A stretch of 64,000 nt of DNA from Spirochaetales bacterium. GTDB lineage: Bacteria > Spirochaetota > Spirochaetia > SZUA-6 > RPPD01. The stretch covers positions 1 to 64,000 of the forward strand of contig JAFGGG010000045.1 in NCBI GenBank assembly GCA_016930675.1, in the 5' to 3' direction. Under the pieces are notes generated by a model. It was not told the DNA's origin and ran no database searches. It was given only the letters and a program-made list of their open reading frames with translations. Made by a program: the position numbers and the translations under genes. Shown here in pieces: positions 1-64,000 of the stretch. The first letter of the stretch is position 1; every line of letters begins with the position of its first letter.

Positions 1-1593
1 CTGCAGGAGGAGCCCTGGACGTCGTACGGCGCTCAAAACTGGATTCTCACCCAGGAGATGACGGAATATTCCTTTACCTTTACCATGCCGGTAACAGATA
101 GCGCGGTCGGATTCAATTTCCATATGGGCGCGCCCAACAGCGGAGACATATTTATCGATGATGTGGGATTGTATGATATGGATCCACAGACGCCGGTCTC
201 CGATAATATGCTGCAAAACGGTGATTTCAGTAATGGAACAGAAGCTTGGGACCTGTATGCAAATGATCCGGGGATTGCATCAATGTCCGTGGTGAATGGC
301 GAGTTGGTAGTGGATATTTCCAATGCCGCGGACGGCATGTGGGATATAGGAGTTTTGCAGGCCGGATTACACATAAAAAACAGCGGCAGATACACGTTTT
401 CATTCAAGGCCAGGGCCGAATCGGTAAAAACGATTTGGACATCCATTCAAAAACCGGTTGATCCGTGGACAGGGTATTCGGATTTGGAAGTAATAAACCT
501 TACCACGGACATGCAGCAATATACCTTTGATTTTACCATGCTCAATATTACGGATGATACGGCTCAGATTGTTTTTCACATTGGAGCAGATGATATCGAT
601 CTCTACCTGGATGATGTAACACTTTACAAAGTGGCTTCGCCGGCAGTTTCCATGCCCACACCGCTTTTCAGGGGGATCAATCTGTCCAACACCTTTGACG
701 CTCCCTATGAAGGAGCCTGGGGCGAGGGCGCCCTTATGCAGGAAGCGTATTTTCAGGTAATCAAAGACGCGGATTTTGATCATATCAGGATTCCCGTAAG
801 ATGGTCGGCTCACGCGGAGGAAACTGCACCCTACACAATCGATCCGGAGTTTTTCGATCGCATCGATTGGGCCATAGACAACACCATATCAAGGGGTATG
901 ACCGCCGTCATAGATATGCATCATTATGAGGAGTTTAATGCCGACCCGGAAAGTCAAAGAGAGCGTTTCATTGCTCTGTGGGGGCAGATAGCGGAACATT
1001 ACAAAGGTTATCCCGACAATCTTTATTTTGAGTTATATAATGAGCCCGGCCTTAGTGCATTATTTACTGTTGAATTTTGGAATGATGCTGTAAAGGACGT
1101 ATACAATCTAATCAGAACCACCAATCCGACACGATATATTGTCATCGGCACGGTCCAATGGAAGGATGAAAGGGAAGGTTCCGTACAGCTTGAGCTTCCT
1201 GATAATTATACCAATATTATTTTAACCTTTCACCCTTATATTCCCTGGGATTTCTGTTTCCAGCAGGTTGAATGGATGGAGAATCCTCCCCCGGCATCCG
1301 AATGGAATGGGACGCTCGAGCAGAGAGAGCACATAATTGAATTCCTGAACATATACACCCAATGGCGGGCCGTTCATAGCGATGTTCCTTTGTGGAACGG
1401 CGAGTTCTGCGTGCATATGGCTGATATGGATTCAAGAGTGCGCTGGAATACCTTTATCTCCAGGGAATGTGAGAAAAGAGGCATAGCCCATACTTACTGG
1501 GGTTTCATGAATGATGAGCCCGCCCTCTACGATACCACAGCAGGTGAATGGGAAAAGGTTGATATCCTGCACGCGTTATTGCCGGAAGAGTAG
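1..1593 (+). CDS. GH5-family endo-glycanase with CBM4/9-like modules, 5' end outside window
   Basis: The frame is open from base 1, so the gene begins upstream of the window. Two jelly-roll carbohydrate-binding modules of CBM4/9 type come first: the end of one, then a second starting at the NMLQNGDFSNG segment near base 205. A TIM-barrel GH5 catalytic domain follows from about base 660. The acid/base glutamate sits in the ELYNEP motif (Glu codon 1042-1044), and the nucleophile is in PLWNGEF (Glu codon 1402-1404); HMHHY-like DMHHY and HPYIPW segments are also typical. The enzyme should cleave a beta-glucan or mannan outside the cytoplasm; substrate cannot be told from the sequence. The next gene follows after 32 bases, so co-transcription is likely. 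Family assignment is secure from the two catalytic motifs. Confidence 0.9.
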   Translation: MQEEPWTSYGAQNWILTQEMTEYSFTFTMPVTDSAVGFNFHMGAPNSGDIFIDDVGLYDMDPQTPVSDNMLQNGDFSNGTEAWDLYANDPGIASMSVVNGELVVDISNAADGMWDIGVLQAGLHIKNSGRYTFSFKARAESVKTIWTSIQKPVDPWTGYSDLEVINLTTDMQQYTFDFTMLNITDDTAQIVFHIGADDIDLYLDDVTLYKVASPAVSMPTPLFRGINLSNTFDAPYEGAWGEGALMQEAYFQVIKDADFDHIRIPVRWSAHAEETAPYTIDPEFFDRIDWAIDNTISRGMTAVIDMHHYEEFNADPESQRERFIALWGQIAEHYKGYPDNLYFELYNEPGLSALFTVEFWNDAVKDVYNLIRTTNPTRYIVIGTVQWKDEREGSVQLELPDNYTNIILTFHPYIPWDFCFQQVEWMENPPPASEWNGTLEQREHIIEFLNIYTQWRAVHSDVPLWNGEFCVHMADMDSRVRWNTFISRECEKRGIAHTYWGFMNDEPALYDTTAGEWEKVDILHALLPEE

Positions 1594-1625
1594 ACAAATA
1601 AAACACATTATTTTGGAGGTGGAGC

Positions 1626-3611
1626 ATGACGGTTATGAAAAAAATACAATTCATGGCCTATTTATTACTGACAATCACAATAAGTACATTATTAACCTGT
1701 GCCATACCTGGCGGCACCGATGCTCAAAAAATATATTCTACAAATATCATTGAAGATGATATTCAAAACAGGTTGACTTATACCAGTTTTGATACAAAAT
1801 TCCGCTTAACTGCAATTGAAGTCGGTTCTGTACATGTTTCACAATTAAGTAAGAATCAATGGCACACCATATCACTCAATTATTATTTTGATAATCCGGT
1901 AGTGGTCATGGGCCCGGTATCGTCTAATGATGCATTATACAGTTTTCTTCATGCACCTTCACCTTGCATCGTGAGAGTGAGAAATATCAATTCAAATACA
2001 TTCGAATTTCAGATTGATGAGTGGGATTACCTGGACGGCACACATGAGGAAGAAGTCATAAGCTATCTTGTTGCAGAACAGGGATCATATACCGTGAACG
2101 GGATGAGAGTTGATGCGCTAAAGATAAGTAATGTAAATCATGAATGGACGAATATATCTTTTGATCAGAGCTTTGGTAGCACACCAATTGTGATTGCCCA
2201 ATGCACTTCCTTTAATGGCGGAAGTGCGGTTACCACTAGGATAAAAGATATAACGACAAACGGATTTAGTATAAAGTTGCAGGAAGAAGAGAATAATGAC
2301 GGCATTCATGCACAGGAAGACGTATGTTATATCGCTTTTGAATCCGAAGTATCTATAGAAGATAAGGTATATACCGCAAATATTATGATGGATGAAAATA
2401 TCGAGGTGCTTAGAATTACACATTTTACAGAAACTCCTTGTCTGTTTGCGGGAATACAAACATACAACGGAGGTGATCCGTGTGCTTTGAGATATTCAAT
2501 GCTCTTGAAATATGCTTCCGGTATACAAATGAAGATAGAAGAAGAACAATCTTTGGATAAGGAGTTGAATCATTGTGATGAAAATGTCGGATATCTACTG
2601 ATTAAACAGGGCTCGGTTTGTAGAAGTATTGCGCCGTTTGATGATGCCAGATGGGAAGATCTATCTGATCAGGAACTAGGTTATGATCTTATAAAAACAC
2701 TCTGGTATAATATATCGACAGTTTTTAGTCAGGCGGGCCAGATATATGCTGATGAAATAATGGAAAAAGCAAAAAATCCGGGGCTTGGAGTTAGAGCTCT
2801 TCACCAACAGGGGATAACAGGGAGAGATATAAATATAGCGATAATAGATCAAAATCTTGCACAGGATCTTGCTCATCCAGAGTTTATAGGAAAAATTATT
2901 GAATACTATGATACAGGATGTGAGGTGTCGGCAGGGGAAGGCACTATGCATGGGCCATGTGTGGTAAGTCTTGCAGTAGGGAATACTATCGGTACGGCTC
3001 CCGGGGCATCCGTATATTATATCGCAGTTCCTGTAGAGAAAGCAGATGCCGCATATTATGCAATTGCCCTGGATTGGATTATAGATAAAAATAAAATTCT
3101 TCCGGATGATGAAAAGATCAGAATAGTATCGGTTTCAGCAGCTCCTTCTGTTTCTGATATCTGGGATAACAGTCATTTATGGGTAGAGGCTGTTGCCAGG
3201 GCGGAAAACAATAATATTTTAGTTATTGACTGTGAATATCGTACCATAACGAGGAGAGGATATTATGATTTAGGCAATCCGGATCTTTTTGAATTATTCA
3301 CTTTTGGAACTCCGAAATATCCGGACAATGCGTATGACCCAACAACAGTTTTTATACCGGTAAGCTTGCGGACTATGGCGGAGCAATATCATAATGGAGA
3401 ATTTAGTTTTGTTTTTACAGGAGTAGGCGGATTAAGCTGGACATGCCCCTATGTAGCCGGTGTATTAGCACTTGGGTGGCAGGTTAATCCTGATTTAACC
3501 AAGGAAGAAATACTCGATTATCTCTTTGCTTCAGCGTATATTCATACGCCGACAGGCAATAAAATAATCAATCCGCCTGCCTTTATTCAGATGATCCGGG
3601 ACAATATGTAA
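1626..3611 (+). CDS. Secreted subtilase-like (S8) protein with H-type-lectin-like repeats
   Basis: The protein has 661 residues with an N-terminal hydrophobic export signal; Cys25 after LLT may be a weak lipobox. Residues about 60-330 hold three related beta-rich repeats (a PVVVMGP-type strand, an RVRNINSNTFEF-type strand, then a D-rich turn and YLVAEQGSY) that resemble H-type lectin folds. Residues about 395-655 look like a peptidase S8 domain: Asp408 in IAIIDQ, His442 in MHGPCVVS and Ser604 in GLSWTCPYVAG fit the D-H-S triad. The region that normally carries the oxyanion Asn reads ILVIDCEYR, with no obvious Asn, and the Ser motif is divergent, so activity is uncertain. The start is set by GGAGGTGG shortly upstream. 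A strong terminator follows. It could be an active protease or a degenerate, binding-only relative. Confidence 0.7.
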   Translation: MTVMKKIQFMAYLLLTITISTLLTCAIPGGTDAQKIYSTNIIEDDIQNRLTYTSFDTKFRLTAIEVGSVHVSQLSKNQWHTISLNYYFDNPVVVMGPVSSNDALYSFLHAPSPCIVRVRNINSNTFEFQIDEWDYLDGTHEEEVISYLVAEQGSYTVNGMRVDALKISNVNHEWTNISFDQSFGSTPIVIAQCTSFNGGSAVTTRIKDITTNGFSIKLQEEENNDGIHAQEDVCYIAFESEVSIEDKVYTANIMMDENIEVLRITHFTETPCLFAGIQTYNGGDPCALRYSMLLKYASGIQMKIEEEQSLDKELNHCDENVGYLLIKQGSVCRSIAPFDDARWEDLSDQELGYDLIKTLWYNISTVFSQAGQIYADEIMEKAKNPGLGVRALHQQGITGRDINIAIIDQNLAQDLAHPEFIGKIIEYYDTGCEVSAGEGTMHGPCVVSLAVGNTIGTAPGASVYYIAVPVEKADAAYYAIALDWIIDKNKILPDDEKIRIVSVSAAPSVSDIWDNSHLWVEAVARAENNNILVIDCEYRTITRRGYYDLGNPDLFELFTFGTPKYPDNAYDPTTVFIPVSLRTMAEQYHNGEFSFVFTGVGGLSWTCPYVAGVLALGWQVNPDLTKEEILDYLFASAYIHTPTGNKIINPPAFIQMIRDNM

Positions 3612-3620
3612 CACGTATAT

Positions 3621-3653
3621 GGGGCCGGCCTAAAAGGAGGACGGCCCCTTTTT
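3621..3653 (+). terminator. Rho-independent terminator after the subtilase-like gene
   Basis: A seven-pair GC stem (GGGGCCG with CGGCCCC) and a 14-base loop are followed by a T run, ten bases after the stop codon. Confidence 0.85.
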
Positions 3654-3815
3654 CTTACTAGGCAATTGTGTCAGGATGCTGTATGCTAAAAAACATGGAA
3701 AAAAGTATTGTCAATAGAGGCGCGCATCGCGATTTTTATTTAAAAATCCGTTAAGCCGTGTGGGAAATAAACAGGTTCAGTCGCGGTGGGGCTACGAACA
3801 GATTGAAGAACGGAC

Positions 3816-4235
3816 TCAATCGCCTCCGTCTTTATCCTCGATCATACTGGAAAATTCCGGTTTTGGCCTGGATTTCGATTCGGCCAGCCACCGCAGCGCG
3901 TCTTTCCTGTTTGAGAACGCTTTGGCGTTGCTGCCGGTTGTGGCGTTATAGAAGTTAAGAATTTGGCGCTTTATGCCGGAGATGCCAAGCACCGCGGTTT
4001 TGCCGACTTTCTTTGCCACAGCGCGGGCTTCCGCGTCCTTTAAGCGCTGAATGATCACTTTGTCGATTTTAACATCCGAAAAATCCGTTAACATGAGAAT
4101 TTTCTCTTTTGAATTTAACACGACATTGTTGGATTTCGTGAAAAGCTTCAGTATTTCCTGCGTATCAATGTTGGAATAATCACAATAGAGTATTTTCTTT
4201 TCTCCGTATTTAAGCCAGTAAATTCTTTGTTCCAT
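3816..4235 (-). CDS. STAS/SEC14-like small cytoplasmic protein
   Basis: The protein has 139 residues with no signal or membrane segment. The start used here has GAGGA just upstream on the minus strand; a longer reading to 4286 lacks such support. The N-terminal strand (IYWLKYGEKKILYCDYSN), a central KILMLTDFSD strand, and a C-terminal stretch with GISGIKRQIL...FYNATTGSNAKAF and KDALRWL resemble a family annotated as STAS/SEC14-domain proteins, common in Bacteroidota and Spirochaetota. The biochemical role of that family is not established. It stands alone, convergent to the gene on its right-hand end in the window's left block. Confidence 0.55.
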   Translation of the reverse strand: MEQRIYWLKYGEKKILYCDYSNIDTQEILKLFTKSNNVVLNSKEKILMLTDFSDVKIDKVIIQRLKDAEARAVAKKVGKTAVLGISGIKRQILNFYNATTGSNAKAFSNRKDALRWLAESKSRPKPEFSSMIEDKDGGD

Positions 4236-4556
4236 AACGTCCTCGCTGTTGTTAAAGATTTTAATTGCACATAATGAGTATGTCAATATTTTGCATGCAT
4301 TTTAAATGAGTGGGATATCGCATTATTACAGTTTCTCTGGAAGAATAAGCCTGTTTGCCGGTGCAGCAGCAAACGCCGACAGAAGAGGGATTGTCGATCA
4401 CTGAATCGTAACTGTGATTCTGTTTTCGATCCGCAGCGCGCTTGTCAGTTTAGATATGTCATTATGGATGACATCGTTTCTGCCGTTTACATTGCTTGTT
4501 TCTCTATTTTCTTTCCTCTTTACCACATTTTTATTATTATTAAGAAATACATTGTT
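4236..4556. other. 321-base divergent intergenic region
   Basis: This separates the minus-strand STAS-like gene from the PHP phosphatase. It must hold both promoters. An open frame runs into the phosphatase from 4464, but its hydrophobic N-terminal addition has no ribosome-binding site. A short imperfect dyad (GATATGTCATTATGGATGACATC, split around the centre) lies at about 4451-4473. No RNA gene or repeat copy was recognised. Confidence 0.4.
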
Positions 4557-5360
4557 ATGAATAAAGACATCCGTACCCTGAAAAACTACCACACCCATAC
4601 CTACCGTTGTAAGCATGCCACGGGGGATATCGCCGATTACGCCGAGGCCGCGCTTGCCGACGGTATTAATGTACTGGGATTTACCGATCACACACCACTG
4701 CCGGACAACCGCTGGCTCAGTGTGCGCATGCACATGGACGAGCTGGAGGAGTATCTATCTGCGATTACAAAAGCCAAGCCGCAGTATCCGGGGCTTACCA
4801 TTTTGAGCGGTTTGGAGTGCGATTATTTTATAGAGTATCACAATTTTTATAAAGAAGAGCTGCTGGGCGCATGGGGTCTTGACTACCTGATCGCCGGCAC
4901 TCACTTTTTTAAAGTAAACGGGAGGTTCAGAGGAGCGCACGGCGGGACTATGGACAGGAAGGAGCTCAAGGCGTATACCAAAGCCTGTATAAAGGCCATA
5001 GAATCAGGACTTTTCACATTCATCTCCCATCCCGATCTGTTCGGCATGTCCTGTCTGGAATGGGACAAGGAGGCGCGGGCCGCGTCCCAGGATATCCTTG
5101 CCGCCGCCGCTCACAACCGGGTGGCGCTGGAGATAAACAGTTACGGGTTACGTAAAAAACGCGTGCGCTCAGATCAGGGCGAACGTCCGGTGTACCCCGT
5201 ACAGCAGTTTTGGGAGCTGGCCGCGGATTATGATGTAAAGGTGGTGGCCAATTCCGACGCGCATACACCTGAAGAAGTCGCGGGAGGAATCGAGTACTGT
5301 CAGCAATTGGCGGCCGATTGGGGGTTAACTCTCGCCGATTTATCATATCTTGAGAAATAG
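4557..5360 (+). CDS. PHP-family phosphatase, histidinol-phosphatase (HisK/HisJ) type
   Basis: The 267-residue PHP-domain hydrolase has metal-ligand motifs in order: YHTHTYRCKHA near the N-terminus, GFTDHTPLPDNRW, SGLECDY, AGTHFF, ISHPDLFG, EINSYGLR and NSDAHTPEEV. These match the polymerase-and-histidinol-phosphatase fold that binds three metal ions and cleaves phosphomonoesters. In histidine synthesis this family converts histidinol phosphate to histidinol, but no other his gene lies nearby, so a general phosphatase role is equally possible. The ATG at 4557 was preferred over the upstream ATG at 4464 because the family starts about ten residues before the HTH motif; the Shine-Dalgarno signal is weak. 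Confidence 0.85.
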   Translation: MNKDIRTLKNYHTHTYRCKHATGDIADYAEAALADGINVLGFTDHTPLPDNRWLSVRMHMDELEEYLSAITKAKPQYPGLTILSGLECDYFIEYHNFYKEELLGAWGLDYLIAGTHFFKVNGRFRGAHGGTMDRKELKAYTKACIKAIESGLFTFISHPDLFGMSCLEWDKEARAASQDILAAAAHNRVALEINSYGLRKKRVRSDQGERPVYPVQQFWELAADYDVKVVANSDAHTPEEVAGGIEYCQQLAADWGLTLADLSYLEK

Positions 5361-5374
5361 ACAATCCAATGCAG

Positions 5375-5389
5375 TATTCTGTGTAAAAA
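5375..5389 (+). repeat. Direct repeat, left copy (15 bp)
   Basis: TATTCTGTGTAAAAA occurs here and again at 6345-6359, with further AT-rich similarity downstream of both. The pair brackets the AT-rich hydrolase gene and its promoter. Confidence 0.6.
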
Positions 5390-5403
5390 ATTATTAATTA
5401 CTA

Positions 5404-5433
5404 TTGACAAAACTATATTCTTAATGCTAAAAT
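5404..5433 (+). promoter_or_regulatory. Sigma-70-type promoter of the hydrolase lipoprotein gene
   Basis: TTGACA (5404-5409), an 18-base spacer, then TAAAAT (5428-5433). It lies about 45 bases before the start codon. Confidence 0.7.
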
Positions 5434-5478
5434 ATTAGCATAAAAATCCGCTTAATCAAAGATTGACAAGGAGTTAAA

Positions 5479-6336
5479 ATGAGGAAAAAGCGTAGATTAA
5501 TCAAAGTGCTGATATTCATATTGATTATTTTTTGTTTATTGATTTCATGTAATTCAAAAGCTAATAGTGAAACCGGTACGGTTGAAAACGAAATAATTCT
5601 TAAGCATACATTTGCATGGAAAGGGTATGAAGTACAAAGCTATTCTTTTATGAATCATGAAAATGAAGAAGCTGAGTTCTATTTATTACAGCCAAACATG
5701 ACGGAAAACAGTCCTCTTGTAATTTTGCTTCATGGTTATACTGACAGTAAAGAGAGCTGGCTTGGCGGTGAATATACGCATGGAGAAATCTTAACAGAAC
5801 GATTGCTGGAAAAAAATGCAGCTGTTGTTCTGGTGGATCTGCCCTATCATGGCTCTCAGTATAATAAAAATGTTAATCGTGATTTAAAGATCTGGCCTTT
5901 GAGCGAGTACCCCAAATTTGTACATATGTTTCTCGAAGAGATGAGAATAATACTGGCCAATTTAGCTTATAAAAAAGAAATAGCTGCATCCAGAATCGCT
6001 CTTGTAGGATATAGCCTGGGCAGTGCTGTTTCTCTTCCGTTAATAAAAGAATTTCCTGAAATCAATGCTGCAGTCTTATGTGTTCCTCCCGCATTAACAT
6101 ATAATAGCACGGATGAGGGCCCGCTAGAAAGCGCGGAATTTGTTACTATTCCCGTGAGATTAATCTCTGCTACAAAAGATGATGTTCTAGCTAACGTAAT
6201 AGAAGATACGAAAATCTTATATGATATGATACGGTCGGAACAAAAGGACCTCATCTGGTATGAAAGTGGCCATAGTCTGCCTGTTGAATATATCGATTCG
6301 GTGATGGACTGGTTAGATGATGTTTTTATAAAATGA
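5479..6336 (+). CDS. Alpha/beta hydrolase lipoprotein
   Basis: The 285-residue protein has a positively charged, hydrophobic N-terminus ending in LLIS-Cys24, a credible lipobox, so it is probably a membrane-anchored lipoprotein facing the periplasm. The alpha/beta hydrolase core shows the oxyanion strand VILLHGY, the nucleophile Ser179 in GYSLGS, a likely acid at Asp234/Asp235 and His265 in SGHSLP. The fold suits an esterase, lipase or peptidase; the substrate is unknown. AAGGAG sets the start. The gene is visibly more AT-rich than its neighbours and is bracketed by a 15-base direct repeat, which hints at acquisition. Confidence 0.8.
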   Translation: MRKKRRLIKVLIFILIIFCLLISCNSKANSETGTVENEIILKHTFAWKGYEVQSYSFMNHENEEAEFYLLQPNMTENSPLVILLHGYTDSKESWLGGEYTHGEILTERLLEKNAAVVLVDLPYHGSQYNKNVNRDLKIWPLSEYPKFVHMFLEEMRIILANLAYKKEIAASRIALVGYSLGSAVSLPLIKEFPEINAAVLCVPPALTYNSTDEGPLESAEFVTIPVRLISATKDDVLANVIEDTKILYDMIRSEQKDLIWYESGHSLPVEYIDSVMDWLDDVFIK

Positions 6337-6344
6337 GGATTTAT

Positions 6345-6359
6345 TATTCTGTGTAAAAA
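6345..6359 (+). repeat. Direct repeat, right copy (15 bp)
   Basis: Exact second copy of the 15-base sequence at 5375-5389, eight bases after the hydrolase stop codon. Confidence 0.6.
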
Positions 6360-6447
6360 TAATTATACTCTGAATTATACTCACCGGCATAAATTTAAGT
6401 CTTACTTCTACCTAATCTATTCTAATTTAAAATCATACTAAAGTACC

Positions 6448-6477
6448 TTGTAAACAGCGAGCATTTTATTCTATAAT
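6448..6477 (+). promoter_or_regulatory. Probable promoter of the SH3-domain gene
   Basis: TTGTAA (6448-6453), an 18-base spacer and a consensus TATAAT (6472-6477), followed by GAGGTGG and the start codon. Confidence 0.6.
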
Positions 6478-6502
6478 TTACTTTGTATAGAGGTGGTATA
6501 AA

Positions 6503-7261
6503 ATGAAAAAAAATAAGATATTTTTGATTCCTTTGCTGCTGATTTTTGGATTGGTTCACATAAACTCGGATGAATTGAATACGTCCATGTGGATATCTGC
6601 AGATGTTGGCTTAAAAATGCGGGATGCTCCGAATCTAAGCGGGGAAATAATCTGTGTAATTCCATATACTGAAAAAGTATTAGTAAACGAGGTTGTTGGT
6701 AAAGAGATAGCGCTATCCGGTGCAACCGGGAAATGGTGCCGTGTAGTCTGGAAAAACAAGGAAGGCTGGGTGTTCGGAGGATTTTTAGCGGAGCGGCCTA
6801 TACAATTAGAAGAGACAGCAAATGCCTTTGTGTTAAATACGGATTCTGATTTTATTAACTTTGCGCGGGAGGCAGAGAGAAGGTATGTAAGAGTCAAATT
6901 TATAGCTAATCCGGTGATGTTGAAAGCAATGGGATTGCAGGTATCCAAAATAAGATCAAAGAAAGATGTATACGATATTATGTCGATGTATTGGCATTCA
7001 GAAATTATTAATGATTTGTGGAAAGACGGTTCGTATTTCATGCCCGACGGAGAATTTGGATTCTACGGTGAGGGAGGAACCTGGCTTATGCGCCGACATA
7101 ATCCGGAAGAGATAAAAGTTGAAAAGTGGAGCAGCACTAAAGTAATTGTAACGGTTAAATGGAATTGCGGGGATGAGTTTGCTGTTTATATATATACCAA
7201 ATATACTATTCAAAAAACACGTTACGGTTGGAAAGTAGTGGAATTAACAGAAGATCCATAA
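6503..7261 (+). CDS. Exported bacterial SH3-domain protein
   Basis: The protein has 252 residues with a clear signal peptide (about residues 1-22). Residues about 28-95 form a bacterial SH3 (SH3b) domain: LKMRDAPNLSGEIICVIP, then GKWCRVVWKNKEGWVFGGFL, the usual RxxPs...G.W..V...G..GWV.. pattern. Such domains commonly bind cell-wall peptides. The remaining residues, rich in aromatic strands, match nothing I recognise and carry no visible catalytic motif. The start has GAGGTGG upstream. It is a single-gene unit between promoters at 6448 and 7291. Confidence 0.75.
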   Translation: MKKNKIFLIPLLLIFGLVHINSDELNTSMWISADVGLKMRDAPNLSGEIICVIPYTEKVLVNEVVGKEIALSGATGKWCRVVWKNKEGWVFGGFLAERPIQLEETANAFVLNTDSDFINFAREAERRYVRVKFIANPVMLKAMGLQVSKIRSKKDVYDIMSMYWHSEIINDLWKDGSYFMPDGEFGFYGEGGTWLMRRHNPEEIKVEKWSSTKVIVTVKWNCGDEFAVYIYTKYTIQKTRYGWKVVELTEDP

Positions 7262-7290
7262 ATCATTGATCAATAAAATCAAAAAAAGTA

Positions 7291-7318
7291 TTGACACCTA
7301 CCTATAAGTTATTATAAT
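7291..7318 (+). promoter_or_regulatory. Consensus sigma-70-type promoter of the EIIA/antiporter operon
   Basis: Perfect TTGACA (7291-7296) and perfect TATAAT (7313-7318) with a 16-base spacer, 18 bases before the first start codon. Likely strong and constitutive. Confidence 0.8.
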
Positions 7319-7336
7319 AGTAAATAGAGGACAATA

Positions 7337-8065
7337 ATGGACAATAAGGTACAAGAAAGTCTAAAAGACGAAATTATGACCTTAAATCAGGTGGCCGCAT
7401 ACTTAAAAGTGGCGGAAAAAACAGTGCTGCGTATGGCTCATAAGGGTGAGATCCCCTGCGCCAAAGTTGCCAGCCAGTGGCGCTTTGTAAAGCCCATGAT
7501 CGACAACTGGCTTCTTTCCAAGATGAAATATTTCAATCCCGATAATGAACTGGGCCGGATTCTGGTAGAAGATGAACGAGCCCTTATACCCGTCACCCGG
7601 CTGCTGCACCATGCATTCGTTATCTGTGATCTGAAGCCCGGTAGTATCGAGCAGGTCTTGAGGCAGCTTGTCGAGCCGCTGTTTGAAGCGGGGATCGTAG
7701 CTGATAAGAAAGAATATCTCCATAAGCTTGTTTTACGAGAGCAGCTGTTAACAACGGCCCTGGGCAAAGGGATTGCCGTACCTCATATCAGAAATCCGCG
7801 TGAAAATCCGCGCGGTGTCACGCTGATAATTGTGGGAATCTGTAAAGAGGGCACCGATTTCGGGTCCTTGGATAACGAACCAACCAGACTTTTCCTGCTG
7901 CTCTGTACCGACAGTGAAAAACTACACTTACGCATTTTGGCACAGCTGAACAGAATAATTAATGATGATGCCCTCATCCAAGAGCTTTTGAAGGCCCCGG
8001 ACGAACAAACGGTTATCGAGCTCTTTGCCAACAAAGAAAAAGCGCTTTTCCAAATTCAAGGATAG
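7337..8065 (+). CDS. Helix-turn-helix / PTS EIIA(Ntr)-type fusion protein
   Basis: The 242-residue protein has two parts. Residues about 14-65 are an excisionase-type helix-turn-helix (LNQVAAYLKVAEKTVLRM...KVASQWRF), as in DNA-binding excisionase/MerR-like domains. Residues about 95-240 are a PTS EIIA type-2 domain of the nitrogen-regulatory kind, with the phosphorylatable His150 in GIAVPH. This fusion is well known from spirochaetes. It leads an operon with a second EIIA and a cation antiporter. In proteobacteria EIIA(Ntr) controls potassium transport according to its phosphorylation state; the context suggests something similar here, by inference. No EI, HPr or sugar permease gene lies in the window. 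Confidence 0.85.
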   Translation: MDNKVQESLKDEIMTLNQVAAYLKVAEKTVLRMAHKGEIPCAKVASQWRFVKPMIDNWLLSKMKYFNPDNELGRILVEDERALIPVTRLLHHAFVICDLKPGSIEQVLRQLVEPLFEAGIVADKKEYLHKLVLREQLLTTALGKGIAVPHIRNPRENPRGVTLIIVGICKEGTDFGSLDNEPTRLFLLLCTDSEKLHLRILAQLNRIINDDALIQELLKAPDEQTVIELFANKEKALFQIQG

Positions 8066-8077
8066 TAAGGAATATGT

Positions 8078-8578
8078 ATGGATTTTAGAAGTATGATTAC
8101 CGAACAAAGAATTTGTCTGTTAAAGGAAAAGAAAAAAAAGCCGGTTTTACTTAAGCTGATAGACTGCGCGGTTAAGCAGGGAGCGGTGCGGGAACAGGAT
8201 GCGGGGGCTTTAACGGAACGTATCTTTCATCGGGAAAAACTTATGAGTACGGGAATCGGGATCGGTATTGCCATACCTCATGTGCGTTTTGCAGGGGTTA
8301 AAAATCCGCTTATTATTGTCGGCATTCAACCTGAGGGTATTGCGGATTATATGTCCATAGATGATCGGCCCGTGCAGGTGGTGGTGATGATTCTTATGGC
8401 GCAGAATCAGCACCGGGAGTATATTGCACTGCTTTCGAATGTGGTCGCCTTTTTGAAATCGGACGCCGTAAAACAAAAGCTGATAAAAACCGAAACGGCT
8501 GCCGCCGCATATAAGCTGATAACAGGTAAAAGCAAGAGCGCTGCCGGTCGGCCCGCTAAGGACACCCGCTATGCTTGA
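8078..8578 (+). CDS. PTS EIIA(Ntr)-type domain protein
   Basis: This 166-residue stand-alone EIIA type-2 domain has its putative phospho-acceptor His68 in GIAIPHVR. It is preceded by AAGGA and starts 12 bases after the HTH-EIIA gene; its end overlaps the antiporter start by eight bases, so translation is probably coupled. The last residues (about 150-166) are basic and low in structure. It is likely a cytoplasmic regulator rather than a sugar-transport component, since no EIIB or EIIC accompanies it. Confidence 0.85.
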   Translation: MDFRSMITEQRICLLKEKKKKPVLLKLIDCAVKQGAVREQDAGALTERIFHREKLMSTGIGIGIAIPHVRFAGVKNPLIIVGIQPEGIADYMSIDDRPVQVVVMILMAQNQHREYIALLSNVVAFLKSDAVKQKLIKTETAAAAYKLITGKSKSAAGRPAKDTRYA

Positions 8579-10259
8579 TTTTTTTAACTCAATCCTTAAG
8601 ACTGTTTCGCTTTCCCATTTGAACATTTTGCTTGTTCTGGGGTTGGCCCTGTTCGGCGGTACTATCGGAGGCAGGCTGTTCCAAAAATTAAAAATACCTC
8701 AGGTGGTGGGATATATCATAATCGGAATTATAATCGGCCAGTCCGGATTGCAGCTGGTGCCCCAAGAGATTGCAAGCAAATTCGAACCGTTCAATTATTT
8801 TGCCTTGGGGCTTATCAGTTTCATGATCGGTGGGGAACTAAAGCTGAGCACGTTGAAAAAGTACGGCAGGCAGTTTTTATATATTCTGTTTTTTGAAGCG
8901 TTGGGCGCCTTTTTCCTGGTGGGGCTGTTTGTTTTTATTGTCATGTTTCTTATTCTGCAGAATATCATTCTGGCCTTGGGTTTAGCCCTGCTTCTGGGGT
9001 CAATTTCCGCGGCAACCGCTCCCGCCAGTACCACGGATGTGCTTTGGGAGTACAAAACAAGAGGTCCGTTGACCAGCACGGTATTCGGCATTGTGGCTCT
9101 GGATGATATTCTGGCACTGCTTCTGTTTGCAGTGTGTTCGAGTGTAAGCACAATATTTTTGGGAAAACAGGGCGGTAATATCCTCGGTGAACTGCTCAAC
9201 CTTTTATATGAGGTGGGAGCAGCCGTACTGGTGGGCGCGGGCAGCGGATTTCTGTTGGCGCGCCTATTACGCGCTTTCCATGATGAAGAAAAGACGCTTA
9301 CTTTCAGTATCGGAGCGATTCTTTTGGTGTTGGGTCTTTCTGTGGCACTGAATCTGGATATGCTGCTTTCTTCGATGATTATGGGAGTACTCATCACTAA
9401 TCTTGCCCCCATCCGCAGCAAAGAACTTTTTTCACTATTGGGAAGAATCGCCACGCCGATTTATGTACTTTTTTTTGTACTGGTAGGCACTTCGCTCAAT
9501 ATCATCGGTATCGATCTCATGCTCGGTGTTTTGGCTTCCGTGTATCTGATCGGAAGAACAGCGGGAAAGATATTCGGCGCACGGCTGGGAGGAGCACTTT
9601 CCAAGGCCGTACCGGCTGTGAGAAAATACCTGCCGTTGTGTCTTTTCAGCCAGGCCGGAGTGGCCATCGGACTTGCCATATTCGCGCAGCAGAAATTTCC
9701 CGGAGAAATCGGCAATGCGATCGTTATCGTGATAACGGCCACTACCTTCATTGTTCAGCTTATCGGGCCGTCATTTGTGCGATACGCGGTGACCAAAGCG
9801 GGGGAGGTCGGTCTTAATATCACGGAAGATGATCTGATTAAAACCATTAAAACACAAGAGGTGCTGGCCAAAAAAACGCCTCTCATACCGGAGAACACAA
9901 AACTTAAAAAGGTGCTTTCTATTTTCAGCAGACATGATTATCTTTATTATCCTGTGGTAGATAAAAAAAAGTGTATGCTGGGCGTCATTTCCATAAACAG
10001 CATCAAAGAAACCTTTAGCCATCAGGAGCTGTCGGATTTCCTTTTGGCTCACGATATTATGGAGACACCGGTAACCACATGCGCGCCTGACACTCCGCTG
10101 GCCCAGGTGGACGAGATGCTGAAACATTATCATCTGGATTATATTCCTGTAGTCAAACCTGATAAAAGAGTCGCGGGTATTATTGAGCGCAGAGGAATTC
10201 AAAGGTTCATTGCCACAAAACTATTGGACATGGAAAAAAAGACAAAGGCGCTGGGATAA
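8571..10259 (+). CDS. CPA2-family monovalent cation/proton antiporter with CBS pair
   Basis: The 562-residue protein has about twelve membrane helices in residues 15-400, including the family features GTIGGRLFQKLKIPQVVGYIIIG, ALLLGSISAATAPAST and the ALDDILALLLF helix with two adjacent acidic residues. A cytoplasmic tail (about 425-550) carries two CBS motifs (KVLSIFSRHDYLYYPVVD and AQVDEMLKHYHLDYIPVV). CPA2 proteins exchange Na+ or K+ for protons; CBS pairs sense adenine nucleotides or ionic strength. The start overlaps the upstream EIIA gene, implying that EIIA phosphorylation and cation exchange are linked. The 3' end overlaps the convergent glycosidase remnant by about 60 bases. Confidence 0.9.
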   Translation: MLDFFNSILKTVSLSHLNILLVLGLALFGGTIGGRLFQKLKIPQVVGYIIIGIIIGQSGLQLVPQEIASKFEPFNYFALGLISFMIGGELKLSTLKKYGRQFLYILFFEALGAFFLVGLFVFIVMFLILQNIILALGLALLLGSISAATAPASTTDVLWEYKTRGPLTSTVFGIVALDDILALLLFAVCSSVSTIFLGKQGGNILGELLNLLYEVGAAVLVGAGSGFLLARLLRAFHDEEKTLTFSIGAILLVLGLSVALNLDMLLSSMIMGVLITNLAPIRSKELFSLLGRIATPIYVLFFVLVGTSLNIIGIDLMLGVLASVYLIGRTAGKIFGARLGGALSKAVPAVRKYLPLCLFSQAGVAIGLAIFAQQKFPGEIGNAIVIVITATTFIVQLIGPSFVRYAVTKAGEVGLNITEDDLIKTIKTQEVLAKKTPLIPENTKLKKVLSIFSRHDYLYYPVVDKKKCMLGVISINSIKETFSHQELSDFLLAHDIMETPVTTCAPDTPLAQVDEMLKHYHLDYIPVVKPDKRVAGIIERRGIQRFIATKLLDMEKKTKALG

Positions 10260-10751
10260 TGCTCGTAATCCGACCATTGCGAATGCGGTGATTCTGGAAT
10301 TCCTGTGTTTGCGGCCTGGTTGAATCCGCTGTACTCTGTAAACCCGGTTGTTGATCCGTGTTGCCAGATTTCCCTGCTTATCTGATTTAACCACAGCTTT
10401 TTTATAAGATCATTCGCTTCAATTCTTGAGTCACCCCAATAGCCGTTCGTATAAATAGGTCCGCCCCACATGCCCTGTTCGTCCCAGTGGGCATTAATAT
10501 AGGCGACGGCCCGTATCACGTCGCTATTAACATAGATATATTGAAAGAACCTGTAGAACCACTGGTTCCAAATCTGGGAAGCCGTGCGTTTTTCAAATGT
10601 GACCGCGTTGTCCGGTGAATGGGTTTTTTCCCCGATCGCGAAGTGTTGGGGAGTTGATTCCGCGATCATTACCGGTTTGTTCGCACGCCGCTGTAAGTGC
10701 GATAAGCGCGATTATTAAAACTGAAATAATAATCGTTGACTTTGGTTTCAT
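10199..10751 (-). pseudogene. Remnant of a secreted glycosidase with a large internal deletion
   Basis: On the minus strand a good ribosome-binding site (AGGAGG) precedes an ATG at 10751 and a lipoprotein signal (ALIALTAAC). Within a few codons the frame is lost, while a second frame, open from about 10690 to 10199, begins with ANKPVMIAESTPQ and continues with HWDEQGMWGG and GYWGDSR segments. The KPVMIAEST strand looks like the late beta-strand bearing the nucleophile of a (beta/alpha)8 glycosidase, perhaps GH26-like. Thus the signal peptide has been joined out of frame to the C-terminal fifth of an enzyme. The last residues are the reverse of the antiporter gene, so the 3' end is also damaged. 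It sits eight bases after the TPR gene, once its operon partner. Confidence 0.65.
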
Positions 10752-10758
10752 GGTCCTC

Positions 10759-12171
10759 CTAATGCCCCAAACGCTCTGCGTTCTGCAAGGCTTTTTCCTT
10801 ATACGGGCCGGTATACCCCGCTTTTTCGAACGCATCATAGGCCTTGCGGTAATGCGTGCCCGCCAGATCCTTCTGGTTTTTGGCTTCGTACAGAGAGGCC
10901 AGATCATACATTAAAAAACCATAATCGTTTATGGCGGTCCAGCCCTGTTTTTCCATGATCTTTGCCGTCTCCTTATAGTACTGTTCCGCCTTGGCAGCCT
11001 GAGCTTTCACGTGATATATCTTGCCGATATTGTGCATGACTATTCGGTATGTATTCATATCCGATTCAAAAAAAAGATGTTTATCATATAGTTGCTTGAC
11101 ATTCAGATAGTACTCCAAGGCAGCACTCAGCAGGTTCTGATTATTGGAGGGGTGACCCTGATTGTGATAGATAATGGCGATGAAATAGAGCGTATTCGCG
11201 TATCTTACGATATTCGTAAGCTTCAAATTTTCCAACACGGATTTGGCTTTGAAGCAATAGTCCAATGCCTTGTCCAATTGCGATTTTTGAAAATAGCTGG
11301 CCGCGAAGTTCTGCATCACAATCACGTACACCTTGCTGTTGGTAAGCTTCAGCTGTTTTAAGAGTGCGTCCGCTTTTTCATAGTATTGCAAAGATGTGTC
11401 GTATTGTTGTTTGAGATAACTGCACCAGCCCAGGTTGTTATTGATCACGGCCATATCATAACTCTGGGTAAGTCCCGCTTTTTCCAGATATGACTTGGCC
11501 GTCTTAAATGAACTCGCCCCCGGCTCCGCCTCTTGTTTATTGCAGTGCACATTGCCCTGCAGGTTGGTTGTGTGGTATTTGAGCAGATTTATTCCGGGCA
11601 GATGAGCAGCGTTTAGAATCGAGTCGGCTTCTTTTACATTGTTTTCCGCTTTCTCAATCTGATTTAACCCTAGGTAGGTGAATCCGCCGTGAACAAGAAC
11701 TCTTATGTAGAGTTCCGTATTCTGTTTTCCCAGACTGTCCAAAAGCGTACGTGATTGTTCGAAATAATCCAGAGCCTTATCCAGATATTCCTGCAAATAA
11801 TACAGATAGCCCTTGTAATATAAGTATTGGGCGTACTTTTCACTCCGGGCGTGGTTCTGATTTTTAAGCAGCTGTTCCGCTTTGGCTAAATAATTTTGCG
11901 CTTCGTTAAAATTACCCAGCAGAGCGGTCATTTTACCCGCTCCCAGGAGGGCGTTGATATAGTTCTGATCCCGGCCGAGGGCCTGTTTGAAAAATTCCAG
12001 GGCCTTATGGAAATCTTTTTCATAATATACCAGGCCCTTTTGAAAAAGTTCCGCGGCCTGCTGTACGGAGCTTTCTCCGATTTCCGTATTATCTGCTGCG
12101 GCCTGTGATATGCCTAAAAACAGGTAACATAAACTTAACATAAGAAATAATGGGAAAAATAATTTTCGCAT
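10759..12171 (-). CDS. Exported TPR-repeat protein
   Basis: The 470-residue protein has a signal peptide ending at about AQAAA (residues 1-27). From residue 35 onward it is a run of roughly ten tetratricopeptide repeats, for example AAELFQKGLVYYEKDFHKALEFF-type and DTSLQYYEKADALLKQL-type helices with the usual Gly/Ala/Tyr spacing, continuing to the C-terminus. No catalytic domain is present; it should be a periplasmic or surface scaffold. GAGAGGTGG sits before the start. The downstream neighbour, eight bases away, is a wrecked glycosidase, so its original partner may have been involved in polysaccharide use. Confidence 0.85.
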   Translation of the reverse strand: MRKLFFPLFLMLSLCYLFLGISQAAADNTEIGESSVQQAAELFQKGLVYYEKDFHKALEFFKQALGRDQNYINALLGAGKMTALLGNFNEAQNYLAKAEQLLKNQNHARSEKYAQYLYYKGYLYYLQEYLDKALDYFEQSRTLLDSLGKQNTELYIRVLVHGGFTYLGLNQIEKAENNVKEADSILNAAHLPGINLLKYHTTNLQGNVHCNKQEAEPGASSFKTAKSYLEKAGLTQSYDMAVINNNLGWCSYLKQQYDTSLQYYEKADALLKQLKLTNSKVYVIVMQNFAASYFQKSQLDKALDYCFKAKSVLENLKLTNIVRYANTLYFIAIIYHNQGHPSNNQNLLSAALEYYLNVKQLYDKHLFFESDMNTYRIVMHNIGKIYHVKAQAAKAEQYYKETAKIMEKQGWTAINDYGFLMYDLASLYEAKNQKDLAGTHYRKAYDAFEKAGYTGPYKEKALQNAERLGH

Positions 12172-12261
12172 CAGACCACCTCTCTTAATTAGGATGATTC
12201 AATATTATTTTATTGCACTGTGTTTGTCAAACCGCAAGATGGCTGGGATGCGCTTTCAGGA

Positions 12262-14067
12262 TCATGGTTTCTTTTTTTGATACGGCCGGATGAGGCAGGA
12301 CTTGGCGAATCCGATAAGGTCTTTTCTTCCGGCGGATAAAAGAGCATCGCGTACAAGCCGGTAATTCCCGGGTCGGTTGAAGTGCATGAGCGCCCTCTGC
12401 ATGGCCTTTTCTTTAAGGCTTTTGGGCACGTAGACTGCCGTGCCTGTTCTGGGATTTATCCCGGTATAGTACATGCATGTGGATACCGTACCCGGTGTGG
12501 GATAAAAATCCTGAACCTGTTCCGGAATAAAACCGCTCTCACTAAAATAGCAGGCCAGGGCAATGGCATCGTGCAGAGTGGAGCCGGGATGACCGGACAT
12601 AAAATAGGGTACTAAATATTGGGTTTTTTGTAATTGCTTGTTGAGCGCATAAAAGCGCCGTTTAAATTTTTCATAGAGTGCATGCGGCGTTTTATTCATA
12701 AGCTTAAGCACATGATCCGATATATGCTCGGGCGCCACTTTAAGCTGGCCGCTGATATGATCTTTTACCAAAGCGGTGAAAAACCGATTGTCGGGATCGG
12801 CCAGCATATAGTCAAAACGCAGACCGGAACGGACGAATACTTTTTTTACACCCTTAATTTTCTTTAATTTAAGCAATAAGTCCAGATAATCGCTGTGATC
12901 GATAATAAGATTTTTACAGGGAGAGGGTACGAGACAGTCCTTATCTGTACAACTGCCGTTTTTCAGCTGTTTGGTGCAGGCCGCATGTCTGAAATTGGCC
13001 GTAGGCCCCCCCACATCATGGATGTAGCCTTTGAATCCGGACAGGGCGGTTAAGCCTTTTGCTTCACGGATCAGAGATTCATGGCTGCGTGAATGTACCA
13101 GTCTTCCCTGATGAAAGGTGAGAGAGCAAAAATGGCAGTTGCCGAAACAGCCTCTGCAGCTTGTTAAGCTGAATTGTACCTCTTCGAGCGCCGGAACCCC
13201 ACCTGCCTGTTTGTAAATTGGGTGATAGTCCTTTGCATAATTGAATTCATAGATCTCATCCAGTTCCTGCGCGCTTAACGGCGCGGCCGGAGGGTGTTGG
13301 ACCAGCGAGTACTGCCCGTAAGATTCAACCAGTGATTTTCCTTTACAGTAATCGTTATTGTGGTACTGGATTAAAAAGCTTTTAGCAAAAACCTGTTTAT
13401 CTGCCTTAAGAGATTCATACGCAGGAAGCGTAATGTAATCGGTAAGCGCAGTTAAGGTTCGCGTCTTATAAACAGTCCCCCTTACGGAAGTGATTTCTGA
13501 CACGGGAATTCCCTTGTTCAATTGGGCGGCGATTTCCAGCACGGCACGCTCTCCCATACCGTAGACAACAAGATCGGCATTGGAGTCCATAAGAATAGAA
13601 CGACGGATTTTATCCGTCCAATAATCATAATGAGCCAAACGCCTTAAGGAAGCTTCCAGACCGCCCAGAATAATGGGTATGTGACCGTACGCTTCACGAA
13701 CTTTTATGGAATAAACAATCGCAGCGCGGTCGGGTCTTAAATCCCGCTTTCCGCCGGGTGAATATACGTCGCGAGTGCGTTTTTTCCTGCTCACCGTGTA
13801 ATTGTTGACCATGGAATCAATATTGCCGGCGGTAATCAGAAAACCCAGCCGCGGTTTGCCCAAGACACGGAAGTATTTCGCGCTTTGCGGATTGGGCTGG
13901 CTTAAAACAGCGATCTTATAGCCTCTGCTTTCCAAAAGCCGGGAGATAAGCGCGGCTCCGAAAGAGGGATGGTCCACATAGGCGTCACCGGTAATAAGGA
14001 TAAAATCCGGCTCCTGCCAGCGACGCTGTTGCATGTCTTTTTGGCTGATAGGAAGAAACTCTTGCAT
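12262..14067 (-). CDS. ygiQ: YgiQ-family radical SAM protein
   Basis: The 601-residue protein has the three parts typical of YgiQ: an N-terminal domain (ITGDAYVDHPSFGAALISRLLE, GFLITAGNIDSMVNNYT, IIGGLEASLRR-like IILGGLEASLRRLAHYDYW), a radical SAM core with the 4Fe-4S ligands Cys307, Cys311 and Cys314 in CFGNCHFC, and a C-terminal region ending in HFNRPGNYRLV. The length matches the family. The reaction is not known. An in-frame codon extends the ORF to 14115, but the ATG at 14067 is preceded by AGGGAAGAG and begins where homologues begin. It is divergent from the GT2 gene, with 72 bases between them. Confidence 0.9.
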   Translation of the reverse strand: MQEFLPISQKDMQQRRWQEPDFILITGDAYVDHPSFGAALISRLLESRGYKIAVLSQPNPQSAKYFRVLGKPRLGFLITAGNIDSMVNNYTVSRKKRTRDVYSPGGKRDLRPDRAAIVYSIKVREAYGHIPIILGGLEASLRRLAHYDYWTDKIRRSILMDSNADLVVYGMGERAVLEIAAQLNKGIPVSEITSVRGTVYKTRTLTALTDYITLPAYESLKADKQVFAKSFLIQYHNNDYCKGKSLVESYGQYSLVQHPPAAPLSAQELDEIYEFNYAKDYHPIYKQAGGVPALEEVQFSLTSCRGCFGNCHFCSLTFHQGRLVHSRSHESLIREAKGLTALSGFKGYIHDVGGPTANFRHAACTKQLKNGSCTDKDCLVPSPCKNLIIDHSDYLDLLLKLKKIKGVKKVFVRSGLRFDYMLADPDNRFFTALVKDHISGQLKVAPEHISDHVLKLMNKTPHALYEKFKRRFYALNKQLQKTQYLVPYFMSGHPGSTLHDAIALACYFSESGFIPEQVQDFYPTPGTVSTCMYYTGINPRTGTAVYVPKSLKEKAMQRALMHFNRPGNYRLVRDALLSAGRKDLIGFAKSCLIRPYQKKKP

Positions 14068-14139
14068 TTCAAATACTCTTCCCTGTAATATACTAAAATA
14101 GAAGAGACTAAACACTTTGAAATTTGAAAAAAAGACGAC

Positions 14140-14973
14140 ATGGCGCCTATTGTTTCAATAATTATACCTACCTATAACCGGCTCTCCCAACTGCAGGAGG
14201 CCGTTGCTTCTGTACGGGCCCAGAGTTACCGTGCTTATGAAATAATTGTGGTGGACGACGGCTCCGCGGATGGAACTGCGCACTGGCTTAAAAATCAGGA
14301 TCTGCGTTTTGTTACCCTTACTCATACCGGTTTTCCGGGATTGGTGAGGAACAGGGGGGCGGAGATAGCTCACGGCACATATCTGTGCTTTCTGGATTCG
14401 GATGATGTATGGCTTCCCAAAAAGCTTGCCGTGCAGGCGGCGTATTTTAAAATGAATCCTGAAGCGGTTATCTGTCATACCAGAGAGATCTGGCTGCGCA
14501 GCGGTAAAATTATTTCACAAAGCACTCAGAAACATAAGCGTGAAGGCTATATTTTCCCTGATGCCTTAAAAAAGTGTGTTATCGGTCCCTCAACCGTGAT
14601 GATAGAACGCTCTGTTTTTTTCAAAAGCGGCGCGTTTCTGGAAAATCTGGAAATAGCCGAAGATTATGAACTGTGGCTGCGCGTGACTGCTGCCTATGAG
14701 GTGGGTTACATCGATGAACCGCTGGTTGAAAAAAGAGCCGGCCACGCTGAGCAGCTCTCGGAAAAATACGGTCACATCGAACTGTTTCGGATCTGGGGAT
14801 TGTTGTTGAATATAAGCCGGGGGAGTTTCACTGCCGAACAGCTGCAGCTGGCCTGCAAAGAACTGGAATATAAATGCAGAATCTATGCTTTTGGCTGTGA
14901 AAAGCGAAAAAAACTTGATGAGGCGTTTTTTTATAGGGAGCTGGCGAAACAGGCCCGGGCCTTCCTGGTTTAG
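14140..14973 (+). CDS. Family 2 glycosyltransferase
   Basis: The 277-residue GT-A fold enzyme shows SIIIPTYNR at residues 6-14, IVVDDGSADGT, the DxD-like FLDSDDVW and the acceptor-site EDYELWLRV segment. The N-terminal 200 residues are the catalytic domain; the tail is helical and soluble. It probably transfers a sugar from a nucleotide donor to a cell-surface glycan or lipid, from the cytoplasmic side. It is followed by the large GT-C protein and a polyprenyl-phosphate sugar synthase, which makes a surface-glycosylation role plausible. The start codon has little Shine-Dalgarno support but begins the family domain correctly. Confidence 0.85.
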   Translation: MAPIVSIIIPTYNRLSQLQEAVASVRAQSYRAYEIIVVDDGSADGTAHWLKNQDLRFVTLTHTGFPGLVRNRGAEIAHGTYLCFLDSDDVWLPKKLAVQAAYFKMNPEAVICHTREIWLRSGKIISQSTQKHKREGYIFPDALKKCVIGPSTVMIERSVFFKSGAFLENLEIAEDYELWLRVTAAYEVGYIDEPLVEKRAGHAEQLSEKYGHIELFRIWGLLLNISRGSFTAEQLQLACKELEYKCRIYAFGCEKRKKLDEAFFYRELAKQARAFLV

Positions 14974-15074
14974 AATAAAATTGTTGCGTTTGCTTATTTT
15001 TTCACGCTATAATGCTTGCAGGAAATTGACTCCCGAAAAGGACGCCGGCCATGATGGTATGTTGATTAAGGTAT

Positions 15075-18000
15075 ATGAAAAAAATAACGGCTTTTCTTCT
15101 ATTATTTCTTTTTCTCATTTCACCCGGTTTTACCCAAGAGAATCTTATCGATAACGGTGATTTTGAATTACTGGAACACGGCCTGCCGCGGGGCTGGTCG
15201 ACCCATACCTATACAAACAGTCCTGATACGGTAAAATTCAGTGTCGGGCATGAGAATGCCTATACGGGACGAAATTATGCCGTTATAGAAAATCTGCGTG
15301 AAGAGGATTCCAAATTAGTCCAGTCCGTTGAGGTTGAACCGAATAGCACATACAGAATTTCCTGTATGGTAAAGGTGATTGATATGGGAGCGAACGGACT
15401 GGGAGCCAATCTCAGTCTGTTTGATATTATGGGCACGTCCGCGGATCTGAAAGATACTAAAGGGCAATGGACCCTGCTGGAGTTGTACGGAACAACCGGT
15501 CCGGAGCAGCGTTCCCTTGCCGTTACCCTGCGGGTGGGCGGTTACGGCAGGATGAACAGCGGCAAGGCCTTTTTCGATAATGTGGTAATGCAAAAGGTTG
15601 ACCGGGTTCCGGACGGCGTGGCCGTGATCAATTTTTATCCTGAGCAAAAGGCCGCGGAGGCCCAGGCGCAGGAGCCAAAGATCTCTTACAGTGTCCCGGT
15701 TGCCGTGCTTATTGCGTTATTGTTTCTGGTTGTGGTGCTTTATCTCTACCGGAACGTGTTTAAACAAAAACATGAACCCTTAAGTAAACAGCGTGCTTTT
15801 AACGCGGAACTGCTATTCGGTTTCACCCTGCTGGCGGGTTTTATCGTAAGAGTCTGGCTGGCCGTAACACTGGAAGGCTACCCTTCGGATCTGGCCTGTT
15901 TCAAAGCCTGGGCGGGAACAGCCTTTTCCAAAGGGCTTCCCGATTTTTATCTTCAGGATATGTTCGTGGATTACCCGCCGGGGTATATTTACATTCTGTA
16001 TGTTATCGGTTTTTTGCAGAACCTTTTCGGTCTGGGGCATAACTCGCCATTGTTTTTGCTCCTTGTTAAACTGCCTTCGATTGCCACGGATGTATTGATC
16101 GCTTTGTTGATTTATAAATTCGCCAAGAAACGGTTTCATGTTCGTATGGCCTACACCCTGGCTTTCTTGTTTTTGTTTAATCCGGCTGTTATGCATAATT
16201 CTTCTATTTATGGTCAGATCGATTCTTTTTTCGTATTTTTTATCATCCTCTGCCTGTATTTTGTGTACCACAAAAAAGTCGAGCTGGGAGCGGTGGTCTA
16301 CGTGGCGGCCGTGCTCATTAAACCGCAGGCACTGATTTTTGCGCCCATCGGCATATATGCGTTGGTGCGGCAGTATAAAAATGTGCGCGATCTCAAACGG
16401 ATCGGCAGCACGGTTTTATGCGCATTAGCCACATTTATCATTCTTATCATCCCCTTTACTCTTAAACAGGATCCCTTCTGGATTTTTAATTTATACGGCG
16501 GTACATTGGGCTCCTATCCGTATGCCACGGTAAATGGCTTCAATCTGTATATGTTAGTCGGCGCCAACTGGGTGAGCGCGGAGGGTGCATTTTTAGGTGC
16601 GACATTTGAGACGTGGGGCGGTATTTTTATTGCCGCGATCATCGGATTCGCGGGTCTGCTGTGCGTGCATGATTATAGCAGGCGTAAAAATCCCGCTTTT
16701 TATTTTTACCTGGCCTTATTTCTTATTGCCGCTGTTTTTGTGCTGGGCACCAAGATGCACGAGCGTTATTTTTTCCCCACGGTGCCGCTGGCGCTGTTCT
16801 GTTATATTACGTTTAAGGACAAGAGATTTCTTTTCCTATTCGCCGGCTTCAGCGTAACCCTCCTGCTCAACCAGGAGATGGTGCTCAACCTGATATTGAC
16901 CCAGAACAGTACGCTTATTCCCAGAGATAACCCTCCTGCAATAATACTTTCTTTGCTCAATGTTCTTCTGCTGGGTTACCTCGTCTGGCTGGGAATCGAT
17001 CTTGTTGTCGGGAATAAGATTCGTGCTGCCGGCCCGCGGCGCGTAAAAGGTTTAAGGTCTGAAGCGCGCGAAGCAGGTGTGAGGGATTTGATGTCCGCAG
17101 AGTGCGCGGCAGACTTGAGAGCGGGGCGGAGTTTGGCACAGACCCGAAGATTGTACACAAAAAAGGATTATATTCTGATAATCAGTCTAACGTTAGTCTA
17201 TGCCTGCGCGGCCTTTTTTAATCTGGGCTCGTTCAAGGCCCCTCAGACCTGCTGGAAACCACAATCTCCCAACGAAAGCGTTATCGCGGATCTGGGGGAG
17301 CAAAAACAGATTCACAGACTGTATTATTTTTTTGGATTGGGAACCGGGAGTTACAAGCTGGAGTTCTCGCTCGACAAAACCAGGTGGGAGTCGGCCCGCA
17401 CAATAGAGCAGAACAACCGGTTCGGCTTTCTGGAATGGAAATATCTGCCTGTTAACGCGGAAGCGCGGTACATAAAGATCACCGTGGAACAGACGGGATT
17501 GATGCTGAATGAGCTGGGACTGTTCGAAAAGCACGGTACGGTACCGCTTGCCGTGCAGAATATCATACCGGCCGGTAAGGAATACGCGGCAGACGGCGCG
17601 GAGCATACGGCAGACGGCGCGGAGCATACGGCAGCCGGCGGCGCGCTGCAAAGCCAGGCAGAGCATCTGTTTGACGAGCAGGATACCATCGCGTATCAGC
17701 CCGGCTATTTAAACGGTTTTTATTTTGATGAGGTTTATTTTGCCCGGACCGCGTACGAACATCGGCTGGGACTGCCGCCTTCCGAAACAACCCACCCGCC
17801 TTTGGGAAAGCTGATTATCAGCTTCGGGATTGTATTATTCGGAATGGTACCTTTTGGCTGGCGGTTTATGGGCGCGCTGCTTGGGATTATCATGGTCCCC
17901 CTCATGTACATGTTCGGCAAAAAGCTGTTTAAAAAAGCGGAGTTGGCCTTTGCCGCGGCTTTTCTCTTTGCCTTTGATTTCATGCATTTTGTGCAGACCA

Positions 18001-19043
18001 GGATCGCGACCATAGACGTGTATGCGGTGTTCTTCGTGATCCTGATGTATTATTTCATGTACAGATATTATCGCTTGAGTTTCTTTGAACACGATCTTAA
18101 AAAAACTCTTAAGCCTCTGCTGTTTTGCGGAATCTGTTTCGGACTGGGAGCGGCCTGTAAATGGACGGCGCTTTACGGAGGAGCGGGCCTGGCGGTTATT
18201 TTCTTTATCATCATCAGCAGGCGCCTGAAGGAATATATCCGCGCCAGACGGATTATAAAAAAAGGCAGGTGGATCTCAGCCTATATCCGTGGAGGCCGGG
18301 TGTTTATGTCCGGTAAAAAAGTGGTAGCACAGAGTGAACAACTGGCATATGCAAGGATGGCGAAGAAGTTTTTACCAAACCTTCTTACAACCTTGCTGTG
18401 GTGCCTGTTGGTGTTTATTGTTATTCCCCTGCTTGTTTATTTTTTAGCCTATCTGCCGCTGTTGGCAGCTGCTGCGCCTGATAATCCGCTTTCATTTGTA
18501 ATAAACGACCAGGCGCATATGTATAATTATCACAGCCGGCTTACGGCTACCCATCCATTTTCCTCAAGCTGGTGGGAATGGCCGTTTATGGTCAGACCCA
18601 TGTGGTATTACAGCGGTCACACCATGGTGCCTGGCCGGCTGGTTTCAAGTATTGTGGCCATGGGTAATCCCGCCGTGTGGTGGGTGGGAAGTCTTTGTGT
18701 GCTGGCGGCCGTATGTATCGCCATCCTGCACCGGGATAGAAAAATGCTTTTCATTGTGATCGCGTTCCTGTCCCAGTATCTGCCCTGGGTCATTATTCCG
18801 CGGGACCTGACATTCATCTATCATTTTTTTACCGCCACCCCCTTTTTGGTGATTTGTATCGTGTATGTGATTAGTTACCTGGTTAAACGTTATCCCAAAA
18901 CCAGATATGCGGTATACGGATATCTTTTTACGGTGCTTTTGCTCTTTGCGCTGTTTTATCCGATTTTAAGCGGCATGACTGTAGCAAAATCCTACGTGGC
19001 GGCTGTTTTGCGCTGGTTTGAATCATGGATATTCTATACTTAG
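15075..19043 (+). CDS. Giant membrane protein with two GT-C mannosyltransferase-like modules
   Basis: Order of parts in 1322 residues: signal peptide (1-20); a CBM4/9-like beta-sandwich (about 22-185, NLIDNGDFELLEHG start); a membrane helix near 208-226; a first multi-helix GT-C module (about 245-650) with the acidic motif GYPSDLACFKAW (Asp272) and DYPPGYIYILY; a linker and membrane helix near 699-715; a discoidin/F5-8C-like domain (about 715-830); a short repeat ADGAEHT twice (839-852); then a second, clearly PMT/GT39-like module with FDEVYFARTAYEH (Asp885, Glu886) and THPPLGK. GT-C enzymes use polyprenyl- or dolichyl-phosphate sugars and act outside the membrane. A polyprenyl-phosphate sugar synthase lies downstream. 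It could glycosylate proteins or extend a surface glycan. Confidence 0.8.
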   Translation: MKKITAFLLLFLFLISPGFTQENLIDNGDFELLEHGLPRGWSTHTYTNSPDTVKFSVGHENAYTGRNYAVIENLREEDSKLVQSVEVEPNSTYRISCMVKVIDMGANGLGANLSLFDIMGTSADLKDTKGQWTLLELYGTTGPEQRSLAVTLRVGGYGRMNSGKAFFDNVVMQKVDRVPDGVAVINFYPEQKAAEAQAQEPKISYSVPVAVLIALLFLVVVLYLYRNVFKQKHEPLSKQRAFNAELLFGFTLLAGFIVRVWLAVTLEGYPSDLACFKAWAGTAFSKGLPDFYLQDMFVDYPPGYIYILYVIGFLQNLFGLGHNSPLFLLLVKLPSIATDVLIALLIYKFAKKRFHVRMAYTLAFLFLFNPAVMHNSSIYGQIDSFFVFFIILCLYFVYHKKVELGAVVYVAAVLIKPQALIFAPIGIYALVRQYKNVRDLKRIGSTVLCALATFIILIIPFTLKQDPFWIFNLYGGTLGSYPYATVNGFNLYMLVGANWVSAEGAFLGATFETWGGIFIAAIIGFAGLLCVHDYSRRKNPAFYFYLALFLIAAVFVLGTKMHERYFFPTVPLALFCYITFKDKRFLFLFAGFSVTLLLNQEMVLNLILTQNSTLIPRDNPPAIILSLLNVLLLGYLVWLGIDLVVGNKIRAAGPRRVKGLRSEAREAGVRDLMSAECAADLRAGRSLAQTRRLYTKKDYILIISLTLVYACAAFFNLGSFKAPQTCWKPQSPNESVIADLGEQKQIHRLYYFFGLGTGSYKLEFSLDKTRWESARTIEQNNRFGFLEWKYLPVNAEARYIKITVEQTGLMLNELGLFEKHGTVPLAVQNIIPAGKEYAADGAEHTADGAEHTAAGGALQSQAEHLFDEQDTIAYQPGYLNGFYFDEVYFARTAYEHRLGLPPSETTHPPLGKLIISFGIVLFGMVPFGWRFMGALLGIIMVPLMYMFGKKLFKKAELAFAAAFLFAFDFMHFVQTRIATIDVYAVFFVILMYYFMYRYYRLSFFEHDLKKTLKPLLFCGICFGLGAACKWTALYGGAGLAVIFFIIISRRLKEYIRARRIIKKGRWISAYIRGGRVFMSGKKVVAQSEQLAYARMAKKFLPNLLTTLLWCLLVFIVIPLLVYFLAYLPLLAAAAPDNPLSFVINDQAHMYNYHSRLTATHPFSSSWWEWPFMVRPMWYYSGHTMVPGRLVSSIVAMGNPAVWWVGSLCVLAAVCIAILHRDRKMLFIVIAFLSQYLPWVIIPRDLTFIYHFFTATPFLVICIVYVISYLVKRYPKTRYAVYGYLFTVLLLFALFYPILSGMTVAKSYVAAVLRWFESWIFYT
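17589..17630 (+). repeat. Two perfect 21-bp tandem repeats in the GT-C gene
   Basis: Two exact 21-base units (17589-17609 and 17610-17630), with a degenerate third, encode ADGAEHT twice in the linker between the discoidin-like and second GT-C domains. In-frame slippage here would change only linker length. Confidence 0.85.
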
Positions 19044-19138
19044 AAAAAAGCCACAACCTGTGGTGCGGCTTTTTCTTCCACCCTGCACCCTTATGGGGTG
19101 CTCCCCCACATACCGCCAGCAAAGCTGGCGGTATGTGG
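19044..19138 (+). repeat. Dispersed hairpin-rich repeat, copy 1, also terminating the GT-C gene
   Basis: Three nested signals follow directly on the stop codon: AAAAAGCC...GGCTTTTT (19045-19074, a terminator-like hairpin), GCACCC...GGGGTGC (19085-19101) and a perfect 15-base-pair hairpin with an AAA loop (19106-19138). The same order of elements occurs in inverse orientation at 54798-54920 and in eroded form at 21735-21791. Confidence 0.75.
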
Positions 19139-19157
19139 ATTTAAAAGGAGGAGAGTT

Positions 19158-20129
19158 ATGACAGGCAGAGTTATCTATTCGGTTGTTGTTCCTGTTTATA
19201 ATGAAGAGGAGGTGGTCGCGGAAAGCGTCAAAAGGCTGACTGCCGTGATGAACTCCACGAAAAAGAACTATGAGCTTATTTTCGTAAACGACGGCAGCAG
19301 AGACAATACAAAGAAGCTTTTGCAGGGAATACGGGACAAGAACAAAAAATTGAAGATTATCGATTTTTCCAGAAACTTCGGCCACCAGATCGCCATTACC
19401 GCGGGTATGGATTATGCCGAAGGAGAAGCGGTGCTGATTATCGACGCGGATCTGCAGGATCCGCCCGAAGTGATGCTGGAGATGATTAAGAAGTGGGAGC
19501 AGGGCTATGACGTGGTATACGGTAAGAGGAAAAAGCGTAAGGGGGAAACCATTTTTAAGTTGATGACCGCCAAAGTATTCTACAGGTTTCTTTCCGGCAT
19601 GACTCAAATTAAAATTCCCAAAGATGTGGGCGATTTCCGCCTGCTGGACAGAAAAGTATGTGATGCCATGTGCCGGATCCACGAACGCAACAGGTTCGTG
19701 CGCGGGCTTATCAGCTGGGCCGGTTATAACCAAGCGGAAGTTCCTTATGTGAGGGAGAAGCGCTATGCAGGGAAAACCAAGTACCCCTTTATAAAAATGA
19801 TCCGCTTCGCACTCAACGCGATTGTGTCTTTTTCTTACAAACCTCTGCGTCTGGCTTCGCTGTTGGGTGTGCTGGTATCATTGGGAGGATTCGGATACCT
19901 GATTTATGTTATTTTTCAGTTTTTTAACGGAGAGACCGTACCCGGCTGGACCTCTCTGATTTCGCTGAGTTTGATTTTCAACGGGATCATTTTAATGATA
20001 CTCGGAATTATCGGGGAATACATCGGGCGTATCTATGACGAGTCCAAGGCACGTCCCCTGTATTTGATAAATGAACTGATCGGATTTAAAGCGCAGCCGC
20101 GAAGCAAACGCGGGAAAAACGAGAACTAA
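19158..20129 (+). CDS. Polyprenyl/dolichyl-phosphate sugar synthase (GtrB/DPM1-like GT2)
   Basis: The 323-residue protein has an N-terminal GT2 domain (SVVVPVYNEEEVV, FVNDGSRDNT, IDADLQDPPEV with the metal-binding DxD, and DVGDFRLLDRKV) and two C-terminal membrane helices (about 235-300) ending GEYIGRIYDESKARP, the signature of GtrB/ArnC/YkcC-type enzymes. These transfer a sugar from a nucleotide donor to polyprenyl phosphate on the inner leaflet. The product would serve as donor for the GT-C protein immediately upstream. GGAGGAGAG fixes the start; an upstream in-frame ATG at 19098 lies inside the dispersed repeat and is discounted. Confidence 0.9.
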   Translation: MTGRVIYSVVVPVYNEEEVVAESVKRLTAVMNSTKKNYELIFVNDGSRDNTKKLLQGIRDKNKKLKIIDFSRNFGHQIAITAGMDYAEGEAVLIIDADLQDPPEVMLEMIKKWEQGYDVVYGKRKKRKGETIFKLMTAKVFYRFLSGMTQIKIPKDVGDFRLLDRKVCDAMCRIHERNRFVRGLISWAGYNQAEVPYVREKRYAGKTKYPFIKMIRFALNAIVSFSYKPLRLASLLGVLVSLGGFGYLIYVIFQFFNGETVPGWTSLISLSLIFNGIILMILGIIGEYIGRIYDESKARPLYLINELIGFKAQPRSKRGKNEN

Positions 20130-20225
20130 GATTACTCGCGCCGAACAATGACCGGTAACATGAAGTAGCGGCGGATTTATTTTATGTAATGAATGGTTAA
20201 AATATGGATAGTTTTTTAAAAGAAC

Positions 20226-20254
20226 TTGACGCGGTGGAAAAAACTGAGTATACT
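20226..20254 (+). promoter_or_regulatory. Promoter of the arsR-like gene
   Basis: TTGACG (20226-20231), a 17-base spacer and TATACT (20249-20254). The palindromic operator begins two bases after the -10 element. Confidence 0.75.
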
Positions 20255-20256
20255 AA

Positions 20257-20272
20257 TTAAGTAATTACTTAA
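20257..20272. promoter_or_regulatory. Operator O1, perfect 16-bp palindrome
   Basis: TTAAGTAATTACTTAA is perfectly self-complementary and covers the expected transcription start of the ArsR-type gene. Its position predicts repression by blocking the polymerase. The same element with two changes occurs at 20667. Confidence 0.8.
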
Positions 20273-20284
20273 TATCTTAATATT

Positions 20285-20647
20285 ATGATGAATGATTTTT
20301 TGTTACAAATGTCGGAAACTTTTAAAGCCCTTGGCGATCCTACCCGGTTAAAGATTTTAAGAATGGTGACCACAAAGGGAAAGAACTTCTATGTTGCCGA
20401 GATAGCTGAAAAGATAGGTATATCGACATCTGCCGTATCCCAGCATTTAAAGGTTTTAAAGAATGCGCGTATTGTCGAAGCGGTGCGGGACGGATTTCAT
20501 ACCTACTATAAACTGCGGCAAGGCGCGATTAATTTGTTCAAAAATGATATCGATAAGTTAATTAGAATAGGATTTCTTGCCTGTGATTTTGATGGGCCAT
20601 GCTCGGACTGCCCGCATGAAAAAAGCTGTGCGGAGGCGGAGGCCTGA
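20285..20647 (+). CDS. ArsR/SmtB-family winged-helix repressor
   Basis: The 120-residue protein has the ArsR winged helix: KALGDPTRLKILRMV, the recognition helix IGISTSAVSQHLKVLKNARIV and the wing VRDGFHTYYKL. The C-terminus carries a cysteine cluster, CDFDGPCSDCPHEKSC (residues about 99-116), well placed to bind a soft metal, metalloid or iron-sulfur centre. The usual alpha-3 ELCVC metal site of ArsR is absent. Two palindromes (20257 and 20667) flank the gene, implying autorepression and control of the following membrane protein/methyltransferase pair. The inducer is not known; the cysteine tail is the obvious sensor. Confidence 0.85.
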   Translation: MMNDFLLQMSETFKALGDPTRLKILRMVTTKGKNFYVAEIAEKIGISTSAVSQHLKVLKNARIVEAVRDGFHTYYKLRQGAINLFKNDIDKLIRIGFLACDFDGPCSDCPHEKSCAEAEA

Positions 20648-20666
20648 TATTTTTTTTATTATAATA

Positions 20667-20682
20667 TTAAGTAATTAGTTAA
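20667..20682. promoter_or_regulatory. Operator O2, near-perfect copy of O1
   Basis: TTAAGTAATTAGTTAA matches O1 except at one base and keeps 14 of 16 symmetric positions. It lies two bases after a TATAAT (20660-20665), 45 bases before the next start codon. Confidence 0.75.
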
Positions 20683-20727
20683 TAACTTAATTATAAGTTG
20701 TACTATTTTCAATTATGGAGGTGTATC

Positions 20728-21204
20728 ATGACAAAATCAAAGAACAGGGTATTTTGCCCTTATGTGGTTTTAAAAAGCATAATAAGAAACATACGTGTCA
20801 TTTTCACATCAAGCGCTTACCATCACATCATGTTAATCACCGCTTTGGCGGTGAGCATTGGAATTATTTTCATAGCTCTTGATATTCTTGAGTTTCCCTT
20901 TATTTCTTATGATTCATTTTGTTCGATTATCTGCCTTGGCGGTACAAGACACACTGTGGGTGTCTTGTCAGCTCTGTTTTTAATTCCACTGTGTGCTGCA
21001 AAAAAGCGTTTCGGCTTTTTGGGCGCACTCTTATTGGGGATTTCTCTCTTTCTTCTCTGCGCAGTGCATATAGCGTATATGTTAATTATGAGAACTTACC
21101 GTTTTGAAGAACAAATACACGGTCCCATTATTTGGGCTTTGGCACAATTGCCCGTTATTATTTACGGGTATAAATCCTTTATGGAGGTTAAAAAAAATGA
21201 ATAA
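20728..21204 (+). CDS. Four-helix integral membrane protein of unknown function
   Basis: The protein has 158 residues and about four membrane helices (around residues 35-55, 70-90, 95-115 and 130-148), with a basic N-terminus. Four cysteines are scattered (FCPY, SFCSIICLGG, PLCAAKK, LCAVH), including one pair within four residues near a predicted membrane boundary. No family is recognised. GGAGGTG precedes the start. It lies under operator O2 and overlaps the following methyltransferase gene by eight bases, so the two are translationally coupled and probably work together on the compound sensed by the ArsR-like repressor. Confidence 0.7.
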   Translation: MTKSKNRVFCPYVVLKSIIRNIRVIFTSSAYHHIMLITALAVSIGIIFIALDILEFPFISYDSFCSIICLGGTRHTVGVLSALFLIPLCAAKKRFGFLGALLLGISLFLLCAVHIAYMLIMRTYRFEEQIHGPIIWALAQLPVIIYGYKSFMEVKKNE

Positions 21205-21727
21205 AGCAATGAATGCCTTTGAGTTTAATATTATGTCGTTTGCGTTTTATGTGCGCGATATTTTTGTACAGCCGGAAAAGGTTCTTGATGAGGTTGAAAT
21301 CAATCAGGGAGACAAGATTCTTGATTACGGATGCGGAACCGGCAGTTATTCTTTTACTGCGGCTAAAATTGTTGGCGACAGGGGAATGGTATATGCTTTG
21401 GATATAGTTCCGCTGGCCGTTAAAAAGATCGATACGCTTATCCTTAAAAGAAAAATTTCAAATATAAAAACCATCTGTTCCGGTTGTGTTACCGGATTAA
21501 AAAATAATCTGATAGATGCGGTTCTTTTTTTTGATACGTTTCATATGTGTGACAATAAAGAGTCGATTTTAAGGGAGTTTTATAGAGTGTTAAAAACAGA
21601 CGGTGCCTTGTATTTCAGCGATCATCATATGAAAGAGGAAAAGATTATCTCTGAAATTACACAGTCCGGATTATTTTCCTTATCAAGTAAAGATCGAAAA
21701 TTGTATGCTTTTAAAAAGAATAAGTAA
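21197..21727 (+). CDS. Class I SAM-dependent methyltransferase
   Basis: The 176-residue methyltransferase has motif I ILDYGCGTGSYSF, motif II VYALDIVPLAVKKI, a motif around VLFFDTFHMCDN and a post-motif GALYFSDHHM. The fold resembles UbiE/ArsM-type enzymes. Cysteines at ICSGC and MC could take part in metal or metalloid chemistry, but the conserved cysteine set of arsenite methyltransferase is not evident, so the substrate stays open. GGAGG lies seven bases before the ATG, and the gene overlaps the membrane-protein gene. It is expected to be induced with it when the ArsR-like repressor is released. Confidence 0.85.
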   Translation: MNKAMNAFEFNIMSFAFYVRDIFVQPEKVLDEVEINQGDKILDYGCGTGSYSFTAAKIVGDRGMVYALDIVPLAVKKIDTLILKRKISNIKTICSGCVTGLKNNLIDAVLFFDTFHMCDNKESILREFYRVLKTDGALYFSDHHMKEEKIISEITQSGLFSLSSKDRKLYAFKKNK

Positions 21728-21734
21728 AGGAGGA

Positions 21735-21791
21735 TTTTTCCTGCACCACCCCTTACATACAAGCAGCTTTACCGGCGGTATGTTGATTAAG
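21735..21791 (+). repeat. Dispersed repeat, degenerate copy 3
   Basis: TTTTTCCTGCACC, then ACATAC...CGGCGGTATGT, follows the order of copy 1 at 19044-19138 but lacks the middle hairpin. Its last 15 bases (21777-21791) are repeated exactly at 15056-15070, just before the GT-C gene. Confidence 0.5.
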
Positions 21792-21837
21792 AACTAAAAA
21801 GCATTTAAACAGATTGACATTTTTGTTCTAAAAATTT

Positions 21838-23076
21838 ATGGTTGCAGCTCTTATGCTGAATATACGCAGGCAGGCGGGGATACGAATAATTCTTCTCTAT
21901 TGGTTCAGTTTTATGGGTTTAAGCGCCATAAATCCTTTTTTCAGCCTTTATTTAAAAAAGGTGCTGGTATTTACGGACGGACAGCCTGTTAATCTTATGA
22001 TCGGGCTGCTCTTGTTTTCAAAATCTTTCTTAAGTCTGTTTTCCAGTCCGGTGGCGGGATACGTGGCCGACAGATTTAAAATAGAAAACAGGGTACTCCT
22101 GTTCTGCGCTTTGTTTGCCATAGCCGGCGGTTTTTTTATCGGCATTCCCAGTTTCGGTCTTATCGGTAACATCGGTATCCAAAGTAAAATACTCTTTCTC
22201 GGAATCGGTATTCTCCTTATCGGATTATTTTCGGAACCCGTGTATCCGCTTATCAACACGGAAACACTGGAATACCTTCACGCCCGTCGACGTCCCGCAA
22301 CTCTCTTCGGACGCTACCGCATCAGCGGCACGCTTTCCTGGGTCGTAAACACGGCCTTGGTGGGTATGTTTCTCTGGCTGTTGAATGATATGGCGGCCAT
22401 CATGATATATTTCTGTATTGGATTCGGTTTCCTGGCGGTTGTCGCTTTCTCGGGAGTCAAGGCGAAAATATCCAAGGTCAAGGTTCCCTGGGACCATCTC
22501 AAACGCAACAAACCGTTTAAGCGCCTGCTCATATTCTGTGCGCTGCACTCGTTCGGACATTTCGGCACCTTTAACTTCACGGCTTACTTTTTTGACGATC
22601 ACCATTTGAGTTTTTTGATTATCGGGCTGGCCTTCGCGGTCTCCGCCATCCCCGAACTGCCGGTTATGTTTTATTCCAAAGCTATTATTCAAAAACTGGG
22701 CAGTTTCCGCATGGTGATCATCGGTGCCGGTTTAATGGTCGTGAAGAATCTGCTGCTCGCCTTTATTACTCCGCTTGGTCTTGCCGGTCTGGTGCTGGCT
22801 GTAAATTTGCTGCACGGTCTGGGCTTCGGGCTCTGGCTGCTTGGTGTTATCAATCTGATAGACTCCTGGTCGCACAAAAATATGCGCGCCATTTACATGA
22901 ATCTGTTTAACGTAATCGGCATCAATATTCCCATAGCGGTTGGTGTTCTGGCAAGCGCCTTTGTCATTCAGTTTTTAGACAGTACATTGATGATACTGAT
23001 AAATATGTGTATTTCCGGTTCCGCGATTTTATATTTTATAGTACGGCTGCGGAGTGCGGCAAAAAAGGCTAAGTGA
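21838..23076 (+). CDS. MFS transporter
   Basis: The 412-residue protein has about twelve membrane helices and major-facilitator signatures: the loop 2-3 motif AGYVADRFKIENR and the GRYRISGTLSWVV segment reminiscent of the nucleoside-symporter/MFS_1-like subgroup. The substrate is unknown. A TTGACA lies at 21814-21819 but its -10 partner would fall on the first start codon, so translation may begin at the in-frame ATG at 21853 from a very short or absent leader; no Shine-Dalgarno is seen for either. It is a single-gene unit. Confidence 0.85.
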   Translation: MVAALMLNIRRQAGIRIILLYWFSFMGLSAINPFFSLYLKKVLVFTDGQPVNLMIGLLLFSKSFLSLFSSPVAGYVADRFKIENRVLLFCALFAIAGGFFIGIPSFGLIGNIGIQSKILFLGIGILLIGLFSEPVYPLINTETLEYLHARRRPATLFGRYRISGTLSWVVNTALVGMFLWLLNDMAAIMIYFCIGFGFLAVVAFSGVKAKISKVKVPWDHLKRNKPFKRLLIFCALHSFGHFGTFNFTAYFFDDHHLSFLIIGLAFAVSAIPELPVMFYSKAIIQKLGSFRMVIIGAGLMVVKNLLLAFITPLGLAGLVLAVNLLHGLGFGLWLLGVINLIDSWSHKNMRAIYMNLFNVIGINIPIAVGVLASAFVIQFLDSTLMILINMCISGSAILYFIVRLRSAAKKAK

Positions 23077-23168
23077 TTTTTACATATCAAATTGATTTAT
23101 ACTCCTCAGTTGTTCGCACATCGCGGCACCTGTTTATTGTATGTTCAGTCCGAAGATTGCCTTGACAA

Positions 23169-24164
23169 TCAATCTTTGGTCAAAATGATTTCCACCCTTC
23201 TATTCTGCCACCTGTTTTGAAAATCGCTGAAAGGCACAATGGGTTGTAACGTGCCGTGTCCCTCAGTGCTTATCCGGTTTTTATCAATTCCCCTTTTTAC
23301 AAGTTCAGACCTGATATAGTCCGCCCTGTGTTTGGAGAGTGGAATGTATTTTTCTCTATTAGCTTTTTCGGCTTTGACCGGATCATTCCAATAAGGATTT
23401 ACCGCGTGTCCGATAATGATGATTTTATATTCCTTATATTTATTACATATCTCAACGAGGTGAGCAAAGGCCTGTTCGTTCTGTGCTATTTTTTCTTCAC
23501 TGTCCGCGACAAGTGTTTCTTTTTCCTCGGTGAAAACAAAGCCCGCGTTTTTGATATAGATGGGTTCGGCGTTTTGTTTGTCATCAATGTGCGCCACGTC
23601 AAAGTGGAAACGGTAACGTACGCCGATATCTACAAAGCAGAAGTAACCTGTGTGCTCCGGTTCAAAAAAAATATGGCAACCGGGGGCTAAAACAAAGTGC
23701 ACATCGTGGTCGACTTTCATGTCAAATTCTGTCTTGAACACGAGTGTCATATCGGAATAGTAATACGTTTCATTGCCGGGAGTGTCTATGCTGCTGTCTA
23801 TTATATGCAGCAAATATCCGATACCGGTATACGGAGTAATATTGAATGTACCATCCCAAAAAGGAAAGGCATACCCCATCAGCGCGGAAATAAAAAACTG
23901 ATTGAACCAATTAATCTCATTGTGATCGGGTGAAATGAAATTATATCCTGTATTCAGGGCAAAAGCACTGTTTTGAAACAGGAGATTCCTCACATTGGCA
24001 CATAGTGAAACACCGAAACTGAAATCCGTAATATTACCATAAAGATCCAAAGGGAGAATAATACTATTCCCCAGATACGGATCGAATATTATATCCTCTG
24101 TATTCTCACAATATACGTTGAAAATTGTTATTAAACATATAATAATTGTTAACGATATTTTCAC
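23169..24164 (-). CDS. Outer-membrane OmpA-family protein
   Basis: The 331-residue protein is predicted to start at GTG (24164) with GGAGGG just before it; the upstream ATG at 24221 has no such site. After a signal peptide, residues about 25-200 are alternating strands with a PYTGIGYLLH turn and aromatic ends, consistent with an outer-membrane beta-barrel. Residues about 220-331 form an OmpA-type peptidoglycan-binding domain: YKEYKIIIIGHAVN, SKHRADYIRSELVKRGIDKNRI, STEGHGTLQPIVP, and the terminal NRRVEIIL. It should tether the outer membrane to the wall. It supports a diderm envelope. Confidence 0.85.
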   Translation of the reverse strand: MKISLTIIICLITIFNVYCENTEDIIFDPYLGNSIILPLDLYGNITDFSFGVSLCANVRNLLFQNSAFALNTGYNFISPDHNEINWFNQFFISALMGYAFPFWDGTFNITPYTGIGYLLHIIDSSIDTPGNETYYYSDMTLVFKTEFDMKVDHDVHFVLAPGCHIFFEPEHTGYFCFVDIGVRYRFHFDVAHIDDKQNAEPIYIKNAGFVFTEEKETLVADSEEKIAQNEQAFAHLVEICNKYKEYKIIIIGHAVNPYWNDPVKAEKANREKYIPLSKHRADYIRSELVKRGIDKNRISTEGHGTLQPIVPFSDFQNRWQNRRVEIILTKD

Positions 24165-24514
24165 GCGCCCTCCTGTCTTTTTTATGAATTCATGTGATAA
24201 AAAAAAGGACGAAAGAATCACATTGTTTATGTTTTTAGGTTAATGTAGCGCGTGTCATGTGCCGCTTCAATCATACTTTAGTATGATTGAAGCGATTCCG
24301 TTATGAAAAAACGTTATAGGATTTTACATGACTGTCTGGCTGAAATAAGGGAGAACGGTCGTCACACGGTTATCATAGGCTGCGCCCCGGGGAAGCACGG
24401 ATACGGCCACAACGGGCATTGAATTTCGCGGGCCGTCCGCACAACCGCTTGTACCCGCGGCGGGTTAAGTATCCATTATTTTTACCCGGTTTTAATATAA
24501 GTGTTTTAAAAGGT
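24165..24514. other. 350-base region with a perfect hairpin and a 39-codon ORF
   Basis: Between two minus-strand genes. It contains a perfect 14-base-pair inverted repeat (24263-24276 with 24281-24294, four-base loop), then a plus-strand ORF of 39 codons (24303-24422) with no ribosome-binding site. The composition becomes GC-rich after about 24380. No T run follows the hairpin on either strand, so it is not a standard terminator. It could be a remnant of a lost gene or an RNA; nothing is recognised with confidence. Confidence 0.4.
24263..24294. repeat. Perfect 14-bp inverted repeat
   Basis: CGCTTCAATCATAC and its exact complement are separated by TTTA. The central ATACTTTAGTATGA string recurs at 55580-55593, before the SDR gene. 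Confidence 0.8.
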
Positions 24515-26089
24515 TTACGGAGTTGTCCAGCTCACGGTCCCAAGGTTGCCGTCATCAGGATTGTGGTACACGCGCGCTTCGATATCGCCGTCTGTCAACG
24601 CGCCCACAAAAGTACACGCGGTTGCATCAACAGCTACATCGGTGGGTGCATAACCGCCGGAATTACCATGGCGGCCGAGTTCTATATCGTTTGTATATGT
24701 TCCGTCAAATATAAAGCTGCCGATATCCACGGGATTTGTGGTTATTGTGCCTAAAAACAGACCGGCCGGCGCAGTGGACTTGAAGTCCATATTGTTAAAA
24801 CTGACACTGTTTAAATTCGAATACCGTGTTATTGTCAAACCGGCGGGCGGATAAGTGCCCGCAAGCTGTTGCGTGCCGCGAATATAGATATTCGTAAACG
24901 AAACCGTGCCGGCAGTACCAAGCGAACTGCTGCCTGAAAGTCTGATCCCGCTTTCACAGCCATTACTTATGATTGTAATATTGACAACAGTTGCATCCCC
25001 GTAAAAACTGTACAACAGAAGTTCGGCGTTTGTGTGGGAATTAACGGCATTACCCGCGAAAACACAGTCTGTGATAGTGACATCACTGGAGCTGCCCAGA
25101 GTATATAACATTACTCCTGCCACGGTATTGCCGTCGAACGTACTGTTTGCTATTACCAAACCGGTTATATCGGGCATGGAAGTAGGCACTCTGAAACCAT
25201 GATTGCCGTTATGTGAAAGATAACAATAATCAAGAACGATATCGGTGGTAGAACTGGTGATATCAAAGGCAATACCATTGCCCTGATTGCCGGTTGAAGC
25301 GACATTTTCGAATTTAATATGTCCGTCCGTTGTTTTAATCATAATGCCTGTCCCCTTATTACCGTCGGTACCGATATCACCTGTAACGCGCAGATCCTTG
25401 ATCACAAGTCTTTGCGCGCTTGAGCTACCGCCAGTATCAATTCGGACTGTATATTCATCAAGGCCTGCGGTCTGAGTTGTCGATTCAATAATCGTGTCGA
25501 CGGCCGGATTATTACCGCTGCCCGATCCCATTAAAATAATGCGTTTATCTATAATAAGCCTTTCATCATAAGTGCCCGGCCGTACATAGATAACATCACC
25601 AATGGCAGCATTATCTATTGCTTGCTGGATTGTGCCCCAATCATCGGGCACCGTAATATCCGGGGTAGATCCTTCACCACCGCTGTATCCTATTCCGTTA
25701 AAGTCTGCGGTGTTATCAGGCGGGCTGATAATCAATGTGTTGGCCGCGTTTTGCACATTACTGACCGTAACTGTATACTGTTGATCGGCCTGTTGGCCGG
25801 TGATCAATCTTACTGTGTCGCCCGCAGCCAAAAGCACGGCGCTGTTTATTGCTAATCCCGGTATGCTGTAATTACCTGTATCCTCCGCGTCGACGGGATC
25901 AAGATTTTGACTGAAAGTTAACTCAATGCTTATAAAACCGGACGAAGTGGCAGCTGTTAAACGAAATCCTGAGGCTGCTCCGCCAAAGGCAGTACCGGCG
26001 GCATATGGATTATTCCATGAGCAGCCGCTTGCCAGCAGCCCGCTACAGATAAGACATACGATAAAAAAGGTATTTGGTTGCAGCTTCAT
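24515..26089 (-). CDS. Beta-helix (parallel beta-helix repeat) surface lipoprotein
   Basis: The 524-residue protein has a lipobox LASGC at about residue 23. Residues about 40-130 form a Big/fibronectin-like strand domain (FISIELTFSQNLDPVDAEDTGNYSIPG type). From about residue 140 it has the DWGTIQQAIDNAAIGDVIYVRPGTYDERL entry motif (quoted in part), found in pectate-lyase-like and nitrous-oxide-type right-handed beta-helices, then many short N/D/G-rich coils such as IKFENVASTGNQGNGIAF. No clear catalytic residues are visible; it may bind or cleave polysaccharide. GAGGAGAG precedes the ATG. It ends by the unusual hairpin region. Confidence 0.8.
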   Translation of the reverse strand: MKLQPNTFFIVCLICSGLLASGCSWNNPYAAGTAFGGAASGFRLTAATSSGFISIELTFSQNLDPVDAEDTGNYSIPGLAINSAVLLAAGDTVRLITGQQADQQYTVTVSNVQNAANTLIISPPDNTADFNGIGYSGGEGSTPDITVPDDWGTIQQAIDNAAIGDVIYVRPGTYDERLIIDKRIILMGSGSGNNPAVDTIIESTTQTAGLDEYTVRIDTGGSSSAQRLVIKDLRVTGDIGTDGNKGTGIMIKTTDGHIKFENVASTGNQGNGIAFDITSSTTDIVLDYCYLSHNGNHGFRVPTSMPDITGLVIANSTFDGNTVAGVMLYTLGSSSDVTITDCVFAGNAVNSHTNAELLLYSFYGDATVVNITIISNGCESGIRLSGSSSLGTAGTVSFTNIYIRGTQQLAGTYPPAGLTITRYSNLNSVSFNNMDFKSTAPAGLFLGTITTNPVDIGSFIFDGTYTNDIELGRHGNSGGYAPTDVAVDATACTFVGALTDGDIEARVYHNPDDGNLGTVSWTTP

Positions 26090-26249
26090 GTCTCTCCTCT
26101 TTTAATTATAATGAGAAGGATTTTGCATTTCCATTTTTTCTACCGGTGGGCGCGGTGTTGGCGCCGTGTTCATTGCGCGCGCTCATTTTGCTTAAGATTC
26201 TTTTGCAAAAGGCAGCCAAATGTCTTATCAATTAATAGAGGAGGGTGTT

Positions 26250-26897
26250 ATGAACACAAAGAAAATTTCCAGAATCATCTTATGTGCCTTTTTTGCTGTT
26301 AGTCTGTTTTTTGCAGGCACATTGTGTTTCGCGCAAAGCTACAGTATCGAAGGTACGTATGACGTATACGGGACCAATCCCGGTGGATCGTTGTACGGCG
26401 GTACCGTAAAAATCGTAAAATCGGGAAGCAGCTACAGTTTCGAATGGAGCGTGGGCGAGAGCTACAGCGGTACAGGCACGCTGCAGGGCAACAAGCTTAC
26501 CGTGGACTGGGGTGATGATCATCCCGTTATTTATATGGTAAAAGAGAACGGCAGAGTACTCATTGGTACCTGGGCCGATGGCGCGGCCACGGAAACGTTG
26601 TGCCGGCAGGGAAACGTGTACAAAGGAGTGGACGTCAAAGGAACCTACCAGGTGCAGGGCACGAATCCGGACGGCTCGGTATACAGGGGAACGGTTACCG
26701 TAACCCGCTCCGGCAGCGGCTATAATTTCCAATGGAGCGTGGGCGAGAGCTACAGCGGTACGGGCACCATGAACCAGGAAATGCTGACAGTGGATTGGGG
26801 TGATGACTACCCTGTCATCTATGAAGTAAGAGAGGGCGGCAACGTTTTAATCGGCATCTGGGCCAATGGAAAGGCCACGGAGGTCCTGTATAAATAA
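26250..26897 (+). CDS. Exported protein of two tandem beta-domain repeats
   Basis: The 215-residue protein has a signal peptide (to about FAQ, residue 28), then two near-identical units of about 96 residues. Each unit runs GTYxVxGTNPxGSxYxGTV, a W-S-V-G-E-S-Y core, VDWGDDxPVIY and a VLIGxWA strand. The two units share an exact 31-base stretch (26443-26473 and 26731-26761), exactly 96 codons apart, so the duplication is recent or under gene conversion. No enzyme motif is seen; a small beta-barrel binding or structural role is likely. GGAGGGTG fixes the start. Confidence 0.8.
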   Translation: MNTKKISRIILCAFFAVSLFFAGTLCFAQSYSIEGTYDVYGTNPGGSLYGGTVKIVKSGSSYSFEWSVGESYSGTGTLQGNKLTVDWGDDHPVIYMVKENGRVLIGTWADGAATETLCRQGNVYKGVDVKGTYQVQGTNPDGSVYRGTVTVTRSGSGYNFQWSVGESYSGTGTMNQEMLTVDWGDDYPVIYEVREGGNVLIGIWANGKATEVLYK

Positions 26898-27017
26898 GGG
26901 TGTAAACGGCGCTTAATTTTACCTTCTCGCGTAAAATATTTTTTTATAAACTCATTTATTTAATTGACGTTTTCTGTTACATATTAAGCAGCAAATAATA
27001 GATCAAGGATTACATCC

Positions 27018-27809
27018 ATGCTGCAAAGTAAACAATGTAATGTCAATGGCATCAGACTCCATTATGTGCAGGGTCCGCGAAACGGACCGCCTGTGGTGCT
27101 TGTGCACGGACTCTCCGACTGCTGGCAGACCTTTTTGACGCTTATCCCCTTTCTCTATCCGTATTACACCATATATGCGCCGGATTTACGCGGTCACGGC
27201 AGTTCCGATAGAACCGACAGTTATAAGATTCTGGATTATGCCGGGGATATCCGGGAACTGCTGTCCCGGCTGTTCGATGAGCCGGTTTGTCTTATCGGGC
27301 ATTCACTGGGCGCGGCCATCGCGCTTTATCTCGCGGCCACTCATCCGGAGAAGTGCAAGAGTGTCACCCTGATCGATCCCTTCGTGTTTGATGATATCGT
27401 GCACGATGAAAATTTCCGCAGTTATTTTACAGGCTGCCTTGAGGCCGTTACTAAACATAATGATGTTCTGAGTCTCTTTAATGCCATTAAAGAAACCGGC
27501 GCATTGGCGAAAAAAAGGGCGCTTGATCTTTTCCGGCTGGATAAAGGCACCATTACTGCGGTATTGGAAAAGAGAGTGTTTCAGGGATTCGAGTTGCAGA
27601 GGCTGCTTCCCGCTGTGTCGTGTCCGGCGCTGCTGTTAAGAGGAAATCCCGATCGTGAAGGGCATATCACGGAAGCTAAGGCTGATTGCTTACAGAAGAA
27701 CTTAAAGGATTGCGCTGTGGAGTATTTGGAAACGGCGAGCCATGTGGTGCATCTGGATGAACCTATGAAGACCGCGCAGTATATTTTGTTTTTTTTAGCC
27801 GCGCTTTAG
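27018..27809 (+). CDS. Alpha/beta hydrolase (cytoplasmic)
   Basis: The 263-residue alpha/beta hydrolase lacks a signal peptide. It shows the oxyanion strand VVLVHGLSDCWQ, DLRGHGSSDRT, the nucleophile elbow GHSLGAA (Ser96), Asp212 in GNPDREGH and His242 in the ASHVVHLDEP segment. The motif order matches the 3-oxoadipate enol-lactonase/haloperoxidase group, which includes esterases, lactonases and C-C hydrolases; the substrate is not predictable. It is convergent with the acyltransferase-like gene, 20 bases apart. Confidence 0.85.
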   Translation: MLQSKQCNVNGIRLHYVQGPRNGPPVVLVHGLSDCWQTFLTLIPFLYPYYTIYAPDLRGHGSSDRTDSYKILDYAGDIRELLSRLFDEPVCLIGHSLGAAIALYLAATHPEKCKSVTLIDPFVFDDIVHDENFRSYFTGCLEAVTKHNDVLSLFNAIKETGALAKKRALDLFRLDKGTITAVLEKRVFQGFELQRLLPAVSCPALLLRGNPDREGHITEAKADCLQKNLKDCAVEYLETASHVVHLDEPMKTAQYILFFLAAL

Positions 27810-27829
27810 GTAAAATTAATATCTGCGGA

Positions 27830-29104
27830 TTATCTGTCAATATCCCTCAACATCTTTTTCACCTGTTCGATGATCCTGGTACCCGCGTCATGATCGAAAC
27901 AGTCCCGGTCGTAGATGCAGGTAAAGAACATCCTGTCCCGGAACGTATTTACGCCTATTACTCTTTCACCCCTGATGGCGCTGAAAATGGGTCCGTATAA
28001 TTCTTCAATTTCCAAGTCATCGTAAACCTTCTGCATGCGTACTCTTCCCAAATTGGAGAGAGACACGTCATAATCCATAGGCGGGGTGGGGCGGTTGGCA
28101 TAATACAGTTCAGGATCCTTCATGTCCCGGAGGAAATAGGTATTAAAATAATAATACCCGTCCAGAGGGATGTAATTTTCAATTTTTTCCGTCAGTTCCG
28201 TATAGATCTGTTTTGCTATCTCAGGCAGGGGGCGCTCAGGCGAGCAGTCCACTTCTTTGGTAAGCAGTCCGTTAAACAGACCGAAATATTCCTGTGCTTC
28301 CGCTTTCAAAAAGGGTTTAAAGCTTAAGGGGCTTTGCAGTTTTCGCAGATAGCCGTCCTTTTCACCGAATTCACGGGCAAAGGCTTTGAGGATTATCGCT
28401 CCCAGCAAAGCATGAACCGAGATGCCGATGTGCTTGGCCTGCTTTACTATGTTTCCGGTTTCCTGTTCCCCCAGGCTCCAATTGTGAATGGCAAAGTTAG
28501 GTTGTGGGAAAGGTTCCTCTTTGCGAGGTTTAAGTTCGACTTTAAGGTAGTCTTTATTTTTTAACCAGGGGGGCATTGGACGCGTTTTGATAATTTCCAA
28601 AATATCGTCTTTTATCAATGTGGCGAAATTGGGCGCTTCAGCGTAGGGTTTTAATGCGGGATTCGGATCCGACATAAATACAAACATCTCCTGCAAAAAC
28701 TGTACCGCGGACAGACCGTCGCAGAGGGCATGGTGGAATACGGCCACGATATCGGAGGTGTCCTGTTCGCGGATAAGATGGATTCGGATCATGGGGCCTT
28801 TATAGATATCGAAAGGAGTTTGTAACTCCCGCTTAATCAGAGATTTCCAGTCGGTCTGATCGGAAGCATATTCTGTTACCGGGATTGCCGGCACATTCTC
28901 ATCGGTTATAAACTGCTTTTTATCCGGGGTCATCTCCACCCGCACCCGGGCCAGCGGATGCCTGCGCTGCAGTTTCAACAGGGCCTGCTCCAGCCCCTGT
29001 TTTTTTACACTTCCTTTTACTTTGATGCGAAAAGCAAAATACATGGGAGAGATATTCCCGATAAAATAGAGTACTCTTTCATAAGATATGGTTTCTCTCT
29101 TCAT
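27830..29104 (-). CDS. Condensation-domain/acyltransferase (PapA/alcohol acetyltransferase type)
   Basis: The 424-residue protein is a single condensation-fold acyltransferase. It carries the catalytic HHxxxDG motif as HHALCDG (His124, His125, Asp129, Gly130) and a C-terminal DYDVSLSNLGRV segment that corresponds to the family DFGW-like loop. Such enzymes move an acyl group from a carrier or CoA to an alcohol or amine. No adenylation or carrier domain is nearby, so it is not part of a peptide synthetase. GGGAGG precedes the chosen ATG. It follows the MATE exporter gene by 24 bases in the same operon. Confidence 0.75.
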   Translation of the reverse strand: MKRETISYERVLYFIGNISPMYFAFRIKVKGSVKKQGLEQALLKLQRRHPLARVRVEMTPDKKQFITDENVPAIPVTEYASDQTDWKSLIKRELQTPFDIYKGPMIRIHLIREQDTSDIVAVFHHALCDGLSAVQFLQEMFVFMSDPNPALKPYAEAPNFATLIKDDILEIIKTRPMPPWLKNKDYLKVELKPRKEEPFPQPNFAIHNWSLGEQETGNIVKQAKHIGISVHALLGAIILKAFAREFGEKDGYLRKLQSPLSFKPFLKAEAQEYFGLFNGLLTKEVDCSPERPLPEIAKQIYTELTEKIENYIPLDGYYYFNTYFLRDMKDPELYYANRPTPPMDYDVSLSNLGRVRMQKVYDDLEIEELYGPIFSAIRGERVIGVNTFRDRMFFTCIYDRDCFDHDAGTRIIEQVKKMLRDIDR

Positions 29105-29128
29105 AACTGTACCTCCCAAAAATTGCTG

Positions 29129-30493
29129 CTAGGCAGCTTGTCTGGTTAAATTGTTGATCCATTTATTCGAAAAAAAGCGGATATAAACGACTATCATTTT
29201 TACGAATTCCTCTATGGCCGCCAGGGCCATAACATAGTATACGGGCAGACCCAGTGCGAAGGCGGCTATGGCCGCCATGGGCACACCGATAAGCCAGATA
29301 CCGCCCATATCCACTATCATACTGAAAAAGGTGTCGCCGCCCGCTTTTAAAATTCCGCCGTGAAAGGTAATATTCATTACCCGTGCCAGCATGATGCAGG
29401 CCATTACCAGGAGGAGATTATAGAGATATTCGGTGGTTTCGGGAGACAGATTAAAAATACCGACTATACTTCCGCGTACCATGATCAGCACGAAGGCGAT
29501 TACCACGGAAATGATAAAAGCCAGTTTTAGAAAGTTTTTGGAGTAATTCTTGGCTTTTTCCTCTTCGCCGGCACCGATCCTGTTGCCCACCATAATGGCG
29601 CAGGCGCCGCCCAATCCCAGAAATAGAGTAAGGCACACGCGTTCCACGGAACAGGCGATGTTGTAGGCTGCCAGTGATTTTGTACCCATATTGCCGTAGA
29701 TGATACTGTACATGTTGTAACCCAGGGCCCAGCCCATACCCTGTCCCAATACAGGCAGCCATCTTTTCATGAATTCCTTTACCATTTTTTTCGTGTAATT
29801 AAACATATCTTTAAAACCCGCAGCCGTAGGATGCTTTCGCACGTAAGAAAAAGTGATTAGTATGGTGAAGGACAGGGTTTGCGCGATGAGGGTGGCGATT
29901 GCCGCTCCCTGTACACCGAGTTTGGGGAAGCCTAAATTGCCAAAGATAAGCAGATAGTTTAAAAACGTATTTAAAGAAAGCCCGATGATACTCACAATCA
30001 TGGGAAACACTACATGTTCGGTGCTGCGCAAGATCATGGCGTACACTATGGAAAGCGACGTGAAAAAGAAGCTGTAGACAACTATTTCAACGTATTGGAC
30101 GCTTAAGTTAACGACAGCGGGATCGCTGTTATAAATCATAATCAACTGACGGGGGAACAAGATAATGGCGATAGTAATGATCAATGAGATAATTCCGGTA
30201 AAAGTAAAAGCAATCCCCATGGTTGAACGGATGTTTTTAATATCTTTCTTGCCCCAGTATTGAGCGGTAAAAATGGACGCTCCGCTGGCGATACTGAAAA
30301 TGAGCATGATGAATAAAAAATAGATATAGTTACCGATACCCACCCCGGCAACCGCATTGTCCCCCAGCTGGCCCACCATGAAGACGTCCACAAAATTCAA
30401 TGAGGCCTGCAGCAGATTTTGCAGGATGATGGGAGAAGCAATGGTTAAAAGCTTGGGAATAAACTCTTTATATGTGGTGAATGATTTAAGCAT
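29129..30493 (-). CDS. MATE-family multidrug/small-molecule exporter
   Basis: The protein has about 454 residues and twelve membrane helices. MATE features include the N-terminal IASPIILQNLLQASLNFVDVFMVGQLGDNAVAGVG segment (in part) and the mirrored second half (AAYNIACSVERVC, GGACAIMVGNRIGAG). It expels cationic compounds using sodium or proton gradients. The start at ATG 30493 was chosen; a GTG at 30511 is possible. It is first in the operon with the condensation-domain enzyme. The next gene upstream (aldo/keto reductase) is separate by more than 100 bases. Confidence 0.9.
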   Translation of the reverse strand: MLKSFTTYKEFIPKLLTIASPIILQNLLQASLNFVDVFMVGQLGDNAVAGVGIGNYIYFLFIMLIFSIASGASIFTAQYWGKKDIKNIRSTMGIAFTFTGIISLIITIAIILFPRQLIMIYNSDPAVVNLSVQYVEIVVYSFFFTSLSIVYAMILRSTEHVVFPMIVSIIGLSLNTFLNYLLIFGNLGFPKLGVQGAAIATLIAQTLSFTILITFSYVRKHPTAAGFKDMFNYTKKMVKEFMKRWLPVLGQGMGWALGYNMYSIIYGNMGTKSLAAYNIACSVERVCLTLFLGLGGACAIMVGNRIGAGEEEKAKNYSKNFLKLAFIISVVIAFVLIMVRGSIVGIFNLSPETTEYLYNLLLVMACIMLARVMNITFHGGILKAGGDTFFSMIVDMGGIWLIGVPMAAIAAFALGLPVYYVMALAAIEEFVKMIVVYIRFFSNKWINNLTRQAA

Positions 30494-30626
30494 AATTTTT
30501 AACTGTAACACCTCGCTCTTTATACACCTGCACTTAATATAGAAAAAAAGGCGGCAAATTGCAGTAAGTTGTAATTGACTATGAAGAAAAAGTCAATATC
30601 AAATAAGAAAAAATTAGCAGGTATAT

Positions 30627-31628
30627 TTATTTATGCAACAGTGTGCGGATTTCCGATAACTGCTCCTCTGTTAAAGGCCCGAACTCCATTGCCCCTGCGT
30701 TCTCTTCAACCTGTTTCAGTGTTTTAAATCCGGGGATGGGGACTGTTTTTTCACTTTTGGCCCAGATCCAGGCAAGCGCACCCTGTGCCAGGGTGCGGCC
30801 ATTGCTGGTAAGCACTTCTCTTACCGCATCAAGGGCGTCAAGCCATTCCTTGGTCGGGTGGCCGTCTTTAAGACCGGGAAACCATTGAGCGTGCTTGCGC
30901 ACGTCATCATCACTAAAGCTTGAGCCGGCAGTGAATTTCCCCGTGAGAATTCCCATGCCCAAAGGGCCGCGGTTGATGCTGGCGAGGTTAAGTTCATCGC
31001 AAAGGGCGAGCAGCTCCAGATTCCCGTCGAAGATATTGAGCTGCTGTTCCACCACGCCGCAGTTTGGTGACGTTGAAAACGCCTTGACCGCTTCTGTGCG
31101 ATCCGTACTCCAGCCATAGGTGCGGATCTTGCCTTCCGCTACCAGGGCTTCCAGCACCTCGCGCACTCGCAGGGCGCGCTCAATTTCCAGCCCCCAGATA
31201 TGCAGCAGGTAGACGTCGATATAATCTGTCTGCAGGCGTTTGAGACTGTTCTCCAGGTCTTGCCGCACATGAACGGCCGCATCGCTTTGCTCTTCGCTTT
31301 CTCCGTATGTATATACATTTTTCCCGGCCTCATCCACCTGATAGCCGAATTTGGTGGCGATGACCATCTGTGGGCGTTTTCCTTTAAGCGCCTGTCCCAG
31401 TATCTGCTCGCTGTGGCCGCAGCCGTAGTTCGCGGCCGTGTCAAAAAAGGTGACGCCCGATTCCACGGCTTTATGAATCGCCTTAATCGATTCCGCGTCA
31501 TCCACGGTGCTCCAACCGGCCGGACTGCCCAGGAAGTTCCACGGCCCTCCGATGGCCCAGCAGCCCAGACCCAGGGCGCTTACCTCAATACCGGATTTGC
31601 CCAATGTTCTTTTAAAAGCTTTTTTCAT
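30627..31628 (-). CDS. Aldo/keto reductase
   Basis: The 333-residue TIM-barrel oxidoreductase shows the family motif GVTFFDTAANYGCGHSEQILG with Asp63 and Tyr68, Lys93 in VIATKFGY, and a DVYLLHIWG segment with the catalytic His. The C-terminal NADPH site is present as VPIPGFKTLKQVEENAGA. It should reduce aldehydes or ketones with NADPH; the substrate is unknown. AAAAGGAGGAAAC lies directly before the ATG. The gene stands alone. Confidence 0.92.
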   Translation of the reverse strand: MKKAFKRTLGKSGIEVSALGLGCWAIGGPWNFLGSPAGWSTVDDAESIKAIHKAVESGVTFFDTAANYGCGHSEQILGQALKGKRPQMVIATKFGYQVDEAGKNVYTYGESEEQSDAAVHVRQDLENSLKRLQTDYIDVYLLHIWGLEIERALRVREVLEALVAEGKIRTYGWSTDRTEAVKAFSTSPNCGVVEQQLNIFDGNLELLALCDELNLASINRGPLGMGILTGKFTAGSSFSDDDVRKHAQWFPGLKDGHPTKEWLDALDAVREVLTSNGRTLAQGALAWIWAKSEKTVPIPGFKTLKQVEENAGAMEFGPLTEEQLSEIRTLLHK

Positions 31629-31757
31629 CTGTTTCCTCCTTTTAATGTTGTATGCTGATTTATACTAAATATACCAATTAAAAGAGGTATGAAATAGAGC
31701 CACATTTTGTCTTTTATATTGTGCCACTTATTATATTATAATAAAGTGAGGTGCAGT

Positions 31758-32084
31758 ATGAAAGATAAAGAATTAAAACCTGCCCGCTTTATCCAGTTTT
31801 GCGGGGCCGACTGCCGCGAATGCGATACTTATGAACGTTTTATAAAGGGAGATGATGTTGCATTATGTGATGAGGAACAGAAGTACCGCTGTTGCTGGCT
31901 GCCTGATGATTATCCTCTCGGAGGCGACTGTTATATCAAAAAATGTTGTGTTGAAAAACAGGTTTCCTTCTGCGGTGAGTGCATTCAATTTACAGAATGT
32001 AAAACAATGAAAGAGTTCTATTCCAAACCAGGATATGATGCGCTGAAAAAGAGAATGCTGATGGAGATAAAAAAAAGAATTTGA
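31758..32084 (+). CDS. Cysteine-rich small protein, DUF3795-like
   Basis: The 108-residue protein has twelve cysteines in pairs (FCGADCRECDTY, CDEEQKYRCCWL, GGDCYIKKCCVEK, FCGECIQFTECKTM). This is the DUF3795 pattern, with an opening CGxxCxxCxxY and a later CxxCxxxxxC, and should bind zinc or another metal. The family is thought to be a small regulatory or metal-binding protein of unknown function. GTGAGGTG precedes the ATG at 31758; the upstream reading to 31707 lacks support. Confidence 0.75.
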   Translation: MKDKELKPARFIQFCGADCRECDTYERFIKGDDVALCDEEQKYRCCWLPDDYPLGGDCYIKKCCVEKQVSFCGECIQFTECKTMKEFYSKPGYDALKKRMLMEIKKRI

Positions 32085-32140
32085 GATTCATACCAAGAAG
32101 TACTATCATGTTAAAACCACAGGCTATGAACGGTGGTTTT

Positions 32141-32794
32141 ATGAAAACCTTTGGATTATTTTTATTTTTCTTCGTATTCCTATTATCTCCCAATAAGGTT
32201 ATTGCCAAGGAGTTGTTTACCTTTAAAGTGACCACGGGAGAAAAAACAGAATATGAGACACTGGTTGTAGAAATAACACAGCAAGGTTTTATGCTAAAAA
32301 CACCGATTAGTTCGAACAGCTTTGACGGCAGTTATAATCAACTTGTGTGGGAGGTCTTCCAGGCAGCGGAGGGCAGCAGTTTCAAAGCCCAGCGCTTCGG
32401 GAATACCATTAAACTGCAGGGCACATTCAGACATCGCCCCGTAAGCAGGGAATACGCAATTGATGCGCGGCCCTGGTACCAGTATCCGGAGGTCACGCTC
32501 AAGGAGTTCGCCCTTTCCGCTAAAAAACGGATTGAGTTTTGGATCATCTCTCCCGACGACCTGGCTCTCTTTGAGTTCGAAGCGGTTAAAATGGGTAGAG
32601 AAACGGTAGAGGTTTCGGGCCGTTCCGTAAACGCGGTGCGTATCCGCATAAAGGCATTGGGCTTTGCCGGTAATTTCTGGCATGCCGATTATTGGTTTGC
32701 TCTGGCAGACGGCGGCTACCTTCGCTATCAGGCGGTTCACGGCGGACCGGGAACACCGCCTACCATCAAAGAGCTTGTAGAGTCCGGCGATTAA
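32141..32794 (+). CDS. Exported beta-rich protein, DUF3108-like
   Basis: The 217-residue protein has a signal peptide MKTFGLFLFFFVFLLSPNKV (first 20 residues). The remainder is mostly beta-strand, with an FRHRPVSREYAIDARPWYQYPEVTL stretch and a C-terminal FWHADYWFALADGGYLRYQAVHGG segment (in part), similar in pattern to DUF3108-type lipocalin-like exported proteins. No catalytic residues are seen. The predicted start is the third in-frame ATG; upstream ones give a less usual signal. Confidence 0.6.
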   Translation: MKTFGLFLFFFVFLLSPNKVIAKELFTFKVTTGEKTEYETLVVEITQQGFMLKTPISSNSFDGSYNQLVWEVFQAAEGSSFKAQRFGNTIKLQGTFRHRPVSREYAIDARPWYQYPEVTLKEFALSAKKRIEFWIISPDDLALFEFEAVKMGRETVEVSGRSVNAVRIRIKALGFAGNFWHADYWFALADGGYLRYQAVHGGPGTPPTIKELVESGD

Positions 32795-32807
32795 ATGAAA
32801 ATTACTT

Positions 32808-34646
32808 TTAAATCTTAAGCACTTCGGATATTACCTGATGTGTATGTTCCGCTATCTCCCGGATAATCACGGAAGAATTTTTTCCATTGACCTTAAAAGA
32901 ATGAGGATAGACGGGTTTACAGATTGTAGCTTCAACCCGCGTAAAGCATTTGTAGATTTTTTTACCAAATACTATTCTTGGTATGGGATTGATCACAATC
33001 GGAATGATGGGTTTGTTCAAGAGGTAGGCCAAATAAAAAACACCATGCTTGAAGGGTGCCGGGTTGCGGCTCAGATGTGTCAAGTCTCCTTCAGGGAAGA
33101 AGTGAAGGAATTTTTTCCGATCGATGATATGCCTGGACACACGGATAAGACTGGAGAATGGCAGTGCTTCGGATACGGGTATGGCGCCCAGCAGTCTGAT
33201 ATAGTATCCCACGAACGGCATGTCGAAGGTCTGTTCCATGGCCGTGAAATAGGTACGCCCGGGCGCGATAACCTGAGCGATAATGGCGGGGTCCAGGTAG
33301 AGAGAGTGATTGGAGATGTAGAAACCACCGTCATCCGCCATTTTGAGGTTCTCCCTGCCTTTTATCCGGAGACGAAAGACCAGCGTATTGTAAATAATTA
33401 CCAGCAGGAAGGTAAGCCAATAAATGAACCTGGCGTACGCACTGCAGAGAGGGTAGAGGTACCTGCCGTTAATCCTGGTAAGCGTGGGCTTAAGGAGCAC
33501 CGGCTGTTCAGTATGTTTAAAACCGCAGCGGACCAAACGCCCCTTCCATTCCACTCCCCCCAGCAGTCCGGTTTTTAAGGTAGAGGTAACGGCTATGATC
33601 ATTACCATAAAAAAGAGGATGGGATAGGAGAGAGTGATGGAAAGTGATATTTTTCTGTCGCGCAGCACTAGAAACCAGATGCCGCCGAACATGCTGACAG
33701 GTATAATTGAAAAAAGAAGATCGTTGCCTCCCGCGTAGCATTGATGGATCAGGTTGAGTACGGGGATCTCGATTACCGCCGCCACTACCAGAAAAAGCGC
33801 CGCCAGAAACAGAATGCTCTGGTGCAGAGCGCCGAACGTGTTTTTGACAAGTCCTTTAAAAGCACCCTTAAATGAATGATACATCCTGCAGTGGATATAG
33901 TCTTTTCCATCGATAAAGATGGTTTTATAACCGTGTTCCTTCATTGCCCTGGCCAGAGAGATGTCTTCCACCAACGAGTTCTTGAATGAAGTATACCCCC
34001 CAATGGCTAACAGGCATTTCCTGCGGCAGACCATAAACTGACCGATGGCAAAGGAAAAAAAGGGATTGTTTTTCTGAGGTATCTTCCAGAGCGGCATAAG
34101 GATGGTAGTCATGATGTAGATTGCCGGTACTATCAGCGCTTCACCTAACGATCCTATAAGATGATGCAGGAAAGCCGACATGAAATCCGCCTTGTGCCGC
34201 AACATATTGGTCACGGCCCAGGATATACTTTGTGATGTGTGAATGGTATCCGCGTCGGTGAACATCAGGTATTCACCCCGGGCGGATTCAATTAACTGTT
34301 GGCAGGCATACTGCTTGCCGATCCAACCCTCGGCAAGCGGTTTGCCTTTATAGGCTTTGATCTTATTATTTTTTCTGGCATACTTTTTGATTATGCGCCA
34401 GGTGCCGTCGTTTGAGTTGTCGTCGATCACCAGTATTTCGTAATTGGGGTAGTCCTGCTCGAGCAGTGAATCAAGGCATTCGCCGATGTTTGTCTCTTCA
34501 TCACGTGCCGGTATCAGTACCGATACTTTGGGAGCGGTGCTTACATCAGGTGAATAGGTAAGATTTTTCAGCGTTTCTTTGTTTTTCAGAGAAAGCAGTA
34601 AAAAATATACGCAGATTATGGTAGTTATGGCAAGATAGGTGTTCAT
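32808..34646 (-). CDS. Fusion of a GT2 glycosyltransferase and a PlsC-type acyltransferase
   Basis: This 612-residue protein has a membrane helix at its start, a GT2 domain (about 35-260: SVLIPARDEETNI, VIDDNSNDGT, FTDADT at 129-134, EDISLARAM), several membrane helices (about 280-420), then a 1-acylglycerol-3-phosphate acyltransferase domain. The latter holds the HX4D motif as NHSLYLD (His447, Asp452) and FPEG at 517-520. Both halves appear intact. The GT2 half resembles CrtQ-type enzymes that glycosylate carotenoid acids, and CrtO-type acyltransferases act next in that pathway. The fusion would put sugar and acyl transfer in one protein; substrate by analogy only. Confidence 0.8.
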   Translation of the reverse strand: MNTYLAITTIICVYFLLLSLKNKETLKNLTYSPDVSTAPKVSVLIPARDEETNIGECLDSLLEQDYPNYEILVIDDNSNDGTWRIIKKYARKNNKIKAYKGKPLAEGWIGKQYACQQLIESARGEYLMFTDADTIHTSQSISWAVTNMLRHKADFMSAFLHHLIGSLGEALIVPAIYIMTTILMPLWKIPQKNNPFFSFAIGQFMVCRRKCLLAIGGYTSFKNSLVEDISLARAMKEHGYKTIFIDGKDYIHCRMYHSFKGAFKGLVKNTFGALHQSILFLAALFLVVAAVIEIPVLNLIHQCYAGGNDLLFSIIPVSMFGGIWFLVLRDRKISLSITLSYPILFFMVMIIAVTSTLKTGLLGGVEWKGRLVRCGFKHTEQPVLLKPTLTRINGRYLYPLCSAYARFIYWLTFLLVIIYNTLVFRLRIKGRENLKMADDGGFYISNHSLYLDPAIIAQVIAPGRTYFTAMEQTFDMPFVGYYIRLLGAIPVSEALPFSSLIRVSRHIIDRKKFLHFFPEGDLTHLSRNPAPFKHGVFYLAYLLNKPIIPIVINPIPRIVFGKKIYKCFTRVEATICKPVYPHSFKVNGKNSSVIIREIAEHTHQVISEVLKI

Positions 34647-34797
34647 CAGCTTCTGCCCGCCTTCTCTTTTCCGCCGGCTTTTTAAAAGGCGGTTGTTGCG
34701 CTTGGGCCTATCTTAAAAACAAAAGCACGCACTTGTCAATATGAGGAAAGGCGGCCGGCACACGCTACCGGGCACCCCGTGTTTACCGATTACCGCC

Positions 34798-34827
34798 TTG
34801 ACGCGCTTCCCGCTTATCCACTATGCT
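34798..34827 (+). promoter_or_regulatory. Promoter of the two-component operon
   Basis: TTGACG (34798-34803), an 18-base spacer and TATGCT (34822-34827). Confidence 0.5.
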
Positions 34828-34864
34828 ATTTTATTAGTTGTAAATTCAGATAAGCAGTGTAGAT

Positions 34865-35539
34865 ATGCGCATTCTTGTGATTGAAGATGATATGAAAATC
34901 GCCTCTTTTATTGTGAAAGGTTTAAAACAAGCGGGTTATGCGGCGGATCATATTCTTGACGGCCAAAGCGGTCTTGACCAGGCTCAAAGCGTCGATTATG
35001 ACGCATTAATTGTTGATATTATGCTTCCCCGGCTTGACGGTTATAGTCTTATCCAGCGGCTGAGAGAAAAAAAAGTCTTCACACCGTGCCTTATTTTAAG
35101 TGCCAAAAGCAGTTTGGACGATAAACTTAAAGGATTTCAGGCGGGTACGGACGATTATCTTACCAAACCGTTCTCTTTTTCCGAACTATTAGCACGAGTG
35201 CAGGCGCTTCTGCGCAGGTCCTCTCAGCAGCAACAGGCTGCAGTCCTAACGGCGGGCGATCTGCGCATGGATCTTTTTACGCGGCGGGTTACAAGAGGTT
35301 CCAAAGAAATTGAGCTCCAGCCGCGGGAGTACTCGCTGTTGGAATATCTGATGCGCAACAGCGGTAACGTTGTATCAAAAACCATGATTATGGAGCATGT
35401 GTGGGATTATCATTTCGATCCTGAGACCAATGTCGTGGATGTGCTGGTTCACAGACTGCGTACTAAAATAGAGAGAGGATTTGAAAAAAAAATACTGCAC
35501 ACGGTAAGGGGCGTGGGTTATGTACTTAAGATCGTTTAG
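34865..35539 (+). CDS. OmpR-family response regulator
   Basis: The 224-residue regulator has a receiver domain (1-120) with Asp8/Asp9, phospho-acceptor Asp51 in IVDIMLP, Ser79-type AKSS and Lys101 in TKPFSF, followed by an OmpR/PhoB winged helix (about 128-224: LQPREYSLLEYLM, VVDVLVHRLRTKI, VRGVGYVLKI). It overlaps the kinase gene by twenty bases, so the pair is coupled. A shared sequence box ahead of the downstream lipoprotein and HtrA genes is the likely binding site. The stress sensed is probably envelope protein damage, by analogy with CpxR/CssR. Confidence 0.92.
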   Translation: MRILVIEDDMKIASFIVKGLKQAGYAADHILDGQSGLDQAQSVDYDALIVDIMLPRLDGYSLIQRLREKKVFTPCLILSAKSSLDDKLKGFQAGTDDYLTKPFSFSELLARVQALLRRSSQQQQAAVLTAGDLRMDLFTRRVTRGSKEIELQPREYSLLEYLMRNSGNVVSKTMIMEHVWDYHFDPETNVVDVLVHRLRTKIERGFEKKILHTVRGVGYVLKIV

Positions 35540-36899
35540 ATTCCGCATTACCCTGCTGTTTACGGTCATATTCTTATTATGTTCTGTCATACTCTATGTT
35601 GCCTCATATATTATTATCTCTGCGTCCATAAAAAGTGAGGAATACGCGTTTCTGGAATCAAAACTGCTTGAATACTGGGCCATCTATCAGACCGGCAGTC
35701 TGGATCTGCTGATAAATGAAATCTCTTTGCAGCGCTTCATGAAAGAAGAGAAACTCTATATGGTCCGTATTGCCGGAAGATACAATAACACTCTCTACCT
35801 TTTTGTGCCGGACCATTGGCGCGGTTTCAATTTTTACGAACTGGAGAACCAACATTCAATCAAGGAAGGTGAAATAATCAGGCTGGCTTCGCATGAGACT
35901 GCTCAAGTATTAGATATATCTTCACTCTACCTTCCGGACCAGCATATTCTGCAGATTGGTATTTCCAACACACAGCGGGAAAAAACATTGGCACAGTTCA
36001 GACAGGCGTTTTTACTCGTCATTGTTCCTTTGCTTGTCCTCAGTTTTTTCGGGGGGATGATTTTTTCGTCACGCTTTTTATGGCCCGTGAAGAGTCTTAT
36101 AAATACGACCAAAGAAATTATCAGAACCGGTCGTATGAATATGCGAGTTCCTCCGCGCAAGAGTAAAGATGAACTGGATGAACTCATCGGGCTTTTCAAC
36201 CGGATGCTTGAAAAAATCGAGAACCTGATGAATAGCCTGCGCCAGACTTTGGATAATGTGTCGCATGAAATACGCACTCCCCTGACGCGTTTGCGCGGAA
36301 TAGCGGAAATGGCTTTACGCCCCCCTTCGCATAAAAAGAACATGCAGAAAGCGCTTGTGGAAGGTATTGCAGAATCAGAACATATTTTATATCTTTTGAA
36401 CACATTACTCGATATTTCACAAGCCGAATCCGGGATTATCACGCTTAATAAGCAACGGCTTGATATTTCGGAACTGATTCTGGATATGCTGGATTTTTAT
36501 CATTATCTCGCCGAAGAAAAAGACATTTTCCTGGATAAACAGCTTGCGCGCGGCCTTTTCATCTTTGGGGATCTCAACCGTATCCGGCAAATAATATCCG
36601 GCTTATTGGAAAATGCTTTTAAATACACGCCTGCCAAAGGGAAAATAGAGGTTGCTACCCGGACTGAAAATACGCAGGCCGTAATTCACATAAAGAATAC
36701 CGGGCCCGGAATTAAAAAAGACGAGCTTACGCACATCTGGAAGCGTTTTTATCGCAGTAAACATGCCGAGCAACAGCAGGGTATAGGTTTGGGCTTGAGT
36801 CTGGTAAAAGCAGTGGTTGAGGCGCATGGAGGAGAAATCAGCGTGCAAAGCAAAGTCGGGGAATACACTGCTTTTCAAGTAAAACTGCCTTGTCTGTAA
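35520..36899 (+). CDS. Membrane sensor histidine kinase
   Basis: The 459-residue kinase has two membrane helices (about 10-33 and 164-184) with an extracytoplasmic loop of about 130 residues between them. A HAMP domain follows (about 186-240: RFLWPVKSLINTTKEI), then the phosphorylated His249 in DNVSHEIRTPLTR and an ATPase domain with NAFKYTP, GPGIKKDEL and GIGLGLSL boxes. It should phosphorylate the regulator encoded just upstream. The periplasmic sensor loop has no recognised domain. It sits next to lipoprotein and HtrA genes, so misfolded envelope protein is a likely cue. Confidence 0.92.
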   Translation: MYLRSFRFRITLLFTVIFLLCSVILYVASYIIISASIKSEEYAFLESKLLEYWAIYQTGSLDLLINEISLQRFMKEEKLYMVRIAGRYNNTLYLFVPDHWRGFNFYELENQHSIKEGEIIRLASHETAQVLDISSLYLPDQHILQIGISNTQREKTLAQFRQAFLLVIVPLLVLSFFGGMIFSSRFLWPVKSLINTTKEIIRTGRMNMRVPPRKSKDELDELIGLFNRMLEKIENLMNSLRQTLDNVSHEIRTPLTRLRGIAEMALRPPSHKKNMQKALVEGIAESEHILYLLNTLLDISQAESGIITLNKQRLDISELILDMLDFYHYLAEEKDIFLDKQLARGLFIFGDLNRIRQIISGLLENAFKYTPAKGKIEVATRTENTQAVIHIKNTGPGIKKDELTHIWKRFYRSKHAEQQQGIGLGLSLVKAVVEAHGGEISVQSKVGEYTAFQVKLPCL

Positions 36900-36906
36900 T
36901 CCGCAA

Positions 36907-36945
36907 ACCTTTCAAAACTGTAATACTCCGGTCATACTTTTGTAA
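36907..36945 (+). promoter_or_regulatory. Regulatory box A, probable response-regulator site
   Basis: About 31 of 39 bases match the sequence at 37705-37743. It holds TGTAAT (36919-36924) and TGTAAA (36941-36946) with starts 22 bases apart, two helical turns. A TATCAA -10-like hexamer begins 27 bases after the second hexamer's start, at 36968, exactly as in box B. This suits an activator bound on one DNA face. Confidence 0.65.
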
Positions 36946-36992
36946 ACTTCTTTGCGTACATTAAAAGTATCAAAATTAGCAAGGAGGTTGCT

Positions 36993-37337
36993 ATGAAAAA
37001 GTTATTGTTATTGGGAGTTGGGATTTTGGTCATAAGCATTATGGCCTGCAGCGGAGGAAATCAGATCGCGATATCCGATAAAATGAACGATTTCCTGAGT
37101 ACACTTTCCGATACCAATTCCATTATTGCCGCGGCGGAAAAGTACGGATACTCTCCGGAGAATGTGCCGCTGGGAATATATGAATTGAAGGAACCCATTG
37201 TAACCAAGGTCGAAAAACAGGGTCAGCAGACGCTGTATTTCGTTAATGTTACCCACGGTGAGATCAAGGACGACATCATAGTGGTTTGGGACGGAGACGT
37301 GGTTGTAGATGTCAGAGACTATAAAGCCGCTGAATAA
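36993..37337 (+). CDS. Small lipoprotein of the envelope-stress cluster
   Basis: The 114-residue protein has a lipobox SIMAC (Cys19). The mature part has an alpha-helical segment (KMNDFLSTL...IIAAAEKYGY) and a C-terminal group of strands ending VVWDGDVVVDVRDYKAAE. No family is recognised. AGGAGGTTGCT sits before the ATG, and a regulatory box shared with the HtrA gene lies upstream, so it should be made under the same conditions as the protease. It may act as a chaperone-like or modulating partner of the protease or kinase; that is inference. Confidence 0.75.
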   Translation: MKKLLLLGVGILVISIMACSGGNQIAISDKMNDFLSTLSDTNSIIAAAEKYGYSPENVPLGIYELKEPIVTKVEKQGQQTLYFVNVTHGEIKDDIIVVWDGDVVVDVRDYKAAE

Positions 37338-37360
37338 TCCAAAAACATAATAACTCCGCA

Positions 37361-37389
37361 GGGCTTTCTATAAAGGAAGCCCTTTTTTT
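37361..37389 (+). terminator. Rho-independent terminator after the small lipoprotein gene
   Basis: GGGCTTTC and GGAAGCCC pair with one mismatch around a six-base loop and are followed by seven Ts. Confidence 0.8.
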
Positions 37390-37406
37390 ATTAATTGATA
37401 TGTTGT

Positions 37407-37664
37407 TTATTTCTGTGTTTGCTTTTTATCCGATAAAATGCTTAATAATTCTGCAAGGGCATTATTCTGCGCATGAAGATGTTTGAGGATTGCACGAACT
37501 TCTTCTTCCGATTTAAGATTAACCTGATAATCATTATGCGCCTCGATCCTGTCTTTTTCCGCGATTTTTTGACCGGTCGCTAATTTTTCCGATAACAGAT
37601 CATTTACATTTCTAATGGGCGGGTGTTTGTGTTCATAGGGAGGGGGAAATAATTCTTTTTTCAT
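37407..37664 (-). CDS. DUF1003 relative lacking its membrane segment
   Basis: The 85-residue protein begins like DUF1003 (PPIRNVNDLLSEKLATGQKIA) and ends like DUF1003 (DRIEAHNDYQVNLKSEEEVRAIL), but the two membrane helices that normally separate these parts are gone; they join directly at KIAE-KDRIEA. The reading frame is kept, and AGGA precedes the ATG, so a soluble protein may be produced. An in-frame deletion is the simplest history. It is divergent from the HtrA gene and shares its intergenic region. It could also be classed as a pseudogene. Confidence 0.65.
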   Translation of the reverse strand: MKKELFPPPYEHKHPPIRNVNDLLSEKLATGQKIAEKDRIEAHNDYQVNLKSEEEVRAILKHLHAQNNALAELLSILSDKKQTQK

Positions 37665-37704
37665 ATCTTTGTCCTAAAATAATTCTTATTCATCAGCCTT
37701 AAAA

Positions 37705-37743
37705 ACCTTTCAAAAATGTAATGTTGCGGTCATATTTCTGAAA
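37705..37743 (+). promoter_or_regulatory. Regulatory box B in front of the first HtrA gene
   Basis: It matches box A at 36907-36945. TGTAAT (37717) and TGAAAG (37739) again start 22 bases apart, and a TACAAT -10-like hexamer begins 27 bases after the second, at 37766. Confidence 0.65.
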
Positions 37744-37792
37744 GCTGACTCTGTTATGTTTTAAATACAATATGATAACCAAGGAGGTTGTT

Positions 37793-39298
37793 ATGACCGT
37801 CAAACATATAATTCAGCAGCGTTTTATCCAAATTGCGGGTGCGGCGCTTATTTTCTTTATCGCAGGAATATTACTGTCCCCCTATTTAATTTCGTCACAT
37901 GCTAACGGGATAATAAGCGGAAGTTCATTGAATCTTGAACTTCCTCATAATGCCAAGGACGGATTCGATTCCATGTCCAACATTCAGACAGCTTTGCAGG
38001 ATATTTCAGCCGGGGTTCTCCCCGCTGTTGTGGAAGTGTCTGTGGTGGATGTGGTAAAACAGGAGGTGCCTTCCGCAAATTCTCCTTTTGAATTCTTTTT
38101 TAGTCCTGATGGAACTAACCCCGCTCCGCAGCAGCGAGAGTTCCGGCGGGAGGGATTAGGATCGGGCATTATTGTGCGCCAGGTGGATAAAAACGTATAT
38201 GTGCTCACCAATAATCATGTGGTAAGTGAGGCGGATGAGATTACCATCAAATTCGCGGATAATAAGCAGTACAAAGCCACCTTGGTGGGAAAGGACGATA
38301 AAAAGGATCTGGCACTGGTAACGTTCGAAGCCCGGGAACACATTCCGACGGCGGTGCTGGGTGATTCCAATTCGGTCCAGGTGGGAGACTGGGTGCTGGC
38401 CGTGGGAAATCCATTGGGATTTGATTCCACAGTAACCCAGGGTATTATCAGCGCCATAGGAAGGAAGTCCCTGCCCAATTCCGAGATCGCGATGTATACG
38501 GATTATTTTCAGACAGATGCGGCCATCAACCGGGGTAATTCCGGAGGAGCGCTGGTAAATATCCACGGTGAGGTTATCGCCATCAACACATGGATAGCTT
38601 CACCCTCCGGGGGAAATGTGGGGATCGGATTCGCCATTCCCATTAATAACGCCAAATCGGCCATCGAGGATTTTATCACCAAAGGTAAAATTTCATACGG
38701 CTGGATAGGAGTGGAAAGCGGTGATCTTCCGGCTTCATTGCAGGAGGATCTTCATCTGACAGGTATCCAGGGCTCGTTTATATACGGTGTGTTTAAAAAC
38801 TCACCGGCCTATGAAGCAGGGATTCTGCCGGGTGATTTTATAACACGTGTTGACGGAGAAGAGATTAACGATATGATGCAGCTGCTGCTTACGGCAGGCA
38901 GTCTTGAACCGGGTAAAAAGACGGGCGTGGAGTTAATTCGTTACGGTAAAAAAATGAATCTTACTTTACAAATTAAGGAAAGACCGGCTTCAGAACAAGA
39001 GGCCGATGAGGCCGCTCTGCTGTGGCCGGGAATGGTGGCGTTAAAGATTACGGAGGATATCCGCGAACGCCTTCATCTGGCAAACACAATCGGTAATGTG
39101 ATTATCAGCAGAGTCGAACCGCACAGCCCGGCGGATGTGGCCGGTTTTCAGTCGGGGGATATCATAGGCGCGATAAATAATCGGCCTATCAATAACGCGA
39201 CCGATTTCTACAAAGCAATAAATGAATCGGGTGCGTCCGAAATAATGTTTAAACTCACCCGCGGCAACCAAGAGTTGCTGATGGGACTGGTTAAATAG
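37793..39298 (+). CDS. htrA: HtrA/DegP-family serine protease 1 (membrane anchored)
   Basis: The 501-residue protein has an uncleaved-looking N-terminal membrane helix (about 12-32), a trypsin-like domain with His142 (LTNNHVV), Asp172 (KKDLALV) and Ser250 (NRGNSGGAL), and two PDZ domains (about 300-390 and 410-500). It should degrade or refold damaged proteins in the periplasm. AAGGAGGTTGTT fixes the start. Regulatory box B precedes it, and a second HtrA gene follows after 17 bases. The Asp-rich loop before the protease (FFSPDG) resembles the LA loop of other HtrAs. Confidence 0.93.
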   Translation: MTVKHIIQQRFIQIAGAALIFFIAGILLSPYLISSHANGIISGSSLNLELPHNAKDGFDSMSNIQTALQDISAGVLPAVVEVSVVDVVKQEVPSANSPFEFFFSPDGTNPAPQQREFRREGLGSGIIVRQVDKNVYVLTNNHVVSEADEITIKFADNKQYKATLVGKDDKKDLALVTFEAREHIPTAVLGDSNSVQVGDWVLAVGNPLGFDSTVTQGIISAIGRKSLPNSEIAMYTDYFQTDAAINRGNSGGALVNIHGEVIAINTWIASPSGGNVGIGFAIPINNAKSAIEDFITKGKISYGWIGVESGDLPASLQEDLHLTGIQGSFIYGVFKNSPAYEAGILPGDFITRVDGEEINDMMQLLLTAGSLEPGKKTGVELIRYGKKMNLTLQIKERPASEQEADEAALLWPGMVALKITEDIRERLHLANTIGNVIISRVEPHSPADVAGFQSGDIIGAINNRPINNATDFYKAINESGASEIMFKLTRGNQELLMGLVK

Positions 39299-39315
39299 TT
39301 TTGAGGAGGTTTGTT

Positions 39316-40773
39316 ATGACACATAAAATAAAACAGTTAAAAAGAATATCAGGCAGGGCGGCAGCCCTGGCCATGCTTATCTTGTTTTTAACTCTTACTT
39401 TAGGCGCCGATGGTGGAGACAGAAATGAACAGATAAGTCAGGGTGTTACCGCACTGGAAAATATTCAGAATGCCTTTCATCTTGTGGCGGGCAAGGTGAT
39501 ACCAACGGTAGTGGAAGTGGAAGTAACGGACGTTGTGAAAGCCCCGGCGTTTCAATCACCATTTGATTTCTTTTTTGACAGTCCTGAAAAGAATAATAGC
39601 CCGGACCAGCGCGAGTACAGGCGGTACGGTTTGGGTTCCGGTATTATCGTACAGAGAAACGGCGATAAGGTATATGTACTTACCAATTACCATGTGGCCG
39701 GAGAGGCCGAAGAAATAAATATCAAACTTTCCGACAAACGCGAGTTTAAAGCCTCGCTGGTGGGAACGGATGACAAAAAAGATCTGGCTCTTTTAGTGTT
39801 CGAAACCGGGGAGCAGGTACCCATTGCCGAGCTGGGCGACTCGGACGATATCCATGTAGGTGATTGGGTGCTGGCTGTGGGCAATCCGTTCGGTTTTTCT
39901 TCCACAATTACTTCGGGTATAATAAGCGCTGTGGGTCGTGAAAGTGCGGTTGGAGCGTCAGGCGGCAATTTCACCGAGTACATCCAGACGGACGCGGCCA
40001 TCAACCAGGGTAATTCGGGCGGAGCTCTGGTAAATATAAAGGGTCAGGTGATAGGGATTAATGCCTGGATTGCGTCTCCCAGCGGAGGAAATGTTGGTAT
40101 CGGTTTTGCAATACCCATTAACAATGCCAAACAGGACATTAAAGATTTCTTAACCAAAGGTAAGGTGGAATACGGCTGGCTGGGCATTACCATGGGAGGT
40201 ATTGTTCCGGAGGCAGCCCAGGACTTAAAAGTTGAGGGTAAAGGTGGCGCCCTTGTGTATGGTTTGTTTAAAGATTCGCCGGCGTTCAAGGCAGGAGTTC
40301 TCCCAGGCGATTTTATTACGGCGGTGAACGGTAAAGAGGTGAAGGATTCATCTCAGCTTTTACATATGATAGGCAGCCTGGCTCCGGGCGTCACCACCCG
40401 TTTGACCCTTATCCGTGACGCTAAGGAAATAAACATGAATGTTACTCTCGCCGTAAGAGGTGATGAAAAAACCATCATCGACCGGGCCGGAAAAATCTGG
40501 CCGGGATTTTCGGTTGTTCCCATCACTCCTGATATCGCCAAGCAGCTGAAACTCAAATCCGGCGCAAACGGAGTGGTAATTGCGCAGCTGGATAACGGAA
40601 GCGCCGCGCTTACTGCGGGTCTTAAGCCCGGAGACGTGATAATAAAAATAAACGAGAAAAAAGTGGAAAACGTGCGTGACTTTTACCGCGTCCTGAATCA
40701 GGAAAAGAACCACGATGTTCGCTTCCGCATTCTTAGGGATAACACGGAACTTATTATCGGCCTGGTCCGGTAA
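39316..40773 (+). CDS. htrA: HtrA/DegP-family serine protease 2 (exported)
   Basis: The 485-residue protein has a signal peptide (about 1-30), a protease domain with His126 (LTNYHVA), Asp156 (KKDLALL) and Ser234 (NQGNSGGAL), and two PDZ domains (about 285-375 and 395-485). It is a clear tandem duplicate of the previous gene, sharing domain order and a characteristic IGFAIPINNAK segment, but lacks the long N-terminal membrane anchor. It begins 17 bases after that gene (GAGGAGG site) and ends at a strong terminator, so the pair is one operon under box B. Confidence 0.93.
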   Translation: MTHKIKQLKRISGRAAALAMLILFLTLTLGADGGDRNEQISQGVTALENIQNAFHLVAGKVIPTVVEVEVTDVVKAPAFQSPFDFFFDSPEKNNSPDQREYRRYGLGSGIIVQRNGDKVYVLTNYHVAGEAEEINIKLSDKREFKASLVGTDDKKDLALLVFETGEQVPIAELGDSDDIHVGDWVLAVGNPFGFSSTITSGIISAVGRESAVGASGGNFTEYIQTDAAINQGNSGGALVNIKGQVIGINAWIASPSGGNVGIGFAIPINNAKQDIKDFLTKGKVEYGWLGITMGGIVPEAAQDLKVEGKGGALVYGLFKDSPAFKAGVLPGDFITAVNGKEVKDSSQLLHMIGSLAPGVTTRLTLIRDAKEINMNVTLAVRGDEKTIIDRAGKIWPGFSVVPITPDIAKQLKLKSGANGVVIAQLDNGSAALTAGLKPGDVIIKINEKKVENVRDFYRVLNQEKNHDVRFRILRDNTELIIGLVR

Positions 40774-40802
40774 TATTCGTATACCCTCCTCCTATTCGAA
40801 GA

Positions 40803-40834
40803 GCCGGCGCTCTCTAAGGGCGCCGGCATTTTTT
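40803..40834 (+). terminator. Rho-independent terminator of the HtrA operon
   Basis: Perfect eight-pair stem GCCGGCGC/GCGCCGGC, nine-base loop, then ATTTTTT. Confidence 0.88.
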
Positions 40835-41648
40835 ATGTGATATTTTCTTCCACCCTGTTGCGCCCCGCCTGTTTTGCTTTGTACAAGGCAGCGTCGGCTT
40901 TTCTAAAAATATCTTCCGTGCTGTCCGCTTTACGCAACTCAGCCACCCCCAGACTTAAAGTAACCGTAATGTCATGGATGTATTTACGAGCGGCAATGGT
41001 TTCTCGTATTTTTTCCGCCAGTATCCTAGCCTGAGCCGCTGTTGTCTGGGCAGCCACGATGGCAAATTCTTCACCGCCGATGCGAAACAGAAAGTCGCTC
41101 TTACGGATACAGGAGTTCACGCGTTGGGCTACGATATTTAATATTTTATCTCCGATATCGTGACCGTATTTATCGTTTATCTTTTTAAAGTGATCGATAT
41201 CGAAAAGAATCAGAGAGAGTCTGGAATTATTCCTGTTTGCCTGTGCTATTTCCTTTTCAAGGATATCACGATACGCGTAACGGTTTAAAAGTAGTGTCAG
41301 CTGATCATAGGTCGCCATATGTTCCAATTTTTCCCGGATATAGCGTTTTACGATAAGCGCGACGAGAATAATAAGACCGAGGTTGATGGAAATAAATATA
41401 ATCACAAGCCGCAGCAGGGTGCGTTCTTCCCGCCCCATTGTCGACTGGGTCTGTGAGAATAAATTGTCTATTATTACCTCACACTGTTCGATTAAATGTA
41501 CGATGTGTGTTGTCAGCAGTTCGCTCTGTTTGTTTCTCTTTTCACTGATTGTGGCCTTAAGCTGATCCCAGCTTTTTTCGAGCTCATAATATAAGGATTG
41601 TATATAACTGTTTTGATTAAGCGGCGATAATTTATTAGAACTGAGCTT
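40833..41648 (-). pseudogene. GGDEF diguanylate cyclase gene lacking its 5' end
   Basis: From 41648 to 40833 on the minus strand runs one open frame: about 70 residues of amphipathic helix (LYYELEKSWDQLKATISEKR, ELLTTHIVHLIEQCEVIIDNL), a membrane helix (LLRLVIIFISINLGLIILVALIV, in part), then a GGDEF domain with RIGGEEF and the RKSD inhibitory site. The helical part is the back half of a periplasmic sensor. It has no ATG, GTG or TTG, and a stop lies at 41649-41651. The only ATG, at 41438, has no Shine-Dalgarno. The first membrane helix and start were lost next to the GH94 gene end. Expression of the cyclase alone from 41438 cannot be excluded. Confidence 0.6.
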
Positions 41649-41678
41649 TTAGCTGTATCGGGCGCCCCAATATCGGTT

Positions 41679-44645
41679 TTATGCCTTTTTACAAAAATCT
41701 ATTGTCAGCGTATGTTTTTCCGAGTCGGTAAAAAGTGGGATAATATTGCTGTCGACTATTTCGTCATCCAATACAATCTCCGCCTTATGATCTTTGTAGC
41801 GGAAAAATCCTTTGGGTTTTTTTAAGGAAACTTGATATGAAGCCTTTTCTGTTTTTAATTCGCAAGAAACCCGCTCCGCTTCATTTTTTAAAATAGGATC
41901 GAAAACAATTCCCTGCCGTTTATACTCGATGCCCAGACTTTCAAATATGGAAAGGGCCAGCCATGTCGCGGTTCCGCTGAGCATGGGACCGATATGTTCT
42001 CCCGTATTGCTGTTGATATACTGGGTACAGAAACGCGGATTGCCTTTAAGCGTGTAAGGATCTTCCATGGTTTTATATGGTAATACCTGTTCCAGCATCC
42101 AATAGGCACTGTCGGCCAAGCGCTTTGCTAAATCGACATCTTCCACCCGCTTGGCGGCTTTGAACATTGCGCTTACCGCCATCATGGACGCGTGCTTGAA
42201 GATACCCGCGTTTTCTCTGTCGCCGGGGAAATAATGCCCCGCCGCGGTGGTTGGTGATATTTTGTTGAGATCAACCTCTGTGCACAGTTTGTAACCGTAC
42301 GGAGTTTTTAGATAGGTATCGAGGTTTTCCAGCATGCTCTGAATTTGACTGTCATCCGCGCAGCCGGAAAGCACGGCCCAGCTGAATGAATTAAGATAAT
42401 ACGAACCGTTTATTTCCGGATTTAAGGACAGTCCGTCTCCTCCCGCCCCCAAAAACAAGTAACCGTCATCTTTATGGCGGTTGAAAAGCAGTCTGGCATA
42501 AAAATCCTTTTTCCAGGCATGCTTGTTTATTTTGAGTTTTAATTCCGCCGACTGCTTTTTAAACACCTGGGAATCTCCGTGATCTGCCTTTTGGCGGGCA
42601 AGCTTCTGCATATGATCAAGCGCCAGTTTCAGAAGGAACGCGTTCATTACGCTTTCGCTGTACCGGGCCAGTACCGTTTTAGCCTTCTCAGGATTTTCAT
42701 TATATAATTTCTTTTTCTCGGCGCCGCTTAGATAATCGGTATCCACCTTCAGGCAGTCGTTCCAATCTGCCTTGTCTATCAGGGGTATGCCATGCGCGCC
42801 TACGGAAACTTCGGATGAATAAAAAATAATTTTTTTTAGTGTATCGTAAAGAGGCCGGCTTTTTTTTGTGCCGGCAATTTTACAGGGGGTATCGATAAAA
42901 GCAATATCTCCCGTAAGCTCAATATAACGGTAGACCGCCTGCACCAGCCACAGGCCGTCGTCACTCCAGTGACCGGGCTCTTTGCCTTTCCAGAAAAAAT
43001 TGTGGTTCGTGTAACCGAAATCATGCACATGTTCACACCAGGTGATGATGGCCTGTCGCACGAACTCTGCGTTTCCCATTGCCACAAAGTAGTACATGGA
43101 AGCGAACAGATCCTGAATTTCACGAAAGCCTAATTCCCGGTAGCCCTTTTGGGTCTGAGAAAACGACCTTGAAACAAAGGTCTGATACAGAATTTGAAAG
43201 GGCATATTTTTGTTTATAAAAGCCCGCAAGTGTTTATCGTGCGAGGCAATCTGCAGATAACTTGTGTACCTTTTTAGGAAATCCTGATTTTTTTCAAGAT
43301 GAGTGTCGAAACAGCTTTGGGACTTGAACTCTGCCGCCAGTGCATTGAGTTCATGTGCCAATGTATCTTTTGAGAAGTGCGGATTATCTATAGCGGATAC
43401 CATACCGGTAAAATTAACAATGTGAGTGCTCTTATGCGCCGGAACCGTTACGGGCAGAGCGCAGGCAAAAAAGCCCGGGCCTTTGCGGGCAATACGGTTG
43501 GGCAGACAGTTCAGGGCGGCGGGTGTGCTTAATGAACCGTTGCCCACAAAATCATTATAATCCGTGCAGAACTCCCCGGGGAAATAGAAGTTCGATTCGG
43601 TATAGGCAAGCATGGTATTAAAGCGCAGATTGGAACGGCAGTTATGAGGATAATAATCATGGGTAAGGGCCAGAACAGTGCCGTCATTATTCTTGAGTAG
43701 TTCGGCCTGCATAATGATGTTGGAATAAAGCACGTCCTCCATCATGGCATGAGATGCCTCGGTGCCGAACATTCCCGTATAAACCACTCGTAAGCTTCGT
43801 TGTTTCGGACTGTTGTTTTTTATTGTGATGTTTTGTGCCTCGGTAGCAATGGGAAGCCCTTTTTTATGGGGTAACAACATAATGGTGCGGATTATTTCCA
43901 AACCGCATTTTGTTTTGTAAGTAATTTTTGTATGATTTTGAGAATGAAGACACCAGGCAGACTCGATGTTTGTTCCTTCCGGTTCGCGGGAATAAAAAAT
44001 CTGTTTTCCCTCTTCAACCAGATAAAACTGTCTGTTGGCGGGAAATCCGTTTTCTTCCTGAAGCAGATCCCAGCGGATAGCAAGCACCTGAGTAAAGGCA
44101 TGAGAGCGGAAGCTGCCTCCGCCCAGTCTGTCCACCACACTCTTGGGTGTGGTTTGGATGGGATAATTAAAGCCCAAGCGGTTTCCCAATAATAAGTTAA
44201 CCGAGAAATGAGGTCCGGGATTTGGCGCTTTAAGATCTATGCAGTGTTCGCCGTTTTCATTTAAATAACCGGCGCCCGTATCGATATAGTGAATAGAATC
44301 CAAAATTGCCCGCCTAAGCGAATCATTAAGTGCGACCTGAGTAATGTTGGTTTGCGCGTCCGCTTTATAGAGGGAAAAGGATTCTTTCCGGTATAACAAT
44401 AGGAGGGAATTCCCTGATTGAATAAGCGCGCGCAAGTATTTTTCAACTTCACGATGTTTAAACAGATCCACGATACATGGTATGCGGATCGGCAAACCGG
44501 CCACGGCAATCAGTTTGGTAAAAGAAGCGTCCGCAAAGATCGCATCGTTTATTTTATTTTCTTTGAGTACTTCTTCAAAAAATTCATGGGCTGAAGTAAA
44601 CGGATTTTTTAAACAGCCTCTGGCCGTGATACGTTCTATAGTCAT
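41679..44645 (-). CDS. GH94 (cellobiose/chitobiose phosphorylase-type) enzyme
   Basis: The 988-residue protein has an N-terminal beta-sandwich region (about 1-320), then an (alpha/alpha)6-barrel with GH94 markers: YRELGFREIQDL, the GHWSDDGLWLV stretch and ADWNDC at 626-631, which includes the general-acid Asp. GH94 enzymes split beta-linked disaccharides with inorganic phosphate to give a sugar 1-phosphate. The ADWNDC version is found in cellobiose and chitobiose phosphorylases; specificity is unproven and the N-terminal extension is longer than in the smallest members. It has no signal peptide, so it works in the cytoplasm on imported disaccharides. There is little Shine-Dalgarno before the ATG. 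Confidence 0.8.
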   Translation of the reverse strand: MTIERITARGCLKNPFTSAHEFFEEVLKENKINDAIFADASFTKLIAVAGLPIRIPCIVDLFKHREVEKYLRALIQSGNSLLLLYRKESFSLYKADAQTNITQVALNDSLRRAILDSIHYIDTGAGYLNENGEHCIDLKAPNPGPHFSVNLLLGNRLGFNYPIQTTPKSVVDRLGGGSFRSHAFTQVLAIRWDLLQEENGFPANRQFYLVEEGKQIFYSREPEGTNIESAWCLHSQNHTKITYKTKCGLEIIRTIMLLPHKKGLPIATEAQNITIKNNSPKQRSLRVVYTGMFGTEASHAMMEDVLYSNIIMQAELLKNNDGTVLALTHDYYPHNCRSNLRFNTMLAYTESNFYFPGEFCTDYNDFVGNGSLSTPAALNCLPNRIARKGPGFFACALPVTVPAHKSTHIVNFTGMVSAIDNPHFSKDTLAHELNALAAEFKSQSCFDTHLEKNQDFLKRYTSYLQIASHDKHLRAFINKNMPFQILYQTFVSRSFSQTQKGYRELGFREIQDLFASMYYFVAMGNAEFVRQAIITWCEHVHDFGYTNHNFFWKGKEPGHWSDDGLWLVQAVYRYIELTGDIAFIDTPCKIAGTKKSRPLYDTLKKIIFYSSEVSVGAHGIPLIDKADWNDCLKVDTDYLSGAEKKKLYNENPEKAKTVLARYSESVMNAFLLKLALDHMQKLARQKADHGDSQVFKKQSAELKLKINKHAWKKDFYARLLFNRHKDDGYLFLGAGGDGLSLNPEINGSYYLNSFSWAVLSGCADDSQIQSMLENLDTYLKTPYGYKLCTEVDLNKISPTTAAGHYFPGDRENAGIFKHASMMAVSAMFKAAKRVEDVDLAKRLADSAYWMLEQVLPYKTMEDPYTLKGNPRFCTQYINSNTGEHIGPMLSGTATWLALSIFESLGIEYKRQGIVFDPILKNEAERVSCELKTEKASYQVSLKKPKGFFRYKDHKAEIVLDDEIVDSNIIPLFTDSEKHTLTIDFCKKA

Positions 44646-44816
44646 TTATCTGCCTATTCTAAGATTAAATTATTGATCCATATCATAAGTATTATTATAC
44701 AAGCTGTCAATTAATAATTTGATGTAATCGATTCCGCCCCCCATAAATATATTGACTTTTTAGCTATTCTCAAGGATTATGAGGCGCATAAGCTATTATG
44801 GCAGTTTTTGTTTGTT

Positions 44817-46064
44817 ATGGAAATAGAAAATAAAAAACTTATCAGGCGTAATATCCTCTTTCAGTCTTTGGATAGCGGTATTTTTATGATGGCCATGGTG
44901 TTTTTTCACCAGATGACAATCATGGTGGCCTTTGTGAAGCAGCTTTATGATTCTCCTTTAATCATCAGTCTGATCCCCGCCTTGCTGCTTATCGGTTTCA
45001 ATCTCCCCGGGCTTGTCACCACCCGTCTGGCGGAAAGGCATGTGCTGCGAAAAAAATTCATCACGGTCTTCGGTTTTATTCAGCGGCTCAGTATTCTATT
45101 CATGGCCTTAAGCACGTTTTTACTGGAGCCGTTCGGGCCCAATGTTACAGTGGCCTTTGTGCTTTTTTTCTATTTCAGCTTTTCCTTTTTCGGAGGAATC
45201 GGTACGCCGGCCTGGCTCGATTTCAGTGCCAAAACCATTCCCGTACGCTACAGGGCCAGAACCAATTCCCTGCGTGCTGTTATCGCCGGAGCAGGAGGAA
45301 TTGTTCTGCCGCTTTTGATAAATTATTTCCTAACCGCTTTCGAGTTTCCGCAAAACTACAGATTAAACTTCCTGTCTGGATTTTTAGTGCTCTCCGTGTC
45401 GTTTGTATTTTTTCTTTTTATAAAGGAAGCAGAAGCATCGCCTGCTGTGCGCAGAAAAACATTTAAACAGTACTTGTCCTCACTTGTTAAAATATTAAAG
45501 CGGGATAAAAACTTCGTACGCTTTCTAGGCACCCAGGCTGTCTTAAGTGTTTCGGAGTGCGGCGCGGCTTTTTTTACCTTCTATGCCATCGACCTGCTGA
45601 AAATTGGTGAGAGCACGGTTGTATTTTATACATTTCTCTTAAATTTAAGTTTTCCGATTTTCGGTATTATACTCGGTTTTATCGGTGACAAAGCCGGTAA
45701 TTTAAGAGTACTGCAGATCGGCGCTTTTACCACGCTGGCGGCGCTTGTTTTGATTATATTCTGGCCTACTCATTTTATTTTCTATGTAATCTTTATCCTG
45801 GTAGGAATTACTGTAAATGCGCGTCTCAACAGTTTTCAGGTTTTTATCACGGAGTTTGGAGATGAGAAGGATAGAATCCGCTATTCGGCTTTGTCCACCA
45901 CCATCTCAGCTACTTTATTCGGGCTTACGCCTCTCGCGGGTGGGATTCTGCTTTCAAGCAAACTTATTGATTTTAATACGCTTTTTATCATAGGTGCGGT
46001 GTTTGCAGGGCTGGCTCTTTTTTGTTTTTTATTTGTAGTAAAGGACCCCCGTTTTTCGAAATAA
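44817..46064 (+). CDS. MFS transporter
   Basis: The 415-residue protein has twelve membrane helices and an MFS loop segment (VTTRLAERHVLRKKFI), plus the PVRYRARTNSLRAVIAGAGG region. It resembles uncharacterised MFS carriers and its substrate is unknown. TTGACT (44752-44757) with GATTAT 17 bases on is a possible promoter. No ribosome-binding site precedes the ATG at 44817. It is divergent from the GH94 gene, and joint work in sugar uptake is possible but not shown. Confidence 0.85.
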   Translation: MEIENKKLIRRNILFQSLDSGIFMMAMVFFHQMTIMVAFVKQLYDSPLIISLIPALLLIGFNLPGLVTTRLAERHVLRKKFITVFGFIQRLSILFMALSTFLLEPFGPNVTVAFVLFFYFSFSFFGGIGTPAWLDFSAKTIPVRYRARTNSLRAVIAGAGGIVLPLLINYFLTAFEFPQNYRLNFLSGFLVLSVSFVFFLFIKEAEASPAVRRKTFKQYLSSLVKILKRDKNFVRFLGTQAVLSVSECGAAFFTFYAIDLLKIGESTVVFYTFLLNLSFPIFGIILGFIGDKAGNLRVLQIGAFTTLAALVLIIFWPTHFIFYVIFILVGITVNARLNSFQVFITEFGDEKDRIRYSALSTTISATLFGLTPLAGGILLSSKLIDFNTLFIIGAVFAGLALFCFLFVVKDPRFSK

Positions 46065-46141
46065 GATACGGAATAAAGTGCTGCGTTGTTTATATATAAA
46101 AAAATTGCGGTTCACTTATATTTATACAATAATTAGCATAT

Positions 46142-47029
46142 ATGGCCAAGAGTAAGATACTTTTTGTTGACGATGATATTAAAGCGCTTAAAAGGTTTAA
46201 CCATACTTTTAGAGCTGAATTTGATGTGGATACCGCGGTAAACGCTGAACAGGCACTGACGAAAATATACAGTGACTGTGAGTATGCGGTTGTCGTGGCC
46301 GACATGAGAATGGAAGATATGAACGGAGTGGAATTCCTGCACAAGATAAAGCGGATCACTCCTGATACCATCCGGATAATGCTTACGGGTTATGCCGATT
46401 TTCAGACTGCGATCGAAGCGGTAAACAAGGGGAATATCTTCCGTTTTTTGGAAAAACCTTGTCTCAATAAAGATTTAAGGGCTGTTATTAAAGAAGGAAT
46501 AGAAGCGTATAAACAAATCAAACAAGTTGAAGAAAAGGCTCATACCGACAGCCTGACGGGCCTTTATAATCACAATTCAATTATTGAAATCCTTGAGAAA
46601 TATGTAACGCAGGCTGCCGCGGCTAAACAACCGCTTTCCCTGGCCATGATCGATTTAGATCATTTTAAAAAGGTCAACGATACTTATGGACACCAGACAG
46701 GCGATAACGTTCTTGTAACGATTGCCCAGGTTATCAAGGAAGAAATACGGGAAACTGATAACGCGGGCAGGTACGGAGGTGAAGAGTTTCTGCTGGTTAT
46801 GCCGGAAACAGACAGTGTCCAGGCCTTTATTGCCCTGGAACGCTTGCGCAAACGGATTGAGAGTCAAAAATGGGAGCAACAGGGGCTTAAGCTGACAATG
46901 AGTGCGGGCGTTAAGCAGTATATGGACGAAACTGCCGTTTGCTTTATAAAAAAAACCGATGACCTGCTCTATCTGGCCAAGAAAAAAGGAAGAAATCGAA
47001 TAGAGATATTCGAAGCTCAGGCTGAATAA
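46142..47029 (+). CDS. Response regulator with GGDEF output domain
   Basis: This 295-residue protein has a receiver domain (1-120) with Asp10/11/12 and phospho-acceptor Asp54 (VVADMRM), followed by a diguanylate cyclase domain. GGEEF at 212-216 is intact, preceded by the RETD product-inhibition site (203-206). It should make cyclic di-GMP when phosphorylated; the receiver looks like the RpfG/PleD type (LTGYADFQTAIEAVNKG). No partner kinase gene is adjacent. The start codon has little Shine-Dalgarno support. It is convergent with deoC, eight bases apart. Confidence 0.9.
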   Translation: MAKSKILFVDDDIKALKRFNHTFRAEFDVDTAVNAEQALTKIYSDCEYAVVVADMRMEDMNGVEFLHKIKRITPDTIRIMLTGYADFQTAIEAVNKGNIFRFLEKPCLNKDLRAVIKEGIEAYKQIKQVEEKAHTDSLTGLYNHNSIIEILEKYVTQAAAAKQPLSLAMIDLDHFKKVNDTYGHQTGDNVLVTIAQVIKEEIRETDNAGRYGGEEFLLVMPETDSVQAFIALERLRKRIESQKWEQQGLKLTMSAGVKQYMDETAVCFIKKTDDLLYLAKKKGRNRIEIFEAQAE

Positions 47030-47037
47030 TTACCTGC

Positions 47038-47718
47038 TTATTTTAAACGTCGCTCGGCTTCATCCAGAATTTCCGTTGTGCGACTGGCGCCCACCCGTGT
47101 TACTCCGGCCGCGCGCATGGCGAGTAATTGTTCCAGGGTTCTGATACCTCCCGCGGCTTTCACCTGCACCTGCGCGGGTGAGTGAGCACGCATAAGCTTT
47201 ACATCATCAAGTGTGGCGCCGCCGGAACCATAGCCGGTGGATGTTTTTACCCAGTCCGCCCCCAGCTCGCCGCAGATTCGGCATAAACGGATTTTTTGTG
47301 TGTCTGTCAGATAACAGTTTTCGAAAATTATCTTGATTTTTTGTCCTGCTGCGTGTGTAACCGCAAGCACGGCCTTGATATCATTCTGTACATATTCCCA
47401 GTCCGCGCTTAAAACCTTGCTTATGTTGACGACCATATCCAGTTCCTGACCCCCGTCTTTGAGTGCCTGTTCGGCCTCGGTTACTTTAACGGGTGTGGCG
47501 TGCCCTCCGTGAGGAAAGCCGATTGTGGTGCTGGCCTGTACGCCGCTGCCGCTTAAAATTTCAGCACAGCGTTTTAAAAAGAACGGCATAATACACACAC
47601 TGGCCACATCATACCGGATGGCGATTTTACATCCCTGTTCCAGTTCATTACCGGTTAACGTGGGATTAAGCAGCGAGTGGTCGATCATTTTTGCGATATC
47701 TTGGTACGTTACATCCAT
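47038..47718 (-). CDS. deoC: Deoxyribose-phosphate aldolase
   Basis: The 226-residue aldolase (2-deoxy-D-ribose 5-phosphate to acetaldehyde and glyceraldehyde 3-phosphate) shows MIDHSLLNPTLT, ELDMVVN (Asp94), Lys158 in WVKTSTGYG for the Schiff base, and VKAAGGIRT with the second catalytic Lys. The length is typical. A GGAGGAG site precedes the ATG. It probably serves nucleoside catabolism; no other deo gene is next to it. Confidence 0.93.
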   Translation of the reverse strand: MDVTYQDIAKMIDHSLLNPTLTGNELEQGCKIAIRYDVASVCIMPFFLKRCAEILSGSGVQASTTIGFPHGGHATPVKVTEAEQALKDGGQELDMVVNISKVLSADWEYVQNDIKAVLAVTHAAGQKIKIIFENCYLTDTQKIRLCRICGELGADWVKTSTGYGSGGATLDDVKLMRAHSPAQVQVKAAGGIRTLEQLLAMRAAGVTRVGASRTTEILDEAERRLK

Positions 47719-47802
47719 GGACTCCTCCTCAGACTGGTTATTTATAGTAACATAGAGGCCATTTTTTGGGCAGTTGATCCATGAAAAATTATCGCAACCT
47801 GA

Positions 47803-47831
47803 TTGACTATTCTGAAAGATAGTGATATATT
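47803..47831 (+). promoter_or_regulatory. Promoter with a long leader, RRM gene
   Basis: TTGACT (47803-47808), a 17-base spacer and TATATT (47826-47831). Confidence 0.65.
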
Positions 47832-47842
47832 AGGGATGTTGT

Positions 47843-47956
47843 ATGTTGAAATACAGCATGGTCTTTTTAATCTGCTATTTGTGTTTTGTAAACTTCATTG
47901 TTGGATTGCATTTCTGTAAAAAGAATAAAATCATATTGGCATTCCTTTCAAAGTGA
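47843..47956 (+). CDS. Possible 37-residue membrane peptide in the leader
   Basis: ATG preceded by AGGGATG opens a 37-codon frame whose product is a single hydrophobic stretch with a basic C-terminus (FCKKNKII). It lies between the promoter and the RRM gene. It may be translated as a leader peptide, but size and composition alone do not prove it. A second overlapping short frame begins at 47836. Confidence 0.3.
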   Translation: MLKYSMVFLICYLCFVNFIVGLHFCKKNKIILAFLSK

Positions 47957-48042
47957 GTAATTTTAGAAACATAAGATTAAATTGCTACCTAAGGTTTATC
48001 GTTGATAAACTAAATAATGATTTTTTTGAAGGATGTGTTTTT

Positions 48043-48318
48043 ATGTCAAAGAAGATTTATGTCGGTAATATGAATTATGATACTACCGAAAATCAGCTTC
48101 AGGAGTTGTTTGCACAGCACGGCTCAGTTGTGGAAGTTAACATAGTGAGAGATCGCTATACCAACAGACCAAAAGGTTTTGCCTTTGTTGAGATGGAAAA
48201 AGAGGAAGAGGCGAACGCAGCCATTTCCGCTTTAAATAATACTGAATTAGACGGACGTGCATTAAGAGTGAATGAAGCGCACGCAAAAAAACCGAGACAA
48301 AATAGCTTTAGTTATTAA
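48043..48318 (+). CDS. Small RRM-domain RNA-binding protein
   Basis: The 91-residue protein is a single RNA-recognition motif: RNP2 KIYVGNM (residues 4-10) and RNP1 KGFAFVEM (44-51), with the usual beta-alpha-beta spacing. The short basic tail (AKKPRQNSFSY) may add RNA contact. Such bacterial RRM proteins, found in cyanobacteria and spirochaetes, chaperone RNA or respond to cold. GAAGGATG is a plausible binding site. The longer reading to 47953 lacks support. A terminator follows. Confidence 0.9.
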   Translation: MSKKIYVGNMNYDTTENQLQELFAQHGSVVEVNIVRDRYTNRPKGFAFVEMEKEEEANAAISALNNTELDGRALRVNEAHAKKPRQNSFSY

Positions 48319-48332
48319 TATGTCTTAAATTA

Positions 48333-48366
48333 AAAAAAGCCAGGTGTAAAAGCCTGGCTTTTTTTT
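48333..48366 (+). terminator. Rho-independent terminator of the RRM gene
   Basis: AAAAAAGCCAGG and CCTGGCTTTTTTTT pair around an eight-base loop. Confidence 0.9.
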
Positions 48367-48503
48367 GATACGGGGTTGGAACGGCTTTTTTACAGACTAT
48401 GGCAACAATTCCAGAGCGCGGGTAGAGGCTTCGGAAAACCGCTCTTGACTTTGTTGAAGAGTGCCGTTAAATTTTCTGTAACATTACAAAAAGGAGTAGT
48501 CAT

Positions 48504-49244
48504 ATGAAAAAAATTGTTTTCAGGTTTTTAATCTGTGTATTAAGTCTTCATATATTTGTGTTTTGTCAAAACTCAACAGCAGAGGAGCGGGAAATGGACG
48601 AATTTAAAATCGGAGACAAGATCTTAAAGATATATTTTTTGGGTCACGCCACCCTGATGCTGGATTATGACGGTATAATTATTCATGTCGATCCGGTGGC
48701 TGCCTACGGGGATTATGACCGGCTGCCGCAGGCGGATATTGTCCTTGTAACCCACCAGCACGGGGATCATCTGGACAAGGCCACAATCGACAAAATAAGC
48801 AAAAGCGGCACAAAGCTTATTCTGAATCAGGCGGCATACGAAATGATTAAAACCGGGATCGTGCTGGAAAACGGAAAAACCTGGCAGGCCGATGCTATAA
48901 AAATCCAGGCTGTGCCGGCTTACAACACTACGCCGGGACGTGATAAATATCATCCCAAAGGCAGGGACAACGGTTATGTGCTTACGCTGGGACAAACCAG
49001 GATCTATATCGCGGGGGATACGGAAAATATACCGGAAATGAGTGATTTGAAAAACATAGATATCGCCTTTTTACCCATGAACCAGCCCTATACCATGACT
49101 CCGGAGCAGGTGGCGGCAGCCGTAAACGTGATCAAACCCAAGATCGTGTATCCTTATCATTACGGCAATACGGATGTAAACCAGTTAAAAGAGCTTTTAA
49201 AAAACAATAATGATGTGGAGCTGAGAATAAGAGAATTGCAGTAG
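48504..49244 (+). CDS. Exported metallo-beta-lactamase-fold hydrolase
   Basis: The 246-residue protein has a hydrophobic export signal with a possible lipobox near Cys21 (IFVFC). It then shows the metal-binding HXHXDH motif as HQHGDHLD (His84, His86, Asp88, His89) and later AGDTENIPEM and YPYHYGNTD ligands. It is related to the UPF0173/UlaG-like group, which includes phosphodiesterases and lactonases; the function is not known. AAAGGAG precedes the ATG. Confidence 0.85.
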   Translation: MKKIVFRFLICVLSLHIFVFCQNSTAEEREMDEFKIGDKILKIYFLGHATLMLDYDGIIIHVDPVAAYGDYDRLPQADIVLVTHQHGDHLDKATIDKISKSGTKLILNQAAYEMIKTGIVLENGKTWQADAIKIQAVPAYNTTPGRDKYHPKGRDNGYVLTLGQTRIYIAGDTENIPEMSDLKNIDIAFLPMNQPYTMTPEQVAAAVNVIKPKIVYPYHYGNTDVNQLKELLKNNNDVELRIRELQ

Positions 49245-49336
49245 TACGTGGAAGCTATGGCTCATACTTATATCCGTTATATCTCATATTAATATTAAGT
49301 CCGTCTTTTTAAATTTTTTCTGCATGATTAATGTCC

Positions 49337-50104
49337 TTAAAAATCCTTTACCTTTATTATAAAACCGATCTTTTTATTTGTATCAAAGGTCTGGGCGGTA
49401 TTAACGTTAAAAAATATCTCTTCGTTTACGGTCCAGTAAAAATCACCGAAACTGACCCCTGCCGGATCGATTTGGTTCTCACTTTCTATCAGTTCAAGCG
49501 CCCAATGCGCGTACATAAGGTAGTGTTTTTCGGTAAGAATATCAAAACAGATAAGCGCTATGGAATACGTTCCTCCTTCCGCCCACGGACTGTAAAAAAG
49601 GCAGAGCAGAAATCTGCCGGAAGGGGAGAGCGTATAATCCATATACCATTCGTCAGATTCATTTACTGTCTGTATGGTATGCTCTCCGTAATAGGTTCTA
49701 AGGTTTCTGCTTTGGCCGTGTTCTATATTAACAACCGTCTGTTTTAGAGCCTTGACTGGGGGCTGTGAATTCTGCCATACATGAAGCTGCGGCTGCCAGG
49801 CAAGTTCGGTGATAATATCGCCTGCGCGAATGCAGCCGGTTATGGCCAACTGCCTGTCTCTTTGGTATTGTTTCAACGCTTTTTCCGTATCCGGCCCGAA
49901 CCAGCCGTCCGCACCGGCTTTTCCCACCTCATACCCTAAATAGATGAGCATTTTCTGTAGCAGTTCGACTTGGCGGCCGTGCATTCTTTTTCCTGACTCT
50001 CGCAAGCACAACGCCTCAGGTTCTGCAGCGGTTTGGGCATACAGTGGAATAGCGAAGATTAACAATGCAAATATCGCCGTAATGAGTATGAGAAAAATTT
50101 TCAT
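49337..50104 (-). CDS. Exported peptidoglycan-binding-domain protein
   Basis: The 255-residue protein has a signal peptide (to about YAQ, residue 24) and a PG_binding_1 domain (about 40-100: HGRQVELLQKMLIYLGYEVGKAGADGWFGPDTEKAL, in part). The remaining residues are an uncharacterised beta-rich domain containing YSPWAEGGTYSIALICFD. The chosen ATG at 50104 has no Shine-Dalgarno but lies seven bases after an extended -10 (TGCTATAAT), so the message may be nearly leaderless. An alternative start at 50149 would put a charged stretch before the signal. Confidence 0.7.
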   Translation of the reverse strand: MKIFLILITAIFALLIFAIPLYAQTAAEPEALCLRESGKRMHGRQVELLQKMLIYLGYEVGKAGADGWFGPDTEKALKQYQRDRQLAITGCIRAGDIITELAWQPQLHVWQNSQPPVKALKQTVVNIEHGQSRNLRTYYGEHTIQTVNESDEWYMDYTLSPSGRFLLCLFYSPWAEGGTYSIALICFDILTEKHYLMYAHWALELIESENQIDPAGVSFGDFYWTVNEEIFFNVNTAQTFDTNKKIGFIIKVKDF

Positions 50105-50161
50105 ACGTAGTATTATAGCACCAAGCAAAAATGACCGCCTTGTAAACATGTTTTACTCAAG

Positions 50162-50473
50162 CTACTGGTCTTTTTTACACCTCATTTTCACTGTACCCCC
50201 ACCGCTTCCGCCGAAGATAATCATCAGGCCGAAGATAAATCCCAGGTTATACCAGCCGCCGTTGTTGTGCACCTCGTAAATATTCACATGGGGAGAAAAT
50301 AAGGATATTATAAATGTAACAGGGGTGATAATACCGTGCCACAGACCCGACCAGAAGCCGGCAACATTTCCTCCTTCATTGGGAGCGTTGATATTTTGAT
50401 TCGGTCCGGCGGCGCATCCTGCCAAAAAGGCAATAATTATCAGTATTGCGCATATTTTAAGAAATCCCGTCAT
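50162..50473 (-). CDS. Small lipoprotein with a conserved GWYNLGF motif
   Basis: The 103-residue protein has a lipobox FLAGC (Cys20) and an ANEGGNVAGFWSGLWHG segment, a membrane helix (about 50-60) and the IYEVHNNGGWYNLGFIFG segment. This family of small membrane lipoproteins is common across bacteria but its function is unknown to me. The start has AGGAGG upstream. It is convergent with nothing close; it precedes the peptidoglycan-binding gene on the same strand with about 60 bases between them. Confidence 0.75.
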   Translation of the reverse strand: MTGFLKICAILIIIAFLAGCAAGPNQNINAPNEGGNVAGFWSGLWHGIITPVTFIISLFSPHVNIYEVHNNGGWYNLGFIFGLMIIFGGSGGGTVKMRCKKDQ

Positions 50474-50548
50474 CTTGGGTTTTCCCTCCTTTTTTCTGAT
50501 GTTTTAAAATATAATAGAATAAATTATGATATTGAGCAATTATTAAAT

Positions 50549-52459
50549 CTATTTTGCAGCAAAAACGATTATTAAATCATCATCATCAAAGGTAACCGTT
50601 TCTTTTTTTGCAGGATTAATAACAATGCCGAAGTTTTTTTCTTTATTGAACTCGAATCTTTTTAATTTATATCCGAATGCTATCTGACCGACTTCAAAGG
50701 CGGCTTTTAATATTGTATAAAAATTGGTCTCTATGCCGGTTTTAATATAATTTTTCACGGGTTTTAGATATATTTCTATTCCCCGTGCATCAAAAATCTC
50801 GGCGTAAAAATCATTAATTCGTTTTTGCTCTGAAATTTGGGCTAAAATCATACTGATGGTTTTTGAGCTGATAATAAAATCATTGATGCGCGCCACTTCC
50901 GCCAGCTCCTTGTTTTTGGCGTTAATCATTTCCGAGACAATATTAATATTCCTCTTGTTTTTATGTTTGTTTAGAATTTCCCTTAAAAATAAAAGAGTTA
51001 TCAGAGTATTGGCGTCTTTATCTTCACCGGTAATTCCCTTCAAGTCATCCGTTAAAATTATAATGCTGTCATAATTCTGGGGGCATATCTTTTCTATAGT
51101 CGCAAAGTTTGTGTAATTCTCTTTGATAAAATTAAGAGAGGCATTTTTCACGTCGTTACATTTCGTTTTTACCTTATGCTTTACATTATCATCATTCATA
51201 TCGGCGACAATCAGTATCTTCGATCCTGTTTTAACATATTTATCTATTTCATGAATTATAAAAACAAGTTCTTTGTTCCAGCCGATGATTAATATTTTTT
51301 CCGGTTTGCTCCTGGAATGTGTTTTCCTGCTGATTATTATGGAATCATCGAATTCTATATTTTTATTATTAAATTTGCTTAAGCCTTTTGTGTCTTTCAG
51401 CACAATTAATTCATCATTCTCTTTTAGAATGCAGTCTGGATCGGGTTGGGTAACAATATTATTCCCGGTCTTATATCCGATTACTATTTCGTCTATGTAG
51501 CCATAATAAATATCTTTAAAACTTTTGCCATAAATATCGGGATCACTGACAAAGTATATTTCGCTTCCCGAAAAACTTAATAGTTCATTGTATACGATGC
51601 TCAAGCCGCTTTGCCTGGCAGTTTGCACAAGCAGGCGGGATATGAGATCATTGGTAAATATAATTTCTATCTCATCTTTGCCCACAATCTCGGCGATGGA
51701 TTTATTTTGCATATTAGAAATTTCCGTGACAATATGATATTTACCTTTTTTACGCTGAGGGTTATTTGTAATTGCCAGCACGGTTTTTATAACCTTGATA
51801 TCGCTTTCCTCCATTTCATCGGAAAGAATTATAATTGATTTTGCCTGATTAATATTCAACATCTGCATATCCATGAGATCAATCGGGTTACCAAACCGGC
51901 AGATAACCTTTGTCCGCTTTAACTTGCCGGCTTGAGATTTAATCTCATCGTACATATCTGCGGCTCTTTTTTCAGCCATAATCACAACAATATTTTTACC
52001 TTTATTCAGACTTGACCGTACAAGCTCGCTGATTATGGTAAACACCTTCGGAGACCAACCCAGGATTACGGTATGATTATTTTCTATGACCTTTGTTCTT
52101 CCCTTTTTTAATTCATCCAGCTTTACAACGATTTTGCTGGAGACAAAACCGATTAGAATGCTGAAAACCAAAATACCTCCCACTGTTGAGAATAAGGACA
52201 GCACCCTGATCAAAAAGCCCTGATCGCTGGTAATGGTACCGGGATCGATTACTCTCATAAAGTTCCACCACATCTTGTCTAAAAAATTTCCCTGCATTTC
52301 TTCAGGTATATCATCACCAAGGAATAACAGGCTGGCGGAGATTGTGCCGGCGATAATAATAATTACTACAAGCACCGCCAGTCCCAGAATCTGACTTAAA
52401 GGATTTTTGGTCATAAAATTATCAAATACGTATTTGATTCGATCTTTTAACCTTCCCAT
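50549..52459 (-). CDS. CASTOR/POLLUX-type RCK ion channel
   Basis: The 636-residue protein has two membrane helices with a pore-like segment (about 20-100: LGLAVLVVIIIIAGTI, then FMRVIDPGTITSD), followed by two tandem RCK-like Rossmann regions (NHTVILGWSPKVFTII and PEKILIIGWNKELVFIIHEI). This is the CASTOR/POLLUX (DMI1) plan, which in plants and bacteria makes calcium- or potassium-permeable channels gated by ligand. The start at 52459 has AAAAGGAG upstream. Which ion passes is open. It shares a strand and 86-base gap with the ankyrin-esterase gene just upstream. Confidence 0.85.
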   Translation of the reverse strand: MGRLKDRIKYVFDNFMTKNPLSQILGLAVLVVIIIIAGTISASLLFLGDDIPEEMQGNFLDKMWWNFMRVIDPGTITSDQGFLIRVLSLFSTVGGILVFSILIGFVSSKIVVKLDELKKGRTKVIENNHTVILGWSPKVFTIISELVRSSLNKGKNIVVIMAEKRAADMYDEIKSQAGKLKRTKVICRFGNPIDLMDMQMLNINQAKSIIILSDEMEESDIKVIKTVLAITNNPQRKKGKYHIVTEISNMQNKSIAEIVGKDEIEIIFTNDLISRLLVQTARQSGLSIVYNELLSFSGSEIYFVSDPDIYGKSFKDIYYGYIDEIVIGYKTGNNIVTQPDPDCILKENDELIVLKDTKGLSKFNNKNIEFDDSIIISRKTHSRSKPEKILIIGWNKELVFIIHEIDKYVKTGSKILIVADMNDDNVKHKVKTKCNDVKNASLNFIKENYTNFATIEKICPQNYDSIIILTDDLKGITGEDKDANTLITLLFLREILNKHKNKRNINIVSEMINAKNKELAEVARINDFIISSKTISMILAQISEQKRINDFYAEIFDARGIEIYLKPVKNYIKTGIETNFYTILKAAFEVGQIAFGYKLKRFEFNKEKNFGIVINPAKKETVTFDDDDLIIVFAAK

Positions 52460-52545
52460 AATGGATCTCCTTTTAAAGAACATGCGAATTTATAATCCTT
52501 ATTTTATGTTAAATTCAAACAGGGGAGTGTTCAAGCATATATTTT

Positions 52546-54684
52546 TTATTTCTTATCGTACTTTTGTTTCATCCATATTATGGCTTGGTCAAGGAGATGC
52601 GGTACATACCACTCATGTCCTCCAGGGTGGATTTCGTATTCTATGAGATCTTTATATTCGCTTTTGAATTTTTTTAAAAACTCATCGGAAGATATTTCCT
52701 GTTTTCCGAATATAAAAAAGCAGTATTTACCCACTGAAGGACTCAAATCCCAGCCGCCGCTTATGCATATCGCCCCCACAGCGTAATCCTGATAGGAGTA
52801 AACTCGTAAATCGGATCTTGAGGCTCCTCCGGAAAAGCCGGCAAACACAATCCTGTTTTCAATGTTTTTGAATCGTTGTTTTAAATCATATACCACGGCA
52901 AAGCTGCATGCATAACTGACCGTACCGTCGTTTGAAGATTCAATAAGACCAATCGATATAATGTTGAGTTCTTCGGCCGTTTTTATCTGAAGAGGATTTG
53001 CGTTTCCGTTCGGACTGTCAAAAATTATTATGAGAGGTATTTTTGAGGGATCGAATTTGGTTGGTATATAAATGTTATAATGAAATTGAGGAAAGTCTGC
53101 ACATGTGATTTTTACGGTATTTCCTTTTCCTATTTTTGTGTAAACGGTTTTGTCGGGTTCATCTTTATTTTCAAGGCAAAAAAGAGAATGTTCGCCGTAA
53201 TTATTAACAGAACCCGTGATCCTGTTGTTCGAATTGATTTGGCCTTGCAAGGATGTTACTGTAGGGTCCTCATACACAACACCGGAACCAAAATGAGTTG
53301 ATCCCGCATACCATAAGTTTTTGTTTTTACTGCCCAATACCTTGAATGTTCTGTTTTTAATAATTATTTCATGATCCCTTATATATACATCAAAATCGCA
53401 TTGCGCCAGAAAACGGTAACCGGAATCTATTTTAGCCTGGGTCAGCTTTGCTTTTAAGGCTTTGTTCTTTTCGCTGTTGTTGATACCTGTCCAGATGATT
53501 CCTTTACCTTTCACTCTGCTGCTTTCCTCGAAAATCTCTAATTCCATAAAATAAACATCGTTGTCAATAATGTATGCGCCTTGCCAGTTTCCGGTTATCT
53601 TTTCATGCGCGACCTTGGGTTGGGCGATTTTTACAGGCTTTAGCACGTTAACGATTTGTGTTTTCCCTTTATCCCTTGCATAATCCAAAGCCGTTTTATT
53701 TTCAGCGCTTTCAAGTCCGGCATCGGCTCCTTTTCCCAGCAGCAGCTTCACAATTTCAGTATGTCCGTTTTGGGAAGCAAGCATTAAGGCGGACATGCCG
53801 TTATCGGCTATCTGATCGGGATATACTCCTCTTTCCAGCAGAGTTCTTATCCATTCCGTTTTTCCGTGTTCCGCGGCTTTCAAAAAAATGTTTTTGCCGT
53901 TTTCGTCCTTTTTATATATTTTACTTTTATTTACATTTCTAAAAAATTTCTTTATAAACGTGTCATCTATCTTTTGTATTTCCTGTACGATATCCGCATG
54001 CAGAAGCCGGGCATATTCTATGGAAGAAGCATTGAAATCTTTAAAAATGTAGTCTTTGCAAAGTGTATATTCTAAAAATGTATCAATACAATTTACTTTC
54101 ACTCCAAATATTCCACCAATAGTTGCTTTTTCTTGGGTTTTTAACTCCACTTTTTCTTTTTTTATATTTCCCTTCATGCTTTGTATAATGTGAGCTATTT
54201 CTTCATCGCTTAAATTTTTTTCTTTTAACTGTTTGCGAAATGACTCTTCCGCCTCATCTGACAAGTCGGATGAAGCTTGTTTGCTTATTAAAAAGGGATT
54301 GTCATCAAGCTCTGTTGGATTGAACTCCAATACGATAATCCACTCATATTTTGTATATTTGTAAAATGGGAGTATTTCAGCGAGATCTTTTGCTCGATAA
54401 TCCATCGGGTAAGGGTTAACTTTAAAAATATTTGTATCTTTTGTTTTGATGGAATTAAGGCCTTTTTCAAATAGGCTGATTTCAGATTTTTTGGATATCA
54501 AAGATAGATTAAATGATTTTTTCAGTTCTTTGATGATATCGGGTTTTAGGTGGTCCCAGATCCTTTTCTGGTCATAGTTCAATCTATTTTCATTTATTGT
54601 TATAAGGGCAACATCTGATTTTTCTTCGGAATATATACAAAGACCTGTTAAAAAAAGAAATATTATCAAATATGTTCTTTTCAT
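52546..54684 (-). CDS. Exported ankyrin-repeat/esterase fusion protein
   Basis: The protein has about 712 residues with a signal peptide (MKRTYLIIFLFLTGLCIYSE). Residues about 260-350 hold two and a half ankyrin repeats (GKNIFLKAAEHGKTEWIRTLLERG, DNGMSALMLASQNGHTEIVKLLLGKGA, both in part). A middle beta-rich domain with W-Q-G-A-Y opens a lipocalin-like stretch. The C-terminal alpha/beta hydrolase domain (about 545-712) has the nucleophile elbow GFSGGA (Ser618) and GGHEWY (His690). An ankyrin and esterase combination is unusual. No binding site precedes the ATG. It lies just upstream of the CASTOR-like gene. Confidence 0.75.
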   Translation of the reverse strand: MKRTYLIIFLFLTGLCIYSEEKSDVALITINENRLNYDQKRIWDHLKPDIIKELKKSFNLSLISKKSEISLFEKGLNSIKTKDTNIFKVNPYPMDYRAKDLAEILPFYKYTKYEWIIVLEFNPTELDDNPFLISKQASSDLSDEAEESFRKQLKEKNLSDEEIAHIIQSMKGNIKKEKVELKTQEKATIGGIFGVKVNCIDTFLEYTLCKDYIFKDFNASSIEYARLLHADIVQEIQKIDDTFIKKFFRNVNKSKIYKKDENGKNIFLKAAEHGKTEWIRTLLERGVYPDQIADNGMSALMLASQNGHTEIVKLLLGKGADAGLESAENKTALDYARDKGKTQIVNVLKPVKIAQPKVAHEKITGNWQGAYIIDNDVYFMELEIFEESSRVKGKGIIWTGINNSEKNKALKAKLTQAKIDSGYRFLAQCDFDVYIRDHEIIIKNRTFKVLGSKNKNLWYAGSTHFGSGVVYEDPTVTSLQGQINSNNRITGSVNNYGEHSLFCLENKDEPDKTVYTKIGKGNTVKITCADFPQFHYNIYIPTKFDPSKIPLIIIFDSPNGNANPLQIKTAEELNIISIGLIESSNDGTVSYACSFAVVYDLKQRFKNIENRIVFAGFSGGASRSDLRVYSYQDYAVGAICISGGWDLSPSVGKYCFFIFGKQEISSDEFLKKFKSEYKDLIEYEIHPGGHEWYVPHLLDQAIIWMKQKYDKK

Positions 54685-55049
54685 TATTAATAAAATCATA
54701 GCCCACGGCATTTAAAAGGTCAAGGCAAAGTGCAGCCTGTAACCCGGCAATTCTTCATAAAAAAGGCATTGAATTTATTGTAATAATGATCCATAATCAC
54801 CATACCACCAGCAAAGTTGGTGGTATGGTGGGGTAGCACCCCATAGGGGTGCGAGATGGGAGAAAAAGCCGCCACTTATTCCCCAGATATCTAACCACAA
54901 TTAAAAATGGTGGCTTTTTCGGAAGTAATAAAAGCAAGTTCTTAATCCTGCCAGCTTACAAAAGACAGATGTTAAGAATTGATTGATGTTTTATAAAGAT
55001 TTGATAGTAGTGCAGCTTTTACTAGATGTGTTGAGTAAAGAGGAATTAC
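54685..55049. other. 365-base divergent region containing repeat copy 2
   Basis: Between the ankyrin-esterase and khpA genes. It is mostly the dispersed repeat at 54798-54920, plus AT-rich flanks that should hold promoters for both genes. GAGGAATT lies before khpA. No further gene was seen. Confidence 0.5.
54798..54920 (-). repeat. Dispersed hairpin-rich repeat, copy 2
   Basis: In inverse orientation to copy 1. It has the AAA-loop hairpin CCATACCACCAGC...GTTGGTGGTATGG, GCACCCC...GGGGTGC, and a GAAAAAGCC/GGCTTTTTC stem with a longer loop. Where copy 1 has CGCC/GGCG in the first hairpin, this copy has CACC/GGTG, so the pairing is kept. Confidence 0.75.
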
Positions 55050-55301
55050 ATGAGCCAGGAGGACATTGTGGACAAAGATTTTCTTGAATACATAGTGAAG
55101 ATGTTGGTGGATGATCCGGACGGTGTTGAAGTTAATAGCACGGAGGGAGAGAGATCAACAATACTGAGACTTAAGGTATCGGAAAATGATATTGGAAAGG
55201 TTATCGGCAAGCACGGAAGAATCGCGATGGCATTAAGGACTGTTTTAAGTGCCGCCGCAGCAAAATCCAAAAGACGGGTTATTCTTGAAATATTAGATTA
55301 G
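55050..55301 (+). CDS. khpA: KH-domain RNA-binding protein KhpA
   Basis: The 83-residue protein is a single type-II KH domain with the GxxG loop GKHG at 53-56 in DIGKVIGKHGRIA. The length and sequence match YlqC/KhpA, which binds RNA and in Gram-positives partners KhpB to affect cell division and elongation. Most bacteria keep it next to rpsP-rimM-trmD, but none of these lies here. GAGGAATT precedes the ATG. Confidence 0.92.
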   Translation: MSQEDIVDKDFLEYIVKMLVDDPDGVEVNSTEGERSTILRLKVSENDIGKVIGKHGRIAMALRTVLSAAAAKSKRRVILEILD

Positions 55302-55324
55302 GTACCTGTTCTTTCGATACCGCT

Positions 55325-55528
55325 TTAAAATGTAATATACTCCGAATTGTTATAATAATATCCTCCATATTCATGTACGTTAACCGCCAGTTTGCCGTTT
55401 GGTTCACCAGTTGAATTAACAAGAGGAGAGCAGATACGTAGAAAAAGCAGAATAAGCAGGAAAATTATTATGATTATGGCCGTGCTCACAAGCAGCCTGC
55501 TTTTAAGATTTTGTTTATTAAATGACAT
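55325..55528 (-). CDS. Small single-helix membrane protein
   Basis: The 67-residue protein has one long membrane helix (about 12-33: LLVSTAIIIIIFLLILLFLRI, in part) and an extracytoplasmic tail with HEYGGYYYNNSEY. No family is recognised. ACGGGGGGA lies before the ATG. It is convergent with khpA, 23 bases apart. Confidence 0.5.
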   Translation of the reverse strand: MSFNKQNLKSRLLVSTAIIIIIFLLILLFLRICSPLVNSTGEPNGKLAVNVHEYGGYYYNNSEYITF

Positions 55529-55628
55529 TTTTCCCCCCGTTTTCTATAAATTATAGTGCGACTTTGTGTTTTAGCAATAATACTTTAGTATGAGTAAAAT
55601 AATAAATTCTCAACTTTAAGGAAGTACT

Positions 55629-56333
55629 ATGAATAACAAGGCACTTATTATTGGAAATTCGGACGGTATAGGGCTGGCTCTTACTTCGGCGCTTTTAAAG
55701 CTGGGATGGAACGTTATTGGAATTTCCAGAAGCAGCTCTCGTATAAAATAATCGGCTTATAAACATCTGAAGGCCAGAGTGCAGGATGACAGTTATGTAA
55801 CAAGATTAAAGACGGTCATTAAAAAACACGGCCCCGTTTATTTGTGTGTTTACTGTGTGGGGATAGGAGAGCTGCTGGATTTTTCCGCACTGGAACAGGA
55901 AGTGGAAGTTATTAATGTAAACCTTCTGGGTATGGTAAAGACCGCAGCCGCTGTAATCCCTCATATGATCAAGCAAGGCGGAGGACATTTGATCGGACTC
56001 TCCAGTTTAGCCGATGTTTTGATATCGGCTGAAGCTCCCAGCTATCATGCCTCAAAAGCGGGTTTATCCAATTACCTGGAAGGGCTGGCGCTGGCGCTTA
56101 AACAGAAAGGAGTCTATGTAAGCAATGTTCGTTTCGGATTTGTGGATACTAAAATGGCACAGGGAAGTTCCAAGCCGTTTATGATGAGTTTAGAAAGGGC
56201 GGCGCTTCATTTGTTAAAATGCATAAAAAACAAACCTGTGCGTTATACCGCTCCCCGCATCATGATCCCGTTAGTGAAATTTCGCAGTATTATGCTGAGA
56301 AGACAGTTTAAAAAGACGACGGTCAAAGGCTGA
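55629..56333 (+). pseudogene. Short-chain dehydrogenase gene with an in-frame TAA at codon 41
   Basis: AAGGAAG precedes ATG 55629. The N-terminus has a Rossmann motif (ALIIGNSDGIGLAL). Codon 41 (55749-55751) is TAA in the same frame as the rest; downstream the gene is otherwise intact to 56333, with NVNLLGMV, the catalytic Ser in LIGLSSL, YHASK and a short C-terminal tail. A change of one base would restore a 234-residue SDR. Translation could also restart at 55779 and give a fragment without the cofactor site. A recent inactivation or a sequencing error are both possible. Confidence 0.75.
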
Positions 56334-56407
56334 TATTTCAAAAGTATACTTCAACAGCAAAGCATCTTGGTATATAATGAAACAGCAGCCGCAGCAGATA
56401 AGATCGA

Positions 56408-57142
56408 ATGATTATGCAAGATGTACAGAATTACTATCAATTACTTTGCGTGAAGGAAGACGCCGCCCCGCAGGAAATAAAAACTGCGTTTCGCAAACTG
56501 GCCCAGGTTTATCACCCCGATAAAAATAAAAATTCACCTGAATCCGCGAGTTACTTTAAAGTGCTGCTTAACGCCTATTCGGTATTAAGCGACCGGAAGC
56601 GGCGAAAACAATATGATTTGTTTTTAAGAGCCCGTCGTGGTCTGGATAAGCAGCCTGAAAAAAGTACGACGGCAGCGGCTCCGAAACGTGAGAATACCAT
56701 TCAAACCGTTTGCAATCAGCTTAATATGTTCCTTTGGGATATTGAGGATTTTCTGCGTACGTTTGATCCTGTGCTTTTATTCAAAGAATATTCAGGCGTA
56801 CCGCTGTGGATTTATATTGAAAAGCTGTTAAAATATCTCGATAAATGGGTCTTTGATCCGGGTCAGTTTGAGGAACATGTTTTTTCCGTAAACTCAAGAT
56901 CAAAAGTGGCCTTTTTAAACTATTTTTACAGCATCCGCGTCAGAGTGGATAAATACTTTAAGGAGCTTACCTTCGACGATCTTGTAAGCATCGTACCCGG
57001 ATACAACATAATGAAAATCGACGTGCTCTTCGAGGTATTTAAACATACCACCTACTATTTGACAAACGTAAAGCTGTTACTGTCCGGTGAAATTTCTCAT
57101 ATTCCCGATTATACGTATCAGGAGCCGCTTACAATTGAGTAA
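56408..57142 (+). CDS. J-domain protein (DnaJ N-domain only)
   Basis: The 244-residue protein opens with a J domain (about 5-72: YYQLLCVKEDAAPQEIKTAFRKLAQVYHPDKN, in part) holding the HPD motif at 36-38, needed to stimulate DnaK. The rest (about 95-244) is helical and lacks the Gly/Phe, zinc-finger and C-terminal DnaJ domains, so it is a specialised co-chaperone. No Shine-Dalgarno precedes the ATG, but a TATAAT is nearby at about 56374. It is convergent with the membrane gene, 12 bases apart. Confidence 0.85.
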   Translation: MIMQDVQNYYQLLCVKEDAAPQEIKTAFRKLAQVYHPDKNKNSPESASYFKVLLNAYSVLSDRKRRKQYDLFLRARRGLDKQPEKSTTAAAPKRENTIQTVCNQLNMFLWDIEDFLRTFDPVLLFKEYSGVPLWIYIEKLLKYLDKWVFDPGQFEEHVFSVNSRSKVAFLNYFYSIRVRVDKYFKELTFDDLVSIVPGYNIMKIDVLFEVFKHTTYYLTNVKLLLSGEISHIPDYTYQEPLTIE

Positions 57143-57154
57143 CCTTTACGGAGC

Positions 57155-57586
57155 TTACGATTCGTACGCCTTCACATTAATCCAGAGACAGGTGGCGATT
57201 ATCAGCTCGCAGCTTAAAATGAGAAGCCAGGCGCCGAAATCCGGTTTAAACCAGATGCCGCTGCTGGTAATGGCAAATCCCCATACGAGTTTTGATAAAA
57301 TGATCCTCGCAGCCCAGAACACGAGGATGAGCACACTCATTGTGTATTTAATCTTTCTGGTGAAGAACGTAAACATACTGGCAATGATGAACACACCGCA
57401 GGCAATTTCCACGATGCCGAATACCACTTCCAAATATAAAAATGTATTTGTTAAGGAAAAAACACTTTCCTCGACAGTGGGGAGAACACCCATAAGGCCC
57501 AGTAGAATAAAAAATACCCCCAGACTGATTCTCAACAAGGTGACAGGCGTAAGATTAACCTTTCGCGTTGCAGCCTTTTTTTTCAT
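57155..57586 (-). CDS. Four-helix membrane protein (DoxX-like)
   Basis: The 143-residue protein has four membrane helices (about 18-38, 50-75, 82-100 and 118-138), with an R-I-S-L-G-V-F-F-I-L-L-G pattern as in the DoxX/DUF family. The role is not known. AAAGGAGGAACTG precedes the ATG. It is convergent with the J-domain gene. Confidence 0.6.
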   Translation of the reverse strand: MKKKAATRKVNLTPVTLLRISLGVFFILLGLMGVLPTVEESVFSLTNTFLYLEVVFGIVEIACGVFIIASMFTFFTRKIKYTMSVLILVFWAARIILSKLVWGFAITSSGIWFKPDFGAWLLILSCELIIATCLWINVKAYES

Positions 57587-57736
57587 ACAGCAGTTCCTCC
57601 TTTTATTGCTTTGTGTCGATTGTACAGATAATGCCGCGAAGTGTAAAGAATAATCGGTACCTGTAAAAATTCTTTTAAATTGGTGTCTGTTTGATTATAA
57701 TGGATAATAATGTCGAATTTTAGAATGGAGGATTAC

Positions 57737-58378
57737 ATGTTATATAATACAACACACCGGTTTTGTCTTGTGCTGTGTTTTTTAGCCGTGATAATCGTAT
57801 TATTGGCTTCCTGCAAGACTCAGGATGTCGCAGACATGAATATGGGCAACGGGACAGACAAACAGCTTGCCGAGGGACTGCCCGGTGATCCCTGCCGTAC
57901 CGCACTGACCGCGGAAGAGCAGAAGCTCTATAATCTGATTATGGAATACCGGGCAGCTTACAATCTGCCGGTAATCCCCTTGTCTCCTTCACTTTCCTAT
58001 GTGGCCAAACTGCATGTGCGTGATCTTTATAAACACCCTCCCAAAGGCAGCTGCAACCTTCACAGCTGGTCCGACGACGGCCCCTGGACGTCGTGCTGCT
58101 ATACCAGTAATCACGCCAAAGCCGAGTGCATGTGGTACAAACCAAAAGAGCTCACCCCTTATACGGGTATGGGATTTGAGATCTCAATGTATTATTCCCT
58201 GCAGGTCACCGCTGAGATGGCCCTGACTACCTGGAAAACGAGTTCCGGACATAACCAGGTAATTATCAACAAAGGTAAATGGCGTGATAGTACCTGGCGT
58301 GCCATAGGCATCGGTATTTACCTCAACTATGCTGTTGTCTGGTTCGGCAAAGAGGGCGATCTCTGCGGCGGGAAATAA
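57737..58378 (+). CDS. CAP/SCP-domain lipoprotein
   Basis: The 213-residue protein has a lipobox VLLASC (Cys26). From about residue 55 it holds a CAP (SCP/PR1) domain: LYNLIMEYRAAYNLP, LSYVAKLHVRDLYKHP, MGFEISMYYS, and the H-N-Q-V-I-I-N-K-G-KWRD segment of the CAP cavity. Bacterial CAP proteins are mostly of unknown role; many are exported. GGAGGATT precedes the ATG. Confidence 0.8.
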   Translation: MLYNTTHRFCLVLCFLAVIIVLLASCKTQDVADMNMGNGTDKQLAEGLPGDPCRTALTAEEQKLYNLIMEYRAAYNLPVIPLSPSLSYVAKLHVRDLYKHPPKGSCNLHSWSDDGPWTSCCYTSNHAKAECMWYKPKELTPYTGMGFEISMYYSLQVTAEMALTTWKTSSGHNQVIINKGKWRDSTWRAIGIGIYLNYAVVWFGKEGDLCGGK

Positions 58379-58487
58379 AGACTGTTGTTGCAAATTATCT
58401 AAAGTTGTTCGATAATCGGTTTGATCGCGGACAGAAAAAGGTGAGAGGCCGGCTTCTATTAATCCGATGTTTATTCAGGAGGATCAT

Positions 58488-59939
58488 ATGCTGCATAGTA
58501 AATTATTACGCGGGAAATATCTGCTGCCTGTTCTGCTGTTTTTATTGATGTGCGTGGCTGCGCCGCAGGCTCAGGGGCAGGAAAACGGACAAAGAGTAGA
58601 GAGGGGATTCTCTTTTTTAGGGTTTAAAGCAGATGAGTATGTGCGGATATGTTACATCACGGAGTCCGGGACGCTTATTCCCCTTGCTGCCGAGTATACG
58701 GACAAGATTATCGATAAAGGCTTTGACGTTATTATCACATCTCACGGAAAAAAAATATTCTACAGCAAATGCGATTGGACGGAGGATATGCCGAAATATA
58801 ATATCTACGAAATGGACATTTCCAAAGATCTGACCTGGCAGTTGACGCAAAATGAGCAAGGCCGGGATATTTTTTTGCTTGACGTGTCACCTGACGGTAA
58901 GAAAATACTGTTCTCGGAATTTCTGGGTAATACACTGGAAATATGTGTGATGGGGTCTGAAGGAGCAGATAAAACAACACTGGCTACACTAGAAGGACTT
59001 ATGCACGGCATGATTTTTTGCTGCTGGCTGAATAATAATGAAATAATTTACGATGCTGGTAATGACACTATGCATTCGCCCAATTATACGATCCATGAAC
59101 TTATAAAAATAAATGTCATAAACAGAAGCTCACAGGTACTATATTCCGGTGAGTATCTGGGCAAATGGGGCGATCTCTCACGCGGCGGCAAACTGATTTT
59201 TGAAAATCAAGACGATAAAGACGGATATTTTGATATCTCCTCCTTAAGCGTGCATTATTTCCCTCTTGATTCGGAGTGGTGCAGTCAATACAGATGGGCG
59301 CCGGACGGTAACACAATTATGTTTTTATCTGTGGAAAATGAAAAACGCGGCTTGTATCTGATGGACAGTAAAACCTTGACTTATGATAAAATCATATCCG
59401 TTTCAGCCGGTGAAATTCACTGTTACGGCTGGATCAAGCGCGGTAAAGAATTTATTTATGTAAATTATGATGATAATTATCAAGGACAAATCTATAAAGT
59501 AAATATCAATTCAAAAATCATTGCGAATATGTCAAATCAGACAGGATATATGGAGTCTATAGGTATGGCCTGCCCTCATATCTTTGTATATAACGGTTCG
59601 GAGTTTATAAAACTGGGTGAGATCATAGGCAAAAATATTAATAAAGACAGGGAAAAAATTGACGGTGTGAGTATTTCGTCTTCTTTTATTCATGACAATA
59701 AGTTTATTATCAGAATAGAGGAAAGTCTCTATGAAGTGACATATTTGAATTATCTAGACCTAAAGGTGGGCGGCAGTTCTTTGCGGCCGCTTGACTGTCC
59801 GCCCGAGCTGAAAAAGATCGACGATTCATACATTGTGTTGAAAAAAGGTGATACACTGGAACTTACATTCAGCATTCAGGGAAATCCTGAAGGGGAGATG
59901 CTTCTGGATTGCAGCGGTTATTATGAGCCTCTGTATTGA
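58488..59939 (+). CDS. Exported TolB-like beta-propeller protein
   Basis: The 483-residue protein has a signal peptide (to about AQGQ, residue 32). Several WD40/TolB-like blades follow: LDVSPDGKKILFSEF, the RWAPDGNTIMFLS strand and GWIKRGKEFIYVNYD. No enzyme motif; likely a periplasmic binding or scaffold protein. AGGAGGATCAT is ideal for the chosen ATG. Confidence 0.75.
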   Translation: MLHSKLLRGKYLLPVLLFLLMCVAAPQAQGQENGQRVERGFSFLGFKADEYVRICYITESGTLIPLAAEYTDKIIDKGFDVIITSHGKKIFYSKCDWTEDMPKYNIYEMDISKDLTWQLTQNEQGRDIFLLDVSPDGKKILFSEFLGNTLEICVMGSEGADKTTLATLEGLMHGMIFCCWLNNNEIIYDAGNDTMHSPNYTIHELIKINVINRSSQVLYSGEYLGKWGDLSRGGKLIFENQDDKDGYFDISSLSVHYFPLDSEWCSQYRWAPDGNTIMFLSVENEKRGLYLMDSKTLTYDKIISVSAGEIHCYGWIKRGKEFIYVNYDDNYQGQIYKVNINSKIIANMSNQTGYMESIGMACPHIFVYNGSEFIKLGEIIGKNINKDREKIDGVSISSSFIHDNKFIIRIEESLYEVTYLNYLDLKVGGSSLRPLDCPPELKKIDDSYIVLKKGDTLELTFSIQGNPEGEMLLDCSGYYEPLY

Positions 59940-59965
59940 AAAAATATTTCTGTAATTAATTTGTG

Positions 59966-60574
59966 CTATTTATCCTTTTTCAGTGATTTCAAACGCTTGG
60001 CAGCCACTCCCGCATAATATCTGATCGAAGAATCGGAATAGCCGGCATACTCGGCCGCGCGTGAAAACCACAACTCCGCCTTTTCCTTATTTCCCAATTG
60101 GTCGTAAAGTTCGCCGGCATTGTAGGCAAGATATACCCGATACCAATCTCTGTTTTCCTTCTGAGTATCGGCAAGCGGATATAAAGCGGCGAAAATCTCG
60201 GCCGCGCGTTCAAACTCCTCCCCTACGCGGTGGCAGTGTCCGAGGTAGACCGGAAATATATTAAGCCGCTGACATGCCAGAGCCCAGGTTTTAAGCGCCT
60301 GTTTCCAGGTTTTCTTGGTGCCTGTATCCATGCCGTAGTTTTGTCCCACGAAATTACGTACATCATTTTCATTCTTTAAACTCTCCGGAACCGCAACCTG
60401 TACGGAATCCCACCATACCGGAAGCTTATATGTGTAACCGGCAATGGTCATGCTTTTTTTCATATCAGCTGTGGGCACAAGACCGGCAGACGGTTGGGAC
60501 TTGCATGCTGTAAAAAAAATACTTACCATTAAAAAACTTAAAACATAGATTAGTTCCACATTTTTTTTAAACAT
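59966..60574 (-). CDS. TPR-like lipoprotein
   Basis: The 202-residue protein has a lipobox FFTAC (Cys24). The mature part has TPR-like helix pairs (AALYPLADTQKENRDWYRVYLAYNAGELYDQLGNKEKAELWFSRAAEYAG, in part). A GGGAGGT site precedes the ATG. It probably acts as an adaptor at the periplasmic face. It is convergent with the propeller gene, 26 bases apart. Confidence 0.7.
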   Translation of the reverse strand: MFKKNVELIYVLSFLMVSIFFTACKSQPSAGLVPTADMKKSMTIAGYTYKLPVWWDSVQVAVPESLKNENDVRNFVGQNYGMDTGTKKTWKQALKTWALACQRLNIFPVYLGHCHRVGEEFERAAEIFAALYPLADTQKENRDWYRVYLAYNAGELYDQLGNKEKAELWFSRAAEYAGYSDSSIRYYAGVAAKRLKSLKKDK

Positions 60575-60626
60575 GTTTTAATACCTCCCGAAATTTTTTT
60601 TATGTGAATGATGCACATAGTTTACC

Positions 60627-61241
60627 CTATAATCCCACCAATGTCCTGAAGGCGAACCCGAGAAACACGAGTAAAGCCGCTCTTTCCCAGTTTTCACCGA
60701 GAATCAGTATTCCCGCCGCACCTATAAGGATGAGGATTGTACCGATTAGTTGGACCACGTATTTATCGCTTACTAAAGCCGTTCTGGATTCTTGTAATCT
60801 GATCGCGGTATCAAGCTCACGCTTTTTGGAAATCAGGCTGTACGCTTCTTTGCTTTTATTAAAGGCGTTGAGCTTCTGTTCATAGTCCAGCCGGCGTAAC
60901 AATTGATCATACTCTTTTTGCGCGGCCGCATAGTCTTCCTGCTCCTGCTTTTTCCGCGCTTCATACTCCTTCAGCGCCGTCTCGTACTGCTCATTCTCAA
61001 AAGCGTCCGCAGTGTCAGGGGGTTGTACCGGTTCAGGAATCAAACCGGAAAAATCCACCGGCTTAGGAGGTACTGTTGCTTTATACTTTTCTTCAAGTTC
61101 CATATCCAGCAGGGCTCTTTCGGCTTTTAATGAGCTGAGTGCGAACTCATTATGATTAAGCATGAATACGGCTAAAGCGAAGATAAAAACTCCGAGAATA
61201 AAGATGCTTCTAGCTCCGATAATCAGTATTTTGTCACGCAT
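60627..61241 (-). CDS. Membrane protein with a coiled coil between two helices
   Basis: The 204-residue protein has membrane helices at about 7-28 and 166-186, plus a hydrophobic C-terminus. The region between is largely charged heptads (EYEARKKQEQEDYAAAQKEYDQLLRRLDYEQKL, in part), predicting an extended coiled coil. No family is recognised. GGAGGTAG lies before the ATG at 61241, so the longer reading to 61256 is not used. Confidence 0.6.
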   Translation of the reverse strand: MRDKILIIGARSIFILGVFIFALAVFMLNHNEFALSSLKAERALLDMELEEKYKATVPPKPVDFSGLIPEPVQPPDTADAFENEQYETALKEYEARKKQEQEDYAAAQKEYDQLLRRLDYEQKLNAFNKSKEAYSLISKKRELDTAIRLQESRTALVSDKYVVQLIGTILILIGAAGILILGENWERAALLVFLGFAFRTLVGL

Positions 61242-61326
61242 ACTACCTCCGTACATCGATTAAAGTTATCTACACGCTAATGGTAATCCATATAATATTT
61301 TCCTGCAAGAATAATATATGATTGTT

Positions 61327-61363
61327 GAGCTTCTTGCAAAAATATTATTTTTACAAGAAGCTC
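61327..61363. repeat. Long perfect-armed hairpin
   Basis: GAGCTTCTTG and CAAGAAGCTC pair perfectly; after one mismatch the pairing continues through AT pairs to a three-base loop, seventeen positions in all. No T run follows on either strand. Confidence 0.75.
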
Positions 61364-61449
61364 CTAAAATGGAAATTGCAAACTTATTCTGGTATAAAGA
61401 ATATATATTTTACTAATGTAATATATTTTGACTTATGCAATTTCCTCTG

Positions 61450-62649
61450 TTAGTTATTTTTAACGGTCTTCATGAATACCAGCACGATTTCCATGCCGAG
61501 TGCCGCTGCCATGCTTAGACCCAAAATGAGAGGTAAGAAGTAATGTTCGGGCGGTTTCAGAAGCTGACCCAGTATCCAGGGGAAGACCATGCCGCCCAGG
61601 ACCATCCCGATTTGTAAAAATCCGGCTACCTTGCCCGTTAGTCCCGATTTTTTTTCGATCAACGTGATGGTAAGAGGAAAAACCGGTGCCAGAAAAAAAC
61701 CGATGCCTGCGGTTATGGCAAAAATAAGCCAGGGAACGGCCGGAGAAACCAACATGATAAAAAAGCAGACAAGTCCGCCTGTGAGAGAGAGAATCAGGAT
61801 TTTCCTATTATCAAAGCAGGCGGCAAGCGGAATTATTAATAAACGGGTTACCGTATATACTCCGTAAAAAAGGGAGGTAAGATAGGCCGCGGTCTGCTCA
61901 TCGGCCACTTCCCGCGCCAGTGCATAATTATAAATCCAGACACCGAACCCCAGTTCCACACCCACAAAAAAGAAAAAGAAAAGCATGGAGAAGAAAATAA
62001 ATATCCATTTTGTTTCTTTATGGATAGCTGCGAATGATTTTTTACCTTCAGGAGGAGGGGGGAGTGCGGTGACAACCATGGCTATGAGCACGGCGGCCGC
62101 GGCTATAAACCAATATGCGTAGACCGCGCTGCCGGTATAAAGACGGATTTGAGCGATGACCAGAGGAATCAAAAAAGCGCCGATTCCAAAGCAAAAGTGC
62201 AGTCCGCTTAGAAAAGGCGCGGAATTTTTTCCGTGCAGGCGGGTGATTATGATATTGCCGCCGGCGTCACTCAGGCTGTACACAAACCCTATTAAAAAGA
62301 ATAGCGACGCGGTAACAAAGAAGGTTGTAACAAGAGGGATGCCGGCGAATAAAATTATCGAAGCCAAGAGGATAAAAAGCAAAATCGTTTTTGCCGACAG
62401 ACGGTCATAGAGTCTGACTCCGAACAGGGAGCCTGCAAGCGCGCCCAAAGTACGGATAATGAAAATCATGCTGAAAACTTCCACGTCGACGTTGTTCTGC
62501 GCGGACAGATCGTTGATACAGGGCCCCACGGAAGCCAGATTCATACCTAAAAGAAGGTAAATTAAATAGAGAGAACCGGTATGCAGCCAGGGCATAAGCC
62601 TCAACGTACCGGCTGTACTGCCTGTTACACGTGTTCCTGCTTTTTTCAT
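61450..62649 (-). CDS. MFS transporter
   Basis: The 399-residue protein has twelve membrane helices, MFS motif VRLYDRLSAKT in loop 2-3, and a GFVYSLSDAGGNIIITRLHG stretch resembling sugar-type (FucP/GlcP-like) carriers. The substrate is unknown. AGAGG lies before the ATG. The gene stands alone; a hairpin follows its stop by about 90 bases. Confidence 0.85.
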   Translation of the reverse strand: MKKAGTRVTGSTAGTLRLMPWLHTGSLYLIYLLLGMNLASVGPCINDLSAQNNVDVEVFSMIFIIRTLGALAGSLFGVRLYDRLSAKTILLFILLASIILFAGIPLVTTFFVTASLFFLIGFVYSLSDAGGNIIITRLHGKNSAPFLSGLHFCFGIGAFLIPLVIAQIRLYTGSAVYAYWFIAAAAVLIAMVVTALPPPPEGKKSFAAIHKETKWIFIFFSMLFFFFFVGVELGFGVWIYNYALAREVADEQTAAYLTSLFYGVYTVTRLLIIPLAACFDNRKILILSLTGGLVCFFIMLVSPAVPWLIFAITAGIGFFLAPVFPLTITLIEKKSGLTGKVAGFLQIGMVLGGMVFPWILGQLLKPPEHYFLPLILGLSMAAALGMEIVLVFMKTVKNN

Positions 62650-62774
62650 TCGGTACGCCTCTGGTTAAAAATAGATATAATAAACAATAAATGTAAGTTA
62701 TGACTATGTAAAAAATATAAATGTTTATAAACAAAATTAGTAGTAAAATAAATTCATTGCATAAATTCATTTAT

Positions 62775-62803
62775 TTGACAATGTGGACATACTGTGCCAT
62801 AAT
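62775..62803 (+). promoter_or_regulatory. Promoter of the PEGA lipoprotein gene
   Basis: TTGACA (62775-62780), a 17-base spacer and CATAAT (62798-62803). Confidence 0.65.
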
Positions 62804-62829
62804 TATATTTAATAACCGATTTTTATAAG

Positions 62830-64000
62830 ATGAGAAACAAATTAGGATTAGTTTTACTTAGCATTCTTTTTATTCTCAGTAATTGTAGTACATTTCCGAA
62901 GCCGTCCAGTACAAATGAATCCCTGCTTGTTATAATTTGTCATAAATCCGCGCAGCAGACAGAGGCTGATCAAAACACTCAGATTCCCGGTTTGCAGTTC
63001 AGCGGACCGATGACCGCAGCCGTAGAGCTGCAAAGTGCGGAATGGGGAATAAAAACCGTTAAGTTGGAGGCAGGATCTTACCAGGTGCAGTTGGCTGAAA
63101 ATGCTGCGAATCCTATAATTAAACAGTACGAAATTAAACCGCAGGCTGTTATCCTTTTTCCCTATTCTTTTACCATAGCGGATAATGGCAAAGTCTCTTA
63201 TCTGAGGGTAACTGCCGATGAACAGCAGAAAGCGGTCCAGCTGCTTTTAAATCATATAGATTTTGAGCCATGGGTGGGCAATGGGTATATCGGTTTCGGC
63301 AAGGCCCGTCCGAAAATGTACCTTTCCCAAAACAGCCGGAGCATTACCATCAATAGTGATCCCGCGGGGGCCAGTATTTTTATCGACAACATCGATTGGG
63401 GTACTACGCCTAAAAAGATAGAGTTGTCGGCGGGTAAATATCTGCTGCGTCTGGAAAAGGAAGGGTTCAAGCCGCTTAAGAGAATCATTTCGGTCGAGAA
63501 CAATAATCAGGAGTACTATACACTTGAACCTCTCAGCACGGAAACAAAGGTGATTAAAAAAGATACCTACAGTATTATGGTATTTCCCTTTGTAAATATT
63601 CAGGATGAGAATTACAATCCGTACGGCAACATATTCTTAAATACATTTAACACTAACTTCATCAAAGATAAGGAGTTAAGGGTTATCCAGGTCGCGGGAA
63701 TGGGTAATCCCGGAAGAGCCGATTATCCGGATCTCAAGCTGGCTGCTAAAAATGGCGCCGAGCTGGTTGTGGCAGGCAGATATCAGGAAAGTAAGGAAAA
63801 ACTTTTTGTACACGCTTTGCTGTATGATGTGCAGTCGGAACGCGTAAAATACGCTGTAATCTATATCAGTGAAGCGGGCTTTTCCGTATTTGACTCCATC
63901 GATGATATTTCCCTTAATTTCAGCAGGGAGGTCTCGCGGGTACTGCCCAAGCCCGGCAATCCCATTCTTGAGCAGGAAGGGAATGTCTCCGCCGAGCTGT
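62830..64000 (+). CDS. PEGA-domain lipoprotein, 3' end outside window
   Basis: Open to the window edge (at least 390 codons). It has a lipobox ILSNC (Cys19), then a beta-rich domain (residues about 30-150) and a PEGA domain (about 175-235: ITINSDPAGASIFIDN, then WGTTPKKIELSAGKYLLRL). After this an alpha/beta region resembles the CsgG/FlgO-type nucleotide-like fold (IMVFPFVNIQDENYN, LVVAGRYQES), which is found in outer-membrane lipoproteins. PEGA domains are typical of surface proteins. No Shine-Dalgarno is seen before the ATG. Confidence 0.75.
   Translation, partial: MRNKLGLVLLSILFILSNCSTFPKPSSTNESLLVIICHKSAQQTEADQNTQIPGLQFSGPMTAAVELQSAEWGIKTVKLEAGSYQVQLAENAANPIIKQYEIKPQAVILFPYSFTIADNGKVSYLRVTADEQQKAVQLLLNHIDFEPWVGNGYIGFGKARPKMYLSQNSRSITINSDPAGASIFIDNIDWGTTPKKIELSAGKYLLRLEKEGFKPLKRIISVENNNQEYYTLEPLSTETKVIKKDTYSIMVFPFVNIQDENYNPYGNIFLNTFNTNFIKDKELRVIQVAGMGNPGRADYPDLKLAAKNGAELVVAGRYQESKEKLFVHALLYDVQSERVKYAVIYISEAGFSVFDSIDDISLNFSREVSRVLPKPGNPILEQEGNVSAEL

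Follow-up and report, generated by a model that had tools for sequence, protein, structure and literature searches.

A candidate four-half-site operator connects HtrA protease genes and a small lipoprotein gene with an adjacent two-component system in spirochaetes

Two-component control of HtrA proteases and related operators

In Escherichia coli the OmpR-family envelope-stress system CpxRA induces the HtrA protease DegP; the cpxRA genes are not adjacent to degP, and the CpxR box has the form GTAAA-N5-GTAAA. The spirochaete system described here is also of the OmpR family, but its kinase scores 119 on the CpxA model, for which the cut-off is 486. In Streptomyces, CutRS-htrA3 and CssRS-htrB likewise place HtrA proteases under two-component control on envelope or secretion stress (PMC12802291). 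The CutR site is TAWATAAA, and CutS has two invariant sensor cysteines (PMC12802291), whereas the nine kinases compared here share no invariant cysteine in this region. In mycobacteria, an HtrA-like protease (PepD) is both neighbour and target of a two-component system (MprAB; PMC3062566), the arrangement also proposed here; MprAB-pepD is actinobacterial, unlike the system analysed here.

The closest described operators belong to regulators of metal and oxidant responses. The AgrR site of Cupriavidus metallidurans is ATKACANNNNTGTMAT and, like the box described here, combines an inverted ATTACA-N4-TGTAAT core with an in-phase direct half-site (PMC7380067). AgrR is, again as here, an OmpR-type regulator of a related subfamily, and it acts by class II activation, to which the extra in-phase direct repeat contributes (PMC7380067). 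It serves silver resistance (PMC7380067), whereas in the spirochaete box a further two half-sites follow downstream in steps of 11 bases, and the main target is htrA. In E. coli the box shared by HprR and CusR reads CATTACAAAATTGTAATG (PMC9302797), and these regulators have, as here, one or very few targets adjoining the regulator genes (PMC9302797, PMC8249747). Those targets are cusCFBA and hiuH-msrPQ (PMC9302797, PMC8249747), and the regulator studied here, in contrast, falls below the cut-offs of the HprR and CusR models. Two-component control of HtrA and an operator of the AgrR/HprR type are of an already known kind. A literature search, with most subscription journals outside its reach, found no two-component control of HtrA in spirochaetes, and no description of this combination, of the four-half-site operator or of a spirochaete regulon of this sort.

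Two boxes in a regulator-kinase-htrA cassette

The window, by which we mean the whole 64,000-nucleotide stretch analysed, carries on its forward strand an OmpR-type response regulator gene (34865..35539; receiver, Pfam Response_reg PF00072, and winged helix, Trans_reg_C PF00486) overlapped by a histidine kinase gene (35520..36899; Pfam HAMP, HisKA and HATPase_c). Downstream on the same strand lie the gene of a small putative lipoprotein of 114 aa (36993..37337), with a ribosome-binding site and lipobox recognised by eye, and an intrinsic terminator consisting of a 10-pair stem and a T run (37360..37389). These are followed by htrA1 (37793..39298) and htrA2 (39316..40773), which encode periplasmic serine proteases of the Do family; both products exceed the TIGR02037 cut-off of 416.2 (449.9 and 467.5 bits, respectively) and have trypsin-like (Trypsin_2, PF13365) and PDZ domains. 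The two htrA genes are 17 bases apart, are closed by a terminator at 40803-40827 and probably form a single operon. A reverse-strand open reading frame of 85 aa between the lipoprotein gene and htrA1 (37407-37664) matches the end of DUF1003 alone (PF06210, 59-99 of 103) and may be a remnant.

The lipoprotein gene and htrA1 are each preceded by a copy of a 39-base repeat. A sequence-only reading of the window had put the agreement at about 31 positions; the copies at 36907-36945 and 37705-37743 match at 32 of 39. Identity extends to 36 of 46 positions over 36903-36948 and 37701-37746, and the best other match to either copy on either strand of the 64 kb reaches at most 27 of 46. The reported spacing is exact, with TGTAAT at 36919 and 37717 and TG(T/A)AA 22 bases further on, at 36941 and 37739. 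Two features of the box had been overlooked, namely its four-half-site structure and its class-wide scope. The family consensus is TTACA-N4-TGTAA-N6-TGWAA-N6-TGTAA with a -10 element (TAnnnT) 11 bases past the box, and the window boxes are diverged versions of it, in which TTTCA replaces TTACA and GGTCA replaces TGWAA. Box A (36910..36945, forward strand) comprises TTTCA at 36910, TGTAA at 36919, GGTCA at 36930 and TGTAA at 36941; box B (37708..37743, forward strand) comprises TTTCA at 37708, TGTAA at 37717, GGTCA at 37728 and TGAAA at 37739.

The -10 elements had initially been placed at +27 (TATCAA and TACAAT), and these hexamers proved not to be conserved. Instead, a TAnnnT lying exactly 16 bases past the first base of the final half-site is shared by 46 of the 55 related boxes. 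At this offset the window has TACATT (36957..36962, forward strand) in the lipoprotein promoter and TATGTT (37755..37760, forward strand) in the htrA promoter.

A genome search (3.23 Mb, 78% complete) for the full box, with as many as three mismatches allowed, returned these two positions and nothing else. A looser, family-level pattern, with up to two mismatches allowed, returned the two boxes at 0 mismatches and four sites at 2, three of them within coding sequence and one just 5' of a terminator hairpin; none of the four looks promoter-like. These genome-wide scans were pattern rather than matrix searches and may miss weaker sites in the genome. We also built a matrix from the 55 boxes outside the window that have an assigned target. 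Because the consensus used to choose these training boxes was derived from relatives with the window excluded, the window scores constitute an independent test. Box A scored 34.7 bits and box B 33.9 bits; the next-best window site scored 8.4 bits, and 100 random 64-kb sequences peaked at 14.8 bits. The best score 5' of the regulator gene was -11 bits, and autoregulation through a box before that gene was accordingly rejected.

Distribution of the box and its targets

Clear orthologues of the kinase are encoded in eight other genomes of the window's order, and in six of these htrA lies directly 3' of the kinase gene. The contig of one (G017) ends at that point, and in another (G002) approximately 5.4 kb of other sequence separates the two genes, with the box still 5' of htrA (31.6 bits). 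The relatives' box sits between the kinase gene and htrA of the conserved regulator-kinase-htrA cassette, and the sequence they have in common before htrA is ACATTACA-N4-TGTAAT-N5-TGTAA-N6-TGTAA, with a -10 element at a fixed distance. Counting the window's own genome, the box is present at htrA in 9/9 genomes of the order with a kinase orthologue. It is absent from the htrA loci of order genomes without the kinase, which score no more than 2.5 bits, and from non-cassette htrA paralogues, which score no more than 0.8 bits. Three families (f1, f2 and f5) each hold both states, kinase with box and neither. Among named genomes, a search with the kinase yielded just three unrelated kinases.

The class is very probably Spirochaetia, since the flagellar sheath protein family FlaA (PF04620), typical of spirochaetes, has members in the window's genome and in 8 of 10 relatives sampled, compared with 0 of 14 controls; PF00820, a lipoprotein family of Borrelia, had no matches and was uninformative. 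Across the class, the consensus at up to three mismatches was detected in 63 of 395 genomes (reversed control, 10), and kinase orthologues, with presence scored at E <= 1e-60, in 77 of 395. The kinase is present in 48/63 genomes with the box versus 29/332 of the others (Fisher p 2.5e-28, a value that ignores shared ancestry). As for the 15 of 63 box genomes without a kinase at this threshold, some are incomplete, some have a weak kinase beside the box and some of the boxes are chance matches. The 29 kinase genomes without a box at up to three mismatches include that of the window, the boxes of which have diverged.

The targets were surveyed for the 69 boxes with sequence at hand. Forty-one stand directly 5' of htrA, nine precede a GldA-type ABC gene with GldF/GldG-like genes downstream of it, six precede a MoxR gene that has DUF58 and VWA genes behind it, and one precedes the window's lipoprotein gene; the remaining 12 have no assigned target, several of them lying at contig ends. 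We know of no regulator for either the GldA/F/G-like ABC or the MoxR/DUF58/VWA operons. Loci of these two kinds that carry the box are L128, L129, L132-L135, L138-L141, L148, L150, L152, L159 and L161.

The regulator, its probable operator and competing explanations

The regulator has the domains expected of the OmpR family, a receiver with the phospho-acceptor Asp and a winged helix, and it best fits the CopR/CusR/HprR (CztR/SilR/CopR) subfamily, scoring 261.3 bits on TIGR01387, below the cut-off of 279.2. Four orthologues score 242-267 bits, likewise below it, and the kinase scores 216.5 bits on TIGR01386 (cut-off 292.55; orthologues 202-212). The acidic pocket, D51 and K101 of the regulator are invariant in seven orthologues. 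The ATTACA-N4-TGTAAT core is present in the relatives' boxes and has diverged in the window to TTTCA-N4-TGTAAT; in the cassette box of G021, CATTACAAAATTGTAATG stands letter for letter 5' of htrA. The type of operator is thus in keeping with the neighbouring regulator, which lies closest to the subfamily whose AgrR and HprR/CusR sites share the core of the box.

The sequence-only reading had nominated this neighbouring OmpR-family protein as the one that binds the boxes, and the genome comparisons favour the proposal. The box tracks the kinase, the cassette is syntenic, and the core agrees with those of the nearest characterised relatives of the regulator. Together these make it well supported, with a probability of roughly 0.85, that the neighbouring two-component system uses the boxes as its operators; it would serve many spirochaetes as a switch for envelope stress. 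Counting against this, the third half-site in the window, GGTCA, departs from the consensus, and no box stands 5' of the regulator gene; the 15 box genomes without the kinase and the 29 kinase genomes without a box also count against it, as does the lack of a correction for ancestry in the association.

We propose that the kinase would sense the state of the envelope and phosphorylate the regulator, which would then bind the four half-sites, that is the inverted TTACA-N4-TGTAA pair and two TGWAA half-sites. The latter, at 11-base steps, would run through the -35 region, and the bound regulator would recruit RNA polymerase at the -10 element 11 bases downstream in a class II arrangement, as at AgrR and PhoB promoters; we infer that it activates rather than represses. 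The ancestral target would be the htrA gene beside the kinase, with GldAFG-like ABC and MoxR/DUF58/VWA operons added in other lineages. In the present genome a lineage-specific lipoprotein gene would have been placed between the kinase gene and htrA, and as this gene and the htrA1-htrA2 operon both carry the box, they should be induced together.

It is possible, if unlikely, that the system instead responds to metals (copper, silver or zinc) or oxidants, in the manner of CusRS/HprRS, with HtrA as its effector, and not a sensor of misfolded envelope proteins. Such a response would suit the affinity of regulator and kinase to the heavy-metal subfamily and the unchanged E. coli HprR/CusR box in G021. 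However, both proteins remain under the subfamily cut-offs, the sensor regions of the nine kinases contain no invariant Cys, His or Met, and no metal-efflux gene lies behind any of the 57 boxes for which a target was assigned. The absence of such residues and targets suggests that an envelope-state signal is likelier than a metal.

The lipoprotein bears on a second alternative. Its N-terminus, MKKLLLLGVGILVISIMAC, fits by eye a signal peptide with a lipobox Cys, and its gene, which has a full box with a -10 element, a ribosome-binding site and its own terminator, looks like a real gene. No homologue was found in the 394 other genomes of the class, and no relative in Pfam, NCBIfam or the PDB. 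Of five AlphaFold models built without an alignment, one had a pLDDT of 69.6 and the other four lay at 41-47. A Foldseek search returned nothing below E 0.25, and we therefore claim no fold. The earlier suggestion that the lipoprotein belongs to the regulon thus holds for this genome and not for others. Boxes A and B have in common letters that are unusual for the box family (TTTCA and GGTCATA), so that box A is probably a local duplication, or both boxes changed along with the regulator. With the lipoprotein absent elsewhere and these letters shared, htrA might be the sole functional target and box A a recent local duplication before an incidental gene. We consider this doubtful, as box A matches box B in score and has its -10 element at the exact offset, and the lipoprotein gene has a ribosome-binding site and terminator of its own.

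Binding of the box by a different OmpR-family regulator, such as PhoB, is very improbable. Pho boxes are tandem 11-base repeats that end approximately 10 bases before the -10 element, and both the geometry of the present box and its TGTCA-like half-site, most of all in the GGTCATA of the window, recall them. The box nevertheless follows the presence of this kinase, not of a general one, and adjoins it in synteny; the inverted repeat at its core has the AgrR/HprR form, and no phosphate gene is among the assigned targets. Finally, chance or generic AT-rich promoter similarity has a negligible claim and was rejected, as the sequence-only reading had argued: the short pattern TGTAAT-N16-TGWAA, which it had offered together with a -10 element as a genome search, is unspecific by itself (11 matches versus 4 for the reversed control), but the full box is unique in the genome, the matrix scores far exceed random ones, and htrA-targeted boxes occupy the orthologous position in other families.

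We lean towards the broader view that this is a new envelope-stress regulon of many spirochaete families, in which a metal-sensor-like two-component system would act through a four-half-site operator on HtrA, a GldAFG-like ABC transporter and the MoxR-DUF58-VWA operon, with the lipoprotein as a local feedback or sensing partner, a role that is a guess. If so, one response would bring together a protease with an ABC transporter and with a MoxR/VWA operon whose role is unclear, and a metal-type operator would have been put to a different use. The defined operator, defined regulator and short target list make this directly testable.

Some related loci depart from this arrangement. A variant box, TCACA-N4-TGTAAA-N5-TGTAAA-N5-TGTAA, occurs in three loci that have no htrA cassette (L077, L078 and L083, from G022, G008 and G003, at approximately position 1501); in L077 and L078 it precedes putative lipoprotein genes, and a paralogous regulator may be the one that uses it. 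In family f39, two genomes have an extra full box with a -10 element directly 3' of htrA (L156, 6515; L157, minus strand, start 2361), with no recognised gene downstream. In family f6 (L037, L038, L040 and L041) the regulator gene directly follows what appears, by eye, to be a tRNA-Leu gene and may therefore be transcribed from the tRNA promoter.
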